Assembly (NCBI GenBank): GCA_014169315.1
Contig: AP022133.1
Span: forward strand, 2,108,001-2,172,000
DNA: 64,000 bases
Direction: 5' to 3'
DNA from: Enterobacter cloacae
Lineage (GTDB): Bacteria; Pseudomonadota; Gammaproteobacteria; Enterobacterales; Enterobacteriaceae
This document shows positions 1 to 64,000 of the stretch, one piece after another. The position numbers were made by a program, and so were the translations under genes. Each line of letters begins with the position of its first letter. Within the stretch, counting starts at the first letter, position 1. Below the pieces are notes generated by a model. The model made no database searches, was not told the DNA's origin, and saw nothing but the letters and a program-made list of their open reading frames with translations.

Positions 1-327
1 GGTGTCATCACTGGCAAGTGATTGCTCTACCGGGCGGTTCGTTGGCGGTAAAGCATATAAACGTCCCAACATGCCCCCTAAATATCCCCCACCTGAGACT
101 GTCGACAGGTAATCTATTTTTTTTAGCAGCCCTTTTTTGGCCAGCGCGCGCACCAGACCCAGACAAAATGTGGCACTGCGAATTCCGCCCCCTGACAGCG
201 CCAGACCCACGGTGCCCGTGTCATCGATTTCATTTAAACCCAGCTCTTTTCGGCGCGTGTTGATAGCTTTATTTTCTATTTCTATGTCAGATGTCTGGAC
301 ATGAAGGGGGGACGGTTCACTCATCAT
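1..327 (-). CDS. Patatin-like phospholipase, N-terminal part (runs off the left edge)
   Basis: Reading the minus strand from the ATG at 327 gives 109 open codons to the window edge. Residues 45-57 (SGGGIRSATFCLG) form the glycine-rich oxyanion loop of patatin lipases. The segment STVSGGG (residues 75-81) matches the patatin nucleophile elbow with the catalytic serine at about 78, so this should be a lipid acyl hydrolase. The catalytic aspartate would lie outside the window. An AGGA lies just upstream of a double ATG (327 and 324), so the exact start is uncertain by one codon. It is divergent from narG. Natural substrate and cellular location cannot be told from this fragment. Confidence 0.8.
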   Translation of the reverse strand, partial: MMSEPSPLHVQTSDIEIENKAINTRRKELGLNEIDDTGTVGLALSGGGIRSATFCLGLVRALAKKGLLKKIDYLSTVSGGGYLGGMLGRLYALPPTNRPVEQSLASDDT

Positions 328-574
328 TAAATCCTGGGTGGGGAATTTGGGATATTTAAAAGAACTCTAGACGATGAAATAAAAAATGAGACTCATGCAC
401 TGTTCTTAAACCCCCAAAAATACCTACCACTTAATAACTAATCGTCGTGGGTTTTTACAACTATAGTGATGGATGTTTGTTAAATTCATTTAAAAACAGA
501 TGGTTAGAAAATTAAAGTCGCTACTTCTTTGGTGGTATTTCGCGTAACCCTCCATAAAACAGACCCCTCCACCC

Positions 575-616
575 TTGATCGTTATCAATTCTCCCTCTCT
601 TTCAGGGCGTTACCTT
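575..616 (+). promoter_or_regulatory. FNR site and -10 of the narGHJI promoter
   Basis: TTGATCGTTATCAA at 575-588 is a perfect FNR consensus (TTGAT-4-ATCAA), centred at 581.5. A plausible -10 (TACCTT) is at 611-616, which puts the start of transcription near 623 and FNR at about -41.5, the class II activator position known for E. coli narG. Anaerobic activation is therefore expected. I looked for NarL heptamers in 328-574 and found only imperfect candidates (for example TACCACT near 425-431). The rest of the 328-574 interval shows no gene. Confidence 0.85.
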
Positions 617-674
617 CGCTGCAAATCAGCAATGTCGATTTAGAGAGCCACAGGCTCCACACAGGAGATACCCG

Positions 675-3600
675 ATGAGCAAATTTTTGGACCGGTTTCG
701 CTACTTCAAACAGAAGGGTGAAACTTTTGCCGATGGGCACGGCCAGGTTCTGGAGACCAACCGGGACTGGGAAGACGGTTACCGCCAGCGCTGGCAACAT
801 GACAAAGTGGTTCGTTCGACCCACGGCGTAAACTGCACTGGCTCATGTAGCTGGAAGATTTTCGTTAAAAATGGTCTGGTAACCTGGGAAATGCAGCAGA
901 CTGATTATCCGCGCACCCGTCCGGATATGCCGAATCACGAACCGCGTGGCTGTCCGCGTGGCGCAAGCTATTCCTGGTATCTCTACAGCGCTAACCGTCT
1001 GAAATACCCTCTGATGCGCAAACGCCTGATGAAAATGTGGCGTGAAGCGAAAGTCCGTTACAGCGATCCGGTTGATGCCTGGGCGTCTATTATCGAAGAT
1101 GCCGACAAAGCCAAAAGCTTCAAACAGGCCCGCGGGCGCGGCGGCTTTGTCCGTTCCTCCTGGAAAGAAGTGAATGAGCTGATTGCGGCCTCTAACGTCT
1201 ACACCGTTAAAACCTACGGCCCTGACCGCGTGGCGGGCTTCTCGCCAATTCCGGCGATGTCGATGGTTTCTTACGCTTCTGGCGCGCGCTATCTGTCCCT
1301 GATTGGTGGTACCTGCCTGAGCTTCTACGACTGGTACTGTGACCTGCCGCCGGCCTCTCCGCAGACGTGGGGCGAGCAGACTGACGTGCCTGAGTCCGCT
1401 GACTGGTATAACTCCAGCTACATCCTTGCCTGGGGCTCTAACGTTCCGCAGACGCGTACCCCGGATGCTCACTTCTTCACTGAAGTACGCTACAAAGGCA
1501 CCAAAACCGTTGCGATTACACCTGACTATGCGGAAATCGCTAAACTGTGTGACCTGTGGCTGGCACCAAAACAGGGCACCGACTCCGCAATGGCGCTGGC
1601 GATGGGCCACGTCATGCTGCGTGAATTCCACCTGGACAAACCAAGCCAGTACTTTACCGATTACGTGCGTCGTTATACCGACCTGCCAATGCTGGTGATG
1701 CTGGAAGAGCGCGACGGCTACTATGCCGCGGGCCGTATGCTGCGTGCTGCTGACCTGGTCGATGCACTGGGCCAGGAAAATAACCCGGAATGGAAAACAG
1801 TTGCCTGCAACAGCAACGGCGAACTGGTTGCGCCTAACGGCTCTATCGGTTTCCGCTGGGGTGAAAAGGGTAAATGGAACCTGGAACAACGCGACGGTAC
1901 GAGCGGCGCGGAAACCGAGCTGTGTCTGAGCATGCTGGGCAGCCAGGACGATATCGCTGACGTTGGCTTCCCGTACTTTGGCGGCGATGGTACCGAACAC
2001 TTTAATAAAGTTGAACTGCAAAACGTACTGATGCACAAGCTGCCGGTGAAACGCCTGCAGCTGGCCGATGGCTCTACCGCACTGGTGACTACCGTTTACG
2101 ATCTGACAATGGCCAACTATGGTCTGGATCGCGGTCTGAATGATGAAAACTGTGCCACCAGCTATGACGACGTGAAAGCGTACACTCCGGCCTGGGCGGA
2201 GCAGATCACCGGTGTTCCACGCGCGCAGATCACCCGCATCGCACGCGAGTTCGCGGAAAATGCCGATAAAACGCACGGTCGTTCGATGATCATCGTCGGT
2301 GCCGGTCTGAACCACTGGTATCACCTCGATATGAACTATCGCGGTCTTATCAATATGCTTATCTTCTGCGGTTGTGTAGGCCAGAGCGGCGGCGGCTGGG
2401 CACACTATGTGGGCCAGGAAAAACTGCGTCCGCAGACCGGCTGGCAGCCGCTGGCGTTTGCTCTTGACTGGCAGCGTCCTGCGCGTCACATGAACAGCAC
2501 GTCTTACTTCTATAACCACTCCAGCCAGTGGCGTTACGAGACGGTTACCGCGCAGGAATTATTATCACCAATGGCGGATAAATCCCGCTACAGTGGCCAC
2601 CTGCTTGACTTTAACGTTCGCGCTGAACGTATGGGCTGGCTGCCGTCTGCACCACAGCTGGGCACTAACCCGCTGCGCATCGCGGAAGAAGCGAAGAAAG
2701 CCGGTATGACCCCGGCGGATTACACCGTGAAATCCCTGAAGGACGGTTCCATTCGTTTTGCGGCTGAGCAGCCAGAAAACGGTAAAAACCACCCGCGTAA
2801 CCTCTTTATCTGGCGCTCCAACTTGCTGTGCTCATCCGGTAAGGGCCACGAGTACATGCTGAAGTATCTGCTCGGTACTGAAAACGGTATTCAGGGTAAA
2901 GATCTTGGCAAGCAGGGCGGCGTGAAGCCGGAGGAAGTGGAATGGCAGGACAACGGCCTGGACGGGAAACTGGATCTGGTGGTGACGCTGGACTTCCGTC
3001 TGTCCAGCACCTGTCTGTATTCCGACATCGTGCTGCCAACCGCCACCTGGTATGAAAAAGACGACATGAATACCTCGGATATGCATCCGTTTATTCATCC
3101 GCTGTCTGCCGCTGTTGACCCGGCGTGGGAATCGAAAAGCGACTGGGAAATCTACAAAGATATCGCGAAGGTATTCTCCGAAGTCTGCGTGGGCCATCTG
3201 GGTAAAGAAACGGACGTGGTTACCCTGCCAATTCAGCACGACTCCGCTGCCGAACTGGCGCAGCCACTGGACGTGAAAGACTGGAAAAAAGGCGAATGTG
3301 ACCTGATCCCGGGTGTGACGGCACCGCACATTATTGCGGTTGAACGTGATTATCCGGCGACATACGAGCGCTTTACCTCTATCGGCCCGCTGATGGAGAA
3401 AATCGGTAACGGCGGTAAAGGCATCGCCTGGAATACCCAGAGCGAAATGGATCTGCTGCGTAAGCTCAATTACACCAAAGCAGATGGCCCGGCGAAAGGC
3501 CAGCCAATGCTGAACACCGCAATTGATGCTGCAGAGATGATCCTGACCCTGGCACCAGAAACCAACGGTCACGTGGCCGTGAAAGCATGGGCGGCGCTGA

Positions 3601-4418
3601 GTGAGTTTACCGGGCGTGATCACACGCACCTGGCAACGAATAAAGAGGAAGAGAAAATCCGCTTCCGCGATATTCAGGCTCAGCCGCGCAAAATTATCTC
3701 CAGCCCAACCTGGTCAGGCCTGGAAGATGAGCACGTGTCTTATAACGCCGGTTATACCAACGTTCACGAGCTGATCCCCTGGCGTACCCTGTCCGGTCGT
3801 CAGTCGCTGTATCAGGATCACCAGTGGATGCGTGATTTCGGGGAAAGCCTGCTGGTTTACCGTCCGCCAATCGATACCCGCTCAGTGAAAGGGGTGATGG
3901 GCAAGAAATCCAACGGTAATCCGGAAAAAGCGCTGAACTTCCTGACACCGCACCAGAAGTGGGGGATCCACTCCACCTACAGCGACAACCTGCTGATGCT
4001 GACGTTGTCCCGTGGTGGCCCGATTGTGTGGATGAGCGAAGCGGATGCCAAAGATCTGGGTATTGAAGATAACGACTGGATCGAAGTGTTCAACAGCAAC
4101 GGTGCGCTGACGGCCCGTGCGGTAGTGAGCCAGCGTGTACCCGCCGGGATGACCATGATGTACCACGCGCAGGAACGTATCGTTAACCTGCCGGGTTCAG
4201 AAATCACCGAGCAGCGTGGCGGTACTCACAACTCCGTGACCCGTATTACGCCAAAACCGACCCACATGATCGGCGGTTATGCGCAGCTGGCCTACGGCTT
4301 TAACTACTACGGCACCGTAGGGTCAAACCGCGATGAGTTTGTGGTGGTTCGTAAGATGAAGAATATTAACTGGTTAGACGGCGAAGGTAATGACCAGGTA
4401 CAGGAGAGCGTAAAATGA
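675..4418 (+). CDS. narG: Respiratory nitrate reductase A, alpha (catalytic) subunit
   Basis: This is the large molybdenum bis-MGD subunit that reduces nitrate to nitrite with electrons from quinol, on the cytoplasmic face of the inner membrane as part of NarGHI. At 1247 residues it has the usual family length and is near-identical to E. coli NarG from MSKFLDRFRYF to the QVQESVK end. The ligands of the FS0 [4Fe-4S] cluster are visible: His50, Cys54, Cys58 (HGVNCTGSC) and the cysteine in EPRGCPRG. A strong AGGAGA precedes the ATG by 6 nt. It is the first gene of narGHJI and overlaps narH by 4 nt (ATGA). The FNR site upstream implies anaerobic induction. Confidence 0.98.
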   Translation: MSKFLDRFRYFKQKGETFADGHGQVLETNRDWEDGYRQRWQHDKVVRSTHGVNCTGSCSWKIFVKNGLVTWEMQQTDYPRTRPDMPNHEPRGCPRGASYSWYLYSANRLKYPLMRKRLMKMWREAKVRYSDPVDAWASIIEDADKAKSFKQARGRGGFVRSSWKEVNELIAASNVYTVKTYGPDRVAGFSPIPAMSMVSYASGARYLSLIGGTCLSFYDWYCDLPPASPQTWGEQTDVPESADWYNSSYILAWGSNVPQTRTPDAHFFTEVRYKGTKTVAITPDYAEIAKLCDLWLAPKQGTDSAMALAMGHVMLREFHLDKPSQYFTDYVRRYTDLPMLVMLEERDGYYAAGRMLRAADLVDALGQENNPEWKTVACNSNGELVAPNGSIGFRWGEKGKWNLEQRDGTSGAETELCLSMLGSQDDIADVGFPYFGGDGTEHFNKVELQNVLMHKLPVKRLQLADGSTALVTTVYDLTMANYGLDRGLNDENCATSYDDVKAYTPAWAEQITGVPRAQITRIAREFAENADKTHGRSMIIVGAGLNHWYHLDMNYRGLINMLIFCGCVGQSGGGWAHYVGQEKLRPQTGWQPLAFALDWQRPARHMNSTSYFYNHSSQWRYETVTAQELLSPMADKSRYSGHLLDFNVRAERMGWLPSAPQLGTNPLRIAEEAKKAGMTPADYTVKSLKDGSIRFAAEQPENGKNHPRNLFIWRSNLLCSSGKGHEYMLKYLLGTENGIQGKDLGKQGGVKPEEVEWQDNGLDGKLDLVVTLDFRLSSTCLYSDIVLPTATWYEKDDMNTSDMHPFIHPLSAAVDPAWESKSDWEIYKDIAKVFSEVCVGHLGKETDVVTLPIQHDSAAELAQPLDVKDWKKGECDLIPGVTAPHIIAVERDYPATYERFTSIGPLMEKIGNGGKGIAWNTQSEMDLLRKLNYTKADGPAKGQPMLNTAIDAAEMILTLAPETNGHVAVKAWAALSEFTGRDHTHLATNKEEEKIRFRDIQAQPRKIISSPTWSGLEDEHVSYNAGYTNVHELIPWRTLSGRQSLYQDHQWMRDFGESLLVYRPPIDTRSVKGVMGKKSNGNPEKALNFLTPHQKWGIHSTYSDNLLMLTLSRGGPIVWMSEADAKDLGIEDNDWIEVFNSNGALTARAVVSQRVPAGMTMMYHAQERIVNLPGSEITEQRGGTHNSVTRITPKPTHMIGGYAQLAYGFNYYGTVGSNRDEFVVVRKMKNINWLDGEGNDQVQESVK

Positions 4419-5950
4419 AAATTCGTTCACAAGTCGGCATGGTGCTGAATCTGGATAAATGCATCGGCTGTCATACCTGCTCAGTCACCTGTAAAAACGT
4501 CTGGACCAGCCGTGAAGGTATGGAATACGCCTGGTTTAACAACGTAGAAAGTAAACCAGGCACTGGCTTCCCGACCGACTGGGAAAATCAGGAAAAATGG
4601 AAGGGCGGCTGGGTCCGCAAGATCAACGGTAAACTGCAACCGCGCATGGGTAACCGTGCAATGCTGCTGGGTAAAATCTTCGCCAACCCACATCTGCCGG
4701 GTATTGACGATTACTACGAGCCGTTTGATTACGACTACCAGAATCTGCACAACGCGCCGGAAAGTAAACACCAGCCGATTGCCCGTCCACGCTCACTGAT
4801 CACCGGTCAGCGCATGGACAAAATCACCAGCGGGCCGAACTGGGAAGAAATTCTGGGCGGCGAGTTCGAAAAACGCGCCAAAGATCAGAACTTCGAAAAC
4901 ATGCAGAAAGCCATGTACGGTCAGTTCGAGAACACCTTCATGATGTATTTGCCGCGCCTGTGCGAGCACTGCCTGAACCCGGCGTGTGTAGCAACCTGCC
5001 CGAGCGGAGCCATCTACAAGCGTGAAGAAGACGGTATCGTACTGATTGACCAGGACAAGTGTCGTGGCTGGCGCATGTGCATCACCGGTTGCCCGTATAA
5101 AAAGATCTACTTCAACTGGAAGAGCGGTAAGTCAGAGAAGTGCATCTTCTGTTATCCGCGTATCGAAGCGGGTATGCCAACCGTCTGTTCCGAGAGCTGC
5201 GTAGGCCGTATCCGTTACCTCGGGGTGCTGCTGTACGATGCTGATGCAATTGAAAATGCGGCCAGCACCGAGAACGAGAAAGATCTGTACCAGCGTCAGC
5301 TGGACGTGTTCCTCGATCCGAACGATCCGAAAGTGATTGAGCAGGCGCTGAAAGACGGTGTCCCGCAGAGCGTGATCGACGCGGCACAACAGTCTCCGGT
5401 ATACAAAATGGCGATGGACTGGAAGCTCGCTCTGCCGCTGCACCCGGAGTACCGCACGCTGCCGATGGTCTGGTACGTGCCGCCTCTGTCTCCGATTCAG
5501 TCTGCTGCTGACGCGGGTGAACTGGGCAGCAACGGTATTCTGCCAGACGTAGAAAGCCTGCGTATTCCGGTTCAGTACCTGGCGAATCTGCTGACCGCTG
5601 GCGACACCCAGCCAGTGCTGCTGGCGCTGAAACGTATGCTGGCAATGCGTCACTTTAAACGTGCGGAAACCGTTGATGGCGTTAACGACACCCGTGCGCT
5701 GGAAGAGGTCGGTCTGACTGAAGCGCAGGCGCAAGAAATGTACCGCTATCTGGCGATTGCCAACTATGAAGATCGCTTCGTGGTACCGAGCAGCCACCGT
5801 GAGCAGGCGCGCGAGGCCTTCCCGGAGAAAAGCGGTTGTGGCTTCACCTTTGGTGATGGTTGCCACGGTTCAGATACCAAATTCAACCTGTTCAACAGCC
5901 GACGCATCGACGCCCTGGATGTGACCAGCAAAACGGAGCCGCACCAATGA
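4415..5950 (+). CDS. narH: Nitrate reductase A, beta (iron-sulfur) subunit
   Basis: This 511-residue subunit carries four iron-sulfur clusters and passes electrons from the NarI haems to NarG. All four cysteine groups are visible: CIGCHTCSVTC near the N-terminus, CEHCLNPACVATCP, CRGWRMCITGCP (the Trp replacing one Cys is typical of the [3Fe-4S] cluster), and CIFCYPRIEAG followed by a CSESC. Length and sequence match E. coli NarH. It overlaps narG by 4 nt and narJ by 4 nt (ATGA), consistent with translational coupling. The paralogue NarY is possible in principle, but the FNR-driven promoter context favours NarH. Confidence 0.97.
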   Translation: MKIRSQVGMVLNLDKCIGCHTCSVTCKNVWTSREGMEYAWFNNVESKPGTGFPTDWENQEKWKGGWVRKINGKLQPRMGNRAMLLGKIFANPHLPGIDDYYEPFDYDYQNLHNAPESKHQPIARPRSLITGQRMDKITSGPNWEEILGGEFEKRAKDQNFENMQKAMYGQFENTFMMYLPRLCEHCLNPACVATCPSGAIYKREEDGIVLIDQDKCRGWRMCITGCPYKKIYFNWKSGKSEKCIFCYPRIEAGMPTVCSESCVGRIRYLGVLLYDADAIENAASTENEKDLYQRQLDVFLDPNDPKVIEQALKDGVPQSVIDAAQQSPVYKMAMDWKLALPLHPEYRTLPMVWYVPPLSPIQSAADAGELGSNGILPDVESLRIPVQYLANLLTAGDTQPVLLALKRMLAMRHFKRAETVDGVNDTRALEEVGLTEAQAQEMYRYLAIANYEDRFVVPSSHREQAREAFPEKSGCGFTFGDGCHGSDTKFNLFNSRRIDALDVTSKTEPHQ

Positions 5951-6657
5951 TTGAACTCGTCATTGTTTCGCGTCTGCTCGAGTACCCGGATGCTGCGCTT
6001 GCGCAGCATCAACAGGAACTCTTTGATGCACTCGCGTCATCTGAAAACCTGGATAAAGAAGATGCCCGGTCACTGAGCGCTTTCCTGCGCGACCTGCTCG
6101 CGCGGGATCTTCTGGATGCACAGGCTGACTACAGCCAGCTGTTTGACCGTGGCCGTGCGACGTCGCTGCTGCTGTTTGAACACGTTCACGGCGAATCCCG
6201 CGACCGTGGTCAGGCGATGGTTGACCTGATGGCACAGTACGAGCAGCACGGTCTGCAGCTTGACAGCCGCGAGCTGCCGGATCATCTGCCACTCTATCTG
6301 GAGTATCTGGCCCAGTTGCCTGAAGAAGAGGCGCTCGGTGGTCTGCAGGACATCGCACCGATTCTGGCTCTGCTCGGTGCGCGCCTGAAGCAGCGTGAAA
6401 GTTGCTATGCGGTGCTGTTCGACCTGCTGGTGAAGCTGGCGAAAGCGGCTGTCGACAGTGAGAAAGTGGCGGAAAAAATCGCGGATGAAGCCCGTGATGA
6501 TACGCCTCAAGCGCTGGATGCGGTCTGGGAAGAAGAGCAGGTGAAATTCCTGGCTGACCAGAACTGTGGCGAATCTGAAATCTCAGCTCACCAGCGTCGT
6601 TTTGCCGGAGCGGTTGCCCCGCAATATTTGGAAATCTCTAACGGAGGACAGCACTAA
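5947..6657 (+). CDS. narJ: Nitrate reductase molybdenum cofactor assembly chaperone
   Basis: This is a dedicated chaperone that binds apo-NarG and allows Mo-cofactor insertion and membrane attachment; it is not part of the final enzyme. Starting at the ATG at 5947, overlapping the narH stop, gives 236 residues, the E. coli NarJ length. A longer in-frame reading from 5860 would lie entirely inside narH and is unlikely. The protein is acidic and helical with no transmembrane segment, as expected of the NarJ/TorD fold. Its stop overlaps the narI start by one base. Confidence 0.96.
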
Positions 6658-7334
6658 TGCACTTCCTGAATATGTTCTTCTTTGACATTTACCCGTATAT
6701 CGCGGGCACCGTGTTTCTGGTGGGAAGCTGGCTGCGTTATGACTATGGTCAGTACACCTGGCGTGCTGCCTCCAGCCAGATGCTGGATCGCAAAGGGATG
6801 AACCTGGCGTCCAACCTGTTCCACATTGGGATCCTGGGGATTTTTGCCGGTCACTTCCTCGGTATGCTGACTCCGCACTGGATGTATGAAGCCTGGCTGC
6901 CAGTCGAAGTGAAGCAGAAGATGGCGATGATTGCGGGCGGTGCCTGTGGGGTGATGACGCTGGTGGGTGGGCTGCTGCTGCTGAAACGCCGTCTGTTCAG
7001 CCCGCGCGTACGTGCCACTACCACCGGGGCAGATATCCTGATCCTCTCGCTGCTGATGGTGCAGTGTGCGCTGGGTCTGCTGACGATCCCATTCTCTGCT
7101 CAGCATATGGACGGCAGCGAAATGATGAAACTGGTCGGCTGGGCGCAGTCGGTGGTGACTTTCCACGGCGGTGCTTCTGAGCATCTCGACGGTGTGGCAT
7201 TTGTCTTCCGTGTACATCTGGTGCTGGGGATGACGCTGTTTGTGCTGTTCCCGTTCTCCCGTCTGGTTCATATCTGGAGCGCGCCAGTCGAGTACCTGAC
7301 GCGCAAATACCAGATTGTTCGTGCCCGTCGCTAA
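6657..7334 (+). CDS. narI: Nitrate reductase A, gamma subunit (cytochrome b)
   Basis: This inner-membrane dihaem cytochrome b oxidises quinol and anchors NarGH. It has 225 residues, identical in length to E. coli NarI, with five hydrophobic segments. Candidate haem-ligand histidines lie in [14 protein letters not shown] and in the C-terminal [13 protein letters not shown] / RVHLVLG segments. It is the last gene of narGHJI. Its stop codon overlaps by 4 nt the stop of the convergent transporter gene, and the operon terminator lies inside that gene's 3' end. Confidence 0.97.
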
Positions 7335-8227
7335 TTCGTTGTTTTGATCCCAACCCCGCACTCGCGGGGTTTTTTTTCGCCCCAGCCCAGGTTGTTGCCT
7401 GCTGCCGCAAACAGAATCAGCGCACCACCTGCCAGTTGCGTGATGTTCAGCGAATGTCCAAATACCAGGTTATCGACAATGATTGCCACCACCGGATAAA
7501 TGAATGACAGGGAACCCGTGATTGGCGTCGGGAGTTTCTGAATGGCGCTGTACAGCAGTTGGTACATGATGCCGGTGTGGACAATGCCCAGCGTTAATAA
7601 AATCGGCCACGTAAAGTCGCCCGAGAAGGCAGGTATCTGCGCCAGCGGCAGCAGCATCACCACGCCGGTTAGCACCTGGATAAAGGCGATATGCTGCGGT
7701 GCAATGGACCTGAGTTTGCGGGTAATGATTGCTGTCAGCGCGTAGAAGAAGGCGGCTCCCAGCGCCAGACCGATACCGGTGAACCATTCGCCACTGTGCG
7801 CGCCAGTTAACTCGCTGGAAAGCAAAATGACCACGCCGCCGAAAGCGAGGAACAGCCAGCCCCATTTTACCAGGCTGACGCGTTCGCCTAACAACATCCC
7901 CATCATCACCAGCATAAACGGTTGGGTGTTATAGACCACGGTAGAAAGGCCAATCGAGATGCGTTCGTAGGCTGCGAACAGCAGTAGCCAGTTCACCACT
8001 AACGCAATGCCGCCGAGAACGGCCAGCAGCAGCGTGATTCGGGTCAGCGGACTGAATGGCTTGTTACTCATCCGGATAAAAATAAAAAGAGCGATAGCGC
8101 CGATAAAACAGCGCCAGAACACCACTTCGGTCACCGGCAGGCCGGAGAGTAAAACAAACGCTCCGATAGAGCCGGAAATTAACATCGCCAGGCTCATTTG
8201 CCATACGCCTTTTTGCAGATCACGCAT
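7331..8227 (-). CDS. DMT-family (EamA) small-molecule exporter
   Basis: The 298-residue protein is almost entirely hydrophobic with about ten transmembrane segments and two EamA-type repeats. The second repeat contains the FFYALTAI and [17 protein letters not shown] segments typical of drug/metabolite transporters. Such proteins export amino acids or metabolites, and the substrate here is unknown. An AGGAGG stands 6 nt before the ATG at 8227 and only 3 nt before the ATG at 8230, so 8227 is preferred. It is divergent from an Lrp/AsnC-type gene 107 nt away, a common arrangement in which the regulator controls the exporter in response to an amino acid. That link is inference. Confidence 0.85.
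7354..7377 (+). terminator. Rho-independent terminator of narGHJI
   Basis: A CCCCGC stem (7354-7359), a 4-nt ACTC loop and GCGGGG (7364-7369) are followed by eight T. The hairpin lies within the last codons of the convergent transporter gene, so these bases serve both as terminator and as coding sequence. Confidence 0.85.
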
Positions 8228-8334
8228 CATCCACCTCCTGATTAATGATGCTATTGTCGAAAAAGTCTGCCGGGTTTTACAGGGGTGATATAAGGTGAAA
8301 TACATTAATGGCTTTTTAAAATCAGGTGAAAACG

Positions 8335-8778
8335 ATGGAATACCTTCCCGATGATATCGACCGGCAAATTTTAACCTGCCTGGTGGAGGATGCGCGCGTG
8401 TCGCTGAAGGTGCTCAGCGGGCGTATTGGATTGACATCGCCCAGCACGGCGGAGCGTCTGAAAAGGCTGGAAGAGCGCGGCGTAATTCAGGGTTATGGTG
8501 CGCGGGTGAATCTGGGGGCGCTAGGGTATACGTTGCAGGCGCTGGTGCGCGTGCGGCCTTTGCCGGGGTTGTTGCATAAGGTGGATAAATACATTCAGGC
8601 CATGCCGGAGTGTATTGAGAGCGATAAGGTGACCGGGGAAGATTGTTTTGTTATCAGGCTGGTTGTGCGGTCGATAGAGCAGCTTGATACACTGCTGGAT
8701 GGCCTGGCGGAGCACGCCCAGTGCAATACGTCGATTGTGAAAAGTTCACCAGTGAAGCGCCGGTTACCGCCGATGTAG
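8335..8778 (+). CDS. Lrp/AsnC-family transcriptional regulator
   Basis: This is a 147-residue one-domain-plus-RAM regulator. The N-terminal winged helix-turn-helix ([27 protein letters not shown], then [20 protein letters not shown]) is typical Lrp/AsnC. The C-terminal part has the ligand-binding RAM pattern with [17 protein letters not shown] at 8326 would add three codons but has no ribosome site; an AGGTG lies 8 nt before the ATG at 8335. It probably controls the divergent DMT exporter, on the basis of position only. It is not Lrp or AsnC themselves. Confidence 0.85.
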
Positions 8779-8805
8779 TCGTCTGTGTTTGGGTTTATTC
8801 AGAAG

Positions 8806-8982
8806 TGATGGTGGTGGGGGAAGGATGACCCGGCGCGTTGCGCCTCGCCCTTCGGGTCGTTGCCTGCGGCAACGCTTTCTCGCTGCGCTCGAATCGAACC
8901 TTAGTCGACGCTTCTCATCCTTCCCTGCAACAGAAGAACATAGGGTAACTGAGCTAATTTGAGTATTTGTGCTTTATGGAAA
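8806..8982 (-). ncRNA. tyrT-distal repeat unit (rtT-like region)
   Basis: The 21-mer TGATGGTGGTGGGGGAAGGAT, which is the 3' end of the tRNA gene (8983-9003), recurs exactly at 8806-8826, a period of 177 bp. In E. coli the tyrT operon carries about 178-bp repeats of this kind downstream of the tRNA that encode rtT RNA and the protamine-like tpr frame. Here there is one full unit, containing a GC-rich hairpin-forming core (about 8828-8900). Whether a stable RNA or peptide is made cannot be judged from sequence. Confidence 0.6.
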
Positions 8983-8985
8983 TGA

Positions 8986-9070
<85 letters not shown>

Positions 9071-9119
9071 ACGGGGTAATGCTTTTTGACTTACCTGCTT
9101 CCTGTTGGAAGCGGGGCGC

Positions 9120-9147
9120 ATCATATCAAATGAGACGCCCCTGTAAA
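9120..9147 (-). promoter_or_regulatory. Strong stringent promoter of the tRNA-Tyr gene
   Basis: On the minus strand TTTACA (9147-9142) and TATGAT (9125-9120) are separated by 16 nt. They are followed by a GC-rich discriminator (GCGCCCCGC), the hallmark of ppGpp-sensitive stable-RNA promoters and almost identical to E. coli tyrT. Confidence 0.9.
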
Positions 9148-9228
9148 GTATTCCTTTAGGAAAACTGAGTTGTTTGCCTGCTTTTTATCCGTAAAGGCGC
9201 AAAGCTAATCAATTCATTTTCCGAAAGA

Positions 9229-10071
9229 TTAAAGAATGATGGTTCTGTTGCCGTAGACAAAGACGCGCTGTGCCAGCACCTGATACAGCGCACGGCTCAG
9301 GACGTTTTTCTCCACATCACGTCCGGCACGCATCATATCTTCCGCCGTATAGGTGTGATCCACATGAATCACGTCCTGCATGATGATTGGGCCTTCATCC
9401 AGATTGTCATTCACGTAGTGCGCGGTTGCACCGATGATCTTCACGCCGCGCTCGTAAGCCTGATGATACGGGCGTGCACCAATAAAGGCTGGCAGGAATG
9501 AGTGGTGAATATTGATGATCTTGTTCGGGAAACGTGAAACGAAAGACGGCGTCAGTACGCGCATATATTTCGCCAGTACCACGTAGTCCGGATTATGGGC
9601 TTCGATGGCCTGCGCCATCAGGTCGTCGTGCTCTTCACGGGTATGACCTTCATGGCTCACCAGCTCAAACGGAATATCAAAACGTTCGACCAGCGTACGC
9701 AGTGTCTCGTGGTTGCCGATAACAGCGGCGATTTCGACGTCCAGGCCGCCGTAGTTCGCTTTCATCAGCAGATCGCCCAGACAGTGGGCTTCTTTCGTCA
9801 CCAGAATCACAATGCGACGATGGCCGGCGGGTGTTAACTCGCGCACGGAGCCTTCTGGCAGAGCGCTATCAAGGTCGGCAAGCAGGGTGGTGTCGTTGAA
9901 AATCCCCTCCAGTTCGGTACGCATGAAAAAGCGACCGGTACGGTGGTCAACGAACTCGTTGTTCTGCACGATATTCAGTTCATGTTTGTAACAAATGTTG
10001 GTAATTCGTGCGATCAGCCCTTTTTGATCGGGACAGATGGTGCGCAGAACTTTACGTTGTAGTGATTGCAT
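9229..10071 (-). CDS. purU: Formyltetrahydrofolate deformylase
   Basis: This enzyme hydrolyses 10-formyl-THF to THF and formate, balancing one-carbon pools and supplying formate for PurT. It has 280 residues as in E. coli. An N-terminal ACT domain (residues about 8-85; RTICPDQKGLIARITNICY) is followed by a formyltransferase-like catalytic domain. The segment NIHHSFLPAFIGARPYHQAYERGVKIIGATAHYV contains the catalytic His of the HxSLLP-type motif, and the catalytic Asp is in DEGPII. It lies downstream of tRNA-Tyr with its own promoter. Confidence 0.97.
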   Translation of the reverse strand: MQSLQRKVLRTICPDQKGLIARITNICYKHELNIVQNNEFVDHRTGRFFMRTELEGIFNDTTLLADLDSALPEGSVRELTPAGHRRIVILVTKEAHCLGDLLMKANYGGLDVEIAAVIGNHETLRTLVERFDIPFELVSHEGHTREEHDDLMAQAIEAHNPDYVVLAKYMRVLTPSFVSRFPNKIINIHHSFLPAFIGARPYHQAYERGVKIIGATAHYVNDNLDEGPIIMQDVIHVDHTYTAEDMMRAGRDVEKNVLSRALYQVLAQRVFVYGNRTIIL

Positions 10072-10119
10072 CGCCGGGAAATCCTGTTTATGTATTTGCG
10101 AAATCTGGGTTGTCAGGCA

Positions 10120-10578
10120 TTACTGCCCGCAACACTTTTTAAATTTTTTACCTGAACCACATGGGCAGGGATCATTACGACCAAACTGAGGGCGCGTTCC
10201 GTCAATATAATACCATTGCCCGCTTTCCTTTAAGAACCGGGAACGCTCGATAATGGCACCTGGTTTATTTTGTTCGGTAAACCGGGCGACAAAACTGACG
10301 TAGCCTTCATTGTGGTCACTGTCTGTTGCGAATTCATAGACGGTGAGCCCGAGCCAATGGGTGTTGGCAAATCCGGCTTCTATATCTTGCCTGAAACTGG
10401 CGGCATGACAGGATGGGTGCCAGGTTTTGATCAGGTAGTCTGCGTCTTTGATCACAAAAGCAGTATACCGCGAACGCATAAGGTGTGACGGGTCTGGTGC
10501 AACCTGTTCACCAGAAAGATATCGCTGGCAACATAGGCTATACTCCAGAGCGCTACCACAAGGGCAGAGTTGAGACAC
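10120..10578 (-). CDS. ychJ: YchJ family SEC-C motif protein
   Basis: This 152-residue cytoplasmic protein has a cysteine cluster at each end. The N-terminus reads [13 protein letters not shown] and the C-terminus carries a full SEC-C zinc-binding motif ([17 protein letters not shown]), like that of SecA. The central part is NTF2-like ([22 protein letters not shown]). Function is unknown in the family. The start is a GTG at 10578 preceded by AGGAAGAG. It is divergent from rssA. Confidence 0.92.
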
Positions 10579-10691
10579 GATTCTCTTCCTGGAACAAAAA
10601 TAAGGGCGTAAAACGCTTCGGGTAGCACCATGTTAACTGAGCAGATGCGTTGACGCTATGTCAGGAATCCAGGGGAAGTAAAACAGGGCTA

Positions 10692-11594
10692 ATGAGAAAG
10701 GTTAAAATTGGACTGGCGCTGGGCTCAGGTGCAGCCCGGGGGTGGTCACATATCGGCGTGATCAATGCCTTAAACAAGATGGGTATTGACGTCGATATTG
10801 TTGCAGGGTGTTCTATTGGTTCGCTGGTCGGGTCTGCATACGCCTGCGGAAAGCTTCCGGAACTTGAAACCTGGGTGCGCTCCTTCAGCTACTGGGATGT
10901 GCTGCGCCTGATGGATCTTTCCTGGCAGCGTGGCGGGTTACTGCGCGGTGAGCGCGTGTTTAACCAGTTCCGCCAGATTATGCCTCTTGATGACTTCAGT
11001 CATTGTCAGATGCCTTTTGGTGCCGTCGCGACAAACCTGAGTACGGGACGTGAGCTTTGGCTTACCGAAGGGGATATCCATCTCGCTGTTCGCGCCTCCT
11101 GCAGTATGCCGGGGTTAATGGCCCCTGTCCTGCATAACGGCTACTGGCTGGTTGATGGTGGGGTGGTGAACCCCGTTCCCATCTCCCTGACGCGAGCGAT
11201 GGGGGCCGATATCGTGATCGCCGTGGATTTGCAGCACGATGCGCACCTGATGCAGCAAGACCTGATGCCAGTCAATCTTCAAAGTGATGATGCCGACGGT
11301 GAGAAACTGGCATGGCATGAACGTTTACGTGGACGAATTGGCCGTGTGGCAGCGCGTCGCGCAGTGACCGCGCCGACGGCGATCGAAATTATGACCACCT
11401 CCATTCAGGTGCTTGAAAACCGCCTGAAGCGCAACCGTATGGCAGGCGACCCTCCGGATATTTTGATCCAGCCGTATTGCCCGCAGATTGCAACCCTTGA
11501 TTTCCATCTGGCTGAGGCCGCCATTACTGCGGGCGCTGTAGCCGTCGAAAAGAAAATGGATGAATTGTTGCCATTTGTGCGGACAGCACGTTGA
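10692..11594 (+). CDS. rssA: Patatin-family protein RssA
   Basis: This is a cytoplasmic patatin/NTE-type putative lipid hydrolase encoded upstream of rssB. Starting at the ATG at 10692 gives 300 residues, matching the E. coli form (MRKVKIGLALGSGAARGWSHIG). Visible are the oxyanion loop GSGAARGWSH, the nucleophile elbow GCSIGSLVG, and the active-site aspartate in LVDGGVVNP. An upstream in-frame GTG-type start at 10650 would add 14 unrelated residues and is less likely. Its physiological substrate is unknown. It is probably cotranscribed in part with rssB, which also has room for its own promoter in the 92-nt gap. Confidence 0.95.
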   Translation: MRKVKIGLALGSGAARGWSHIGVINALNKMGIDVDIVAGCSIGSLVGSAYACGKLPELETWVRSFSYWDVLRLMDLSWQRGGLLRGERVFNQFRQIMPLDDFSHCQMPFGAVATNLSTGRELWLTEGDIHLAVRASCSMPGLMAPVLHNGYWLVDGGVVNPVPISLTRAMGADIVIAVDLQHDAHLMQQDLMPVNLQSDDADGEKLAWHERLRGRIGRVAARRAVTAPTAIEIMTTSIQVLENRLKRNRMAGDPPDILIQPYCPQIATLDFHLAEAAITAGAVAVEKKMDELLPFVRTAR

Positions 11595-11686
11595 GCACCC
11601 TTTTTTTGATTACTTAAGCAAAATCTGACAGGCGATAGTATCGATAGCATGCCACTATTTAGTTACTGTCAGTCAGGGGAGGTACC

Positions 11687-12700
11687 ATGACGCAGCCATT
11701 GGCCGGAAAACAAATTTTGATTGTTGAAGACGAGCCCGTTTTCCGCTCGCTGCTGGATTCGTGGTTATCCTCACTGGGTGCAATCACTGCACTGGCTGAG
11801 GATGGTATCGACGCGCTGGAAAAAATGGTCAGCATCACACCCGATCTGATGATCTGTGATATCGCGATGCCGCGGATGAATGGCCTTAAGCTGGTTGAGC
11901 ATCTGCGTAATGAAGGCGATAAAACCCCCATTTTGATGATTTCAGCGACGGAGAATATGGCGGACATCGCCAAAGCATTACGCCTGGGCGTTCAGGATAT
12001 TCTGCTTAAACCCGTTAAGGATTTGAACCGTCTGCGTGAAACGGTGTTGGCCTGCCTTTATCCAAATATGTTTAATTCCCGGGTAGAGGAAGAGGAGCGT
12101 CTTTTCCAGGACTGGGATGCTTTAGTCAGCAACCCTCCAGCGGCCGCAAAATTGTTACAGGAACTCCAGCCTCCGGTACAACAAACTATTTCACATTGCC
12201 GAATAAATTATCGACAGTTGATGGCCGCCGATCAGCCTGGACTGGTGCTGGATATTGCGCCATTGTCTGATGCGGATCTTGCGTTTTATTGTCTGGATGT
12301 TACCCGGGCAGGAGACAATGGTGTATTAGCGGCGTTATTACTTCGTGCGCTATTTAATGGCCTGTTGCAGGAGCAACTATCGCATCAGGGACAACGACTC
12401 CCTGAGTTAGGCAGTTTACTTAAACAGGTTAATCAGCTTTTTCGCCAGGCCAATTTGCCGGGACAGTTTCCGCTATTGGTCGGTTATTACCACAGCAGTT
12501 TGAAAAATCTTATCCTCGTTTCAGCGGGTCTGAATGCCACTCTGAATACCGGGGAGCATCATATTCAGGTGAGCAACGGTGTGCCCCTTGGCACACTGGA
12601 GACGGCTTACCTTAATCAAATTAGCCACCGCTGTTCCTCCTGGCAGTGCCAAATTTGGGGTGCCGGGGGGCGGTTACGCTTAATGTTGTCCACGGAATAA
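11687..12700 (+). CDS. rssB: Response regulator RssB, adaptor for RpoS degradation
   Basis: RssB binds sigma-S and delivers it to ClpXP in growing cells. The 337-residue protein has an N-terminal receiver domain with acidic pocket ED (residues about 16-17), phosphoacceptor Asp in LMICDIAMPRMNG, Thr/Ser in LMISATEN and the conserved Lys in LLKPVKD. The C-terminal part is the PP2C-like effector domain specific to RssB. GGGGAGG precedes the ATG. Sequence and length match E. coli. Confidence 0.97.
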   Translation: MTQPLAGKQILIVEDEPVFRSLLDSWLSSLGAITALAEDGIDALEKMVSITPDLMICDIAMPRMNGLKLVEHLRNEGDKTPILMISATENMADIAKALRLGVQDILLKPVKDLNRLRETVLACLYPNMFNSRVEEEERLFQDWDALVSNPPAAAKLLQELQPPVQQTISHCRINYRQLMAADQPGLVLDIAPLSDADLAFYCLDVTRAGDNGVLAALLLRALFNGLLQEQLSHQGQRLPELGSLLKQVNQLFRQANLPGQFPLLVGYYHSSLKNLILVSAGLNATLNTGEHHIQVSNGVPLGTLETAYLNQISHRCSSWQCQIWGAGGRLRLMLSTE

Positions 12701-12900
12701 GCAGTTGGTTCTTATTCGTAAGATTGCTTTTCCTGTGTTTTGCCGGGAGTGCTACTATCACAGCCCAGATTCATGCGTATTTATCCTAATTGATCGGCAA
12801 CGCGTTCTTTTCAGACCCGGACTGTAAGGTGAGACTGATATACTCGACGCGTTATTTAATGCATAAAAGTTCAAAACTTGAACAGCTCAGGAGAATTTCA

Positions 12901-13809
12901 ATGGCTGCCCTAAATTCGAAAGTCAGAAAGGCCGTTATCCCGGTAGCGGGATTGGGGACCAGGATGTTACCAGCAACTAAGGCAATTCCTAAAGAGATGC
13001 TGCCTTTGGTTGATAAGCCATTAATCCAGTACGTCGTTAATGAATGTATCGCCGCCGGTATTACTGAAATTGTGCTGGTTACGCATTCATCTAAAAACTC
13101 AATCGAAAACCATTTCGATACAAGTTTTGAACTTGAAGCTATGCTGGAAAAACGTGTTAAGCGCCAGCTGTTAGCTGAAGTTCAGTCTATTTGCCCTCCA
13201 CACGTTACCATTATGCAGGTGCGTCAGGGGCTGGCTAAAGGCCTGGGTCACGCGGTACTGTGCGCACACCCTGTCGTGGGCGACGAACCTGTCGCGGTGA
13301 TCCTGCCAGACGTTATTCTGGATGAATATGAATCCAACCTGTCTAAAGACAACCTGGCTGAGATGATTCACCGCTTTGACGAAACCGGTAGCAGCCAGAT
13401 TATGGTTGAGCCTGTTGCCGATGTGACAGCTTACGGTGTCGTTGACTGCAAAGGTGTGAATCTGGAACCTGGCGAAAGCGTGCCAATGGTGGGCGTTGTT
13501 GAGAAACCAAAAGCAGACGCAGCACCGTCTAATCTGGCGGTTGTAGGCCGTTATGTCCTGAGCGCTGAAATCTGGCCACTGCTGGCGAAAACCCCTCCAG
13601 GAGCGGGTGATGAGATCCAGCTGACCGACGCTATTGATATGCTGATCGAGAAAGAAACCGTTGAAGCCTACCATATGAAAGGTAAGAGCCATGACTGCGG
13701 GAATAAGCTCGGTTATATGCAGGCATTTGTTGAATATGGCATTCGCCACAATACGCTGGGTGAAGAATTTAAAGCCTGGCTCAAAGACAGTATGGGTATT
13801 AAAAAATAA
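12901..13809 (+). CDS. galU: UTP-glucose-1-phosphate uridylyltransferase
   Basis: GalU makes UDP-glucose from UTP and glucose-1-phosphate for LPS, trehalose, MDO and galactose metabolism. The ATG at 12901, preceded by AGGAG, gives 302 residues, the E. coli length. An in-frame extension back to 12790 is not conserved. The nucleotide-binding signature [21 protein letters not shown] is at residues about 15-35, and the sugar-binding [21 protein letters not shown] lies near 200. It has a strong terminator downstream and is convergent with hns. Confidence 0.97.
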
Positions 13810-13830
13810 CCCGGGCTGTAAATGAACAAG

Positions 13831-13860
13831 ACCGGTGTGGCGATGCCCACCGGTTTTTTT
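13831..13860 (+). terminator. Rho-independent terminator of galU
   Basis: ACCGG-TGTGGCGATGCCCA-CCGGT with additional internal TGGGC-type pairing is followed by a run of T, 21 nt after the galU stop. Confidence 0.85.
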
Positions 13861-13966
13861 ATGCCCATAACAACCTGTGACAGGCTCAGACCGTAAGGAA
13901 TGTTAAATAGTCCATTGTCACTATATGACAGAGTGTAAGGGGATGTTTGACGTGAATTTCAGATAC

Positions 13967-13994
13967 AAAAAATCCCGCATTAAGCGGGATTTTT
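13967..13994 (-). terminator. Rho-independent terminator of hns (A/T flanked on both sides)
   Basis: AAAAATCCCGC, a 5-nt ATTAA loop and GCGGGATTTTT form a symmetric hairpin with A-runs and T-runs on the two sides, 15 nt past the hns stop codon. It can act in both directions. Confidence 0.85.
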
Positions 13995-14009
13995 CAGAAT
14001 GCGTCCTGA

Positions 14010-14423
14010 TTAATCCTTGATCAGGAAGTCATCCAGCTGTTTGCCTTGCTCATCCATTGCTTTCTTGATAACAGCAGGAGTACGACCCTGGCCAGTCCAG
14101 GTTTTAGTTTCGCCGTTTTCATCAACATAGCTATATTTAGCAGGACGAGCAGCGCGTTTGGCTTTGGTACCGGTTTTAGCAGCAGCCATGCTGTTCAGCA
14201 ATTCGTTTGGATCGATACCATCAGCAATCAGCATTTCACGATATTGCTGCAGTTTACGAGTGCGTTCTTCGATTTCAGCTGCAGCAGCGCTTTCTTCTTC
14301 ACGACGTTCATTAACTACAACTTCTAATTTTTCCAGCATTTCTTCAAGCGTTTCAAGGGTACATTCTCTTGCCTGCGCACGAAGAGTACGGATGTTGTTC
14401 AGAATTTTAAGTGCTTCGCTCAT
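14010..14423 (-). CDS. hns: DNA-binding protein H-NS
   Basis: This is the global nucleoid silencer of AT-rich, horizontally acquired DNA. The 137 residues are nearly identical to E. coli H-NS. An N-terminal helical dimerisation/coiled-coil region (residues 1-65) and a flexible linker precede the C-terminal DNA-binding domain with the AT-hook-like TWTGQGRTP motif. The AT-rich tns genes in this same window are the kind of DNA that H-NS would be expected to bind. Confidence 0.98.
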
Positions 14424-14468
14424 TGTAGTAATCTCAAACTTATAATGGGGGGGTGGTTTGTTGACCTA

Positions 14469-14497
14469 ATAATAGAGCGATAATTTGAGTTGTGCAA
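14469..14497 (-). promoter_or_regulatory. Promoter of hns
   Basis: On the minus strand TTGCAC (14497-14492) and TATTAT (14474-14469) are separated by 17 nt, about 45 nt before the hns start codon. The IS903-like element stands 139 bp further upstream, so this core promoter is intact. Distal regulatory DNA beyond 14635 has been displaced. Confidence 0.75.
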
Positions 14498-14635
14498 TAG
14501 GTGGGAATGTAAGGAATTCAAAAAATACTAAATAATGGTCGCTATTATTAATTACGCTAACTTAAATTTCATTAGGTCCCGGACTGCGTGTTATCACGGT
14601 AACCTGCTTAACAGGGTCGGTTACATGTTTTTTTT

Positions 14636-15692
14636 GGCTTTGTTGAATAAATCAGATTTCGGGTAAGTCTCCCCCGTAGCGGGTTGTGTTTTCAGGCAAT
14701 ACGCACGCTTTCAGGCATACCTGCTTTCGTCATTTTGTTCAGCGCTCGTACCAGGGCCATAGCCTCCGCAACCTGACCATCGTAGTCACGCAGCGTCAGT
14801 GAACCCCCGAACAGCTGTTTTACCCGGTACATCGCCGTTTCCGCTATCGAGCGACGGTTGTAATCTGTTGTCCATTTCCACCGCGCATTACTCCCGGTCA
14901 TTCGCTGATTAGCCACTGCACGGTTACGGTCTGCATATTCACCGGGCCAGTAACCCGCACCTTTTCGGGGCGGGATAAGCGCGCTGATTTTCTTACGCCG
15001 CAGTTCATCGTGACAGAGCCGGGTGTCGTAAGCGCCGTCTGCCGATGCTGCCCTGATTTTTCTGTGAGTCTGCCGGATAAGATCCGGGAAGGCTTCTGAG
15101 TCCGTCACATTGTTCAGCGACAGGTCTGCACAGATGATTTCATGTGTTTTGCTGTCAACTGCCAGATGCAACTTTCGCCATATACGACGGCGTTCTTTGC
15201 CGTGTTTTTTGACTTTCCATTCGCCTTCACCAAAGACCTTCAGCCCGGTGGAATCAACCACCAGATGCGCGATTTCACCTCGGGTGAACGTTTTGAAACT
15301 GACATTAACCGACTTTGCGCGCTTGCTGACACTGGTGTAATCCGGGCAGCGCAACGGAACATTCATCAGTGTAAAAATGGAATCAATAAAACCCTGTGCA
15401 GCCCGCAGGGTCAACCTGAACACGCGTTTAATGACCAGAACGGTGGTGATGGCGAGATCAGAATAGCGCTGAGGTCTTCCCCGTGATGAAGGCGTTGCCG
15501 ACTCATACCAGGCCTGAATAGCTTCATCATCCAGCCAGAAAGTTATGGAGCCACGGTTGATGAGGGCTTTATTGTAGGTGGGCCAGTTGGTGATTTTGAA
15601 CTTTTGCTTTGCCACGGAACGGTCTGCGTTGTCGGGAAGATGCGTGATCTGATCCTTCAACTCAGCAAAAGTTCGATTTATTCAACAAAGCC
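14636..15692. mobile_element. IS903-like insertion sequence (IS5 family), complete
   Basis: Perfect 18-bp inverted repeats GGCTTTGTTGAATAAATC lie at 14636-14653 and (inverted) 15675-15692. The length is exactly 1057 bp, the known size of IS903. Both flanks carry the same 9-bp target duplication GTTTTTTTT (14627-14635 and 15693-15701). Intact ends, intact transposase and perfect duplication suggest a recent insertion into the hns-tdk intergenic region. Confidence 0.97.
14692..15660 (-). CDS. IS903-like transposase (IS5 family, DDE)
   Basis: This is a DDE transposase catalysing cut-and-paste or cointegrate transposition of the surrounding element. It has 322 residues from the first ATG; the family product is slightly shorter, so a start a few codons inside (residue 16 region) is possible. 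The catalytic segments are VVDSTGLK (first Asp), SADGAYD (second Asp) and RRSIAETAMYRVKQLFGG (Glu with the YREK-like follow-up). It appears intact. Confidence 0.95.
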   Translation of the reverse strand: MKDQITHLPDNADRSVAKQKFKITNWPTYNKALINRGSITFWLDDEAIQAWYESATPSSRGRPQRYSDLAITTVLVIKRVFRLTLRAAQGFIDSIFTLMNVPLRCPDYTSVSKRAKSVNVSFKTFTRGEIAHLVVDSTGLKVFGEGEWKVKKHGKERRRIWRKLHLAVDSKTHEIICADLSLNNVTDSEAFPDLIRQTHRKIRAASADGAYDTRLCHDELRRKKISALIPPRKGAGYWPGEYADRNRAVANQRMTGSNARWKWTTDYNRRSIAETAMYRVKQLFGGSLTLRDYDGQVAEAMALVRALNKMTKAGMPESVRIA

Positions 15693-15701
15693 GTTTTTTT
15701 T

Positions 15702-16040
15702 GTGACATTTACCGCAGGAATTATAGTTGCGGCGGATAAATATCAGCCTTTTGTATTACTTCGCAAAAGCGGTGTAAAGGCAAAAATAGTTAATAAATAG
15801 TGAATTTTAATGAACCTGGATTCCAGTATAAAAAGAAGTGTTATCTTTGGCCGATGCCATAACTTATTGGCGATGCTTAATGCGTTTACTGCATGTTTTG
15901 ACGCATTATTTTCTTAATTTACGGGTTTTTACCCGCGTCCTGAGCCCGCAGGGTCTGTGCAGTGTGTCGCTGATGGTGAGGCAAAATATGGTACAATGAA
16001 TCATTGGGAATATTACACATTGATTAGGGTTTTACGGCCA
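15702..16040. other. hns-tdk intergenic remainder and tdk leader
   Basis: About 340 bp of AT-rich DNA lie between the IS903 target duplication and the tdk ATG. I see no gene in it. It should hold the tdk promoter, but I could not single out a convincing -35/-10 pair. Confidence 0.6.
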
Positions 16041-16655
16041 ATGGCACAACTTTATTTCTACTATTCGGCAATGAATGCCGGGAAATCTACGGCGTTACTG
16101 CAATCCTCCTACAATTATCAGGAAAGAGGTATGCGTACCGTGGTTTACACCGCTGAAATCGACGATCGCTATGGCGCGGGCAAGGTGAGTTCCAGAATAG
16201 GTCTCTCGTCGCCTGCCAGACTGTATAACCCGGAAACCGACCTGTTGCAGGATATTCGCACAGCACACGCTGCACAGCCTATTCATTGCGTTCTGGTTGA
16301 TGAAAGCCAGTTCCTTACACGTGAACAGGTTCATGCGCTTTCAGAGGTTGTTGATGAGCTTGATATCCCCGTTCTGTGTTATGGGTTGCGTACGGATTTC
16401 CGGGGGGAATTATTTGCCGGGAGCCAGTATTTACTTGCCTGGTCCGATAAGCTTGTTGAACTGAAAACTATCTGTTTTTGCGGCCGTAAAGCCAGTATGG
16501 TGCTTCGTCTCGATCAGTCCGGAAAACCTTATGCGGATGGTGAGCAGGTGGTGATAGGGGGCAATGAGCGTTATATCTCGGTTTGCCGTAAACACTATAA
16601 GGAAGCATTGGTGGTAGGTTCACTGACGGCGATTCAGCACGACAACCGGAAATAA
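16041..16655 (+). CDS. tdk: Thymidine kinase
   Basis: Tdk phosphorylates thymidine to dTMP in pyrimidine salvage. The ATG at 16041 gives 204 residues (E. coli 205). The P-loop is [10 protein letters not shown] near residue 10. The Walker B/catalytic region is VLVDESQFL with the general-base Glu. The zinc-binding cysteines are CFCGRK and the later C of SVCRKHY. An upstream extension to 15957 is not conserved. It is convergent with adhE and shares a bidirectional terminator with it. Confidence 0.97.
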
Positions 16656-16692
16656 TGAGCCGCTGAATGTTTTCAGCTTAATATGCAGACAT

Positions 16693-16721
16693 AAAAAAAC
16701 CCGCCAAATGGCGGGTTTTTT
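16693..16721. terminator. Bidirectional terminator between tdk and adhE
   Basis: AAACCCGCC-AAAT-GGCGGGTTT is flanked by an A-run on the left and a T-run on the right, so it can stop both convergent transcripts. Confidence 0.88.
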
Positions 16722-16734
16722 ATCGGGCTATCAA

Positions 16735-19410
16735 TTAAGCGCTTTTCTTCGCTTTTTTGTCAGCTTTTACGGCAGGTGCTTCAGTTTTTGCAACAGTATC
16801 ACCTTCTTTGAACTCGCGGCCGTAGTAGGTATCCAGCAGGATCTGTTTCAGCTCGGAGATCAGTGGGTAGCGCGGGTTAGCACCGGTACACTGGTCATCG
16901 AATGCATCTTCAGACAGCTTATCTACGTGAGCGAGGAAGTCAGCTTCCTGTACGCCTGCTTCGCGGATGGATTTAGGAATACCCAGTTCAGCTTTAATGC
17001 TTTCCAGCCATGCCAGCAGTTTCTCAATCTTCGCAGCAGTACGGTCACCCGCAGCGCTCAGACCCAGGTGGTCTGCGATTTCAGCATAACGACGACGTGC
17101 TTGCGGACGGTCGTACTGGCTGAATGCAGTCTGCTTGGTTGGGTTGTCGTTAGCGTTATAACGGATAACGTTGCTGATCAACAGGGCGTTCGCCAGACCG
17201 TGAGGAATGTGGAACTGAGAACCCAGTTTGTGTGCCATTGAGTGGCAAACACCCAGGAAGGCGTTGGCAAATGCGATACCGGCGATGGTTGCTGCACTGT
17301 GTACACGCTCACGCGCTACCGGGTTTTTAGACCCTTCGTTGTAAGATGCTGGCAGGTTTTCTTTCAGCAGTTTCAGCGCCTGCAGAGCCTGGCCGTCAGA
17401 GAACTCAGAAGCCAGTACGGAAACATAGGCTTCCAGGGCGTGAGTTACAGCATCCAGACCACCGAACGCACACAGTGATTTCGGCATATCCATCACCAGG
17501 TTGGCATCAACGATAGCCATATCTGGGGTCAGCGCGTAGTCAGCCAGTGGGTATTTCTGGCCGGTCGCATCATCAGTTACAACCGCAAACGGTGTCACTT
17601 CTGAACCGGTACCGGAAGTGGTAGTCACAGCGATCATCTTCGCTTTTACGCCCATTTTCGGGAACTTGTAGATACGTTTACGGATGTCCATAAAGCGCAG
17701 TGCCAGTTCTTCGAAGTGCGTTTCAGGATGCTCGTACATAACCCACATGATTTTCGCGGCGTCCATTGGGGAACCACCACCCAGTGCGATAATCACATCT
17801 GGTTTGAAGGAGTTCGCCAGTTCAGCACCTTTGCGAACAACGCTCAGTGTTGGGTCAGCTTCAACTTCAAAGAAGACTTCAGTTTCGACGCCAGCCGCTT
17901 TCAGAACAGAGGTGATCTGATCTGCGTAGCCGTTGTTGAACAGGAAACGGTCAGTCACGATGAGCGCACGTTTGTGGCCATCAGTAATCACTTCATCCAG
18001 CGCGATTGGCAGAGAGCCACGACGGAAGTAGATAGATTTCGGAAGTTTGTGCCACAACATGTTTTCAGCTCGCTTAGCAACGGTTTTCTTGTTGATCAGG
18101 TGTTTTGGACCAACGTTTTCAGAGATGGAGTTACCACCCCAGGAACCACAACCCAGAGTCAGGGAAGGTGCGAGTTTGAAGTTGTACAGGTCACCGATAC
18201 CACCCTGAGAAGCCGGGGTGTTAATCAGGATACGTGCAGTCTTCATCTTCTGACCGAAGTGAGCAACACGTTCTGGCTGGTTATCCTGGTCGGTGTACAG
18301 GCAAGAGGTGTGACCGATACCGCCCATTGCAACCAGCTTCTCTGCTTTTTCTACCGCGTCATCAAAATCTTTTGCACGGTACATTGCCAGAGTAGGGGAC
18401 AGTTTTTCGTGAGCAAACGGCTCGCTTTCGTCCACAACTTTAACTTCACCGATCAGGATCTTGGTGGTGACCGGAACGGTAAAGCCTGCGAGTTCAGCAA
18501 TTTTATATGCTGGCTGACCAACGATAGCGGCGTTCAGCGCGCCATTTTTCAGAATGATGTCCTGAACGGCTTTCAGCTCTTTGCCCTGCAGCATGTAGCC
18601 ACCGTGGCTGGCAAAACGTTCGCGAACAGCATCGTATACGGAATCAACAACCACTACAGACTGTTCAGATGCACAGATAACGCCGTTGTCGAAGGTTTTA
18701 GACATCAGTACAGACGCGACAGCACGTTTGATATCTGCGGTTTCGTCGATAACCACTGGCGTGTTACCTGCGCCTACGCCGATTGCCGGTTTACCGGAGC
18801 TGTATGCTGCTTTAACCATACCAGGGCCACCGGTCGCCAGGATCAGGTTAATGTCCGGGTGGTGCATCAGTGCGTTGGACAGTTCAACAGACGGTTGATC
18901 GATCCAGCCGATGAGGTCTTTAGGTGCGCCAGCTGCAATGGCAGCCTGCAGGACGATATCCGCAGCTTTGTTGGTGGCGTCTTTCGCACGTGGGTGCGGG
19001 GAGAAGATAATTGCGTTACGGGTCTTCAGGCTGATCAGTGATTTGAAGATAGCAGTAGACGTTGGGTTGGTGGTCGGAACGATACCGCAGATGATGCCGA
19101 TAGGTTCTGCAATGGTGATCGTACCGAAGGTGTCGTCTTCAGACAGCACGCCACAGGTTTTCTCATCTTTATAGGCGTTGTAGATATACTCTGAAGCAAA
19201 GTGGTTTTTAATCACTTTATCTTCAACGATACCCATGCCGGATTCGGCAACGGCCATTTTAGCGAGAGGGATTCGAGCATCTGCAGCAGCCAGAGCGGCC
19301 GCGCGGAAGATTTTATCAACCTGTTCTTGGGTGAAATTGGCATATTCACGCTGGGCCTTTTTAACGCGCTCTACGAGGGCGTTCAGTTCAGCGATATTGG
19401 TAACAGCCAT
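16735..19410 (-). CDS. adhE: Bifunctional acetaldehyde-CoA/alcohol dehydrogenase
   Basis: AdhE converts acetyl-CoA to acetaldehyde and then ethanol, regenerating NAD+ in fermentation; the protein forms spirosomes. It has 891 residues as in E. coli. The N-terminal CoA-acylating aldehyde dehydrogenase domain carries its catalytic Cys in GVICASEQS. The C-terminal iron-dependent alcohol dehydrogenase domain shows [11 protein letters not shown] and the metal-ligand histidines in [11 protein letters not shown] and [22 protein letters not shown] precedes the ATG. It stands alone, with a long 5' region upstream. Confidence 0.98.
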
Positions 19411-19887
19411 AATGCTCTCCTGATAATGTTTAAACTCTTTTAGTAAACCAGCGCTCGATACGTCAGACAGTATAGTCAGGGCTTATAGGACTTGCGTAAC
19501 ACACAGTAAAACAAAGGGTTACTTCCTGTCGATTCACTAATTTACTAAAAGAGCCTTACCTTAGCATCATACCTTTTTGATAGGTGATCTCCCTGGCGGC
19601 GTAATCAGATTACTCACTTCTGAGTACGGAAATCATGATCTGCATCAATTTTCCCCCAAGCTGATACCATTCAGCAGGGTTATTTCTTTGAGATTATTCC
19701 ACTGTTAAATAATTACGTAACTATTGGAAGCGTGGCTATCATTGATTCTACAAATGTTTAACATCATGAAATGCTAACGTTTTGGCACAGATTTCTGGTG
19801 AAGTATGCTAATAAAAAGCGTATCTTCAGCGCGGTTCTACCATGACACAGTATCAGTCCCGGGCCATGCGCATAAGCGGAGCTAAAC
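19411..19887. other. adhE-ychE divergent intergenic region
   Basis: These 477 bp hold no gene that I can support. In E. coli the corresponding region carries the adhE promoters and a long leader with Fis, Cra and NarL control. By analogy the same is expected here, but I did not identify specific operator sites. Confidence 0.5.
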
Positions 19888-20535
19888 GTGATCCAAACGC
19901 TCTTTGATTTTCCAACATATTTTAAGTTTTTTATTGGTTTGTTTGCCCTGGTCAACCCGGTGGGGATTATCCCTGTCTTCATTAGTATGACCAGCTACCA
20001 GACGGCGGTGGCCAGGAACAAAACCAATCTCACGGCCAACCTGTCCGTGGCCATTATATTGCTTACCTCTCTTTATCTGGGGGATGCCATCCTGCAACTG
20101 TTTGGCATTTCCATTGACTCCTTCCGCATCGCGGGTGGGATCCTGGTGGTCACCATTGCCATGTCGATGATCAGCGGTAAGCTGGGGGAAGATAAACAGA
20201 ACAAACAGGAAAAGTCAGAAACCGCCATTCGCGAGAGCATTGGTGTGGTGCCGCTGGCGTTACCGTTGATGGCAGGACCCGGGGCGATCAGTTCGACAAT
20301 CGTCTGGGGGACTCGCTACCACAACCTGATGCACCTTATTGGTTTCTCCGTGGCGATTGCCATTTTTGCGCTTTGTTGTTGGGGCGTGTTCCGTATGGCT
20401 CCCTGGCTGGTGCGTTTGCTGGGACAGACGGGCATCAACGTCATTACCCGTATTATGGGTCTGTTATTGATGGCGCTGGGCATTGAGTTCATCGTCACCG
20501 GTATAAAGAGCATTTTCCCCGGACTGCTGCACTAA
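19888..20535 (+). CDS. ychE: MarC-family inner-membrane protein YchE
   Basis: This is a 215-residue integral membrane protein of the MarC/UPF0056 family with about six transmembrane helices, very close to E. coli YchE throughout. Function is unknown; the family was once linked to multiple antibiotic resistance, which was later disputed. The start is a GTG at 19888 with GGAG 6 nt before it. It is followed by a strong terminator. Confidence 0.93.
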   Translation: MIQTLFDFPTYFKFFIGLFALVNPVGIIPVFISMTSYQTAVARNKTNLTANLSVAIILLTSLYLGDAILQLFGISIDSFRIAGGILVVTIAMSMISGKLGEDKQNKQEKSETAIRESIGVVPLALPLMAGPGAISSTIVWGTRYHNLMHLIGFSVAIAIFALCCWGVFRMAPWLVRLLGQTGINVITRIMGLLLMALGIEFIVTGIKSIFPGLLH

Positions 20536-20552
20536 CCACGTCATATGAATAA

Positions 20553-20576
20553 ACGGAGCCACGGGCTCCGTTTTTT
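20553..20576 (+). terminator. Rho-independent terminator of ychE
   Basis: ACGGAGCC-ACG-GGCTCCGT with a following T-run, 18 nt after the ychE stop. Confidence 0.88.
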
Positions 20577-21305
20577 ATGTGATTATCAGCAAATCATATT
20601 AATAAAGTTGAAATTTGCACAAACCATAATAAATTCTACTGATAATTGTAATTCAATGTATTTCAGTAACTTATGTGTTTTGTGTTTACCCGCCTGCACA
20701 TAAATCCTGCGATCGATCTGTTATTTGACTCACATGATACTCTGGGGCTTGCTGAGAGATAACCGAAATGATATTAGTAATTTCAACGTTCCGTTAGAGG
20801 AATGTGCTAAATAATAACCAGTTGTTAAATTTTCGTACAAAACCAGTCAATGACAGCGCAGCGACGCGCTTGTAGAGAAAATTATCTCTATCATATTGAA
20901 TAGCAGGGTGTTTCCCTGGTGTTTGATGTCCGGCAGGGCTGCCCATAAAAACGCGGTACTCACCGTAAAAGAGAATTGCTTAACAAATTTGCAAAATGTA
21001 TTGGCGCGAGTTTACGCCATTTGATACTTTCCGGCCTTATATTTTGCAGCATAAAACAAGTAGATGAGAATTATTTTCATATAGTCCTCTTCTCAGGTAT
21101 CCAGCACACGTCCCAGACAGGGGAGGCGTGTTAAGAATCGACGCAAGACGGCCATACGAGCGGTCAGTAATAAAGAAGTCGGTGATAGCAAGAAGTAAAA
21201 AAAGAACCTGACAGCAGCAAAAAAAACTCCTGCGCTGTACAGGCCCCAACAGGGGATACACAGCTGGCGAAGGCCAGTAATTATAATGAGTGGAGTATCA
21301 ACACA
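20577..21305 (+). promoter_or_regulatory. Long oppA leader region with a Fur-box-like site
   Basis: About 730 bp precede oppA with no credible gene. At 21065-21079 the sequence TGAGAATTATTTTCA matches 12 of the 14 specified positions of the 7-1-7 Fur consensus (TGATAAT-N-ATTATCA). It lies 226 bp before the oppA ATG. The oppA ribosome site (GGAG) is followed by an AC-rich stretch before the ATG. In E. coli and Salmonella the oppA leader is a target of the small RNA GcvB, and AC-rich segments are the usual GcvB contact. I infer that by analogy only. Confidence 0.5.
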
Positions 21306-22940
21306 ATGTCCATCATCACAAAAAAAAGTCTGATAGCAGCGGGTATTTTCACTGCGCTGATCGCGGGTAATATGGCAATGGCTGCCGACGTGCCTGCAGG
21401 TGTAACGCTTGCAGAAAAACAAACCATGATCCGTAACAACGGCGCTGAGCCGCAGTCTCTGGATCCGAACAAGATTGAAGGTGTTCCTGAAGCGAATATC
21501 AGTCGCGATCTGTTCGAAGGTCTGCTGATTACCTCGACGAAAGACGGTCACCCAATCCCGGGCGTGGCTGAAAGCTGGGATAATAAAGACTTTAAAGTCT
21601 GGACATTCCACCTGCGTAAAGACGCAAAATGGTCCAACGGTGAACCTGTCACCGCACAAGATTTCGTATATAGCTGGCAGCGTCTGGTTGATCCTAAAAC
21701 GGCTTCTCCTTACGCCAGCTATCCGCAGTACGGTCACATCCTGAACGTTGATGAAATCATCGACGGTAAAAAAGCTCCATCAGAACTCGGCGTGAAAGCC
21801 ATCGATGACCACACTCTGGAAGTCACCCTGAGCGAACCTGTTCCGTATTTCTACAAACTGCTGGTTAACCCGGCAATGTCTCCGGTTAACAAAACTGCCA
21901 TCGAAAAATTCGGTGAGAAGTGGACTCAGCCAGCTAACATCGTCACTAACGGTGCTTATAAGCTGAAAGACTGGGTGGTTAACGAGCGTATCGTGATGGA
22001 GCGTAACACCAACTACTGGGATAACGCGAAAACCATCGTAGACCAGATTACCTATCTGCCGATTTCCTCCGAAGTGACGGACGTTAACCGTTACCGCAGC
22101 GGCGAAATCGACATGACCTATAACAACCTGCCGATTGAACTCTTCCAGAAGCTGAAGAAAGAGATCCCAACCGAAGTTCACGTCGATCCGTACCTGTGTA
22201 CGTATTACTACGAAATCAACAACCAGAAAGCGCCATTTACCGATGCTCGCGTACGTACCGCGCTGAAGCTGGGTCTGGATCGCGATATCATCGTAAACAA
22301 AGTGAAAGCGCAGGGCGACCTGCCGGCATTCGGTTACACCCCGCCATACACAGATGGCGCGAAGCTGACCAAACCAGAGTGGTTCACCTGGACACAGGCA
22401 AAACGTAACGAAGAAGCGAAGAAACTGCTGGCCGAAGCGGGCTACACCGCAGACAAGCCGCTGACGTTTAACCTGCTGTATAACACCTCCGATCTGCACA
22501 AGAAACTGGCTATCGCGGCTGCATCCATCTGGAAGAAAAACCTGGGTGTGGATGTGAAGCTGGTGAACCAGGAGTGGAAAACCTTCCTGGATACCCGTCA
22601 CCAGGGTAACTACGATGTGGCGCGTGCCGGCTGGTGTGCGGACTACAACGAACCTACGTCCTTCCTGAACACCATGCTGTCTGACAGCTCCATGAATACC
22701 GCGCACTATAAGAGCCCGGCGTTTGATTCAATCATGAAAGAAACGCTGCAAGTGACTGATGAGGCACAACGTACTGCCCTGTACGACAAAGCAGAGCAGC
22801 AGTTAGGTAAAGATTCTGCGATCGTTCCGGTTTACTACTACGTGAACGCGCGTCTGGTGAAACCTTGGGTTGGCGGTTATACCGGTAAAGACCCGATGGA
22901 CAACATCTACACCAAAGATCTGTACATCATTAAGCATTAA
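21306..22940 (+). CDS. oppA: Periplasmic oligopeptide-binding protein
   Basis: OppA captures peptides of two to five residues with little side-chain selectivity and delivers them to OppBCDF. It has 544 residues, beginning with a Sec signal peptide (MSIITKKSLIAAGIF..., cleavage after AMA at about residue 26). The mature part is an extracytoplasmic SBP family 5 protein, with NISRDLFEGLL and the family motif region VTAQDFVYSWQR. It is nearly identical in layout to E. coli OppA and is the first gene of oppABCDF. The 124-nt gap to oppB may allow differential expression. Confidence 0.98.
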   Translation: MSIITKKSLIAAGIFTALIAGNMAMAADVPAGVTLAEKQTMIRNNGAEPQSLDPNKIEGVPEANISRDLFEGLLITSTKDGHPIPGVAESWDNKDFKVWTFHLRKDAKWSNGEPVTAQDFVYSWQRLVDPKTASPYASYPQYGHILNVDEIIDGKKAPSELGVKAIDDHTLEVTLSEPVPYFYKLLVNPAMSPVNKTAIEKFGEKWTQPANIVTNGAYKLKDWVVNERIVMERNTNYWDNAKTIVDQITYLPISSEVTDVNRYRSGEIDMTYNNLPIELFQKLKKEIPTEVHVDPYLCTYYYEINNQKAPFTDARVRTALKLGLDRDIIVNKVKAQGDLPAFGYTPPYTDGAKLTKPEWFTWTQAKRNEEAKKLLAEAGYTADKPLTFNLLYNTSDLHKKLAIAAASIWKKNLGVDVKLVNQEWKTFLDTRHQGNYDVARAGWCADYNEPTSFLNTMLSDSSMNTAHYKSPAFDSIMKETLQVTDEAQRTALYDKAEQQLGKDSAIVPVYYYVNARLVKPWVGGYTGKDPMDNIYTKDLYIIKH

Positions 22941-23064
22941 TGGCAATCCGTGGGGCAATGTTATTTGCCCCACTGTGTCTTAACTCATCGCACTATATGC
23001 ACATGATTTTTCGGGTTCGCCAGAAAAAACATGTGCAAAAGGCACACGCCAGAAGGTACGGGCA

Positions 23065-23985
23065 ATGTTGAAATTTATCCTACGTCGCTGTCTTGAAGCG
23101 ATTCCGACGCTCTTTATTCTTATTACGATTTCGTTCTTCATGATGCGTCTTGCTCCCGGTAGTCCATTTACCAGCGAGCGTGCGCTGCCGCCAGAAGTGA
23201 TGGCAAATATCGAAGCGAAATATCATTTAAACGATCCTATCTCCACCCAATACTTCAGTTATCTGAAGCAGCTGGCGCATGGCGATTTTGGGCCCTCGTT
23301 CAAATATAAAGACTATTCCGTTAACGACCTGGTGGCTTCAAGCTTCCCGGTCTCGGCTAAATTAGGTGCTGCGGCATTCTTCCTGGCCGTTATTCTCGGG
23401 GTTGCCGCGGGCGTTATTGCCGCACTAAAACAAAATACCAAATGGGATTATACCGTAATGGGGGTCGCAATGACCGGGGTCGTTATCCCCAGTTTCGTTG
23501 TGGCACCATTACTGGTGATGATATTTGCCATCACGCTGAAATGGCTGCCTGGTGGCGGCTGGAACGGCGGGGCACTGAAGTTTATGATTTTGCCGATGGT
23601 GGCATTATCACTGGCGTATATTGCCAGCATTGCGCGTATTACCCGTGGCTCGATGATTGAAGTGTTGCACTCAAACTTCATTCGTACCGCGCGTGCAAAG
23701 GGGCTGCCAATGCACCGGATTATTCTCCGTCACGCGCTTAAGCCTGCGCTGTTACCCGTACTGTCCTATATGGGCCCGGCCTTCGTCGGTATTATTACGG
23801 GTTCAATGGTGATTGAAACTATTTATGGCCTGCCAGGTATTGGCCAGCTGTTCGTTAACGGTGCGCTTAACCGCGATTACTCGCTGGTATTAAGCCTCAC
23901 AATCCTTGTCGGAACGCTGACCATTCTCTTTAACGCAATTGTCGATGTGCTGTATGCCGTTATCGACCCGAAAATCCGTTACTAA
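23065..23985 (+). CDS. oppB: Oligopeptide ABC transporter permease OppB
   Basis: This is the inner-membrane permease of the peptide uptake system, pairing with OppC. It has 306 residues with six transmembrane segments. The cytoplasmic EAA loop is visible as RTARAKGLPMHRIILRHALKPALLP. Length and sequence match E. coli OppB. It lies downstream of oppA and 14 nt upstream of oppC. Confidence 0.97.
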   Translation: MLKFILRRCLEAIPTLFILITISFFMMRLAPGSPFTSERALPPEVMANIEAKYHLNDPISTQYFSYLKQLAHGDFGPSFKYKDYSVNDLVASSFPVSAKLGAAAFFLAVILGVAAGVIAALKQNTKWDYTVMGVAMTGVVIPSFVVAPLLVMIFAITLKWLPGGGWNGGALKFMILPMVALSLAYIASIARITRGSMIEVLHSNFIRTARAKGLPMHRIILRHALKPALLPVLSYMGPAFVGIITGSMVIETIYGLPGIGQLFVNGALNRDYSLVLSLTILVGTLTILFNAIVDVLYAVIDPKIRY

Positions 23986-23999
23986 CACTGGAGCACGCC

Positions 24000-24908
24000 A
24001 TGATGTTGAGTAAGAAAAACAGCGAGGCGCTGGAAAACTTCAGTGAAAAACTGGAAGTAGAAGGCCGTAGCCTCTGGCAAGATGCCCGTCGTCGTTTTAT
24101 GCACAACCGTGCTGCCGTCACCAGTTTGTTTGTGCTGGTGTTGATTGCTCTGTTTGTGACCCTGGCTCCCATGCTGTCACAGTTCACCTATTTCGATACC
24201 GACTGGGGCATGATGTCCAGCGCGCCGGATATGACATCCGGGCACTATTTCGGTACGGATTCTTCCGGGCGTGATTTGCTGGTTCGTGTGGCGATTGGTG
24301 GCCGTATCTCGTTGATGGTCGGTATTGCCGCCGCGCTGGTGGCGGTGATCGTCGGTACGCTCTATGGCTCACTTTCCGGCTATCTTGGCGGCAAAGTGGA
24401 CTCCGTAATGATGCGTCTGCTTGAGATATTAAACTCCTTCCCGTTCATGTTCTTCGTTATCCTGCTGGTGACCTTCTTTGGCCAGAATATCCTGCTGATC
24501 TTTGTGGCGATCGGGATGGTTTCCTGGCTGGACATGGCGCGTATTGTGCGCGGTCAAACGCTGAGCCTTAAACGCAAAGAGTTTATCGAAGCCGCACAGG
24601 TTGGTGGGGTATCGACCGGCAATATCGTGGTTCGACACATCGTTCCTAACGTGCTGGGTGTGGTTGTGGTCTATGCCTCGCTGCTGGTGCCAAGCATGAT
24701 CCTGTTTGAATCCTTCCTGAGCTTCCTGGGTCTGGGGACGCAAGAACCGTTGAGCAGCTGGGGTGCGCTTCTGAGTGATGGTGCAAACTCAATGGAAGTT
24801 TCTCCGTGGCTGCTGTTATATCCGGCGGGCTTCCTGGTCGTCACCCTGTTTTGTTTCAACTTTATCGGCGATGGCCTGCGTGATGCCCTCGACCCGAAAG
24901 ACCGTTAA
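24000..24908 (+). CDS. oppC: Oligopeptide ABC transporter permease OppC
   Basis: The second permease subunit has 302 residues as in E. coli. A cytoplasmic N-terminal tail is followed by six transmembrane helices. The EAA loop reads EAAQVGGVSTGNIVVRHIVPNVLG. The substrate path is formed with OppB, and energy comes from OppD and OppF encoded downstream. Confidence 0.97.
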   Translation: MMLSKKNSEALENFSEKLEVEGRSLWQDARRRFMHNRAAVTSLFVLVLIALFVTLAPMLSQFTYFDTDWGMMSSAPDMTSGHYFGTDSSGRDLLVRVAIGGRISLMVGIAAALVAVIVGTLYGSLSGYLGGKVDSVMMRLLEILNSFPFMFFVILLVTFFGQNILLIFVAIGMVSWLDMARIVRGQTLSLKRKEFIEAAQVGGVSTGNIVVRHIVPNVLGVVVVYASLLVPSMILFESFLSFLGLGTQEPLSSWGALLSDGANSMEVSPWLLLYPAGFLVVTLFCFNFIGDGLRDALDPKDR

Positions 24909-24919
24909 GGAGCGCCGTC

Positions 24920-25933
24920 ATGACGATAATTGAAACGGCAACTGCGCCACAGGCGCAACAACAGAGCAAAATTCTGCTGGATGTCAAAGACCTCCGCGTC
25001 ACCTTTAAAACGCCGGACGGAGATGTTACCGCCGTAAACGATCTCAACTTCAGCCTGCGTGCGGGTGAAACGCTGGGGATCGTGGGTGAATCCGGTTCGG
25101 GGAAATCACAAACGGCGTTTGCGCTGATGGGGCTTCTGGCGCAAAACGGGCGTATTGGTGGTTCCGCGACCTTCAACGGGAAAGAGATCCTGAACCTGCC
25201 GGAGCAGGAGCTGAACAAGCTTCGTGCTGAGCAGATTTCGATGATTTTCCAGGATCCGATGACGTCACTTAACCCGTATATGCGCGTCGGCGAACAGCTG
25301 ATGGAAGTGCTGATGCTGCACAAAGGCATGGGCAAAGCGGAAGCGTTCGAAGAGTCCGTCAAAATGCTGGATGCGGTAAAAATGCCGGAAGCACGTAAGC
25401 GCATGCGCATGTTCCCGCACGAGTTTTCCGGCGGTATGCGCCAGCGCGTGATGATTGCGATGGCGCTGCTGTGTCGGCCAAAATTGCTGATCGCCGATGA
25501 ACCGACCACCGCGCTGGACGTGACCGTTCAGGCGCAGATCATGACCCTGTTGAACGAGCTTAAGCGCGAATTCAACACGGCGATTATCATGATCACCCAC
25601 GACCTGGGCGTGGTTGCGGGTATCTGCGACAAAGTGCTGGTGATGTATGCCGGTCGTACCATGGAGTATGGCAAAGCGCGAGATGTGTTCTATCAGCCTG
25701 CGCATCCGTACTCGATTGGCCTGTTGAATGCCGTTCCGCGCCTCGACGCGGAAGGCGAATCTCTGTTGACCATTCCGGGCAACCCGCCAAACCTGCTGCG
25801 TTTGCCGAAAGGCTGCCCGTTCCAGCCGCGCTGTCCGCACGCGATGGAAATCTGTAACAGCGCTCCGCCGCTGGACGAGTTTGCACCAGGCCGTCTGCGC
25901 GCCTGCTTTAAGCCGCAGGAGGATCTGGTATGA
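24920..25933 (+). CDS. oppD: Oligopeptide ABC transporter ATPase OppD
   Basis: This is a cytoplasmic ATPase subunit of 337 residues. Walker A is GESGSGKSQ, the signature SGGMRQRVMIAMAL, and Walker B LLIADEPTTALD. The C-terminal oligopeptide-transporter extension has a cysteine-rich CPFQPRCPHAMEIC segment, typical of the [4Fe-4S]-binding region reported in DppD/OppD proteins. It overlaps oppF by 4 nt (ATGA). Confidence 0.97.
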   Translation: MTIIETATAPQAQQQSKILLDVKDLRVTFKTPDGDVTAVNDLNFSLRAGETLGIVGESGSGKSQTAFALMGLLAQNGRIGGSATFNGKEILNLPEQELNKLRAEQISMIFQDPMTSLNPYMRVGEQLMEVLMLHKGMGKAEAFEESVKMLDAVKMPEARKRMRMFPHEFSGGMRQRVMIAMALLCRPKLLIADEPTTALDVTVQAQIMTLLNELKREFNTAIIMITHDLGVVAGICDKVLVMYAGRTMEYGKARDVFYQPAHPYSIGLLNAVPRLDAEGESLLTIPGNPPNLLRLPKGCPFQPRCPHAMEICNSAPPLDEFAPGRLRACFKPQEDLV

Positions 25934-26934
25934 ACGCATTAGATGAAAAAAGAAATGTACTGCTCGAAATCGCCGATCTGAAAGTGCATTTCGACATTAA
26001 AGACGGCAAACAGTGGTTCTGGCAGCCGCCTAAAACCCTGAAAGCGGTGGATGGCGTCACGCTTCGCCTGTACGAAGGGGAAACCCTGGGCGTGGTGGGT
26101 GAGTCAGGCTGTGGTAAATCCACGTTTGCGCGCGCCATTATTGGCCTGGTGAAAGCGACGGGCGGTAAAGTGGCATGGCTGGGCAAAGATTTGCTGGGCA
26201 TGAAGCCGGACGAGTGGCGCGATGTGCGTAGCGATATCCAGATGATTTTCCAGGATCCCCTGGCATCATTAAACCCGCGTATGACTATCGGTGAGATTAT
26301 CTCCGAGCCGCTGCGCACCTATCATCCGAAGTTATCACGTCAGGAAGTGCGCGATCGTGTTAAGGCGATGATGCTGAAAGTCGGGCTGTTGCCTAACCTC
26401 ATCAACCGCTACCCGCACGAATTCTCCGGCGGCCAGTGCCAGCGTATCGGTATTGCACGTGCGTTGATCCTCGAACCGAAGCTGATCATCTGTGATGAGC
26501 CAGTTTCTGCACTGGACGTTTCTATTCAGGCGCAGGTGGTTAACCTGCTGCAAAAACTGCAGCGTGAAATGGGGCTGTCGCTGATCTTCATTGCGCACGA
26601 CCTGGCGGTGGTCAAACACATTTCTGACCGCGTACTGGTGATGTATCTGGGGCATGCCGTGGAACTGGGCACGTATGATGAGGTGTACCACAACCCGTTG
26701 CACCCTTATACCAAAGCGCTGATGTCGGCCGTACCGATCCCCGATCCCGATCTGGAAAAAAATAAAACCATCCAGCTTCTGGACGGTGAATTGCCATCGC
26801 CGATTAACCCGCCTTCAGGCTGCGTATTCCGTACGCGGTGTCCGATGGCAGGGCCGGAATGTGCGAAAACACGTCCGGTTCTGGAAGGCAGCTTCCGGCA
26901 TGCGGTTTCCTGCCTGAAAGTCGATCCGTTATAA
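25930..26934 (+). CDS. oppF: Oligopeptide ABC transporter ATPase OppF
   Basis: The partner ATPase of OppD has 334 residues. Walker A is GESGCGKST, the signature FSGGQCQRIGIARAL, and Walker B LIICDEPVSALD. The C-terminus carries the cysteine segment CVFRTRCPMAGPEC. It is the last gene of the opp operon, followed by two hairpin terminators. Confidence 0.97.
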   Translation: MNALDEKRNVLLEIADLKVHFDIKDGKQWFWQPPKTLKAVDGVTLRLYEGETLGVVGESGCGKSTFARAIIGLVKATGGKVAWLGKDLLGMKPDEWRDVRSDIQMIFQDPLASLNPRMTIGEIISEPLRTYHPKLSRQEVRDRVKAMMLKVGLLPNLINRYPHEFSGGQCQRIGIARALILEPKLIICDEPVSALDVSIQAQVVNLLQKLQREMGLSLIFIAHDLAVVKHISDRVLVMYLGHAVELGTYDEVYHNPLHPYTKALMSAVPIPDPDLEKNKTIQLLDGELPSPINPPSGCVFRTRCPMAGPECAKTRPVLEGSFRHAVSCLKVDPL

Positions 26935-26938
26935 ACAT

Positions 26939-26964
26939 AAGGGCTGACATTACGTCAGCCCTTA
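26939..26964 (+). terminator. First terminator after oppF
   Basis: AAGGGCTGAC-ATTAC-GTCAGCCCTT is a perfect 10-bp stem right after the oppF stop, followed by only a weak T-tract. Confidence 0.75.
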
Positions 26965-26979
26965 TCGTCTGTAGATGAT

Positions 26980-27006
26980 AAAAAAGGCTGCATCGCAGCC
27001 TTTTTT
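26980..27006. terminator. Bidirectional terminator between oppF and yciU
   Basis: AAAAAAGGCTGC-ATC-GCAGCCTTTTTT is a symmetric hairpin with A- and T-runs, suited to terminate both the opp operon and the convergent yciU transcript. Confidence 0.88.
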
Positions 27007-27007
27007 A

Positions 27008-27370
<363 letters not shown>

Positions 27371-28831
27371 TTACAGCAACGGGCTAAAGAAGTAAAACAG
27401 TCGTTCGGCAATTCTCTGCCACAGCGGACGTTTCACCCACAGTCTGGCATCCAGCAGGCGCGAGCGGGAGATATAGTCATCCTGTACCGCCGCCAGATCG
27501 CCACCAAATCCGGAATCGTCTATCACCAGCGTGATCTCAAAATTTAGCCACAGGCTGCGCATATCAAGATTGACGGTTCCCACCAGGCTCAGCTCGCCGT
27601 CAACCAGTACGCTTTTGGTATGCAGAAGCCCGCCCTCGAACTGGTAAATTTTCACACCAGCAGCCAGCAGTTCGGTAAAGAAGGCGCGGCTGGCCCAGCC
27701 CACGAGCAGCGAGTCATTTTTGCGCGGCATAATAATACTGACGTCCACACCACGCTGCGCAGCGGTACAAATCGCGTGCAGCAGATCATCGCTGGGAACA
27801 AAGTAGGGGGTGGTCATGATCAGATATTCACGCGCTGAGTAGGTGGCAGTGAGCAACGCCTGATGAATCAAATCTTCCGGGAAACCCGGCCCGGAGGCGA
27901 TGGTGTGAATAGTGTGGCCACTGGCCTCTTCAAACGGCATGATATTACCGTCCGGTGGCGGAGGAAGAATGCGTTTGCCGGTTTCAATTTCCCAGTCACA
28001 GGAGTAGACGATCCCCATAGAGGTGGCAATCGGGCCTTCCATTCGTGCCATCAGGTCAACCCATTGTCCGACGCCAGAATCTTGCTTGAAGAAACGCGGG
28101 TCAACCATGTTCATACTGCCGGTATAGGCAATATAGTTATCGATCATGATCATTTTACGGTGCTGACGAAGATCCATGCGGCGCAGAAAAACACGCAGCA
28201 GGTTGACCTTTAGCGCCTCAACCACTTCGATACCGGCATTACGCATCATGCCCGCCCAGGGGCTGCGGAAAAATGCGACGCTACCAGCGGAGTCCAGCAT
28301 CAGGCGGCAGTGAATACCCCGGCGAGCGGCCGCCATCAGCGATTCTGCGACCTGATCGGCCATCCCACCGGGTTGCCAGATATAGAACACCATCTCAATG
28401 TTATGGCGAGCCAGCTGAATATCACGGATCAACGCCTGCATCACATCATCGGAGGTTGTCAGGAGCTGGAGCTGATTCCCTTTTACGCCGGCAATTCCCT
28501 GGCGACGCTCGCACAGTTTAAACAGCGAGGAAGCGACGCTACTGTTGTTCTCAGCGAAAATATGTTTACAGGCTTTAAGATCGTTGAGCCATTTTGCGGT
28601 GGAAGGCCACATGGCCCGGGCACGTTCGGCACGGCGCTTACCGAGATGAAGCTCACCGAACGAGAGATAGGCAATAATGCCCACCAACGGCAGGATGTAA
28701 ATAATCAGTAGCCAGGCCATGGCAGAGGGTACGGCTCTGCGCTTCATCAGGATGCGCAACGTCACACCCGCGATTAACAGCCAGTATCCCAGAATGACCA
28801 GCCAACTCACCACGGTGTAGAAGGTTGTCAT
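27371..28831 (-). CDS. clsA: Cardiolipin synthase A
   Basis: ClsA condenses two phosphatidylglycerol molecules to cardiolipin plus glycerol at the inner membrane. It has 486 residues as in E. coli. Two N-terminal transmembrane helices are followed by two phospholipase D-type HKD domains, [18 protein letters not shown] near residue 225 and [18 protein letters not shown] near residue 405. It is monocistronic or cotranscribed with yciU. Confidence 0.97.
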
Positions 28832-28975
28832 AGATAAGAAAATCCTTTTGAAAGCGTATTGTTATGAGTGTACGCATCAGGATTCATCTGGCAAATAAAA
28901 ACGCCAGATAAAAGCGCTGGTTTGCTGAGGGGTTGGGTTTATAATGGGATTTCTGTTAGAGAAAGAGTTGTAGAC

Positions 28976-29149
28976 ATGAAGCGCAGTAGAACAGAAGTAG
29001 GGCGCTGGCGCATGTTGCGACAGGTGAGTCGTCGCAAGGCTCGTTGGCTGGAAGCACAATCCCGCCGCAATATGCGTATCCACGCTATCAGAAAATGTGG
29101 ACTGGACAAACATCGTAACGCGTTGCTGTTCGCGATCCAGGATATCTGA
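28976..29149 (+). CDS. yciY: YciY, small basic protein
   Basis: This 57-residue, very Arg/Lys-rich protein (MKRSRTEVGRWRMLRQVSRRK...) is closely similar to E. coli YciY, which sits at the same place between clsA and the tonB cluster. Function is unknown; the basic composition would fit nucleic-acid binding, which is a guess. The ATG at 28976 is chosen because upstream codons of the open frame are not conserved. Confidence 0.8.
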   Translation: MKRSRTEVGRWRMLRQVSRRKARWLEAQSRRNMRIHAIRKCGLDKHRNALLFAIQDI

Positions 29150-29370
29150 GTACCATGAGGGCACCGTTAAGGTGCCCACTGTTTATGTCATTTCTCAATC
29201 TTTCCCCCAAACGAACTCCCCGATACTGCGCTCACCTGACAATTACCCGGCAATGAACTGACCGCGACTTATATTGATGGCTATAACGGCGTACAATAGC
29301 GCGACTGATATTTTTGGGACTATCGTTATTGCAGCGATATTCCCGTTGTTTTTAGCAAAAGGAGGGAGAA

Positions 29371-30006
29371 GTGTTTGCGGAGTTTGGAGTACTTAATTTC
29401 TGGACGTACGTCGTTGGCGCGTTCTTTATTGTGCTGGTTCCAGGGCCAAACACCTTGTTTGTGCTGAAAACCGGAATTGGTCACGGCGTCAAAAAAGGTT
29501 ATCTGGCTGCGAGCGGCGTGTTCATCGGTGATGCGGTCTTGATGTTTCTGGCCTGGGCGGGTGTTGCCGCATTGATCCAGACTACCCCGGTTTTATTTAA
29601 TATCGTGCGTTATCTGGGGGCGTTTTATCTGTTGTGGCTGGGCGGGAAAATGCTCTGGTCGGTTATCACCCGGCAGAATAATGCGCATGCGAGTGGTGCC
29701 GAACCTGCAAGCGCAATCATGAAGCGCGCGCTGGTATTGAGCCTGACGAACCCCAAAGCTATTCTGTTTTACGTTTCGTTCTTTGTGCAGTTTATTGACG
29801 TGAGTGCTGAAAATACGGGTACCTCTTTCCTGATCCTGGCGACGACTCTTGAGCTGATCAGCTTTATATATATGAGCTTCCTGATCTTCTCTGGCGCTTT
29901 TGTCACACGTTATCTTAAAACCAAAAAGAAACTGGCAAAGTTGGGGAATGGGCTGATAGGGTTGCTGTTTGTCGGATTTGCGGCGAGGTTAGCGTCGCTG
30001 CATTGA
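29371..30006 (+). CDS. leuE: Leucine exporter LeuE (LysE/RhtB family)
   Basis: This 211-residue LysE/RhtB exporter has about six hydrophobic segments and the family signature [13 protein letters not shown] near residue 24. It is highly similar to E. coli LeuE (YeaS), which exports leucine and related amino acids. The start is a GTG at 29371 with AAAGGAGG just upstream. In E. coli the potassium-channel gene kch stands between yciY and yciI, so leuE occupies a non-E. coli position here. Substrate assignment rests on similarity. Confidence 0.9.
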
Positions 30007-30036
30007 GAGAAAGGCTCCTGAGGGAGCCTTTTTACA

Positions 30037-30333
30037 TCAGAACACTTTCTTGTACGGTCGAACCGTGACCTTTTCGTACACACCGGCCGCAATGTACGGG
30101 TCGGCGTCGGCCCAGGATTTCGCCGCCTCCAGAGATTCAAACTCTGCAATCACCGTAGAGCCAGAGAAACCGGCTGCGCCAGGGTCATTGCTGTCTACTG
30201 CGGGCATTGGGCCCGCGGTCAGTAATCGGCCTTCATCATGCAGCAACTGTAAGCGCGCCAGATGGGCAGGGCGAACTGAAAGGCGTTTTTCCAGGGAATT
30301 AGCGATATCTTCAGCATAAATCACATAAAGCAC
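30037..30333 (-). CDS. yciI: YciI-like protein
   Basis: This 98-residue cytoplasmic protein of the YCII superfamily (dimeric alpha/beta-barrel) has the conserved [30 protein letters not shown] stretch with a conserved His, and later [14 protein letters not shown]. Family function is unknown in enterobacteria. It is divergent from tonB as in E. coli. Confidence 0.93.
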
Positions 30334-30493
30334 GGCGAAGCTCCTTAACCGTTAAAAGTGTCATTTACGTTATGTGAAAGCACAATTGACTGCAATGTAA
30401 AGATAAAAACAATGTTAATACCCTGATCTAAATGCATCTTTTTGGACCTGCTGTGCGCTTAAATTGCGCGAAGACAAAGTGTCTTATTGAATA

Positions 30494-30508
30494 TGATTGC
30501 TATTTGCA
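30494..30508 (+). promoter_or_regulatory. Fur-box-like operator upstream of tonB
   Basis: TGATTGCTATTTGCA is an imperfect Fur-type 7-1-7 site lying 46-60 nt before the tonB ATG, and the surrounding DNA resembles the E. coli tonB operator region. Fur repression of tonB under iron sufficiency is established in E. coli. Confidence 0.65.
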
Positions 30509-30553
30509 TTTAAAATCGAGGTCTGGTTTTTTAATGTGATGATTATGACTTCG

Positions 30554-31276
30554 ATGACCCTTGACCTACCTCGCCGCTTTCCCTGGCCGACGTTACTTTC
30601 TGTCGTTATTCACGGTACCGTCGTGGCAGGGTTGCTCTATACCTCGGTTCATCAGGTTATTGAAATGCCCGCGCCAGCGCAGCCCATTTCTGTGGTGATG
30701 GTATCGCCAGCGGATCTTGCACCGCCGCAGGTCGCCCCTCCACCAGCGCAGCCTCAACCGGTTGCTGAACCAGAACCTGAACCGATCCCGGAACCGCCGA
30801 AAGAAGCTCCGGTGGTGATCCACAAGCCGGAACCGAAGCCTAAACCTAAGCCGAAGCCAAAACCGGTGAAGAAGGTGGAAGAGCGTCCGATACGTGAAGA
30901 ACGTCCGGTTGAGCCTCACGCTACGCAAACGGTAGAGAATGCAGCACCGTCGCGTCCGGCGATGAACAATACCGCGACAGCGGCGAAACCGACGGTCACT
31001 GCACCCGCAGGCCCGCGCGCACTGAGCCGTTACCAGCCGCAATATCCACCGCGTGCTCAGATGTTACGTATTGAAGGCCGTGTACGCGTTAAATTTGACG
31101 TAACGCCGGACGGGCGCGTGGAGAATGTAGAAATCCTGTCGGCACAGCCTTCTAACATGTTTGAACGTGAAGTCAAAACGGCGATGCGTAAATGGCGTTA
31201 CGAAGCGGGTAAACCGGGTAGTGGACTGACAGTGAATATTATTTTCCGGCTGAATGGCGGGGCGCAGATGGAATGA
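30554..31276 (+). CDS. tonB: Energy transducer TonB
   Basis: TonB couples the ExbB-ExbD proton-motive-force motor to outer-membrane siderophore and B12 receptors. It has 240 residues from the ATG at 30554 (MTLDLPRRFPWP). An N-terminal signal anchor carries the conserved Ser-His face (LLSVVIHGTVVAG). The periplasmic Pro-rich linker has Glu-Pro then Lys-Pro repeats (residues about 65-115). The C-terminal TonB domain contains PQYPPRAQMLRIEGRV and YEAGKPGSG. In-frame ATGs at 30539 and 30545 would add up to five residues. Confidence 0.96.
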   Translation: MTLDLPRRFPWPTLLSVVIHGTVVAGLLYTSVHQVIEMPAPAQPISVVMVSPADLAPPQVAPPPAQPQPVAEPEPEPIPEPPKEAPVVIHKPEPKPKPKPKPKPVKKVEERPIREERPVEPHATQTVENAAPSRPAMNNTATAAKPTVTAPAGPRALSRYQPQYPPRAQMLRIEGRVRVKFDVTPDGRVENVEILSAQPSNMFEREVKTAMRKWRYEAGKPGSGLTVNIIFRLNGGAQME

Positions 31277-31306
31277 AAGAAGCCTCTGTAAAGAGGCTTC
31301 TTTTTG
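31276..31306. terminator. Terminator between convergent tonB and yciA
   Basis: AAGAAGCCTCT-GTAA-AGAGGCTTCTTTTT begins immediately at the tonB stop and is flanked so that it can act in both directions. Confidence 0.85.
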
Positions 31307-31314
31307 CCTGACTC

Positions 31315-31710
31315 TCAGGACTGAGGAAGCTGGCGAGGTTTGCCCTGGCTGTCTACCGCCACGTAAATAAACAACGCTTCCGTCGCCTTATAACGTTGCC
31401 CGATAGGTTCGGAAGAGACTTTTTTCACCCATACTTCAATGTTGATGGAAATTGACGTATTGCCGCGTTTTACGCAACGCGCGTAACAGCAGACCACATC
31501 ACCCACTGCAACCGGGCGCAGGAAGGTCATTCCGTCCACTCTGACGGTAACAACACGGCCATGCGCGAGCTCTTTTGCCAGGATTGCGCCGCCCATGTCC
31601 ATTTGCGACATTAACCAGCCGCCAAAAATATCGCCATTGGCATTCGTGTCAGCGGGCATTGCCAGTGTGCGTAATACCAGTTCGCCCTGAGGGGCGTCAT
31701 TTGTTGTCAT
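31315..31710 (-). CDS. yciA: Acyl-CoA thioesterase YciA
   Basis: This hotdog-fold thioesterase hydrolyses a broad range of acyl-CoAs and is linked to membrane lipid synthesis. It has 131 residues. The catalytic Asp lies in the DTNANGDIFGGWLMSQMD segment that is diagnostic for YciA/BACH enzymes. It is convergent with tonB and on the same strand as yciB and yciC. Confidence 0.95.
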   Translation of the reverse strand: MTTNDAPQGELVLRTLAMPADTNANGDIFGGWLMSQMDMGGAILAKELAHGRVVTVRVDGMTFLRPVAVGDVVCCYARCVKRGNTSISINIEVWVKKVSSEPIGQRYKATEALFIYVAVDSQGKPRQLPQS

Positions 31711-31814
31711 TGTTTTAACTCGTAACTGAAGACTTCGGGCGGGATGCTACTATGATTTTCGACTGGAGAAAATAGACCAGAACGCCTGCTGTACTACGTT
31801 CTGGTCATAACCGA

Positions 31815-32354
31815 TCAGTGTTTGTCGTCCTGCGGCATGTGTCGATAAATATATACGCCGCTTAAGAGCGTGAAGATAAGCGTCAGCGCGGTCAGGCCAA
31901 AGACCTTAAAGTTGACCCAGATTTCTTCCGGTAACCAGAAGGCAATATAGATATTAGCCAGGCCACACAGAATGAAAAAGACGGCCCAGGCGAGGTTAAG
32001 GCGGGACCATACATCCTGCGGCAGAGTGAGTTCTTTACCCAGCATGCGCTGGATCAGCGGCTTTTTCATTACCCACTGGCTGACCAATAACGCGCCTGCA
32101 AACAGCGCATAAATCACTGTAACCTTCCATTTGATGAATTCAACATTGTGGAAGGCCAGGGTAAGCCCGCCGAATACGACCACCAGTCCGAAAGTGATGA
32201 GCGCCATTTTTTCTACTTTGCGATAGCGGATCCAGCTATAGATCAGCACCACGGCGGTAGCAATGATCAGCGCATAGGTTGCCGCAAAAATGTCATACAA
32301 CTTATAAAAAGCGAAAAAGACCACCAGCGGTAAAAAATCAAGAAACTGCTTCAT
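31815..32354 (-). CDS. yciB: Inner membrane-spanning protein YciB
   Basis: This 179-residue membrane protein has five to six hydrophobic segments and begins [26 protein letters not shown]. It is the YciB/IspZ septation protein A family, linked in E. coli to envelope maintenance and cell elongation/division. It lies in the conserved yciC-yciB-yciA order. Confidence 0.95.
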
Positions 32355-32410
32355 TCTGTGATTCCATCTTCTGAGCAGGGCCGGGTGCAGCGATGCACCC
32401 AGCCTCAGGA

Positions 32411-33154
32411 TTACTGACGAATTAACATATACAGGCGGAACAGATAGACCAGCAGTACAGCTGAAATCAGGTTGCTCAGCGTATTTGCCACCACCGCGCC
32501 AACATTTGGCGTTAACACAGCAAAGTTTGGTGCAAACAATAACAGGAGCGTTTTAGCAAGCAGCCAGCCGATCACGGCCGGAGCCACCAGGCGCATGTTA
32601 GACCACGCCAGCTTTGCACTGCTCCGCATTGCGGTGAAGATCCCCATTTTGTCCTGCACAACCATCACCGGCGCGAAGGAGAGCACTATAGCCAGTAACA
32701 CACCCGGTACCACAATAAGCATAATCCCCATTTGCACCAGCATGGTGGTTAAAAAGATGAGGATAAACAGCTTCGGCAGTACAGGTGCGCTGGCACCGAT
32801 AGCGCGTAATGCACTCACGCGATGGCCTGCGGACACGAGCTGGATCATCAGCAGTACACCACCCGCAAGAATGGCATTGCCAATCAGACCTGAAAAGGTT
32901 GAGGCAGCTGACGCGCGCAGCAGAATTTGCTGTTGCTCAGGCGTCATGTTCTGCACCAGGTCAAACAACCCCACGCTGCCCGCAAGATGGTCGCCCTGGC
33001 TCAGGCTGGCAATTTGTTCTTCACTCGGAGAGAACGCATGACCAAGCACCACCGTGATAAAGGCGCATAACAATGCGATCAGTAAAAAGGTTATGAACTG
33101 ATTGCGGAAAAAATTTCCCGTGTCACGGTAGACAGAATTCGCCGTGATAGACAT
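32411..33154 (-). CDS. yciC: UPF0259 membrane protein YciC
   Basis: This 247-residue inner-membrane protein with about six transmembrane helices matches E. coli YciC from [20 protein letters not shown] to its LYMLIRQ end. The ATG at 33154 is preceded by AAGGAG; the frame remains open further upstream but that part is not conserved. Molecular function is unknown. Confidence 0.93.
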
Positions 33155-33179
33155 GCACTCTCCTTGAGTATTGCAGGTG

Positions 33180-33584
33180 TTAATTAGCCGGCAATTGTAC
33201 ACCGGATAACGCTGCCGTGGCAGCATCAAGGCTTGTATGGAAAAGCATATCTTTGTAAAGCGGAGGTAATCCGTAGTGCGCACGTGCGCGATTACAGGCT
33301 TCGTTAACCTGTCCATCCACCCCCGACATCGAAAAATCCCGGCATGGGCTGGGGCGCTGCTCGTAGATTTTACAACGCGTGGCCTCCCCGGGCGTGCCCT
33401 CCAGTGCCGAACAACGGCTCTGTTTTTGGTTCGTACCGCTCATGCAACGCAGAAAAGGAGAGACGGGCTCAGTGAGCTGAACCGGAACGGTACCGCCGCC
33501 ATCGCTGGCTTCGGCCCAGTAGAAAGAGACTCGAAAATACGCACAACAGGCCCCGCACGTCATGCACGGATTGAGATCACTCAT
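33180..33584 (-). CDS. YkgJ-type cysteine cluster protein
   Basis: This 134-residue cytoplasmic protein has a CxxCGxCC cluster at its N-terminus ([15 protein letters not shown]) and further conserved cysteines at [27 protein letters not shown] and CNRAR. This arrangement defines the UPF0153/YkgJ zinc- or iron-chelating family, related to E. coli YeiW. Function is unknown. It lies 25 nt upstream of yciC on the same strand. Confidence 0.85.
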
Positions 33585-33748
33585 GGCACACCTGCAATAG
33601 AAGAACGCATCAAATCACATTGTGAGAGAGCTAAATTATCCAGAGCCGGAGAAGAGAGCAAGGGGGGATAAGGGGAAAATTTTCTCACTGTTAAATGGCA
33701 AAAATTGACTTAAAGACAAAATAACCCTTTAGGGTGAGTCATAAAAAA

Positions 33749-33762
33749 TTAACTCAGATCAA
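33749..33762 (+). promoter_or_regulatory. FNR-like site upstream of ompW
   Basis: TTAACTCAGATCAA keeps the ATCAA half-site and two of five bases of the other half of an FNR palindrome, about 104-117 nt before the ompW ATG. FNR activation of ompW is known in E. coli. Nearby (33787-33808) is an imperfect TGTGATC...GATCAC palindrome with CRP-like half-sites but non-canonical spacing. Confidence 0.45.
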
Positions 33763-33865
33763 TGAATGTTAACTTACTGGTTTTAATGTGATCTGTGTTA
33801 GATCACTTATTACTCATTTGTGAGTATATTGCCCCCGCAATTAAAACCACAACGATGGAGCGGAT

Positions 33866-34498
33866 ATGAAAAAATTAGCGGTGGCAGCCCTTGTCTTAAG
33901 CAGTCTCTCTGGTGGCGCGTACGCGCATGAAGCAGGCGAATTCTTTATTCGTGCCGGTTCGGCTACAGTTCGTCCGACTGAAGGTTCTGATAATGTGCTG
34001 GGGTTGGGCGGTTTTAACGTCAGCAATAATACCCAGTTAGGTTTGACGTTCACGTATATGGCAACAGATAACATCGGCGTTGAACTCCTGGCCGCAACGC
34101 CATTCCGCCATCATGTCGGAACCGGACCTACCGGAGATATCGCCACGGTAAACCTTTTACCTCCAACGCTGATGGCACAGTGGTACTTTGGTGATTCAAG
34201 CAGTAAGGTACGTCCGTACATCGGCGCGGGGGTGAACTACACCACCTTCTTTAATGAGAAATTTAACGATACCGGTAAAGACGCTGGGCTTTCCGATCTC
34301 AGCCTGAAAGACTCCTGGGGTATGGCGGGGCAGGTCGGTCTGGATTATCTGATAAACCGCGACTGGCTGATTAATATGTCAGTCTGGTATATGGATATCG
34401 ATACCGATGTGCGCTTTAAAGCGGCTGGCGAGCAGCAAAGCATCAACACCCGTCTGGATCCGTGGGTATTTATGTTCTCAGCGGGTTACCGTTTCTAA
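33866..34498 (+). CDS. ompW: Outer membrane protein OmpW
   Basis: OmpW is an eight-stranded outer-membrane barrel with a hydrophobic channel, colicin S4 receptor in E. coli. It has 210 residues. The signal peptide MKKLAVAALVLSSLSGGAYA is cleaved before HEAGEF. Alternating beta strands end in a C-terminal aromatic residue (FSAGYRF), the signature for outer-membrane insertion. It stands alone with its own terminator. Confidence 0.96.
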   Translation: MKKLAVAALVLSSLSGGAYAHEAGEFFIRAGSATVRPTEGSDNVLGLGGFNVSNNTQLGLTFTYMATDNIGVELLAATPFRHHVGTGPTGDIATVNLLPPTLMAQWYFGDSSSKVRPYIGAGVNYTTFFNEKFNDTGKDAGLSDLSLKDSWGMAGQVGLDYLINRDWLINMSVWYMDIDTDVRFKAAGEQQSINTRLDPWVFMFSAGYRF

Positions 34499-34511
34499 GT
34501 TATTTCCTGAG

Positions 34512-34538
34512 ACTGGCCAGATGATGGCCAGTTTTCTC
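34512..34538 (+). terminator. Terminator of ompW
   Basis: ACTGGCCA-GATGA-TGGCCAGT is a perfect 8-bp stem followed by TTTCTCTC, 14 nt after the ompW stop. Confidence 0.75.
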
Positions 34539-34558
34539 TCCTCTGAAGTGATCCCTTG

Positions 34559-34592
34559 TAAAAAAGCCCCGGTATAACCGAGGCTTTATTTT
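34559..34592 (-). terminator. Terminator of the uspF-like gene
   Basis: On the minus strand AAAGCCTCGGT and ACCGGGGCTTT pair with one mismatch, followed by a T-run. It begins next to the stop codon at 34593. Confidence 0.7.
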
Positions 34593-35027
34593 TTAGCGTA
34601 CAACCAGCACCGGACATTTTGCGTGGCGCACGACCACCGCAGCGTTTGATCCTAAAAGGTAAGTTGTAATATCAGGCCGATGAGAGGCAATAATAATCAG
34701 GTCAGCGTTGATGGTGTCCGCCAGCTTCAGGATCTGATCTTTCGGCGAGCCAGAAATGGCATGCGTCTGGATGCGGTCAGCGGGCAGGTTGAACTGTTTA
34801 ACAATCTCATTCAGTTTCTCTAGTGCATCCTGCTGTATCTCAGCCAGTTTCGGCATCTCAACCGAATACGCCAGCCCAAGCGACGAGTAGTAAGGGAAAG
34901 ACGGTATTACCGTCAGAAAATGAACTTTGGCGTTGTTGATTGCTGCGTTTACCTGAACATAGGGAACCACCTGTTCAGTCAGACGGCTCTCTGAAATATC
35001 GAGAGGGACTAAAATCGAATGGAACAT
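34593..35027 (-). CDS. uspF: Universal stress protein, UspF-like
   Basis: This single-domain Usp protein of 144 residues begins [14 protein letters not shown]. It contains the ATP-binding Gly pattern near the C-terminus ([30 protein letters not shown]) shared with E. coli UspF. Such proteins are induced by stress and starvation; UspF affects adhesion and fimbriation in E. coli. UspG is an alternative name, but the YLLGSNA segment fits UspF best. Confidence 0.8.
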
Positions 35028-35166
35028 GCCGTACCTCCTGTTTGTTTTTTATCCACTTCAAGTTTAGTCCTGGCGTAACCGCAGGCACTGTATTTGCTGT
35101 GAAAATGGGACTTAAGGCGGCTTTTATGGCAGAGAGAACGCCCCAGAGAGGGGCGCAAGGGGCATG

Positions 35167-35400
35167 TTACTTCTGGATCAAATAACGAATGGTAGGCCCA
35201 TCCTGTTGAATATCCAGCACGGTGTAGCCGTGGTTTTGGGCATCCAGCGGAATATTGTTAATGGATTGCGGGCAATCGCTCACCACTTCCAGAATCTCAC
35301 CTTTCCTGAGCTGTGGCAGCGCTTCAAGTGTGGCGACTGCCGGGTAAGGGCACGGTTCACCGATCATATCGAGGCGATAGTCAGGCACGATCTCTTTCAT
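35167..35400 (-). CDS. yedF: TusA-family sulfurtransferase-like protein YedF
   Basis: This 77-residue TusA/SirA-fold protein has the catalytic Cys in DMIGEPCPYPAVATLEAL. It overlaps yedE by 4 nt (ATGA). In other organisms YedE/YedF pairs accompany selenium or sulfur metabolism. YedF probably carries a persulfide-type group supplied through YedE. This is inferred from family context. Confidence 0.93.
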   Translation of the reverse strand: MKEIVPDYRLDMIGEPCPYPAVATLEALPQLRKGEILEVVSDCPQSINNIPLDAQNHGYTVLDIQQDGPTIRYLIQK

Positions 35401-36611
35401 GCTGCATTCTCCCGGGGTTCAATGGTTGTGTCGGTACGACGACGGAAGAAGCGTTTTTCTTGCGCGACGACCAGTAAAAATGCGATCAGCAGCAGGGCGT
35501 ATGTCACCACCAGTCCGCCGAGCGGGCCAAAGGTCTTCAGCAGGTTGACCTTGTCCCAGTTTGTCGCCAGCACGGGTGACATGTCATCCCAGTAGTATGC
35601 CAGGATTGTAGAGCCGATCACGTTTCCCAGACCCACCCACCAGTAATGCACCTGACCTTCCACGGCGCGGTACATCCAGCCGGTTTCGCAACCGCCAGCG
35701 AGCACAATTCCAAAACCAAACAGCAGCCCGCCAATCACTGCATTAGGGCCCGCCCACATGATTTTCGGTTCAACGCCAAGTTGCACATAGCTGAAGATGC
35801 CGATCGCGCTGACAGCCATACCGGCGATAATTGCTTTGGCCATCATGGTACGGCCGGTGATCCACATGTCGCGAAACGCAGAGGTAAAGCAGATTTGTGC
35901 GCGCTCAATCAGCAGACCAAAGCCCACGCCAAACAGCATGGCTAACCCCAGTTTTGGCTGGTTCAGTGCAGTGCAAATAGCCCATGCAACCATCGCAAAA
36001 AAGACCAGCATACCCAGGCGGAAACGGCGGCGTGCCTGCGCCGGTTTTTGCGTCAGTGGTGAAGCTGCACTGACTTTGACCATCCTGACGGGAATGCGAA
36101 ACAGCGGCAGTAGAGTGAATTTCGCGCCGAAATAAGAACCTATGGCCGTGGCGATGGCAAAGAACCAGGCATGTAGCGAAAACTGCGGAATGCCAGTAAA
36201 GAAGGCGGCAAGGTTACAGCCCATTGCGAGGCGAGCGCCGAACCCGGCGATCATCCCCCCAATCACCGCCTGCATGATGCGAATACGGCTCTTTGGCATT
36301 CTCAGTTTAACGTTGTTCGCCCACAGTGCCGCGGCAAAACAGCCGCCGAACATACCGATAATCATCATTCCGTCGATGCGAGTCAGCGGTGTGCCATCCA
36401 GATGGATAAGTTTATAGTAACCCCATTCTTCGGCATGCACGCCCGCCATCTGCAGCAGTTGCCCGCCCCAGCGGGTAAACTCGCCGGTAACGGCCCAAAA
36501 GGTGCCAGTAATGCCGAAATAATAGGTAGACAGGATCCCCGCAGCGATGACTGCCGGTACTGGTGACCAGAACTTAACCAGGTAAGTCTGTTTGAAGTAT
36601 TGCCATGACAT
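35397..36611 (-). CDS. yedE: YeeE/YedE-family transporter YedE
   Basis: This 404-residue inner-membrane protein has many helices in two YeeE-type repeats. Each repeat contains the conserved GxxxxxGCN or GGCETGWMYR motifs (ARLAMGCNLAAFF; LAGGCETGWMYR) whose cysteines contact thiosulfate in the YeeE homologue. It probably imports a sulfur or selenium compound for YedF. The ATG at 36611 (MSWQYFK) with AGAGG upstream is chosen; the frame is open for 46 more codons but unconserved. It is the first gene of yedEF. Confidence 0.9.
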   Translation of the reverse strand: MSWQYFKQTYLVKFWSPVPAVIAAGILSTYYFGITGTFWAVTGEFTRWGGQLLQMAGVHAEEWGYYKLIHLDGTPLTRIDGMMIIGMFGGCFAAALWANNVKLRMPKSRIRIMQAVIGGMIAGFGARLAMGCNLAAFFTGIPQFSLHAWFFAIATAIGSYFGAKFTLLPLFRIPVRMVKVSAASPLTQKPAQARRRFRLGMLVFFAMVAWAICTALNQPKLGLAMLFGVGFGLLIERAQICFTSAFRDMWITGRTMMAKAIIAGMAVSAIGIFSYVQLGVEPKIMWAGPNAVIGGLLFGFGIVLAGGCETGWMYRAVEGQVHYWWVGLGNVIGSTILAYYWDDMSPVLATNWDKVNLLKTFGPLGGLVVTYALLLIAFLLVVAQEKRFFRRRTDTTIEPRENAA

Positions 36612-36811
36612 GTGTAAGCCTCTGAACTCAGAAGGTATATGTGGATTTAACGGCCTGGAATATATAACCTTTTTCCTGTCTCCAAAACCTCTCCAGAACG
36701 TTTCACCAAAATACCTCGCTTTTTTATGACTTTCATCATTAAACCGCACAGCTTAAAGATTGCCTGCACGGCTCCAGAATTAAGACAGCAAGCAAAGCTC
36801 GTGATGATGAA

Positions 36812-36836
36812 AAGGGACGCGTCAGACGCGTCCCTT
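36812..36836 (-). terminator. Terminator of the mgtB-small-ORF operon
   Basis: AAGGGACGCGT-CAG-ACGCGTCCCTT is a perfect 11-bp stem that continues into TTTT on the minus strand, just after the last small ORF. Confidence 0.85.
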
Positions 36837-36845
36837 CTTTAATGG

Positions 36846-36932
36846 TTAACGAACAAACACCGTGAGTAAAATAATCAGGGCTGCGAAAATAATGACCTGA
36901 ATAAACACAGACTCCACGCTACGTTTACGCAT
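36846..36932 (-). CDS. 28-residue single-helix membrane peptide downstream of mgtB
   Basis: The minus strand encodes MRKRSVESVFIQVIIFAALI followed by eight further mostly hydrophobic residues: a basic start, then one hydrophobic helix. GGGAGGG precedes its ATG and overlaps the end of the MgtR-like gene (8-nt gene overlap), so translational coupling is likely. I do not recognise the family. Position suggests a modulator of the Mg2+ transporter, as with other enterobacterial micropeptides, but that is inference. Confidence 0.6.
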   Translation of the reverse strand: MRKRSVESVFIQVIIFAALIILLTVFVR

Positions 36933-37038
36933 GCATCCCTCCCGGTGACTCGAATATCAGCCAGATACCGCCCAGCAGCACCAACAGACCGATAACGAAA
37001 AAGGTAAGCGCGATAATCCGGTCATGTGAATGCTTCAT
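36925..37038 (-). CDS. MgtR-like regulatory membrane peptide (37 aa)
   Basis: The ORF begins MKHSHDRIIALTFFVIGLLV and has one transmembrane helix. Its start resembles Salmonella MgtR (MNRSPDKIIAL...), a 30-residue peptide encoded after mgtB that promotes degradation of MgtC by FtsH. A strong GAGGAGG lies 5 nt before the ATG, and the gene starts 21 nt after the mgtB stop, as in Salmonella. The C-terminal tail is longer than in MgtR. Because mgtB is interrupted upstream, expression from the original promoter is probably lost. Confidence 0.7.
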   Translation of the reverse strand: MKHSHDRIIALTFFVIGLLVLLGGIWLIFESPGGMHA

Positions 37039-37059
37039 ATCAACCTCCTCTGTGTCGAA

Positions 37060-38091
37060 TCAAAACCACTGACCAAACCGTTTGATATAAAAGCGTTTCA
37101 TCCCCTGCGCCACGAGACAGTAGCTCAGAAGCGTCGCCACCAGCCACGGGAAGTAGCTTAACGGCAGCGGCTCAAGCCCCACCATCGCCCCCAGCGGCGA
37201 GAACGGTATATAGATACCGATGACCATAACGCAGGCGGTGGTCAGCAGCACCGGTAGCGTCGCGCGGCTCTGAATAAACGGGATCTTCTGCGTCCTTAAC
37301 ATGTGCACCACCAGCGTTTGCGACAACAGCCCTTCAATAAACCAGCCGGACTGGAACAGCGCCTGGGCCTCAACGTGGTTTGCCGCAAAGACGTACCACA
37401 TCAGCGCAAAGGTGGTGATGTCGAAAATGGACGACGTCGGTCCAATCCACAACATGAAGCGGCCGATGTTTTTGGCATCCCACTTGCGCGGTTTACTCAA
37501 AAACTCTTTATCCATTTTGTCCCACGGTAGCGACAGCTGGGAGATGTCGTACATCAGGTTCTGGATCAGCAGATGGATCGCCAGCATCGGCAGGAACGGG
37601 ATAAACGCGCTGGCTACCAGTACGGAAAAAACGTTGCCGAAGTTAGAGCTGGCGGTCATATTCAGGTACTTGATGATATTGCCGAAGGTTTCACGACCTT
37701 TGATCACGCCTTCTTCCAGCACCATCAGATCTTTTTCCAGCAGGATAATATCCGATGACTCTTTGGCGATATCCGCCGCGCTGTCGACGGAAATGCCCAC
37801 ATCGGCATCGCGGAGTGCCGGAGCATCGTTAATGCCGTCGCCGAGAAAACCGACGGTATGTCCGTTCTTTTGCAGCGCCTTCAGAATGCGGGATTTCTGC
37901 AGTGGCGTCAGTTTGGCGAACACAGAACGTTGCTCCACCGCCTGCGCCAGTTCGCGATCTGACATGGTCTCCACCTCGGTGCCTGTCAGAATACCGTGCG
38001 GATCGATCCCCACCTCAAGGCAGATACGGGCAGTCACCACAGGGTTGTCGCCGGTGAGCACCTTCACCGCCACGCCGTTGTCGCGCAGTGC
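37060..38091 (-). pseudogene. mgtB: MgtB-type Mg2+-importing P-type ATPase, 3' part (split by the Tn7-like element)
   Basis: The last 343 residues of a P3B-type ATPase are present, from ALRDNGVAVKVLTGDNP to RFGQWF. They include the hinge GFLGDGINDAPALRDADVGI and the six C-terminal helices, and are very close to Salmonella MgtB. The N-terminal half, including the phosphorylated DKTGTL aspartate, is missing. The reading frame runs directly into the TGT end of the transposon at 38092, so the gene is broken and cannot transport. The 5' part should lie beyond the other transposon end, outside this window. Confidence 0.93.
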
Positions 38092-38100
38092 TGTCCGAAG

Positions 38101-38168
38101 ACAATAAAGTTGTACACAAAGCACTAAAGTTGTAACCATTCTCAAAAAACGACGCTAATGTTGTATAC
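38101..38168 (+). repeat. Three TnsB-binding-type repeats at the transposon end
   Basis: Three related 15-mers occur in direct orientation: AATAAAGTTGTACAC (38103-38117), ACTAAAGTTGTAACC (38123-38137) and GCTAATGTTGTATAC (38154-38168). Core (A/C)TAA(A/T)GTTGTA, spacings 20 and 31 bp. Multiple spaced 20-22-bp TnsB sites are the defining structure of Tn7-family ends. Confidence 0.88.
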
Positions 38169-38249
38169 TTACTGAATGTGTGGTTATAGGGTTGGAGACT
38201 ATAAAATGCACATATAGGTACGTATCAATGTCGTTTTTTGGGTACGATC

Positions 38250-39092
38250 ATGGGTAGGGGTAGGCGTCTCAAATCCTATTTGGATTATGAAAATGCGCTA
38301 GGTGACGGCATAGGAGTGGGCTATGGCCAAAGTTATCAGCCCTGGCTTAGAGCTCAGGACGTTAAATCCCGTGGAAACCGTTCGATAGTCTTTGGCCTTA
38401 AGACGTTTCGAAACCATCATCTCCTTTCTTCTGTCGAAAGTAACTTTTTCTATCTGGCTGAGTTTAATGACTCGGTGATTGATATCCGGGAACAATTCCC
38501 ACTCTTTCCTCTCCGGCTTACCCAACAAATAGCAAATCATCTACATTTTCAACATCCTATGGTGAGGGGAGTAAGAGGAGTACCTGTCGAAGTTCTGAAT
38601 GTTATGACAACCGATTTTTTACTGACCTTGAGAACTCCTGAAGGCGGACTTCGATACAAAGCTATAGCAGTAAAACATAACGAGAGCATACCTGAACGCG
38701 AAGCCCAAAAACTTGAAATAGAGAGGATGTTTTGGCAGTTGATTGATGTTGAGTTTCAAATTTATGTTGGCTCGGAACTCAATAACGTCGTCGGTAAAAA
38801 CATTTGCTGGGCTACTTCTGTATTAAGAGATGGTTCTGAATTTTATGATAAATATCCTCTTGATAAAATCCTATGGAAGCTTAAACCAGATGTTTATCCC
38901 ATAGTGGGACTACGTGCAATGATTTCATCAATCATTGGGGTAGATGCACAAGAAGCGATGATGTTATTGCAGGCAATGATTGGATTAAAAATGATAAAAA
39001 TTGATTTATCATATCCAATACTCGAAACCGGTCTGATAAAGATAATATCCAATGGCCACTATATAGGACTGAACGCAAATGGATATTATTAG
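38250..39092 (+). CDS. tnsA: Tn7-like transposition endonuclease TnsA
   Basis: TnsA cleaves the 5' ends of the transposon together with TnsB, giving cut-and-paste transposition. The ATG at 38250 gives 280 residues, near the Tn7 length (273). The restriction-endonuclease-like catalytic residues align well: Glu63 in SSVESNFFYLAEF, Asp122 in MTTDFLL, Lys142 in AIAVKHNE (Tn7: E63, D114, K132). A C-terminal winged-helix-like region contacts TnsC in the family. A TTG four codons upstream is an alternative start. It overlaps tnsB by 14 nt. Codon use is AT-rich compared with the chromosome. Confidence 0.92.
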   Translation: MGRGRRLKSYLDYENALGDGIGVGYGQSYQPWLRAQDVKSRGNRSIVFGLKTFRNHHLLSSVESNFFYLAEFNDSVIDIREQFPLFPLRLTQQIANHLHFQHPMVRGVRGVPVEVLNVMTTDFLLTLRTPEGGLRYKAIAVKHNESIPEREAQKLEIERMFWQLIDVEFQIYVGSELNNVVGKNICWATSVLRDGSEFYDKYPLDKILWKLKPDVYPIVGLRAMISSIIGVDAQEAMMLLQAMIGLKMIKIDLSYPILETGLIKIISNGHYIGLNANGYY

Positions 39093-41202
39093 AAATTCAG
39101 TCTGGCTCTCTCAAGGCACTGATTTGCTTGCAGAGGGGCTTTATCGTGTTTTGGATTTTGACAAAAAGGTTGATTTGTTAATTTTGTTTAAAATAAAATC
39201 AGAAAGAACGGGTAAGCCAATTCCTTTCTCATTTTCATTGTTTAAATATTATATTGAATCAAATAGCATAACTTGTAAAGATTATATATACCCTTCATAT
39301 ATGTTAGTAGATGAGAAAGAAATAACAGATGAAGACAGGGGAAGGCGAGATGAAAATTACAATATCATTAAAGATCTTGTAGATGACAGAATGTTTCTGT
39401 TCGACTATGCATTACATAAAAAGTCTCACCTTTTAATGGACTACTCCAGAAATAAAAAAATATCACAATATACTATCAGAACGCTTCTGGCGTTGTACTG
39501 GCGACATGGGCAGGATGTTTATGCATTACTACCCGCATTCTCGAACTGTGGTGCCGCTGGGAAAAGTAGAATCAAACATGAAATTAAACTTGGGAATTCC
39601 AAGAAAAACAGAGCATTACCTAATGAACGTTCACGTGTTTTCATTCTTAATGAAAGAGATATAAATAATATTAGAAAATCTCTCATTATGTATCATTATA
39701 AAGTTAACGGAGATACGATAAAGAAAACATTAGAGAGACATATTGATTTGTATTTTAGGGATGAAATTAAAACAGCGAACTTAGAAAATAGAGCTCCATA
39801 TGTTCCTTCTTTAAAACAATTTTCATACTGGAATAAAAAACTCTTCACTAAAGATTTCTCGATAAAGAAGAAGAACACGAAAAAAGAAATAGACCTCAAA
39901 ATGCGGGCGCTTTTAGGTAGTGCGGCTAATACAACTGTTTTACCGGGTGATGTTTTCGAAATAGACTCAACTGTCGCTGATGTACATCTTATTTCGAGTT
40001 TAAACAGACGAAAAGTCATTGGGCGCCCAACTATTTATACAGTGGTGGATCGCGCAACAAGAATGATTGTTGGCCTTCATGTTTCTTTATACCATGCTTC
40101 ATGGCGAGCTGCCCGACAAGCGTTAGCAAATTGCTTTATGCCAAAAAAAGAATATTGTAGATTATTTGGAATCTCTATTACTAATGATGATTGGCCTTGT
40201 TCTCATATTCCATTAACATTGATGTGTGACAACGGGGAGATGATTGGTCTTAAACCTCAGGAAAAGATGACCCCCCTGACAAAACTTGAGTTTGCGCCAG
40301 TCGGTAGAGGCGACAGAAAAAGCATTGTTGAACGCTGTTTCGGTATTCTAAATGATGAAGTTATTCATAGGCTTATTGGAACAACACGAAGGGGTAAGAT
40401 TGTTAAAGGAGAGCCAACACCGCAATCCAGGGCTTGTTTAACGATTCAGGAGGTCCCGTCTTTACTGATTCGGGAGATACTTGCACATAATCAGAGAACA
40501 TATGAAGAACTGGCTTATATCAATCCCTTACTGATTGAAAATGATCTCGTAATATCACCAAAAAATAGTTGGATGATAAGCTTAAAGCACGGGAGATTCA
40601 GCGCAAGAGCCGTTGGGGCCGACGAAGTGATCGCACGATTGTTGATCCCTGTGAACGCTAACATTACCGCCGGTGGGATTCAGTACAATAATCTTTTTTA
40701 TGAATGTGATCCAGACATTGCATCAGGTGCCAGAGTATTTGGAAGAACCACTTGTGAAGCAAGAATAGATGACAATTGCGTAGATTATATATATGTAAGA
40801 TTTGACAAAAATAGCATTTTCAAAAAGCATTACCTGCTTAAGAAAAGAGATATATTTAAAGGTAAAGCTCATCTTGATACAGATGTAATGGCTGATTGGG
40901 TAGATACTCAAAAAGAAATTAATTTATTTACTCTGAATTCACTCAGCAATATCAATAATAAAGATGATTTTAACAAGAAAGGTAACGAAAGATTAAATGA
41001 AATATACGAATCTCGACGGGTACATGGTAAAGATATTAAAAAGAACAGGAAAAATGAACTTGATTCATTAGGGCGAACTGATGTTGCTAATGGAAGACCT
41101 GAACCCCTACTTCCGTCATCCAGTAAGGTTCTGCTTTTGCCTGGCCGGGAGGAGAAACAAAGATGGTTAAAAGGTAAGAAGAAGACTGAGGACGCAGAAT
41201 AA
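39079..41202 (+). CDS. tnsB: Tn7-like DDE transposase TnsB
   Basis: TnsB recognises the transposon ends and joins 3' ends to the target. It has 707 residues (Tn7 TnsB 702). The catalytic triad of the Mu/retroviral integrase fold is Asp296 (FEIDSTVADV), Asp384 (LMCDNGEM) and Glu418 (KSIVERCFG), with the expected 33 residues between the second Asp and Glu. The N-terminal helix-turn-helix domains should bind the repeats at 38103-38168. The C-terminal tail is highly charged, as in TnsB where it contacts TnsC. It overlaps tnsA and tnsC, indicating one operon. Confidence 0.95.
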   Translation: MDIIRNSVWLSQGTDLLAEGLYRVLDFDKKVDLLILFKIKSERTGKPIPFSFSLFKYYIESNSITCKDYIYPSYMLVDEKEITDEDRGRRDENYNIIKDLVDDRMFLFDYALHKKSHLLMDYSRNKKISQYTIRTLLALYWRHGQDVYALLPAFSNCGAAGKSRIKHEIKLGNSKKNRALPNERSRVFILNERDINNIRKSLIMYHYKVNGDTIKKTLERHIDLYFRDEIKTANLENRAPYVPSLKQFSYWNKKLFTKDFSIKKKNTKKEIDLKMRALLGSAANTTVLPGDVFEIDSTVADVHLISSLNRRKVIGRPTIYTVVDRATRMIVGLHVSLYHASWRAARQALANCFMPKKEYCRLFGISITNDDWPCSHIPLTLMCDNGEMIGLKPQEKMTPLTKLEFAPVGRGDRKSIVERCFGILNDEVIHRLIGTTRRGKIVKGEPTPQSRACLTIQEVPSLLIREILAHNQRTYEELAYINPLLIENDLVISPKNSWMISLKHGRFSARAVGADEVIARLLIPVNANITAGGIQYNNLFYECDPDIASGARVFGRTTCEARIDDNCVDYIYVRFDKNSIFKKHYLLKKRDIFKGKAHLDTDVMADWVDTQKEINLFTLNSLSNINNKDDFNKKGNERLNEIYESRRVHGKDIKKNRKNELDSLGRTDVANGRPEPLLPSSSKVLLLPGREEKQRWLKGKKKTEDAE

Positions 41203-42650
41203 TGAACCTTATACGGAGCGTTTCAGCGATATATAAAGAACAGGAGTTACCTGAGTATCGTGGCAACCCCTTAATTGAAGCACTTCCTGAAGCGCTTACG
41301 GAAGATGAAGTACTTCTGGAAATGAGTTATTTTCCCGAAATTGACGAAAAAATCCGCTGGACTGCCCCGGCGAATGTTAGAGAGCAGTATGTCGAACGTA
41401 TAAAGAAATTCCGTTGCCCTCAAACCAATCTTATCCAGGCTTATAAAATGATTTTACGGGCACTTAGGGAAAGCTATGCAGCCCGTAATCCTTTAAAAAG
41501 CGGAACTATTCAATATCTTCATTACTATGGGACTGAGCGTCCTGATATTGAACCCGAAAGTGGATATTTTAAATCCCAGGCTGAAACCATTACGATAGTT
41601 GGAATGAGTGGTTCTGGAAAAACTACCATGATCGAGCAAGTCATGGATCATTTCCCTCAGATTATAGAACACAGCAGCTATAAAGGAGTTTTTCCCGGCT
41701 TCAGTAAGCAAATCGTATGGGTAAAGATTAATTGTCCATACAACTCAAGTGTGAGAGACCTTTGTGAAGAGATTTTACAAAAATTAGATGATGCAATTGG
41801 TATTGAACGAACTACACCAGAGATTAGAAATGGTGCTCTGGCTCGCCAGATTGCGCAAAGAATAAAATCATCATTTTTAGGTATCCTTGTTATTGATGAA
41901 ATGCAGAGGCTAAAATTTTCAAGAACTGGAGGTGAGAGTAAGTTGATTGATTTTTTACATGAAATTGTAGATTCGATGGGGGTATCTATGGTTTTTTGTG
42001 GAAATCATCCTTTTGACGAGACTCTGACAAAGAAAATGAGAATTGCCAGGCGGGCAGAGTCTGGTGGTTATATGAAAATTTCAAATGTCAGATACGACTC
42101 ACAAGACTGGCAATCGTTTATTCATTATTTATGGCCATTACAATGGACAAATGTTGAAACACCATTAAATGATGAGTTAAACGAAAAATTATTCATTTTA
42201 TCTAAAGGCAACATTGGATTGGCTCAGATGATTTATCGGGGGGCACAATTAAAGGTTATCGGTAGCGGTAATGAAATCATAACTGGTGCAGTCTTGTCGG
42301 CCTCTGTACCGGTACTCGTAAGCCATACGGAGGAATATAAGGATACTTTACTCCCGGGGGCAGCGACTGAAGACGAGGAAGCCAAATGGCTCTCTGCATC
42401 TAATGAAAGTGATGCTTCGGCTAAGTTCATGTCAGAGAAGCCCTTAAAAGCTTTGATCCCTGGAGATATAGACAGGCCACAGCACAAGGAATTCGTAAGA
42501 AAAATAGACGAGGTTATGCGCAATTTCGACGAGAAAATACTGTCTCTTGACCATGATCTTGTTATCACCAGAACAGCTGAAAAGAAAAATACCTACGATG
42601 CTCTTCAGCGTTGCGGGCTTATAAATACAGATCCACTTAATAAATTGTAA
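41202..42650 (+). CDS. tnsC: Tn7-like AAA+ regulator TnsC
   Basis: TnsC is an ATPase that forms rings or filaments on target DNA and bridges the target selector (TniQ/TnsD) to TnsAB. It has 482 residues. Walker A is GMSGSGKT (residues about 134-141) and Walker B LGILVIDEMQRLKFS, followed by a sensor I-type region MVFCGNHPF. It is somewhat shorter than Tn7 TnsC (555). The one-base overlap with tnsB implies coupled translation. Confidence 0.93.
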   Translation: MNLIRSVSAIYKEQELPEYRGNPLIEALPEALTEDEVLLEMSYFPEIDEKIRWTAPANVREQYVERIKKFRCPQTNLIQAYKMILRALRESYAARNPLKSGTIQYLHYYGTERPDIEPESGYFKSQAETITIVGMSGSGKTTMIEQVMDHFPQIIEHSSYKGVFPGFSKQIVWVKINCPYNSSVRDLCEEILQKLDDAIGIERTTPEIRNGALARQIAQRIKSSFLGILVIDEMQRLKFSRTGGESKLIDFLHEIVDSMGVSMVFCGNHPFDETLTKKMRIARRAESGGYMKISNVRYDSQDWQSFIHYLWPLQWTNVETPLNDELNEKLFILSKGNIGLAQMIYRGAQLKVIGSGNEIITGAVLSASVPVLVSHTEEYKDTLLPGAATEDEEAKWLSASNESDASAKFMSEKPLKALIPGDIDRPQHKEFVRKIDEVMRNFDEKILSLDHDLVITRTAEKKNTYDALQRCGLINTDPLNKL

Positions 42651-42691
42651 TGAGGTCATCAGTTCGTAACGGTCAAAGAGAGGTGGGGTAA

Positions 42692-44176
42692 ATGAGAATG
42701 TTGTCTGTTTTACCTGATGAATCCTTGTTCAGTCGGTTTTGTCGGACAGCTACCGTGTACGGTATGTCCCCATCTTCTCTGTTAACGATCATTTTCCACA
42801 AACCTGATATGAGCGTCCATCCAATTCTCAATTCAGGATTAAAGGCTATTTCTCTTCATACATCCGAAAGTGCAGACCAGCTCTGGCATGAACAGACTTT
42901 ACTCCCTCTGTTTGCCTGGGCACTACCAATCAGTCGTAATGAAATTATGGATTTCAACACGACCCCTGCCAGGCTTAATCGATTGTGCCGCCTTAGTAAT
43001 TTTTCACTAGGACAGCGGACACTATTGAAGTTTTGCCCGGTTTGCGCTCGTGAAGATACTTTTCATTATGGTGTTACTTATTGGCATCTGGCGCATCAAC
43101 TTCATGGGGTTACAACCTGCCATCGGCACCAGGTAGTGCTTGAAAGCATCAATGTCCCTTCTGCACCGCACATACGTATTGGACTGATGCCTCCTGTTTC
43201 GTATACAGAACAACTCAGCAATGAGACAGACTTCGATTTTGCTAAATTTTGTTATGAGTCCATAAATATAATCAGAAGAAAAGAAATTTGTCACCCAAAT
43301 TACATGGATGTACTTAAAAAGTTAAATTTATTATCATTGGACGGGAATCTGAAGAAAAATGTATTTTACGCACATGTTTATGCTAAGTGCCAGTTATTTG
43401 GGGAGGGTTCATCGGAGCTTCTACCGACATCCCTTACTGATTATCACTACTGGGAGCCTATACTCAAAGATAAATGTTGTCAGCATCCCACAAAACACCT
43501 TTTGCTTTGTTATTGTCTGTTAAATACTTGCTGGCCAACGTATGCAGGAAGTCGTCCTAATAAAAAGAAAGAAATCTTTAAAAGTCATAAGGAATACAGC
43601 TTTCATATGGCTGAAAATAATACTAGTGTTAGCAACCTTGGGAGAGAATTTAATCGCAGCAGATGTTACATTAAAACACTTATTTATAAAAAATACCTGA
43701 GGGCGTTTAAGCGAAACACAAAAATTAATATATTCACTGAATTGCTTATCAAGTCTATGGCTGTAAGGGGGTTTAGTCTGGCATCCATAGCTGAGAAAAA
43801 CTCATTATCGGAAGGAACTGTATCCTCTGTAATTTCATCTTGTTACGGTTTATGCTCATGGCGTAAAAAATGTAAAAAAGATTCTTTAAGACGGCGTCAT
43901 AAGCAGAAAATATTAAGATTTATACATAATCAATCCATTTCTGTAACGCGAAAGTTAGTCAAGGAAAGTTGTTATGCTAGTTTCTTTTGGCTAAATAAAC
44001 ATGAAAATGGCTGGCTTAATTCCTGTCTTCCTAAAGCAGTACGATGTTATAGAAATAAAAGAGTAGACTGGAGCGAGAGAGATATAATCTCATCATCATT
44101 AATAAATGTTGTTTTATCTCAGGGGCAATACCCGATGTCACTTACAAGCCTGGATGCTTTACTGGGGGGGGCATAA
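42692..44176 (+). CDS. tnsD: TniQ/TnsD-family target-selection protein
   Basis: This 494-residue protein of TnsD size begins with the TniQ domain (MLSVLPDESLFSRFCRTATVYG). The TniQ zinc finger is plain: Cys115-x2-Cys118, Trp131, Cys143-x2-His146 (FCPVCARED...WHLAHQLHGVTTCHRH). The C-terminal half is basic and probably contains helix-turn-helix DNA-binding units that choose the target site. It has a good ribosome site (GAGGTGGGG) 41 nt after tnsC. Which DNA it recognises is unknown. Given the insertion at mgtB, a target there is possible, but TnsD proteins usually direct insertion outside genes. Confidence 0.88.
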   Translation: MRMLSVLPDESLFSRFCRTATVYGMSPSSLLTIIFHKPDMSVHPILNSGLKAISLHTSESADQLWHEQTLLPLFAWALPISRNEIMDFNTTPARLNRLCRLSNFSLGQRTLLKFCPVCAREDTFHYGVTYWHLAHQLHGVTTCHRHQVVLESINVPSAPHIRIGLMPPVSYTEQLSNETDFDFAKFCYESINIIRRKEICHPNYMDVLKKLNLLSLDGNLKKNVFYAHVYAKCQLFGEGSSELLPTSLTDYHYWEPILKDKCCQHPTKHLLLCYCLLNTCWPTYAGSRPNKKKEIFKSHKEYSFHMAENNTSVSNLGREFNRSRCYIKTLIYKKYLRAFKRNTKINIFTELLIKSMAVRGFSLASIAEKNSLSEGTVSSVISSCYGLCSWRKKCKKDSLRRRHKQKILRFIHNQSISVTRKLVKESCYASFFWLNKHENGWLNSCLPKAVRCYRNKRVDWSERDIISSSLINVVLSQGQYPMSLTSLDALLGGA

Positions 44177-44260
44177 CTGGCTTTTGAAATACAGAGATAA
44201 ACTACCAATGACAATGACACTTCTCAGGAAAAAGAATCTAATTAAATAAGAGGGAGTGAT

Positions 44261-45187
44261 ATGGTTTACGAAAATGAATTGTGGCACAGTTTTCTTCTGC
44301 GTTCACAGATAATGTATAACTTATCCAATTGCAGGAACATAATATCTAAGCATGGTGAACTAAGGTACGATGCCTTTCCTCGGCTCGAACTGATTGATAT
44401 GTACAAATTGCATAGTTTGCAGGATATATATGACATTCTTGCCACAAGAAATGGTTATATACTAACTTCCAATATAGTGTCGTTATCTTCTGGTGTTTAC
44501 GGGTATTTCAACGCTGTTGAAGATGCCTGTCGAAATAATTTACACATAACTAATTCATATCCATTGGTAAACATCTCAAAGATTCATTACTGCCATAAAT
44601 GTATTATTGAAGATATACACTCTAAAGGCATTGGTTATCTTCGTCATAGATGGTTGTTTGAATCTAAATGTGCAGCTCATAGTACCTGTTTATATGAGGT
44701 TTGTTTTGACAACTATTTGGATGCAGTGAAAGGACTTAGTGACTTAATTATAAGTGGAATAAATCCTCATGGTTATTGTTCCCTTGTGGTTGACATTTCA
44801 AATCCTTTCAAAACTCCAGTGTATTTATTGCCATGTGCCAGGGATAAAATTTTAAAATGGATTTCTGACAATAAAAATGAGCTGGTTTACTTTCTCTTTG
44901 ACCTCTTTAAAAGTAAATCGCATTCTAGTTTATTAAAGGTTATTGAAGTCAGGATAATGCATAGTAGTTATATTTCTGCGGTGTTCAGGATATTGAGTGA
45001 GGTTAATTTTTGTAATTTCAACTCATTTATTACCGATTTATTCGAGGACGTAAGTTATGCCTCTGTTGGACTTGATGATTATTCTGTTAATGTGGATTTT
45101 CTCAGGCTAAAAGCCGCAGATTGCAAATTTTGCCGGTTCAATGGTAAAAATTTTTGCTCACTTTTTAATGTAAAGCTTCTTCGCTAA
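44261..45187 (+). CDS. Second, divergent TniQ-type protein
   Basis: The 308-residue protein starts with a TniQ-like ELWHSFLLRSQIMYNLSN (compare ESLxSWxxR). It has a complete TniQ zinc-finger pattern: Cys111-x2-Cys114, Trp131, Cys137-x2-His140 (YCHKCIIED...WLFESKCAAHSTCL). A second cysteine group (CKFCRFNGKNFC) lies near the C-terminus. It occupies the place of tnsE in Tn7 but is unlike TnsE as I know it. AGGGAG precedes the ATG. It could be an alternative target selector or a partner/antagonist of the first TniQ. The DNA is very AT-rich. Confidence 0.7.
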   Translation: MVYENELWHSFLLRSQIMYNLSNCRNIISKHGELRYDAFPRLELIDMYKLHSLQDIYDILATRNGYILTSNIVSLSSGVYGYFNAVEDACRNNLHITNSYPLVNISKIHYCHKCIIEDIHSKGIGYLRHRWLFESKCAAHSTCLYEVCFDNYLDAVKGLSDLIISGINPHGYCSLVVDISNPFKTPVYLLPCARDKILKWISDNKNELVYFLFDLFKSKSHSSLLKVIEVRIMHSSYISAVFRILSEVNFCNFNSFITDLFEDVSYASVGLDDYSVNVDFLRLKAADCKFCRFNGKNFCSLFNVKLLR

Positions 45188-45549
45188 TTTTTACTTCATT
45201 TATAAACTACTAAGAAAGCTAATAAGATAGGGTTATATATTTTGATTAGGGCGGGAATAAATTATCACTTCCCGAGTATCCCTGGGGGTTACCACCTGAG
45301 TATGATGCCGGTTAGCAACAACGTCTAAAAGACCTACGATCACGATAAATGTCACTGGGTCACTCTCAAGCAAAGTGGTCAGGGGTGCTAGATACCAGTA
45401 CTGCTTACTCAACACGGCCTTGTTTTTGAAAGATGCCGAATCTTGGCAAGAGGCGTATTACAGCCTATAGTCTGTTAATGAGTATTACAGCTTATCTGCT
45501 GTAAATCCATTCGTTGTGCTTGTTAACCCGTCGATACGGAAGATCACTT
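45188..45549. other. Intergenic region between the second TniQ gene and the hipB-like gene
   Basis: These 362 bp contain no convincing gene. The part near 45460-45520 has a loose direct repeat (TATTACAGCCTATAGTCTGTTAATG / TATTACAGCTTATCTGCTGTAAA type) that could be the operator of the hipB-like antitoxin, since such antitoxins autoregulate through repeated sites. Binding is not shown by sequence alone. Confidence 0.45.
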
Positions 45550-45614
45550 ATGAACACTCAATACGCTTTGAAGACCTTGAAGGGGTCGTCTCAGAAAACG
45601 GAAAATAAAGCACG

Positions 45615-48581
45615 CTAAGCCGGTTGCAGCGGCCGTAGCGGCCTGAACTTGCCCGCGCCGATCTTGGCGCTGCTGCGCCAGAGGTAATCGCCGGTCAGGT
45701 TGATGTGCTCCCAGCCGAGCGGCGACAGGTACTGCAACAGGCCGTCATCGACGGCTTGACCGTGGCCACGCAAGGCGTTCGCGGCCCGCTCCAGATAGAC
45801 CGTGTTCCATAGCACGATGGCCGCCGTCACCAGGTTGAGGCCGCTGGCCCGGTAGCGCTGCTGCTCGAAGCTGCGGTCGCGGATTTCCCCCAGGCGGTTG
45901 AAGAACACGGCGCGGGCCAGCGCGTTGCGCGCCTCGCCTTTGTTCAGCCCGGCATGCACGCGGCGGCGCAGCTCGACGCTTTGCAGCCAGTCCAGGATGA
46001 ACAGTGTGCGCTCGATGCGTCCCAGCTCACGCAGGGCGACGGCCAGGCCGTTCTGGCGCGGGTAGCTGCCAAGCTTCCTGAGCATCAGCGAGGCCGTCGC
46101 CGTGCCCTGCTTGATCGAGGTGGCCATCCGCAGGATTTCATCCCAATGGGCGCGGACGTGCTTGATGTTGAGCGTGCCGCCGATCATCGGTTTCAACGCC
46201 TCGTAGGTGGCATCGCCCTTCGGGATGTAGAGCTTGGTGTCGCCCAGGTCACGAATGCGCGGGGCGAAGCGGAAGCCCAGCAGGTGCATCAACGCGAAGA
46301 CGTGGTCCGTGAACCCTGCCGTGTCGGTGTAGTGCTCCTCGATCCGCAGGTCGGATTCGTGATACAGCAGGCCGTCGAGCACGTAGGTCGAGTCGCGCAC
46401 GCCGACGTTCACGACCTTGGTGTGGAACGGCGCGTACTGGTCGGAGATATGGGTGTAGAACGTCCGCCCTGGGCTGCTGCCGTATTTCGGATTGATGTGG
46501 CCGGTGCTCTCGGCCTTGCTGCCGGTGCGGAAGTTCTGGCCGTCCGACGATGACGTGGTGCCGTCGCCCCAATGCTCGGCGAAGGGATGTCGGAACTGCG
46601 CGTTGACCAGCTCGGCCAGTGCCGCCCCGTAGGTTTCGTCGCGGATGTGCCAGGCTTGCAGCCAGGCCAGCTTGGCGTAGGTCGTGCCGGGGCACGATTC
46701 CGCCATCTTGGTCAGGCCCAGGTTGATCGCGTCGGCGAGGATCGTGGTCAGCAACAGGTTTTTGTCCTTGGCCAGGTCGCCTGACTTCAGGTGGGCGAAG
46801 TGCCGGGTGAAGCCCGTCCATTCGTCTACCTCCAGCAGCAATTCGGTGATCTTGACGTGCGGTAGGATCATCGCCGTCTGGTCGATCAGGGCCTGTGCGG
46901 TATCGGGCACCGCCGCATCGAGCGGCGTGATCTTCAGGCCCGACTCCGTGATGATGGCGTCCGGCAGCTCGTTGGCCAGCGCCATGCGGTTGACGGTGGC
47001 GAGCTGCGTTTCCAGCAGCGTCAGCCGGTCATGCAGGTACTGGTCGCAATCGGTGGCCACGGCCAGCGGCAATTCGCTGGCCTGCTTGAGGCTGGCGAAT
47101 TTCGCGGGCGGCACCAGGTAGTCCTCGAAGTCCTTGAACTGGCGCGAGCCTTGCACCCAGATGTCGCCGGAGCGCAGCGCGTTCTTCAGCTCCGACAGCG
47201 CGCACAGTTCGTAGTAGCGCCGGTCGATGCCGGTGTCGGTCATCACCAGCTTCTGCCAGCGCGGCTTGATGAACTCGGTCGGCGCGTCGGTGGGCACCTT
47301 GCGGGCGTTGTCGCTGTTCATGCTGCGCAGCACCTCGATGGCGTCGAGTACGTCCTTGGCGGCGGGCGCGGCCCGCAACTTGAGCACGTCGAGAAATTCC
47401 GGCGCGTAGCGGCGCAGCGTGGCGTAGCTCTCGCCGATGCGGTGCAGGAAATCGAAGTCCTCGGGTTGCGCGAGCCGCTGCGCTTCGGTGACGCTCTCGG
47501 CGAAAGCATCCCAGGACATGACGGCCTCGATGGCGGCGAACGGATCGCGGCCCGCTTGCTTGGCCTCGATCAGCGCCTGGCCGATGCGCCCGAACAGCCG
47601 CACCTTGGCATTGATCGCCTTGCCGGATGCCTGGAACTGCTGCTGATGCTTGTTCTTGGCGGCATTGAACAGCTTGCCCAGGATGCGGTCATGCAGGTCG
47701 ATGATTTCGTCGGTGACGGTGGCCATGCCCTCGATGGCGAGCGCCACCAGGGTCGCGTAACGCCGCTGCGGCTCGAACTTCGCCAGGTCGGCGGGCGTCA
47801 TCTGGCCGCCCTCGCGGGCGATCTTGAGCAGCCGGTTCTGGTGAACCAGCCGCTCGATGCCGGAGGGCAGGTCGAGCGCCTGCCACGCCTTGAGGCGTTC
47901 GATGTGTTCCAGCATGTGCCGCGAGTTCGGTTTGACCGGGGATTGCCGCAGCCAGGCCAGCCACGTCGTCTTGCCGTTGTCGCGGCGCTTGAGCAGATCG
48001 TCGAGGCGACGGCGATGCACGTCCGTCAGCGGCTCAGCCAAGGCGTCGTAGAGACGCCGGTTGGCGCGGGTAATCGCTTCGGCGCTCGCCCGCTCGACGG
48101 CGTTGAGGGCGGGCACAATGACCGACTGCCGCCGCAGGTGCTCGATCAAGGCTCTGGCCAGCACGATGCCCTTGTCGGTTTGCATGGCCAGCTCGGTCAG
48201 CAACTGGACAGCCTGCCGGTAGTGGCCAATCGTGAACGGCTGGAAGCCGAACACCGTTTGCAGCTCGACCAGGTGCTCGCGTCGGGTCTGCTCACGCTGC
48301 CCGTACTCGTCCCAGCTTTCGATGCCGACCTTGAGCTGGTTGGCGACCAGTCTCAGCAATGGCGGGAACGGTGGCTCATCAGCGCCAAGGATGACGCCGG
48401 GAAAGCGCAGGTAGCAGAGCTGCACCGCGAAGCCCAGCCGATTGGCCGGGCCGCGCCGCTGCCGGATGATGGAGAGGTCGCTTTCGCTGAACGTGTAGTG
48501 ACGGATCAACTCATCCTTGGTGTCCGGCAACGCCAGCAGGCTTTCGCGCTCGGCGGCGGAGAGGATCGAACGGCGGGGCAT
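45615..48581 (-). CDS. tnpA: Tn3-family transposase (Tn21 subgroup)
   Basis: This is a 988-residue replicative transposase that forms cointegrates. It is highly similar to Tn21 TnpA from [20 protein letters not shown] onward. The catalytic C-terminal half includes [49 protein letters not shown] and the Glu region [19 protein letters not shown]. The stop codon lies inside the left inverted repeat. AAGGAAACCGC precedes the ATG. Full length, so it is likely active. Confidence 0.96.
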
Positions 48582-48739
48582 GCGGTTTCCTTCTTCTTGA
48601 AAACGTAGGTTTGTGACAAGCCCGCCAAGGCAACCGGCGCGGCACGGGAATCAAGGCATTGCGATTCTCGAAAATAGTTCTTGAAATTCTATTCTTGATT
48701 GCATATCATCTCAACGAGTTTCGATAAGAAAGGATGCCC

Positions 48740-49030
48740 ATGCGACCGTCTGTTGTGCTTGACATGAAGCGAAGCGCAGTGCGTGAAGCGGTAGGCCGCT
48801 TTCGCGCCGCGAACCCGCGCGTCTTCGGCTCGGTGCTGCATGGCACCGACCGGGATGGCAGCGACCTCGACCTGTTGGTCGATGCGCTGCCCGGTGCCAC
48901 GTTGTTGGACTTGGGCGATTTGGAAGAAGAACTGAAATCGCTGCTCGGCGTTGACGTCGATCTGCTGACTCCCGGCGACCTGCCGCCGAAGTTCCGGGCC
49001 AAGGTGCTCGCGGAGGCGCAACCGATATGA
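48740..49030 (+). CDS. mntA: MntA-type minimal nucleotidyltransferase antitoxin
   Basis: This 96-residue protein has the nucleotidyltransferase core FGSVLHGTDRDGSDLDLLVD (GSx10DxD pattern) that characterises MntA, the antitoxin that AMPylates and inactivates HepT. An AAAGG 6 nt before the ATG at 48740 favours this start over the ATG at 48734. The gene overlaps hepT by 4 nt. It lies divergent from tnpA inside the transposon, so it may help keep the element by post-segregational killing. Confidence 0.88.
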   Translation: MRPSVVLDMKRSAVREAVGRFRAANPRVFGSVLHGTDRDGSDLDLLVDALPGATLLDLGDLEEELKSLLGVDVDLLTPGDLPPKFRAKVLAEAQPI

Positions 49031-49413
49031 GCGAGAACCGCCTGCCCGATTACCTCGACCACATTCAGCAGGCCGCAACCGATGCGCGCAGCTTCGTGGA
49101 AGGGATGGCCAAGGACGACTTCTTGGCCGACAAGCGCACCCAGCAGGCCGTCATCATGAGCCTGATCGTCATCGGCGAGGCGGCCACAAAGGTGATGGAT
49201 GGCTACGTCGAGTTCACCCAGGCGCATGCCGACGTGCCGTGGCGCAGCATGCGCAATATGCGTAATCGCATGGCTCACGGCTATTTCGACATCAACCTCG
49301 ATGTGGTGTGGGAGACGGTACAGGAATGGCTGCCGGCGTTGCTCCAGCAATTGCCCGCCGTGCGTCAGGATGCCGACGATGAAGACCGTAACGACAAAGG
49401 CATGGAGCCATGA
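49027..49413 (+). CDS. hepT: HepT-type HEPN toxin
   Basis: This 128-residue HEPN-domain protein carries the RNase motif Rx4-6H followed by Tyr (RNMRNRMAHGYFDI, residues about 75-88), typical of HepT ribonuclease toxins. It overlaps mntA by 4 nt, the usual order of this type VII toxin-antitoxin module (antitoxin first). Catalytic residues are intact, so it is likely functional when not AMPylated. Confidence 0.88.
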   Translation: MSENRLPDYLDHIQQAATDARSFVEGMAKDDFLADKRTQQAVIMSLIVIGEAATKVMDGYVEFTQAHADVPWRSMRNMRNRMAHGYFDINLDVVWETVQEWLPALLQQLPAVRQDADDEDRNDKGMEP

Positions 49414-49602
49414 CCAATCAAGCCGCCGATGTTCGGCCCCTCTGGCGTGTTCGATCCCGCGACCTATGAGCCGCGCTCGGGCAAGACCTTCTGGATGGCC
49501 GCAACGGACGTGAGTTCGCTGGTGGGCAAGGAGGCAGCAGCCGACACGCTCATCGGCAACTGCACGACCGCACGACCAGCCTCCCGTTCAAATTCGAGTT
49601 AG
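49410..49602 (+). pseudogene. Degenerate coding remnant after hepT
   Basis: An ATG at 49410 overlaps the hepT stop (MTNQAADVRPL...) but the frame soon stops. A second frame reads VFDPATYEPRSGKTFWMAAT and continues through GKEAAADTLIGN before stopping. Together these look like one frameshifted gene remnant. I do not recognise the family. Confidence 0.4.
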
Positions 49603-49649
49603 AACTCATATCCAGCCTGTCTGTGGGCACTGTGAAAGAGGAATCTCCG

Positions 49650-50006
49650 ATGACTGTTGAATCGAGAATATTTTCTGTAGCCGAGTATGTTCAGCCGTCC
49701 GAAGGCGAGCCTATTCGTTCCGTTGTGCTTGAAACCCGAGACTCAATTATCGTGGTTTGGCATGTCCATCCCGGGCAGGAAATTGCGGCTCACATTCATC
49801 CTCACGGCCAAGACACGTGGACTGTTTTGTCGGGAATGGCTGATTACTTTCAGGGCAATGGGATTGTTCGTGCCCTCAGGGAAGGTGAGATAGCCGTGGC
49901 AAGACCGGGCCAAGTGCACGGGGCGCGAAATACAGGTACCGAGCCATTTGTGTTAGTCTCGGTTGTGGCATCAGCCAATGCCGGTTTCGTATTGGCTGAG
50001 CGATAG
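49650..50006 (+). CDS. Cupin-domain protein
   Basis: This 118-residue single-domain cupin has motif 1 VHPGQEIAAHIHPHGQDTWTVLSGMADYF with three metal-ligand-type histidines and a Glu/Gln pattern, and motif 2 PGQVHGARNTGTEPFVLVSVV. Such small cupins act as isomerases, dioxygenases or sensors; no substrate can be assigned. A GAGGAA stands 8 nt before the ATG at 49650. It is a passenger gene of the Tn3-family element. Confidence 0.75.
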   Translation: MTVESRIFSVAEYVQPSEGEPIRSVVLETRDSIIVVWHVHPGQEIAAHIHPHGQDTWTVLSGMADYFQGNGIVRALREGEIAVARPGQVHGARNTGTEPFVLVSVVASANAGFVLAER

Positions 50007-50260
50007 AGCCCAATCTCTGGAGTTGGTCCAATGAGCGGTCGGGGAGATAGGTAACAGACATGCAGCGGACACGGCTGCTAAACCAGGTCGCAAACCTCCT
50101 TGCGTCGCAGCGTGCCGCAAGCGACGCGATCAATCGAATGGGGTCGGCATGAGACTGAACACCATCCAGTTCCCGACCGCGTAGCCGCCTGTCCTGCCGA
50201 TCAGGTCTTGACCATCGACGCCTGGGATCAGTCCTGAATGTTCTTGGAGACCACTACGTT
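50007..50260. other. Non-coding gap in the Tn3-family element, possible res site
   Basis: No gene is supported here. A short remnant (ATGAGACTGAACACCATCCA... to a TAG) looks like the start of a lost gene. Because tnpR is preceded by overlapping genes, the resolution site cannot sit directly before it. This gap and the 158-bp tnpA-mntA gap are the two places where a res site could lie. I could not identify paired TnpR-binding sub-sites by eye. Confidence 0.35.
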
Positions 50261-50587
50261 ATGAGCCGCAGCCGCCGCAAAACACCCATCGTCGGGCACA
50301 CGACCTGCGGCAGCGAGCGCGAGGACAAGAAGCTCTGGCATCAGCGCTGGCGCACCCGTGAGCGCACGGCGCTGACCAGCGCGTCGCCCGAAGCCCTGAG
50401 CGCCCATCTGCCCCTGCTGGAAAACCAGGCCAGCAGCGTCTGGTCGATGGGCAAGGATGGCCGCTCCTACTGGCCCGTCAAGCGCCAGGCCGCCACGGCG
50501 GATCGCATCGCCAATCACAAGGGACGCAACCCGCAAGAACGCGCCTCCCTGAAAAAGCGCCTGCTGCGCAAGTGGATGAGCAAATGA
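50261..50587 (+). CDS. Hypothetical basic protein, first gene of a tnpR-linked operon
   Basis: This 108-residue, Arg/Lys-rich protein (MSRSRRKTPIVGHTTCGSER...) has a Lys/Arg-rich C-terminus (LKKRLLRKWMSK) and no transmembrane segment. I do not recognise the family. Its composition suggests nucleic-acid contact, which is only a guess. It overlaps the next gene by 4 nt (ATGA), starting a run of four overlapping genes that ends in tnpR. Confidence 0.6.
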   Translation: MSRSRRKTPIVGHTTCGSEREDKKLWHQRWRTRERTALTSASPEALSAHLPLLENQASSVWSMGKDGRSYWPVKRQAATADRIANHKGRNPQERASLKKRLLRKWMSK

Positions 50588-51084
50588 AGCTCTCCTTCCA
50601 TCAGCACATTGCGCTGTTCTGGATGATCGGTGCTCCGGGCGTCTTCGCGCCCGTGATCGAGAACGCCAAGCGGCCCGATGCCGGCGCCGTCATGGCGTGG
50701 GGTGTCGCGATCGTGGCGGTGATGATCCTCTTCACCCCTTTGCTGCTGCGCTGTCCACCATTCCGGCGCTGGTATGGCCGGACGGATGCGCTGTCGGAGC
50801 GGCAGCGCCAGGCGCTTGCCGAGCGCGGCCTGCGCCGCTACTACCAGACCGCTTTCGATGACGGCTACGTGCCCCGCGTGATGCCCTACGTGTGGCGCAT
50901 CATCTGGACGGTCGGCGGGTTGATGGCTGTGACCGCCGTACTGCCTACCAACACCGGACGGCCAGCCTTCGATGCCTTGGTGGTCTTCTCGACCTGGTAT
51001 CCGATAGGCGTGATGCTGCTGGTTTTCGCGTCGAGGCCCCTTGGCCGGTTGATTCGCCAAAGAGCACAGGAGCGGCGGAAATGA
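50584..51084 (+). CDS. Hypothetical membrane protein, second gene of the tnpR-linked operon
   Basis: This 166-residue protein has about four hydrophobic segments (LFWMIGAPGVFAPVI; VMAWGVAIVAVMILFTPLLL; IIWTVGGLMAVTAVLP; ALVVFSTWYPIGVMLLVFA). They are separated by a basic cytoplasmic loop (RQRQALAERGLRRYYQ). The ATG at 50584 overlaps the previous stop, and the gene overlaps the next by 4 nt. Function unknown; such a gene is not part of the usual Tn21 backbone. Confidence 0.65.
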   Translation: MKLSFHQHIALFWMIGAPGVFAPVIENAKRPDAGAVMAWGVAIVAVMILFTPLLLRCPPFRRWYGRTDALSERQRQALAERGLRRYYQTAFDDGYVPRVMPYVWRIIWTVGGLMAVTAVLPTNTGRPAFDALVVFSTWYPIGVMLLVFASRPLGRLIRQRAQERRK

Positions 51085-51452
51085 GCACGTCAACCATCGA
51101 GGCGCTGGCCAGCGCCTGGGCAAGGATTGCCGAGGAAGCGGAATTCCCCGCTGACTACGAGGGGACTGCCACACCACAAGCGCATCGGGCTAGCGAAGCT
51201 ATTCAGGAGCAGATTCGGGAGCGCATCGTCGCCACCAACGACATGCGGCTGTTCAGCCTGCTGCACCTGCTGAGTCAGGCGTCGCTGCGCATGGAGCAAG
51301 CGCTGTGGCCGGAGGATTACGAGCGGATGACGCGCGAGGTTGAGGAAGCCCTGCGGCAAGCCACCGACGCCAACGCCAGATCGTACACCCACGAAGAAGT
51401 GATACAGGCGATGCAGGAACGCATCGACCGGGCGCGAGACAAGCCATGTTGA
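51081..51452 (+). CDS. Hypothetical helical protein, third gene of the tnpR-linked operon
   Basis: This 123-residue, acidic, mostly alpha-helical cytoplasmic protein (MSTSTIEALASAWARIAEEA...) has no motif that I recognise. The ATG at 51081 overlaps the preceding stop by 4 nt, and the 3' end overlaps tnpR by 7 nt. Tight coupling to the resolvase suggests common expression, and perhaps a function linked to transposition or maintenance of the element; this is inference. Confidence 0.65.
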   Translation: MSTSTIEALASAWARIAEEAEFPADYEGTATPQAHRASEAIQEQIRERIVATNDMRLFSLLHLLSQASLRMEQALWPEDYERMTREVEEALRQATDANARSYTHEEVIQAMQERIDRARDKPC

Positions 51453-52003
51453 TTGGCTATGCGCGCGTCTCGACGCAGGATCAGAACCTGGAGCTGCAAC
51501 GCGAAGCCTTGAGCAAGGCCGGATGTAAAAAGGTCTTCGAGGACAAGGTGAGTGGCACGCGGGCAGACCGGCCTGGCTTGGCCAAGACGCTCGAAATGCT
51601 GCGCGAAGGCGATACTTTGGTCGTCTGGAAGCTCGACCGGCTGGGCCGGTCGGTCAAGCAACTGGTCGATCTGGTCGGCGATCTGCACAAGCACGGTGTC
51701 CAGTTCAGGAGCCTCACCGACTCCATCGACACCGGCACACCATCCGGGCGGTTCTTCTTCCACGTCATGGCGAGCCTTGCCGAAATGGAGCGCGAGCTGA
51801 CCGTCGAGCGCACCCGCGCCGGGCTGGAAGTCGCCAAGCAGCTCGGCCGCAAAGGCGGCCGCAAGCCGAAGATGACCGACAGCAAGATCGAGTCGGCCAA
51901 GAAGCTGCTGGCCAGCGGGGTGCCGCCCAAGGACGTGGCCAAGAACCTCGGCGTGTCCATTCCGACGCTGTACCGCTGGGTGCCAGCCTCCACGCACGCT
52001 TAG
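51446..52003 (+). CDS. tnpR: Serine resolvase of the Tn3-family element
   Basis: TnpR resolves cointegrates by site-specific recombination at res. It has 185 residues. The catalytic Ser9 lies in YARVSTQDQN, with conserved Arg/Asp segments VVWKLDRLGRS and the E-helix MASLAEMERELTVERTRAGL. The C-terminal helix-turn-helix is VPPKDVAKNLGVSIPTLYRW. The gene ends inside the right inverted repeat, at the opposite end from tnpA, unlike Tn21 where tnpR adjoins tnpA. Confidence 0.94.
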   Translation: MLIGYARVSTQDQNLELQREALSKAGCKKVFEDKVSGTRADRPGLAKTLEMLREGDTLVVWKLDRLGRSVKQLVDLVGDLHKHGVQFRSLTDSIDTGTPSGRFFFHVMASLAEMERELTVERTRAGLEVAKQLGRKGGRKPKMTDSKIESAKKLLASGVPPKDVAKNLGVSIPTLYRWVPASTHA

Positions 52004-52309
52004 CGTGCTTTATTTTCCGTTTTCTGAGACGACCCCTTGAATCAGTTGCGTCCTGTTTTAATCGGCTTTCGCAAAGCCAATGGACTGACGCAAAGAGATG
52101 TTTCTGAACGTTTGGGTGTAACACAGCAAACTTATGCCCGACTGGAGGCCAACCCTGCAAGTGTGGGTTTTGAGCGTTTGTTTAGAGTATTCAGCGTCCT
52201 TGGAGTGGAGATCGTACTTTCATCCAGGGAACCATTGTCAGATGCAAAGCCCGAATACGGAGCTTTGCACAATGATTCTTCACTTCCAGCCAGGCGGGAG
52301 AAATGGTGA

Positions 52310-52871
52310 CGCCATGCGCTTCCCGGTCTAATTGTCTGCAGCAATATTAACCCCTTAGCGGCCTGAAGTATCAGGTTGCTATGAAGCCTTTCGTTTCTTC
52401 TGTTATGTTAAATACACCAGTTTGAGCTGTTTCGGACAACCATAAATTATCTCTTCACTCTTAAATGAAAATTTTATGTCGATCACATTATCGATGAATT
52501 TAGGAAATAATCCGTAAATGAAAATCTATCTACCTTTAAATTTATCAATGTCCGTACGACATAATTAATATCAAAGAATGTGTATTATTATCATTTAAAT
52601 CATAAAAGCCATGAGTCAGTTCCAAAAAATATAATGAGCATTGAAATTATTACCCATCATTCTGGAGTTTTAACTTAGCCATGTATCGAACCACAAGTTG
52701 GCTTCCGGTGTTTTGAGGAGCAGTAAAGTTCAGAAAGCGCGACCAGATCATAATCCAGAAATGTCGTTAAGATATTCTCAATAACGGTTATCCCTGCATG
52801 CTGGCAGGCATTTGAAAATATATTTTGTATTCAGGTTGCAGCAAAACGCTTTCTTACACACAGGACTTCAT
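52310..52871. other. AT-rich non-coding stretch after the hipB-like gene
   Basis: 560 bp of strongly AT-rich DNA contain no supported gene on either strand. A hipA partner would be expected here and is absent. The last part should carry the promoter of the truncated nuclease gene, whose ribosome site (AGGA) stands 8 nt before its ATG. Confidence 0.5.
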
Positions 52872-53045
52872 ATGCGGCTCAAAAAATTAAAACTGAAAAA
52901 CTTCAGAGGCTACAGAAACTCTACTGAAATCATTATTGATGAAGGCATGACGGGCATTGTTGGTCGTAATGACTTTGGGAAATCAACGCTTCTGGAAGCG
53001 CTGGCTATTTTTTTTGAAACAGAAGGAATGAAGGCTGACAAGAAT
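52872..53045 (+). pseudogene. N-terminal fragment of an OLD-family/RecF-like ATPase nuclease
   Basis: Only 55-58 residues remain. MRLKKLKLKNFRGYRNSTEI is followed by a Walker A segment VGRNDFGKSTLLEALAIFF, characteristic of OLD-family ATP-dependent endonucleases and other SMC/RecF-like AAA proteins found in phage defence (for example OLD or Gabija GajA). The gene is cut by the IS3-family end near 53046, and the remainder is not found in the window. It cannot be functional. Confidence 0.75.
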
Positions 53046-53359
53046 TGAATCGCCACGGGTTTAACAGACACCTCAGAGTCATTTAAGATGGCTTAAAGAG
53101 AGGTGCCCATGAGCGGTAAGCGTTATCCCGAAGAGTTTAAAACTGAAGCAGTCAAACAGGTTGTTGATCGCGGTTATTCTGTTGCCAGCGTTGCAACACG
53201 TCTCGATATCACCACCCACAGCCTTTACGCCTGGATAAAGAAGTACGGTCCGGATCCTTCCACTAATAAAGAACAGTCAGATGCTCAGGCCGAGATCCGC
53301 CGTCTCCAGAAAGAGCTGAAGCGGGTTACCGACGAACGGGACATATTAAAAAAAGCCGC
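53046..53359 (+). mobile_element. IS3-family element, 5' part with orfA, truncated by an IS30-family end
   Basis: The element starts near 53046 with TGAATCGCCACGGG and carries orfA from the ATG at 53109 (MSGKRYPEEFKTEAVKQVVD..., helix-turn-helix then a leucine-zipper-like IRRLQKELKRVTDERDILKK). The frame is cut at 53360 where IS30-type terminal sequence begins. orfB and the right end are missing. The exact IS name is not assigned; it resembles IS1222-like orfA proteins as I recall. Confidence 0.8.
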
Positions 53360-54204
53360 TGTAGATTCAATCTGTCAATGCAACACCCCTTTCAATTATC
53401 TCTTTCGGTGTTTTGAACTTCAGTGTCTTTCTCGGTCTGTTGTTTAGCTGAGCAGCAACCAGATCTAGTTCATGTTGAGTATATTGGGCAAGACATGTCT
53501 TTTTAGGAAAGTACTGCCGAATTAGCCCATTTGTGTTCTCATTTGTTCCCCGCTGCCAAGGACTCTGAGGATCGCAGAAGTAAACTTTAACGCCGGTGCT
53601 GACAGTAAATTCTAGATGTCTGGCCAGTTCCATTCCTCTGTCCCATGTCAGTGATTTTCTGAGTTCTGACGGTAAACTCAGGAATTTGTCGGTAAGAGCC
53701 TGATTTACTGAGACAGAATCTTTGCCCCTGAGTCTAAGGATGATCGTATAACGTGATTTTCGGTCTACAAGTGTGGCTATATGAGAGTTTTTTGTACCTG
53801 AGACTAAATCGCCCTCCCAATGCCCCAGAGAGCGTCTGTTATCGATATTTCGGGAACGTTCGTGAATTGGTGTTCCGTTCACTATGTTAATCGTACCTCT
53901 TTCGCCTTTGCGGGTATGACGCCTGCCATGGCGAAGGCTATGCGACCGTCGCAGATGCTGTATATTCAGGTGGTGTAGCGCTTCACGGCTACGAAAGTAC
54001 AGCGTTTTATAAATTGTCTCAGGTGATATTCGCAGCGTTTTTTGACGTGGTTTTGTTCGCCTTAACCATCCTGATATTTGCTCTGGAGACCATTTCATCT
54101 CCAGCTTTTCCAGAACAAGCTTTCGCAATGGTAAATTTTGATCCAGTAAGCACGGTTTTGGCCTTTTCGCCATTCTGTTGGCTCGGTTATTAGCATCAAC
54201 AGCT
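53360..54204 (-). mobile_element. IS30-family element, 3' part with truncated transposase
   Basis: The terminus TGTAGATTCAATCTGTC at 53360 resembles the IS30-family end. The transposase lies on the minus strand (53367-54204) and lacks its N-terminal helix-turn-helix region because IS1 replaces it at 54204. Remaining signatures are WSPEQISGWLRR, SPETIYKTLYF, LGHWEGDLVSG (first catalytic Asp), and CDPQSPWQRGTNENTNGLIRQYFPK (Asp and Glu). It is non-autonomous. Confidence 0.9.
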
Positions 54205-54219
54205 GGTAATGACTCCAAC

Positions 54220-54723
54220 TTATTGATAGTGTTTTATGTTCAGATAATGCCCGATGACTTTGTCATGCAGCTCCACCGATTTTGAGAACGACAGCGACTT
54301 CCGTCCCAGCCGTGCCAGGTGCTGCCTCAGATTCAGGTTATGCCGCTCAATTCGCTGCGTATATCGCTTGCTGATTACGTGCAGCTTTCCCTTCAGGCGG
54401 GATTCATACAGCGGCCAGCCATCCGTCATCCATATCACCACGTCAAAGGGTGACAGCAGGCTCATAAGACGCCCCAGCGTCGCCATAGTGCGTTCACCGA
54501 ATACGTGCGCAACAACCGTCTTCCGGAGCCTGTCATACGCGTAAAACAGCCAGCGCTGGCGCGATTTAGCCCCGACGTAGCCCCACTGTTCGTCCATTTC
54601 CGCGCAGACGATGACGTCACTGCCCGGCTGTATGCGCGAGGTTACCGACTGCGGCCTGAGTTTTTTAAATGGCGGAAAATCGTGTTGAGGCCAACGCCCA
54701 TAATGCGGGCGGTTGCCCGGCAT
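54220..54723 (-). CDS. insB: IS1 transposase part InsB
   Basis: This 167-residue frame has the DDE-type segments [21 protein letters not shown] and the C-terminal [26 protein letters not shown]. The active InsAB' protein is made by a -1 frameshift from insA. It appears intact. Confidence 0.93.
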
Positions 54724-54917
54724 CCAACGCCATTCATGGCCATATCAATGATTTTCTGGTGCGTACCGGGTTGAGAAGCGGTGTAAGTGAACTGCAGTTG
54801 CCATGTTTTACGGCAGTGAGAGCAGAGATAGCGCTGATGTCCGGCAGTGCTTTTGCCGTTACGCACCACCCCGTCAGTAGCTGAACAGGAGGGACAGCTG
54901 ATAGAAACAGAAGCCAC
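54642..54917 (-). CDS. insA: IS1 InsA
   Basis: This 91-residue DNA-binding inhibitor has a zinc-finger-like start ([18 protein letters not shown] ... YLCSHC) and a helix-turn-helix. It overlaps insB in another frame, the layout needed for the frameshift. Confidence 0.93.
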
Positions 54918-54972
54918 TGGAGCACCTCAAAAACACCATCATACACTAAATCAGTAAGTTGGCAGCATCACC

Positions 54973-55200
54973 GCAAACTGAAACGGATAATCGGCGCCAC
55001 GCTGGGATTTAAATCCATGAAGACGGCTTACGCCACCATCAAAGGTATTGAGGTGATGCGTGCACTACGCAAAGGCCAGGCCTCAGCATTTTATTATGGT
55101 GATCCCCTGGGCGAAATGCGCCTGGTAAGCAGAGTTTTTGAAATGTAAGGCCTTTGAATAAGACAAAAGGCTGCCTCATCGCTAACTTTGCAACAGTGCC
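54973..55200 (+). mobile_element. IS6-family (IS26-like) element, right-end fragment
   Basis: 54975-55148 encodes the last 57 residues of an IS6-family transposase (KLKRIIGATLGFKSMKTAYA...EVMRALRKGQ, ending RVFEM). It is followed by the family terminal repeat TTTGCAACAGTGCC (55187-55200, inverted form of GGCACTGTTGCAAA). The left part is deleted up to IS1. Its outer edge marks the start of the high-GC efflux cluster region. Confidence 0.9.
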
Positions 55201-55203
55201 ATG

Positions 55204-55290
55204 AAAACTGTCTCGTTTAACTCTAGATGATGAAAACGTAACACCAGGATGAGACGAAAACAACCCAAATGAGACAGAAAAACTGTCTCA
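55204..55290. repeat. Cluster of inverted GAGAC-type repeats beside the efflux operon
   Basis: TGAGACAG-AAAAA-CTGTCTCA (55270-55290) is a perfect inverted repeat. Two related half-sites lie nearby: AAAACTGTCTCG (55204-55215) and ATGAGACGAAAAC (55249-55261), also inverted to each other. This could be a recombinase or plasmid-type regulator site, or a terminator for the operon that ends at 55317. I do not recognise the exact system. Confidence 0.5.
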
Positions 55291-55316
55291 CCGGATTGAC
55301 TGCTTTGGGTTTAGTC

Positions 55317-56804
55317 TTAACTGACACCACCTCCCAGGGCCTGATATAAAGCAACACTATCGACTAGGCGTTGTGCCTGGACCGCAACCATATTGATCCG
55401 GATTGACTGTGCCTGTTGCTGCGCGATGAGCAGTTGCAGGTAGCTGGCCGCGCCCAGCCGGTATTGCCGCTCGACCGACTGCAAGGAGGCCTGTGCAGCC
55501 ATATCAGCGGCAGCGAGGGCAGTCAAAGTTTGTGCATCGCTTTCCACCGCGCGCAGGGTGTCGGCGACGTTACGCAAAGACTCCAATACGACGCTCTGGT
55601 AATTGGCTACGGCGGCATCAAAAGCGGCGAGCGCCGCTCTTTTTTCAGCGGGTAGCCCTGGATTAAAAAGAGGCTGGGTGAGCTGCGCAACCAGGCCCCA
55701 CACTGCCGAGCCACCACCGAACAGGGCACCGGTGGTCAGCGCCTGAGAACCAAGGTTGGCGCTCAGGTTGATCTGTGGGTAGAGCTTGGCGACAGCCACA
55801 CCATAGTCTGCATTGGCCGCATGCAACAGCGCCTCTGACGCCTGGATATCCGGTCGGCGGCGCACCAGTTCTGAGGGCACGACGAGCGGCATCTCGACGG
55901 GTAGAGTGAAATCGGCCAGAGTGAAGGCCGGGATGCCACCCGTGCCTGGGGCACGACCGGCTAGCACCGCCAGTAGATGTTCGGTTTGTTGCAGTTGTTT
56001 ACGCAGCGCAGGCAGTTCTGCCCGCGTTTGCTCCGCCTGAGCTTGTAGGCTCAACGCTTCATCAGGTGAGGCCTGACCGATACGCACGCGTTCATGGGCC
56101 AGGCGCAGTTGCTCATCCTGCACGCGCAAAATGGCAGTAGTGGCTTCTAGTTGCGCGGCGAGGCGTGCTCGGGTAATGGCAGCGGTTGCCATGTTGCCGG
56201 CAAGGGCCAGGCGCGCAGCATTCAGTTCGAAGCGACGGTAGTCGGCGCGAGCAGCCAAGGCTTCGAGTGCGCGCCGGTTGCCGCCAGCCAGATCGAGGTT
56301 GTAATGCACGCCAACGCTGGCGTTGTAGAGGCTGAATTGACGTGCGTCTCCGCTCAACCCTTGGCTACTGGGACTCATTTGCTGGCGCTGAGATCCCAGT
56401 GCGACATCTACCTGTGGATATTGCGTCGAGCCCGCCTGTGCGGCAAGAAGCTCCTGCGCCTGTCGCAAATTGGCGCTGATGCTCGCCAGCGTCGGGCTGA
56501 CATGGAAAGCTTCGTTTATCAGTCCGTCGAGTGCGGATGAACCCAAGCTTTGCCACCATTGCGTTTCGATCGGAAGCCCTTCGACTAGACGTTGTGTTTC
56601 GCCGAACTGCGTGGGAGCGGACACGGTTCTATCAGCTACCGGTGTTGCAGTGTAGCGAGCCACATCGGGTGCGGTGGGACGCTGAAAATCAGGGCCGGCG
56701 GCGCAGCCGGCCAGACCGGCGGTGACCAGACCAGCTACCAGGTAAGTTGCCGCAAGCCGTCTTTCGAGGCTGATGGGGCGCTGGCATGTTTTAGCGTGCT
56801 CCAT
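55317..56804 (-). CDS. Outer-membrane factor lipoprotein of a tripartite efflux system (NodT/OprM type)
   Basis: This 495-residue TolC-like protein has a lipobox LAGC (Cys34) after a hydrophobic signal. Two OEP repeats with long coiled-coil regions include RRRPDIQASEALLHAANADYGVAVAKLYP, a NodT-family signature. It should form the outer-membrane channel for the pump encoded upstream. It overlaps the cytochrome gene by 14 nt. Last gene of a six-gene minus-strand cluster. GC-rich and unlike the host chromosome. Confidence 0.9.
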   Translation of the reverse strand: MEHAKTCQRPISLERRLAATYLVAGLVTAGLAGCAAGPDFQRPTAPDVARYTATPVADRTVSAPTQFGETQRLVEGLPIETQWWQSLGSSALDGLINEAFHVSPTLASISANLRQAQELLAAQAGSTQYPQVDVALGSQRQQMSPSSQGLSGDARQFSLYNASVGVHYNLDLAGGNRRALEALAARADYRRFELNAARLALAGNMATAAITRARLAAQLEATTAILRVQDEQLRLAHERVRIGQASPDEALSLQAQAEQTRAELPALRKQLQQTEHLLAVLAGRAPGTGGIPAFTLADFTLPVEMPLVVPSELVRRRPDIQASEALLHAANADYGVAVAKLYPQINLSANLGSQALTTGALFGGGSAVWGLVAQLTQPLFNPGLPAEKRAALAAFDAAVANYQSVVLESLRNVADTLRAVESDAQTLTALAAADMAAQASLQSVERQYRLGAASYLQLLIAQQQAQSIRINMVAVQAQRLVDSVALYQALGGGVS

Positions 56805-57264
56805 AAAAATGCTCCACGAAAGGTTTACGGAAAGCTTGGTGGCAGCCCAAGCAGCTTTCCTGCACGTGGGCGAATGATTGGGTCACCGCCTTGCCGTCGC
56901 TGCTCGCAGCAGCCAGCTTCATGGCCAGCGCCGCCTCGTGAGTCTGCGCGTCAAAGTTTCTGAACTTGGTCGCATCAGCGCCGAGGTAAGCAAGGATGCG
57001 CATTTTTTCAGTAAGCGGTGGCTCGGGGTGTGCAGCAACTTTTGGGGCGAGCTGAACGACCTGAACCCATTCCTCCTGCGAAATCGCACCGGTAATAGCC
57101 TGCATGTTGCGCCCGAGTTCCTGCATGATCTTGCGTAGCGCCAGTGGCTCAACCTGGGTAGCGTCACCAGCCCAAGCTGGCAACTGAAAACCCCATAAAA
57201 GCAGGCAGGCCGTAACGGTCAGGGTGATAGTTCCAAATGCGTGGCTGTGTTTGCGGTGGGTCAT
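56791..57264 (-). CDS. Cytochrome c'-like periplasmic haem protein
   Basis: This 157-residue protein starts at an ATG with AGGAG 7 nt upstream. A Sec signal peptide (cleavage after PAWA, about residue 32) precedes a four-helix-type domain. The haem attachment motif CLGCH is near the C-terminus (Cys138, Cys141, His142), where class II cytochromes (c' and c556) have it. Met47 and Met54 in the first helix could supply a sixth ligand, as in c556. It lies between the ABC ATPase and the outer-membrane factor, so it is part of the efflux operon. Its role there is unknown; electron transfer or binding of a reactive ligand is a guess. Confidence 0.8.
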   Translation of the reverse strand: MTHRKHSHAFGTITLTVTACLLLWGFQLPAWAGDATQVEPLALRKIMQELGRNMQAITGAISQEEWVQVVQLAPKVAAHPEPPLTEKMRILAYLGADATKFRNFDAQTHEAALAMKLAAASSDGKAVTQSFAHVQESCLGCHQAFRKPFVEHFYGAR

Positions 57265-57292
57265 GAAATTCTCCTGTAATTCAATCGTTCTC

Positions 57293-58003
57293 TCATTCGA
57301 ACTCCCGCCCTTCGCCAGCTTCCTCATGGGTCACGCCGTCGCGGATGTGGTAGATGCGCTTGAATGTGGGGATGATCTTTTCGTCATGGGTGACGACGAT
57401 GATGGCGGTCTCGAACTTCCGGGCCATGTCGTTGAGGATGCGGATTACAGCCATGGCGCGCTCGGAATCCAGCGGCGCAGTGGGTTCATCGGCCAGGATC
57501 ACCGGCGGACGATTGACCAGTCCGCGCGCGATGGCGACCCGTTGCTGCTCGCCACCGGAGAGTTGCGAGGGCATTGCGCGAGCTCGGTGTTGCACATCAA
57601 GCGCTGTGAGCAATTCCAGTGCCTTCGCGCGCGACTCTCCATTCGCGACGCCTGCAAGCATCGGCAGCAGCGCCACGTTGTCGGTGACATCGAGAAACGG
57701 AATCAGGTACGGCGCCTGGAAAACGAAACCGATCTTGTCACGCCGTAAGGCGCGCAGGTCGCGGACTTTCCAGCCATCGGCGTAGATCACTTCATCGCCC
57801 AGCGTCATGCGACCGGCGGTCGGTTCGATCACCGCACCCAGACACTTGAGCAGCGTGCTCTTGCCGGACCCGGAAGGGCCGATCAGTCCCACCACTTCAC
57901 CAGGCGCAACATGCATATTCACGTCTCTCAAGGCAAAGACAGCGGTGTCACCATCGCCATACCGCTTGCTTAAACTTTCGATGTGTATCCCTTTGCCACT
58001 CAT
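57293..58003 (-). CDS. ABC transporter ATP-binding protein (MacB/LolD/DevA type)
   Basis: This 236-residue ATPase has Walker A GPSGSGKSTLLKCLG, Q-loop FVFQAPYLIPFLDV, signature LSGGEQQRVAIARGL, and Walker B VILADEPTAPLDS (Pro-Leu where Ala-Leu is usual). GGAGG stands 5 nt before the ATG at 58003, and an alternative ATG is at 58015. It pairs with the FtsX-type permease encoded just upstream (1-nt gap), forming a MacB-like mechanotransmission pump split in two polypeptides. Confidence 0.93.
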   Translation of the reverse strand: MSGKGIHIESLSKRYGDGDTAVFALRDVNMHVAPGEVVGLIGPSGSGKSTLLKCLGAVIEPTAGRMTLGDEVIYADGWKVRDLRALRRDKIGFVFQAPYLIPFLDVTDNVALLPMLAGVANGESRAKALELLTALDVQHRARAMPSQLSGGEQQRVAIARGLVNRPPVILADEPTAPLDSERAMAVIRILNDMARKFETAIIVVTHDEKIIPTFKRIYHIRDGVTHEEAGEGREFE

Positions 58004-58004
58004 C

Positions 58005-59210
58005 TCAACCTCCAATGGCTTCGGCCGGATCGACCTTGAGTGCTATGCGAATGGCGACGAGGCTAGCTAGAACGCAGATCACGAGCACGGCAAAAAAACC
58101 GGCGACAGAATCCATTGGCGTGAGCAGGACATATTTTGGAAAAGCCGGTGCTGAAAAGGTGGCTGTGATCTTGCCGACCACGAAGCCAATCACGCCCAGG
58201 GCGAGCGCCTGCTGCATGATCATCGCGGCGATGGTTCGGTTGCGTGTGCCGATGAGCTTCAACACCGCGATCTCACGGATTTTGTCCATCGTCAGCGAAT
58301 AGATGATGAAGGCAACGATGGCCGCGCTAACGATGGCCAGAATCACAAGGAACATGCCGATCTGCTTGGCCGAGGTGGCGATCAGCTTGCCGACGAGGAT
58401 GTCTTCCATCTGTGCCCGGGTGTAGACCGTCAAACGCTTCCAGCGCTGGATGGATTCGGCAACCTCGTCCGGCGCATGACCAGGTTTCAGAGTGACCAGC
58501 ACGGCATTGACGAACGCGTTGCTGCTCTGTGAAGCAATCACGGCATCCAGCAAACCTGGATCACCGGGTCGATTGAAGACCGGGTTGGCTTCGGTGCGAC
58601 GCCGGCTTTGCCAGATGGCATCGTTGTCCTTGAGGAACTGGGCCTCCTGGGCATCTTTGAGCGGAATGAATACCATCGGGTCGCCGCTGGACGACACCAT
58701 ACGCCGTGTCAGCCCCACGACGGTGTAATGATTGCGGCGAATGGTAAGACGATCTCCCAGTTTGAAGCCGGTGGCGATGTCGGCCACAGCCTCGTAGTGA
58801 CCGCGCGTGATCTGGCGTCCAGCGACGAGATAAGGAGGCCATCCGGGTGTAGCCCCCAACGCACCGGGCGCGATGCCGACCACCATGGTGCGTACATCAC
58901 TCTCGCCCTTGCGTACCTGCATGGTCAGGTAGGTCGCGTTCGCTGCCTGTGAGACTCCCGGCATGGCGAGAATGGCGCGATACACGTCATCGTTGAGGCT
59001 GGACGACTCCGCATAAGGACCCAGAGTATCCTTTTGCACCACCCAAAGGTCAGCGCCACTGTTGTCGAGCAACGCCTTGCCGTCGTCCACCATGCCTCGG
59101 TACACCCCAGCCATGACTAGGGTGACGCCGATCAGCAGACCCAGACCGATGCCGGTGAAGACGAATTTCCCCCAGGCATGGAGAATGTCGCGGCCGGCCA
59201 GGCTGATCAT
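58005..59210 (-). CDS. ABC transporter permease (FtsX/MacB type)
   Basis: The 401-residue protein has one N-terminal transmembrane helix (VFTGIGLGLLIGVTLVMAGVY), a large periplasmic MacB-PCD domain (about residues 45-265) and three C-terminal helices with the FtsX domain (LVILAIVSAAIVAFIIYSLTMDKIREIAVLKLIGTRN). This topology is that of DevC/MacB pumps, which drive substrates from the periplasm through an outer-membrane channel. It overlaps the membrane-fusion gene by 4 nt. Confidence 0.92.
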   Translation of the reverse strand: MISLAGRDILHAWGKFVFTGIGLGLLIGVTLVMAGVYRGMVDDGKALLDNSGADLWVVQKDTLGPYAESSSLNDDVYRAILAMPGVSQAANATYLTMQVRKGESDVRTMVVGIAPGALGATPGWPPYLVAGRQITRGHYEAVADIATGFKLGDRLTIRRNHYTVVGLTRRMVSSSGDPMVFIPLKDAQEAQFLKDNDAIWQSRRRTEANPVFNRPGDPGLLDAVIASQSSNAFVNAVLVTLKPGHAPDEVAESIQRWKRLTVYTRAQMEDILVGKLIATSAKQIGMFLVILAIVSAAIVAFIIYSLTMDKIREIAVLKLIGTRNRTIAAMIMQQALALGVIGFVVGKITATFSAPAFPKYVLLTPMDSVAGFFAVLVICVLASLVAIRIALKVDPAEAIGG

Positions 59211-60358
59211 CGTGAAACTCCCGGGATATGCTCGACCACATGGATGCGGCTGCGCGCCGTCAGTGCCTTTTCGCTATAGGTCACAACCTGGTCCCCATTC
59301 TTGAGCCCTTCGCGCACCTGCACGTAACCATTGAGGTCGGAAGTGCCGAGCTTGACCGGGGAGAAATGCAGATCACCATCCACGATTTGCCAGACACCAA
59401 CTTTATCGCCTTCACGCTGGACGGCAGCGTTGGGGATCAGTGGAGCGGCCGGGAGCGCCGGCAAGTCAACCGTGACTTCGGCCAGTTCACCCACTGGTGG
59501 CAAAGGTTCTGGTTTGTTATCGAATGTCACCTTGGCAAGCGTTTCCTCGGTTACCGCGTCGGCCTTGGGTTCCACCCGCAGCACGCGACCTTTCAAGGTC
59601 TGGCCACCACGCGAACGCAGGACGATATGAGCCGGCAGCCCCCCAGCCAGCCCCGATGCGCTGATCTGGTCGAAGCGCACATTGATCCACAAACTCTTGG
59701 GGTCGATCACTTCCACCACGGCCTGGCCCGCGACGATGGTCGTGCCGGGATCAGCATCGCGCACGGCGACTACACCGTCGACCGGCGCGATCAGGCGCAG
59801 ATTGCTCCGCTGCGCGACGAGTGCTTCGCGGTCGGAGCGTGCCCGGGCAATATCTTCCCGAGCGGCGGATAGGGCGGCATCGGCGATCTGCAGTTCCTGC
59901 CGCTTGGTGGTGACGATTTCCTCGCTGGTCGAGCGCACCGCAAACAATTGCTCATAGCGGCGCGCCTGGGTTTGCGCGTAGGCTTGCCGGGCTTCTGCCT
60001 CGCGCAAAGCCGCTTCCGCCCGCTTGAATACAGACTCCTGTGAGCGCACCCGATCATCAAGGTCGACCGGCTCCATCTCGCCGAGCACCTGTCCGGCCTT
60101 GACCTGGTCGCCTATATGCACCTCCAGGCGTTTGACGCGCCCGGCAAACGTCGGCCCGATCTTGTAGGTGTAGCGCGCCTCCACCGTGCCGATGCCGAAC
60201 AGCGCCGGTGTGATAGCCCGTGATTCCACGCTTGCCACCGTCACAGCGACCGGGGCGAGCGGCCCTGATCGCAGACCGACATAAATAAAAAGCACCAGCA
60301 AAGGAATGATGACGGCAAGCAGTGCCAGGGTGCGGCCTTGCAAGGGTAACTTTTTCAT
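59207..60358 (-). CDS. Periplasmic adaptor (HlyD/membrane-fusion protein)
   Basis: This 383-residue adaptor has an N-terminal membrane anchor (ALLAVIIPLLVLFIYVGLR), a lipoyl half-motif VKRLEVHIGDQVKAGQVLGEME, a coiled-coil hairpin (about residues 95-180), the second lipoyl half LRLIAPVDGVVAVRDADPGTTI, and beta-barrel domains. It links the ABC permease to the outer-membrane factor. It overlaps the tetR gene and the permease gene by 4 nt each (ATGA), so the genes are co-translated. Confidence 0.92.
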   Translation of the reverse strand: MKKLPLQGRTLALLAVIIPLLVLFIYVGLRSGPLAPVAVTVASVESRAITPALFGIGTVEARYTYKIGPTFAGRVKRLEVHIGDQVKAGQVLGEMEPVDLDDRVRSQESVFKRAEAALREAEARQAYAQTQARRYEQLFAVRSTSEEIVTTKRQELQIADAALSAAREDIARARSDREALVAQRSNLRLIAPVDGVVAVRDADPGTTIVAGQAVVEVIDPKSLWINVRFDQISASGLAGGLPAHIVLRSRGGQTLKGRVLRVEPKADAVTEETLAKVTFDNKPEPLPPVGELAEVTVDLPALPAAPLIPNAAVQREGDKVGVWQIVDGDLHFSPVKLGTSDLNGYVQVREGLKNGDQVVTYSEKALTARSRIHVVEHIPGVSR

Positions 60359-60963
60359 TGCGCACTCCTTATGCCACGCCGATAAATTGCAAAGACGCGC
60401 GGCGCATCGCGGTGCATACGTCCCACATCACCCGCCAACAGCGATTGCATGACCAAGCCCTGGATCGTGCCAATGAACAGCGTTGCCGCCGCCTCGTTGT
60501 CAAGCGAGGGAGACAACTCGCCGCTGGCCTTGCCTTTCTCGATGAGATGATGCAAACGTTCGCTGTAGCGCTGAATCAAGGTTTGCACCATGCGCTTGGC
60601 CGGTGTCGATTCGGCACGCTGAAGCTCACCAAACATCATTCTTGGCACGCCTGGGTGCTCAGCTACGAATTCGATATGACTCATGAACATCGCCTCCATG
60701 GCTGCCAAGGGCGACTCGATTCCTTGTGCGGATCGATCGATTCTGGCTAATAGGCGCTCTGCTACCCACTCCATGACCGCCTGCCAAATGGCTTCCTTGT
60801 TCGGGAAGTGCCGAAACAGCGCACCCTGGGTCAAGTTCATATGTTTAGCGATAGCCGCAGTGGTTATCTCGCTTGGGTTTTGTGAACCGGCAAGCGCCAC
60901 GACGGACTCGACAGTTACGGCACGACGTTCATCGGCCGGCAGATGCTTTGGATGGGTGTCCAC
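60355..60963 (-). CDS. TetR/AcrR-family regulator of the efflux operon
   Basis: This 202-residue protein has an N-terminal TetR helix-turn-helix (ITTAAIAKHMNLTQGALFRHFPNKEAIWQAV) and a C-terminal ligand-binding domain. The GTG at 60963 has AAGGAG at good spacing (5 nt); a GTG at 60969 abuts it. It is the first gene of the operon and lies just behind a perfect palindrome (60975-61002), so autorepression and control of the whole operon is the simple model. The inducer is unknown and would reveal the pump substrate. Confidence 0.9.
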   Translation of the reverse strand: MDTHPKHLPADERRAVTVESVVALAGSQNPSEITTAAIAKHMNLTQGALFRHFPNKEAIWQAVMEWVAERLLARIDRSAQGIESPLAAMEAMFMSHIEFVAEHPGVPRMMFGELQRAESTPAKRMVQTLIQRYSERLHHLIEKGKASGELSPSLDNEAAATLFIGTIQGLVMQSLLAGDVGRMHRDAPRVFAIYRRGIRSAQ

Positions 60964-60974
60964 GAGCACTCCTT

Positions 60975-61023
60975 GTAAGATAGTAATTGATTACTATCTT
61001 ACCACAAGAGGCAACTCAAACAA
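60975..61023 (-). promoter_or_regulatory. TetR-type operator palindrome with overlapping promoter
   Basis: GTAAGATAGTAA (60975-60986), spacer TTGA, TTACTATCTTAC (60991-61002) is a perfect 12-bp inverted repeat. On the minus strand a -35 TTGTTT (61023-61018) and a -10 TAAGAT (61001-60996) are spaced 16 nt, with the -10 inside the palindrome. A bound repressor would block RNA polymerase. Confidence 0.85.
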
Positions 61024-61084
61024 GAGAAAACCCGACGTACTCGTCAATATCTAGAGTCTGCAATGGGCTTAACGTGCTTTATTT

Positions 61085-62411
61085 AATGAGATGGTCACTC
61101 CCTCCTTCCCAGTACTATGCTGAGGACAGGCTTTCATTCGGAGAACCATCATGGAAAACATTGCGCTTATTGGTATCGATCTGGGTAAGAACTCTTTCCA
61201 TATTCATTGTCAGGATCATCGTGGGAAGGCCGTTTACCGTAAAAAATTCACCCGACCAAAGCTAATCGAATTTCTGGCGACATGCCCGGCAACAACCATC
61301 GCGATGGAAGCCTGTGGCGGTTCTCACTTTATGGCACGCAAGCTGGCAGAGTTAGGGCATTTTCCAAAGCTGATATCACCGCAATTTGTCCGCCCATTCG
61401 TTAAAAGCAACAAAAATGACTTCGTTGATGCTGAAGCTATCTGTGAAGCAGCATCACGTCCATCTATGCGTTTCGTGCAGCCCAGAACCGAATCTCAGCA
61501 GGCAATGCGAGCTCTGCATCGTGTCCGTGAATCCCTGGTTCAGGATAAGGTGAAAACAACTAATCAGATGCATGCTTTTCTGCTGGAATTTGGTATCAGC
61601 GTTCCGCGAGGTGCTGCCGTTATTAGTCGACTGAGTACCCTTCTTGAGGACAGTAGTTTGCCTCTTTATCTCAGCCAGTTACTGCTGAAATTACAACAGC
61701 ATTATCACTATCTTGTTGAGCAGATTAAAGATCTGGAATCTCAGTTGAAACGAAAGTTGGACGAAGATGAGGTTGGACAGCGCTTGCTGAGTATTCCCTG
61801 CGTTGGAACGCTGACTGCCAGTACTATTTCAACTGAGATTGGCGACGGGAAGCAGTACGCCAGCAGCCGTGACTTTGCGGCGGCAACAGGGCTGGTACCC
61901 CGACAGTACAGCACGGGAGGTCGGACGACATTGTTAGGGATTAGCAAGCGGGGCAACAAAAAGATCCGAACTTTGTTGGTTCAGTGTGCCAGGGTATTCA
62001 TACAAAAACTGGAACACCAGTCTGGCAAGTTGGCCGACTGGGTCAGGGAGTTGTTGTGTCGGAAAAGCAACTTTGTCGTCACCTGTGCTCTGGCAAACAA
62101 GCTGGCCAGAATAGCCTGGGCACTGACGGCGCGACAGCAAACTTACGAAGCATAAAGGCAGAAATACACCAGTTTAAACAATCATTCATCTGGTTTTGCG
62201 AATACTGATATTGATGATACTAACGGCCCACCGGCCTGTTGAGGAACCTGTAAAACGGAAAGGCTCATTGAAGCCGTATATTTTCTGGAGGTTCATCAGG
62301 CGCGGAACTCATCGAGGCGCGGGAATAAAATCCCATTCAGACGCCGGATAGATTCAAGCAAGCCAACTTGTCGTCAAAATCGGTGTTGCAAAAACGGGAG
62401 TGACCATAGAT
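61085..62411 (+). mobile_element. IS4321/IS5075-like element (IS110 family)
   Basis: The segment between the two parts of the split repeat is exactly 1327 bp, the size of IS4321 and IS5075, which are known to insert specifically in Tn21-family terminal repeats. Inverted GAGATGGTCACTCCC-type / GGGAGTGACCAT ends are visible at both sides. No target duplication is made, as expected. The insertion should block transposition of the carrier. Confidence 0.93.
61151..62155 (+). CDS. IS110-family transposase (IS4321/IS5075-like)
   Basis: This 334-residue DEDD-type transposase/recombinase has an N-terminal RuvC-like domain with LIGIDLGKNSFHIH (Asp), TIAMEACGG (Glu) and NKNDFVDAEAI (Asp, Asp). The C-terminal transposase-20 domain includes LLSIPCVGTLTASTI and a serine region CARVFIQ. 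It is full length and likely active. GGAG lies before the ATG. Confidence 0.95.
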   Translation: MENIALIGIDLGKNSFHIHCQDHRGKAVYRKKFTRPKLIEFLATCPATTIAMEACGGSHFMARKLAELGHFPKLISPQFVRPFVKSNKNDFVDAEAICEAASRPSMRFVQPRTESQQAMRALHRVRESLVQDKVKTTNQMHAFLLEFGISVPRGAAVISRLSTLLEDSSLPLYLSQLLLKLQQHYHYLVEQIKDLESQLKRKLDEDEVGQRLLSIPCVGTLTASTISTEIGDGKQYASSRDFAAATGLVPRQYSTGGRTTLLGISKRGNKKIRTLLVQCARVFIQKLEHQSGKLADWVRELLCRKSNFVVTCALANKLARIAWALTARQQTYEA

Positions 62412-62437
62412 TCCGTTTTCTGAGACGACCCCCTTAT

Positions 62438-62614
62438 GGCAGCACTTTAAATTGAGTCTCATACAGTATCTGTTTTCTTTCTCTTCATCTCTCATGACCT
62501 GCTGCCCACTTACAGACTCCAGGGTAAAGCAAAAAATTCTCCACCGGTGAGCAGAGTATATTGCATATGCCAGTTTATGAGTGTATATATAGCATATGCC
62601 AATAAGGAGCCTTC
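62438..62614 (+). promoter_or_regulatory. Promoter/operator region of the DUF134 gene with repeated GCATATGCCA
   Basis: The 10-mer GCATATGCCA occurs at 62563-62572 and 62592-62601, 29 bp apart (close to three helical turns); each contains the palindrome GCATATGC. The second copy is just upstream of the ribosome site AAGGAG of the next gene. This is a likely operator, and the helix-turn-helix DUF134 protein encoded next is the natural candidate to bind it. The rest of the interval shows no gene. Confidence 0.6.
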
Positions 62615-62935
62615 ATGCCAAGACCCAGAATTCCCCGTAACATCTGTGGCCGCCCTGCGGATACCTGTTTTAAGCCCAATGCGCGACCGATGAGCCAGCT
62701 TGAACATGTTCATTTAAAAGAAGATGAGTTTGAAGCGTTACGGCTGGTCGATTTACTGGGCATGCAACAGCAGGAAGCGGCTGTTGCAATGGGGGTTTCA
62801 AGGCAGACACTGGCCAATGTCCTGAAAGCAGCCCGTTTTAAGGTTGTGGACTGTCTCACTCAGGGCAAGGCCTTAATAATGCACTCTGAAAGGGAAGGTG
62901 TTACACAAGATGATCACAGCCATTCCAGTGAATGA
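62615..62935 (+). CDS. DUF134-family helix-turn-helix protein
   Basis: This 106-residue protein has an N-terminal basic motif (MPRPRIPRNICGRPADTCFKP) with two cysteines. A sigma-70 region 4-like helix-turn-helix follows (LGMQQQEAAVAMGVSRQTLANVLKAARFKVVDCL). DUF134 genes are usually found beside NifX/NifB-type genes, as here. It probably regulates this small cluster. The 3' end overlaps the next gene. Confidence 0.88.
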   Translation: MPRPRIPRNICGRPADTCFKPNARPMSQLEHVHLKEDEFEALRLVDLLGMQQQEAAVAMGVSRQTLANVLKAARFKVVDCLTQGKALIMHSEREGVTQDDHSHSSE

Positions 62936-63371
62936 CGACCGGGTAGCAAATCATTTTACCAAAGCGAGTCACCTTGTCCTGGTGGATGAGCGCGGTGTGG
63001 AGCTCAGCCGGACAGAAAATCCCGCGCTGGGCGCAGATTGTTCAGGTAAACGGAAGCTGGTTGACCTGCTGGTTCAACAGCAAGTCAGCCGCGTTGTGGT
63101 CCGTAACATCGGGGAACGGATGCTGGGTAAATTACTGGGGCATCAGATCGCGGTGTACCAGACTGACTGTGGTCGTCGTTTGTTCACTGAACTGTGTGAT
63201 CCGGATACCCGTGTTCTGACTGAACTGAATAAGCCGGAGCAGGGACGCCAGTCCTTTCATCATGAGGCGAAAGGGAAAAAATGCTGTCACTCTGACGGGA
63301 ACACAGCAGAAAATGCGTGCCAGGGTGGGCGTCAGCATCATCACGGAAACGGGCGCTGTTGCCATTCATGA
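62910..63371 (+). CDS. NifX/NifB-family dinitrogenase iron-molybdenum cofactor-type protein
   Basis: This 153-residue protein (from the ATG at 62910; a GTG at 62898 is possible) has a NifX/NafY-like domain: ITAIPVNDDRVANHFTKASHLVLVDE, then VSRVVVRNIGERMLGKLLG. After residue about 120 comes a Cys/His-rich tail (KKCCHSDG..., GGRQHHHGNGRCCHS), which looks metal-binding. No nif genes are near, so the role is not nitrogen fixation; related proteins bind iron-sulfur or metal clusters. It overlaps the DUF134 gene by 26 nt. Confidence 0.85.
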   Translation: MITAIPVNDDRVANHFTKASHLVLVDERGVELSRTENPALGADCSGKRKLVDLLVQQQVSRVVVRNIGERMLGKLLGHQIAVYQTDCGRRLFTELCDPDTRVLTELNKPEQGRQSFHHEAKGKKCCHSDGNTAENACQGGRQHHHGNGRCCHS

Positions 63372-63434
63372 GTTTATTTCATCACGGGCGGTGATTTTTA
63401 TCAGACCCGTATTGTGTATAAACCAGGAGCCGGA

Positions 63435-63521
63435 ATGTGTGGAGGAGGCAGTAATGATGCCGGGGGAGCCCCTCAGCTGACTGAATTCCGGATGCCTCCC
63501 GTCAGTACAACCGGACGCTGA
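63435..63521 (+). CDS. Putative 28-residue ORF
   Basis: A good ribosome site (AGGAGC) stands 5 nt before an ATG opening a 28-codon frame: MCGGGSNDAGGAPQLTEFRM plus eight residues. It is rich in Gly, with a Cys at position 2. It lies between the NifX-like and thioesterase genes on the same strand. It may be a real micropeptide or the start of a decayed gene. I do not recognise it. Confidence 0.4.
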   Translation: MCGGGSNDAGGAPQLTEFRMPPVSTTGR

Positions 63522-63531
63522 GCAGAAACAG

Positions 63532-63969
63532 ATGAATTGTTATCTTGATGCCAGAAAGGCCCATACCTGTTGTATGGTCTGTAGTTCCCGCGACAACAAC
63601 CCTGATACGGTGAACTTAATGTTTTCAGAGCACCCGGATGGCTCTGTATGTGCGGACTACACGGCCAATCACAGGCATCAGGGGTATACGGGTCTTTTAC
63701 ATGGCGGAATGACGAGTACCCTGCTGGATGCAGCAATGACTCATTGTTTGTTCATGCAGGGTGTGCAAGCCCTGACGGCTGAACTGACGGTAAGATTCAT
63801 TTCACCCGTTTGTACCGGAGACAAACTGATGGTATGTGCCAGACTGCTTGGGCAACGCAGGGGGATTTACCTGCTTGAAGCATGGCTGACAAAAGGACAG
63901 CAGACAGTGGCACGTGCCACGGCGAAATTCATTGTTCCGTCGCAGGATATTGCTCTGGCGCATCGCTAG
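63532..63969 (+). CDS. PaaI-type hotdog thioesterase
   Basis: This 145-residue hotdog-fold protein contains GLLHGGMTSTLLDAAMTHCLF (the HGG and Asp of the PaaI/YdiI catalytic pattern), and later AELTVRFISPVCTGDKLMVCARL. A Cys pair (CCMVC) near the N-terminus is unusual. It is predicted to hydrolyse an acyl-CoA, substrate unknown. It follows the DUF134-NifX pair and may share their regulation. The final 31 bases of the window hold nothing I can call. Confidence 0.85.
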   Translation: MNCYLDARKAHTCCMVCSSRDNNPDTVNLMFSEHPDGSVCADYTANHRHQGYTGLLHGGMTSTLLDAAMTHCLFMQGVQALTAELTVRFISPVCTGDKLMVCARLLGQRRGIYLLEAWLTKGQQTVARATAKFIVPSQDIALAHR

Positions 63970-64000
63970 TGTGACAGACGACAGGTGTACCTGGTTATTA

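What the first reader, a model, noticed from the sequence alone, without database searches (positions are those of the whole stretch)
38092..45187. Tn7-like transposon with two different TniQ-type target selectors
tnsA, tnsB, tnsC and a 494-aa TniQ/TnsD are followed by a 308-aa protein that also carries the full TniQ zinc-finger pattern (C111-x2-C114, W131, C137-x2-H140) and an extra C-terminal cysteine group. In Tn7 the fifth gene is tnsE, which this does not resemble. Two TniQ proteins in one element suggest two targeting pathways, for example one chromosomal and one for another DNA class. No CRISPR array or cas genes are seen to explain it.
Basis: partly seen in the sequence, partly recalled or inferred. 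Interest (0 to 1): 0.85.

Follow-up and report, generated by a model that had tools for sequence, protein, structure and literature searches.

The report
Tn7-like transposon with two target selectors
This is a battered copy of a widespread metal-resistance transposon that carries two different target-choosing proteins, and related copies sit mostly at one chromosomal gene or at one particular spot on large transmissible plasmids, which suggests one protein for each destination.

Summary

The element is the Tn6230-like sil/pco Tn7 relative. "Two TnsD proteins" in it were noted in 2012, and dual TniQ-TnsD loci are common, so the bare observation is not new. What I found no print for is the target census. 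In E. coli, 645 genomes have it at the yhiN 3' end, against 712 with any right-end match. Of 581 plasmid records with the right end, junctions at one IncH locus were counted in 536 (IncHI2) plus 42 (IncHI1). That locus was entered at least four times, same orientation, with different 5-bp duplications, about 40 bp from a palindrome. A divergent relative with the same gene pair sits at yhiN and on an IncC plasmid in one cell.

Best reading: TnsD homes to yhiN, P5 to the plasmid site (inferred). The window copy is degraded: inserted in an mgtB-like gene, left end not found, tnsD shortened.

The parts
38092..38391 (+). Right (tnsA-proximal) end of the element, beginning TGTCCGAAGACAATAAAG; flush with an interrupted mgtB-like gene
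   Evidence: Flush junctions in relatives; same end on own plasmid C2
38238..39092 (+). tnsA (284 aa from TTG; relatives are annotated from the ATG equivalent to 38250)
   Evidence: PF08722 1.4e-15; annotation of relatives
39079..41202 (+). tnsB transposase, 707 aa
   Evidence: Annotated transposase in near-identical relatives; no Pfam hit; homologous to tnsB of distant elements
41202..42650 (+). tnsC AAA ATPase, 482 aa
   Evidence: PF13401 8.3e-19, PF05621 1.4e-11
42692..44176 (+). tnsD (TniQ plus TnsD domain), 494 aa; shortened and with a different C-terminus compared with 518 aa in most relatives read
   Evidence: PF06527 6.5e-21, PF15978 2.1e-13; length comparison
44261..45187 (+). P5, second TniQ-type protein, 308 aa, no recognised DNA-binding domain
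   Evidence: dN/dS 0.26 against the E. coli-type copy
45550..45581 (+). First 32 bases of the HTH_3 gene that follows P5 in relatives, cut off by the Tn3-family element
   Evidence: position of the HTH gene in L027, full-length alignment, HTH_3
37060..38091 (-). 3' part of an mgtB-like Mg2+ P-type ATPase gene (codons 567-910 of a G005 homologue) interrupted by the right end; a match to the first 49 codons lies about 42 kb away beside an mgtC-like gene (gene names from recall)
45582..48581 (-). Start of a Tn3-family element (terminal GGGGTCGTCTCAG, transposase 45615-48581) that truncates the Tn7-like element; not part of it

Best explanation
A Tn6230-like Tn7 relative with two site-specific homing pathways that share TnsA, TnsB and TnsC. 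TnsD (TniQ core plus long DNA-binding C-terminus) recognises the 3' end of chromosomal yhiN and directs insertion there. P5 (TniQ core only) directs insertion into a fixed locus on IncH conjugative plasmids, 39-43 bp from a palindrome and just upstream of a DUF4942 gene, taking the place that TnsE has in Tn7 and CRISPR effectors have in CASTs. Shown: P5 is TniQ-like; insertions cluster at two unrelated sequences; the plasmid locus was entered several times independently. Inferred: P5 is the plasmid selector; it acts through TnsC; being short, it probably reads a DNA-bound protein at the palindrome rather than DNA alone.
For: P5 fold and zinc ligands. Purifying selection on P5, dN/dS 0.26 and 0.16 in two comparisons. 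yhiN junction in 645 E. coli genomes; any right-end match in 712 genomes, 674 chromosomal and 58 plasmid places. Right end (>=80% of 200 bp) in 581 plasmid records; IncHI2 junction in 536, IncHI1 junction in 42. Four distinct plasmid events by duplication and position: TGTCC (L071), CCTAC (L070 and own plasmid C2) and GGGTA (L092) within a few bp on IncHI2, GGTGG (L069) on IncHI1, all in one orientation; an empty IncHI2 site seen. No similarity between yhiN and plasmid flanks beyond a 10-bp match. On the right-end side IncHI1 and IncHI2 share only short blocks, one holding the palindrome; the palindrome pattern occurs without mismatch at two places only in a 275,801-bp IncHI2 plasmid, 262 bp apart, both beside the site. 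Divergent elements pair TnsD with a P5-family TniQ; one sits at yhiN (L102), another at yhiN and on an IncC plasmid in the same strain, 18,880 bp each.
Against: Off-site insertions exist: window in the mgtB-like gene, E. coli ECONIH4 in pdxK, L093, L099, Pantoea L046, and a C. freundii plasmid without an IncH replicon type, with a perfect GAAGA duplication, a 518-aa tnsD and P5. In the own genus 2 of 6 right-end flanks read are off-site. Record counts are not event counts; many IncHI2 records are inherited remnants. Homologous exchange between plasmids could copy junctions. IncHI1 and IncHI2 share the downstream gene (67% over 765 bp), so these are one homologous locus. The three element types seen at yhiN have both TnsD and P5-family genes, so co-occurrence alone does not say which does what. 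P5 model confidence is moderate. Some P5-family genes have no tns genes detected in the fetched flank (L047, L104, L107).
Confidence: 0.68

Rival explanations
1. TnsD alone selects both sites and P5 is an accessory or regulator, for example bridging TnsD to TnsC, as TniQ and TnsF act together in Tn6022.
For: In Tn6022 two proteins are both needed for one target (PMC10293859, passages). P5 has no recognised DNA-binding domain. Both genes are kept together in yhiN elements.
Against: yhiN and IncH flanks share no real similarity, so one reader would need two specificities. Copies with shortened tnsD (L027, L092) sit at the IncHI2 site.
Confidence: 0.17
2. P5 targets a general plasmid or replication feature, like Tn7 TnsE, and the clustering on IncH plasmids is descent from few insertions.
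For: Off-site insertions, including one in a plasmid without an IncH replicon type. Many IncHI2 records are near-identical.
Against: At least four insertions with different duplications fall at the same locus and orientation on IncHI1 and IncHI2; junctions there were counted in 536 plus 42 records, against 581 with the right end.
Confidence: 0.1
3. P5 is a decaying duplicate of TniQ without a function of its own.
For: Low Pfam score; more divergent than TnsB and TnsC.
Against: Open frame in the close copies checked, dN/dS well below 1; a P5-family partner is kept in elements whose TnsB is only 34-53% identical.
Confidence: 0.05

Closest known systems
Tn6230 and the Tn7-like sil/pco elements (E. 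coli pMG101-B, pR478, S. Senftenberg)
   Same: tnsABCD plus fifth gene, yhiN 3' end target, plasmid copies on IncHI (PMC10121019, PMC11406308, PMC8417528, PMC3401170, passages)
   Different: Window copy is at an mgtB-like gene, has no recognisable left end and has a shortened tnsD; the plasmid locus is not described as an attachment site in the passages I read
Tn7 (TnsABC + TnsD or TnsE)
   Same: Two pathways sharing TnsABC; TnsD at a gene 3' end; 5-bp duplications
   Different: Second selector is TniQ-type, not TnsE; the plasmid target is one locus, not any conjugating plasmid
Dual TniQ-TnsD loci (Faure et al. 2023) and type I-B, I-F3 CASTs
   Same: One long TnsD and one short TniQ per element (PMC10293859, sections 10 and 11)
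   Different: No CRISPR seen; plasmid homing is to a fixed locus
Tn5053 family TniQ
   Same: TniQ linked to insertion at protein-bound plasmid sites (resolution sites; PMC11406308 passage)
   Different: Different TniQ lineage; here a second TniQ-type protein serves a chromosomal site; what binds the IncH palindrome is unknown

Membership tests
Tn7-like transposons | tnsA-B-C plus TniQ/TnsD, TGT...ACA ends, 5-bp target duplication | tested here: met
   Genes; ends and duplications in complete relatives; in the window only the right end was found
Tn6230-like (yhiN-homing) subgroup | Insertion at yhiN 3' end by near-identical elements | tested here: met
   Relatives with 95-99.9% identical tns regions sit at yhiN; the window copy does not (own yhiN matches over 394 residues without a break). 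No Tn6230 reference sequence was compared by name
TniQ (PF06527) for P5 | Pfam gathering score 27 bits | tested here: not met
   15.5 bits for P5 itself; relative P0015 31.7 bits
TniQ (PF06527) for P5 | TniQ fold and CxxC...CxxH zinc ligands | tested here: met
TnsE (fifth Tn7 gene) | TnsE sequence family | tested here: not met
   Pfam scan to E=1 lists TniQ only
CAST TniQ | CRISPR array or cas genes in the element | tested here: inconclusive
   No repeat array and no Rfam match at 38000-46000; no cas annotated in fetched stretches of relatives; the window copy's cargo is lost

The most novel reading that the evidence does not exclude
A family of short TniQ proteins dedicated to plasmids: each recognises a palindromic maintenance or regulatory site peculiar to one conjugative plasmid group (IncH, IncC), probably through a plasmid-encoded protein bound there, and places the transposon about 32-43 bp away, while a partner TnsD keeps a shared chromosomal home at yhiN. 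The plasmid range of the transposon would then be set by one exchangeable adaptor.
Probability: 0.35. Interest if true: 0.8.

Novelty: new variant of a known kind. Interest (0 to 1): 0.6.

Why it matters
A 2024 review lists Tn6230 as targeting yhiN with molecular details unknown (PMC11406308, passage). The census turns this into a simple two-target test and proposes a further way for Tn7 relatives to reach plasmids besides TnsE and CRISPR. It also offers an explanation for why copper and silver resistance keeps arriving at the same spot on IncHI plasmids.

Tried and rejected
Modelling P5 with 7 close sequences gave pLDDT 35.7 and was not used. Foldseek alone listed no TniQ; only the realignment of its lower-ranked candidates did. 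phmmer of P5 against PDB sequences gave three unrelated hits, best E=0.25; TnsD matched Tn7 TnsD at E=0.0012. The third protein search, with the wider alignment, returned fewer proteins (9) than the second (19) and added none. I looked for a copy of the plasmid palindrome inside the element: the matches on the other strand were, by position, the same palindrome read backwards plus a second plasmid copy. I looked for similarity between IncC, IncHI and yhiN flanks and found none beyond 10 bp. The idea that non-yhiN insertion marks the shortened tnsD was dropped: elements with a 518-aa TnsD also have off-site insertions. The window's left end was sought and not found.

Rows set aside: of the 19 other order-wide genomes with a match I fetched wide stretches of 3 (G567, G629, G710). 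Of the 9 other own-genus genomes with a match I fetched stretches of 8; one (G772, L095) ends before the right end, and G800 was not opened. In one search, 23 of 40 listed records carry a yhiN label at the match; of the 17 without (3 plasmids, 14 chromosomes) I opened one plasmid; several of these genomes hold three copies. L035, L037 and L042 hold no right end. The flanks that I opened were partly chosen for being odd, so their proportions are not estimates. The pdxK copy in ECONIH4 lacks tnsD and P5 in the annotated stretch, so it says nothing about selectors.

Full report
1. What is there. The window holds, on the + strand, tnsA, tnsB, tnsC, tnsD and a fifth gene, P5. The right end starts at 38092 and is flush with the 3' part of an mgtB-like gene; a match to the first 49 codons of that gene lies about 42 kb further on, next to an mgtC-like gene and a transposase-like frame (these gene names are from recall). 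So the element inserted into that gene, and the left junction was later lost: no left end like those of relatives is found on this chromosome. Homology to relatives stops at 45581, where a Tn3-family element begins and cuts the HTH gene that normally follows P5. tnsD is 494 aa here and in two plasmid records, L027 and L092. Of the other loci in which I could read it, 17 give 518 aa (11, 6; 15 distinct genomes or records, since L036/L041 and L039/L046 are the same genomes) and L038 is interrupted at 260. The window copy is therefore a degraded copy.

3. It is the sil/pco element. A near-identical tns region is in 671 of 5,426 E. coli genomes at >=80% coverage, and in 197 plasmid records at >=80% coverage, of 610 with a match. 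Three complete or nearly complete relatives opened carry sil and pco.

4. Where copies sit. Chromosome: the junction yhiN plus right end (600-bp query, >=80% covered) is in 645 E. coli genomes, against 712 genomes with any right-end match. Flanks read elsewhere show the same yhiN 3' sequence in Citrobacter (L036/L041, L045), E. albertii (L043), L038 and, in the own genus, L094, L096, L097 and L098 (yhiN confirmed next to the junction for the last four and L038). In the own genus that is 4 of 6 flanks read; L093 and L099 are elsewhere. In E. coli the yhiN frame runs into the first bases of the element. Plasmids: 581 records have >=80% of the 200-bp right end; the IncHI2 junction is in 536 and the IncHI1 junction in 42. 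A record with two copies could be counted in both. Of 13 plasmids whose right-end flank I read, 12 are at this locus (L003/L021, L027, L069, L070, L071, L073, L074, L076, L077, L078, L105, L106) and one, C. freundii L075/L081, is not.

5. The plasmid locus is a real target. On IncHI2 three positions a few bp apart carry duplications TGTCC (L071), CCTAC (L070, and this genome's own plasmid C2) and GGGTA (L092); on IncHI1 the duplication is GGTGG (L069; the group is named from the typing of NZ_CP030182 and NZ_CP039559, which share the flank); a 78%-identical element (L106) lies at the same IncHI1 position. In the four copies read at both ends the left end faces the DUF4942 gene. An unoccupied plasmid has the uninterrupted sequence (L068). 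Random insertion in plasmids of around 200 kb or more would not do this. The pattern TAGTAAAG-NN-TTNACTA, or a one-base variant of it, ends 39-43 bp from the right end in 5 of 6 flanks tested; L069 has a near form that my expression missed. On the right-end side IncHI1 and IncHI2 share only short blocks, one of them this palindrome, whereas the downstream gene is 67% identical over 765 bp, so the two sites are one homologous locus. In the plasmid of L071 the pattern occurs without mismatch at two places only, both beside the site.

6. Wider support. P5-family genes accompany tnsABC and TnsD in divergent elements: L100, L102, L103 (partial), L108/L128, and convergent to tnsBC and a TniQ in L040. 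L102 sits at yhiN although its TnsB is 34% identical. The L108 type has a second TniQ-type protein of 400 aa (20.3 bits, below the cut-off). It carries a yhiN label at the match in 23 of 40 E. coli records, and its junction with one IncC site is in 18 plasmid records. In E. coli 806883-9-2019 it is at yhiN (duplication TTGCA) and on the IncC plasmid, both 18,880 bp; the IncC copy's duplication is off by one base in that plasmid but perfect (AATGC) in pNDM10505. A conserved 41-bp block, holding an imperfect dyad that ends 32 bp from the IncC insertion, also occurs about 80-110 bp upstream of tyrosine recombinase genes in two other plasmids.

7. Assignment of selectors. TnsD has the long C-terminus (PF15978) expected of direct homing, as in Tn7; P5 does not. 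P5 and tnsD are under similar purifying selection (dN/dS 0.26 and 0.255, tnsD over 480 codons). Copies with shortened tnsD are found at the IncHI2 site (L027, L092). These favour TnsD for yhiN and P5 for plasmids but do not prove it; the off-site insertions show that targeting is leaky.

8. Prior art. Moreno Switt et al. [quoted passage not shown] Hooton et al. 2021 saw transposition between yhiN and yhiM (PMC8417528, abstract and passages). Tn6230 was reported only at yhiN-yhiM in an E. coli survey (PMC10121019, passages). Eight literature searches listed no paper whose title, abstract start or passages that I saw describe the IncH locus as an attachment site; I did not read most of those papers, and subscription papers are not in that library.

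Noticed in passing
window 42692-44176; L027; L092: tnsD is 494 aa with a different C-terminus in the window and in two plasmid records from other hosts, so it looks like a shared lineage feature and not a single assembly slip.
   Followed up: partly
G000:C2 120220 (L003, L021) and 149848-150108 (L072): The same cell's 272-kb plasmid carries both ends of another copy at the IncH locus with a CCTAC duplication; its tns genes are cut after 330 bp, next to Tn3-family-like transposase frames.
   Followed up: partly
L134 1550-20429 and L135 1388-20267: E. coli 806883-9-2019 carries the same 18.9-kb Tn7-like element at chromosomal yhiN and on its IncC plasmid.
   Followed up: yes
L128 4851-4891; L132 2152-2192; L133 2151-2185: A conserved 41-bp block with an imperfect dyad next to the IncC insertion recurs upstream of tyrosine recombinase genes on other plasmids and may be a plasmid resolution site.
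   Followed up: partly
L107 19790-20707: A P5-family TniQ on an IncHI2 plasmid with no tns genes detected in the fetched flank; 25 plasmid records cover at least 80% of this variant.
   Followed up: no
L040 9431-12989: The G409 Tn7-like element lies beside an ATP-dependent-nuclease-like plus UvrD-like helicase pair that resembles Gabija defence (named from recall).
   Followed up: no
L099, L093, L046, L079: Off-site insertions: a DNA-methylase-like frame, an unidentified site, an ABC-transporter-like frame (both frames named from recall), and pdxK.
   Followed up: partly
E. coli 2020S05-013 series: Several E. coli chromosomes hold three right-end matches of the IncC-type Tn7-like element.
   Followed up: no
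G001:C3 1-63 and 6215-7414; G001:C1 2634997-2635911: One genome has a copy away from yhiN and also a contig that starts with a P5 fragment and has yhiN nearby, suggesting a second copy at yhiN.
   Followed up: no
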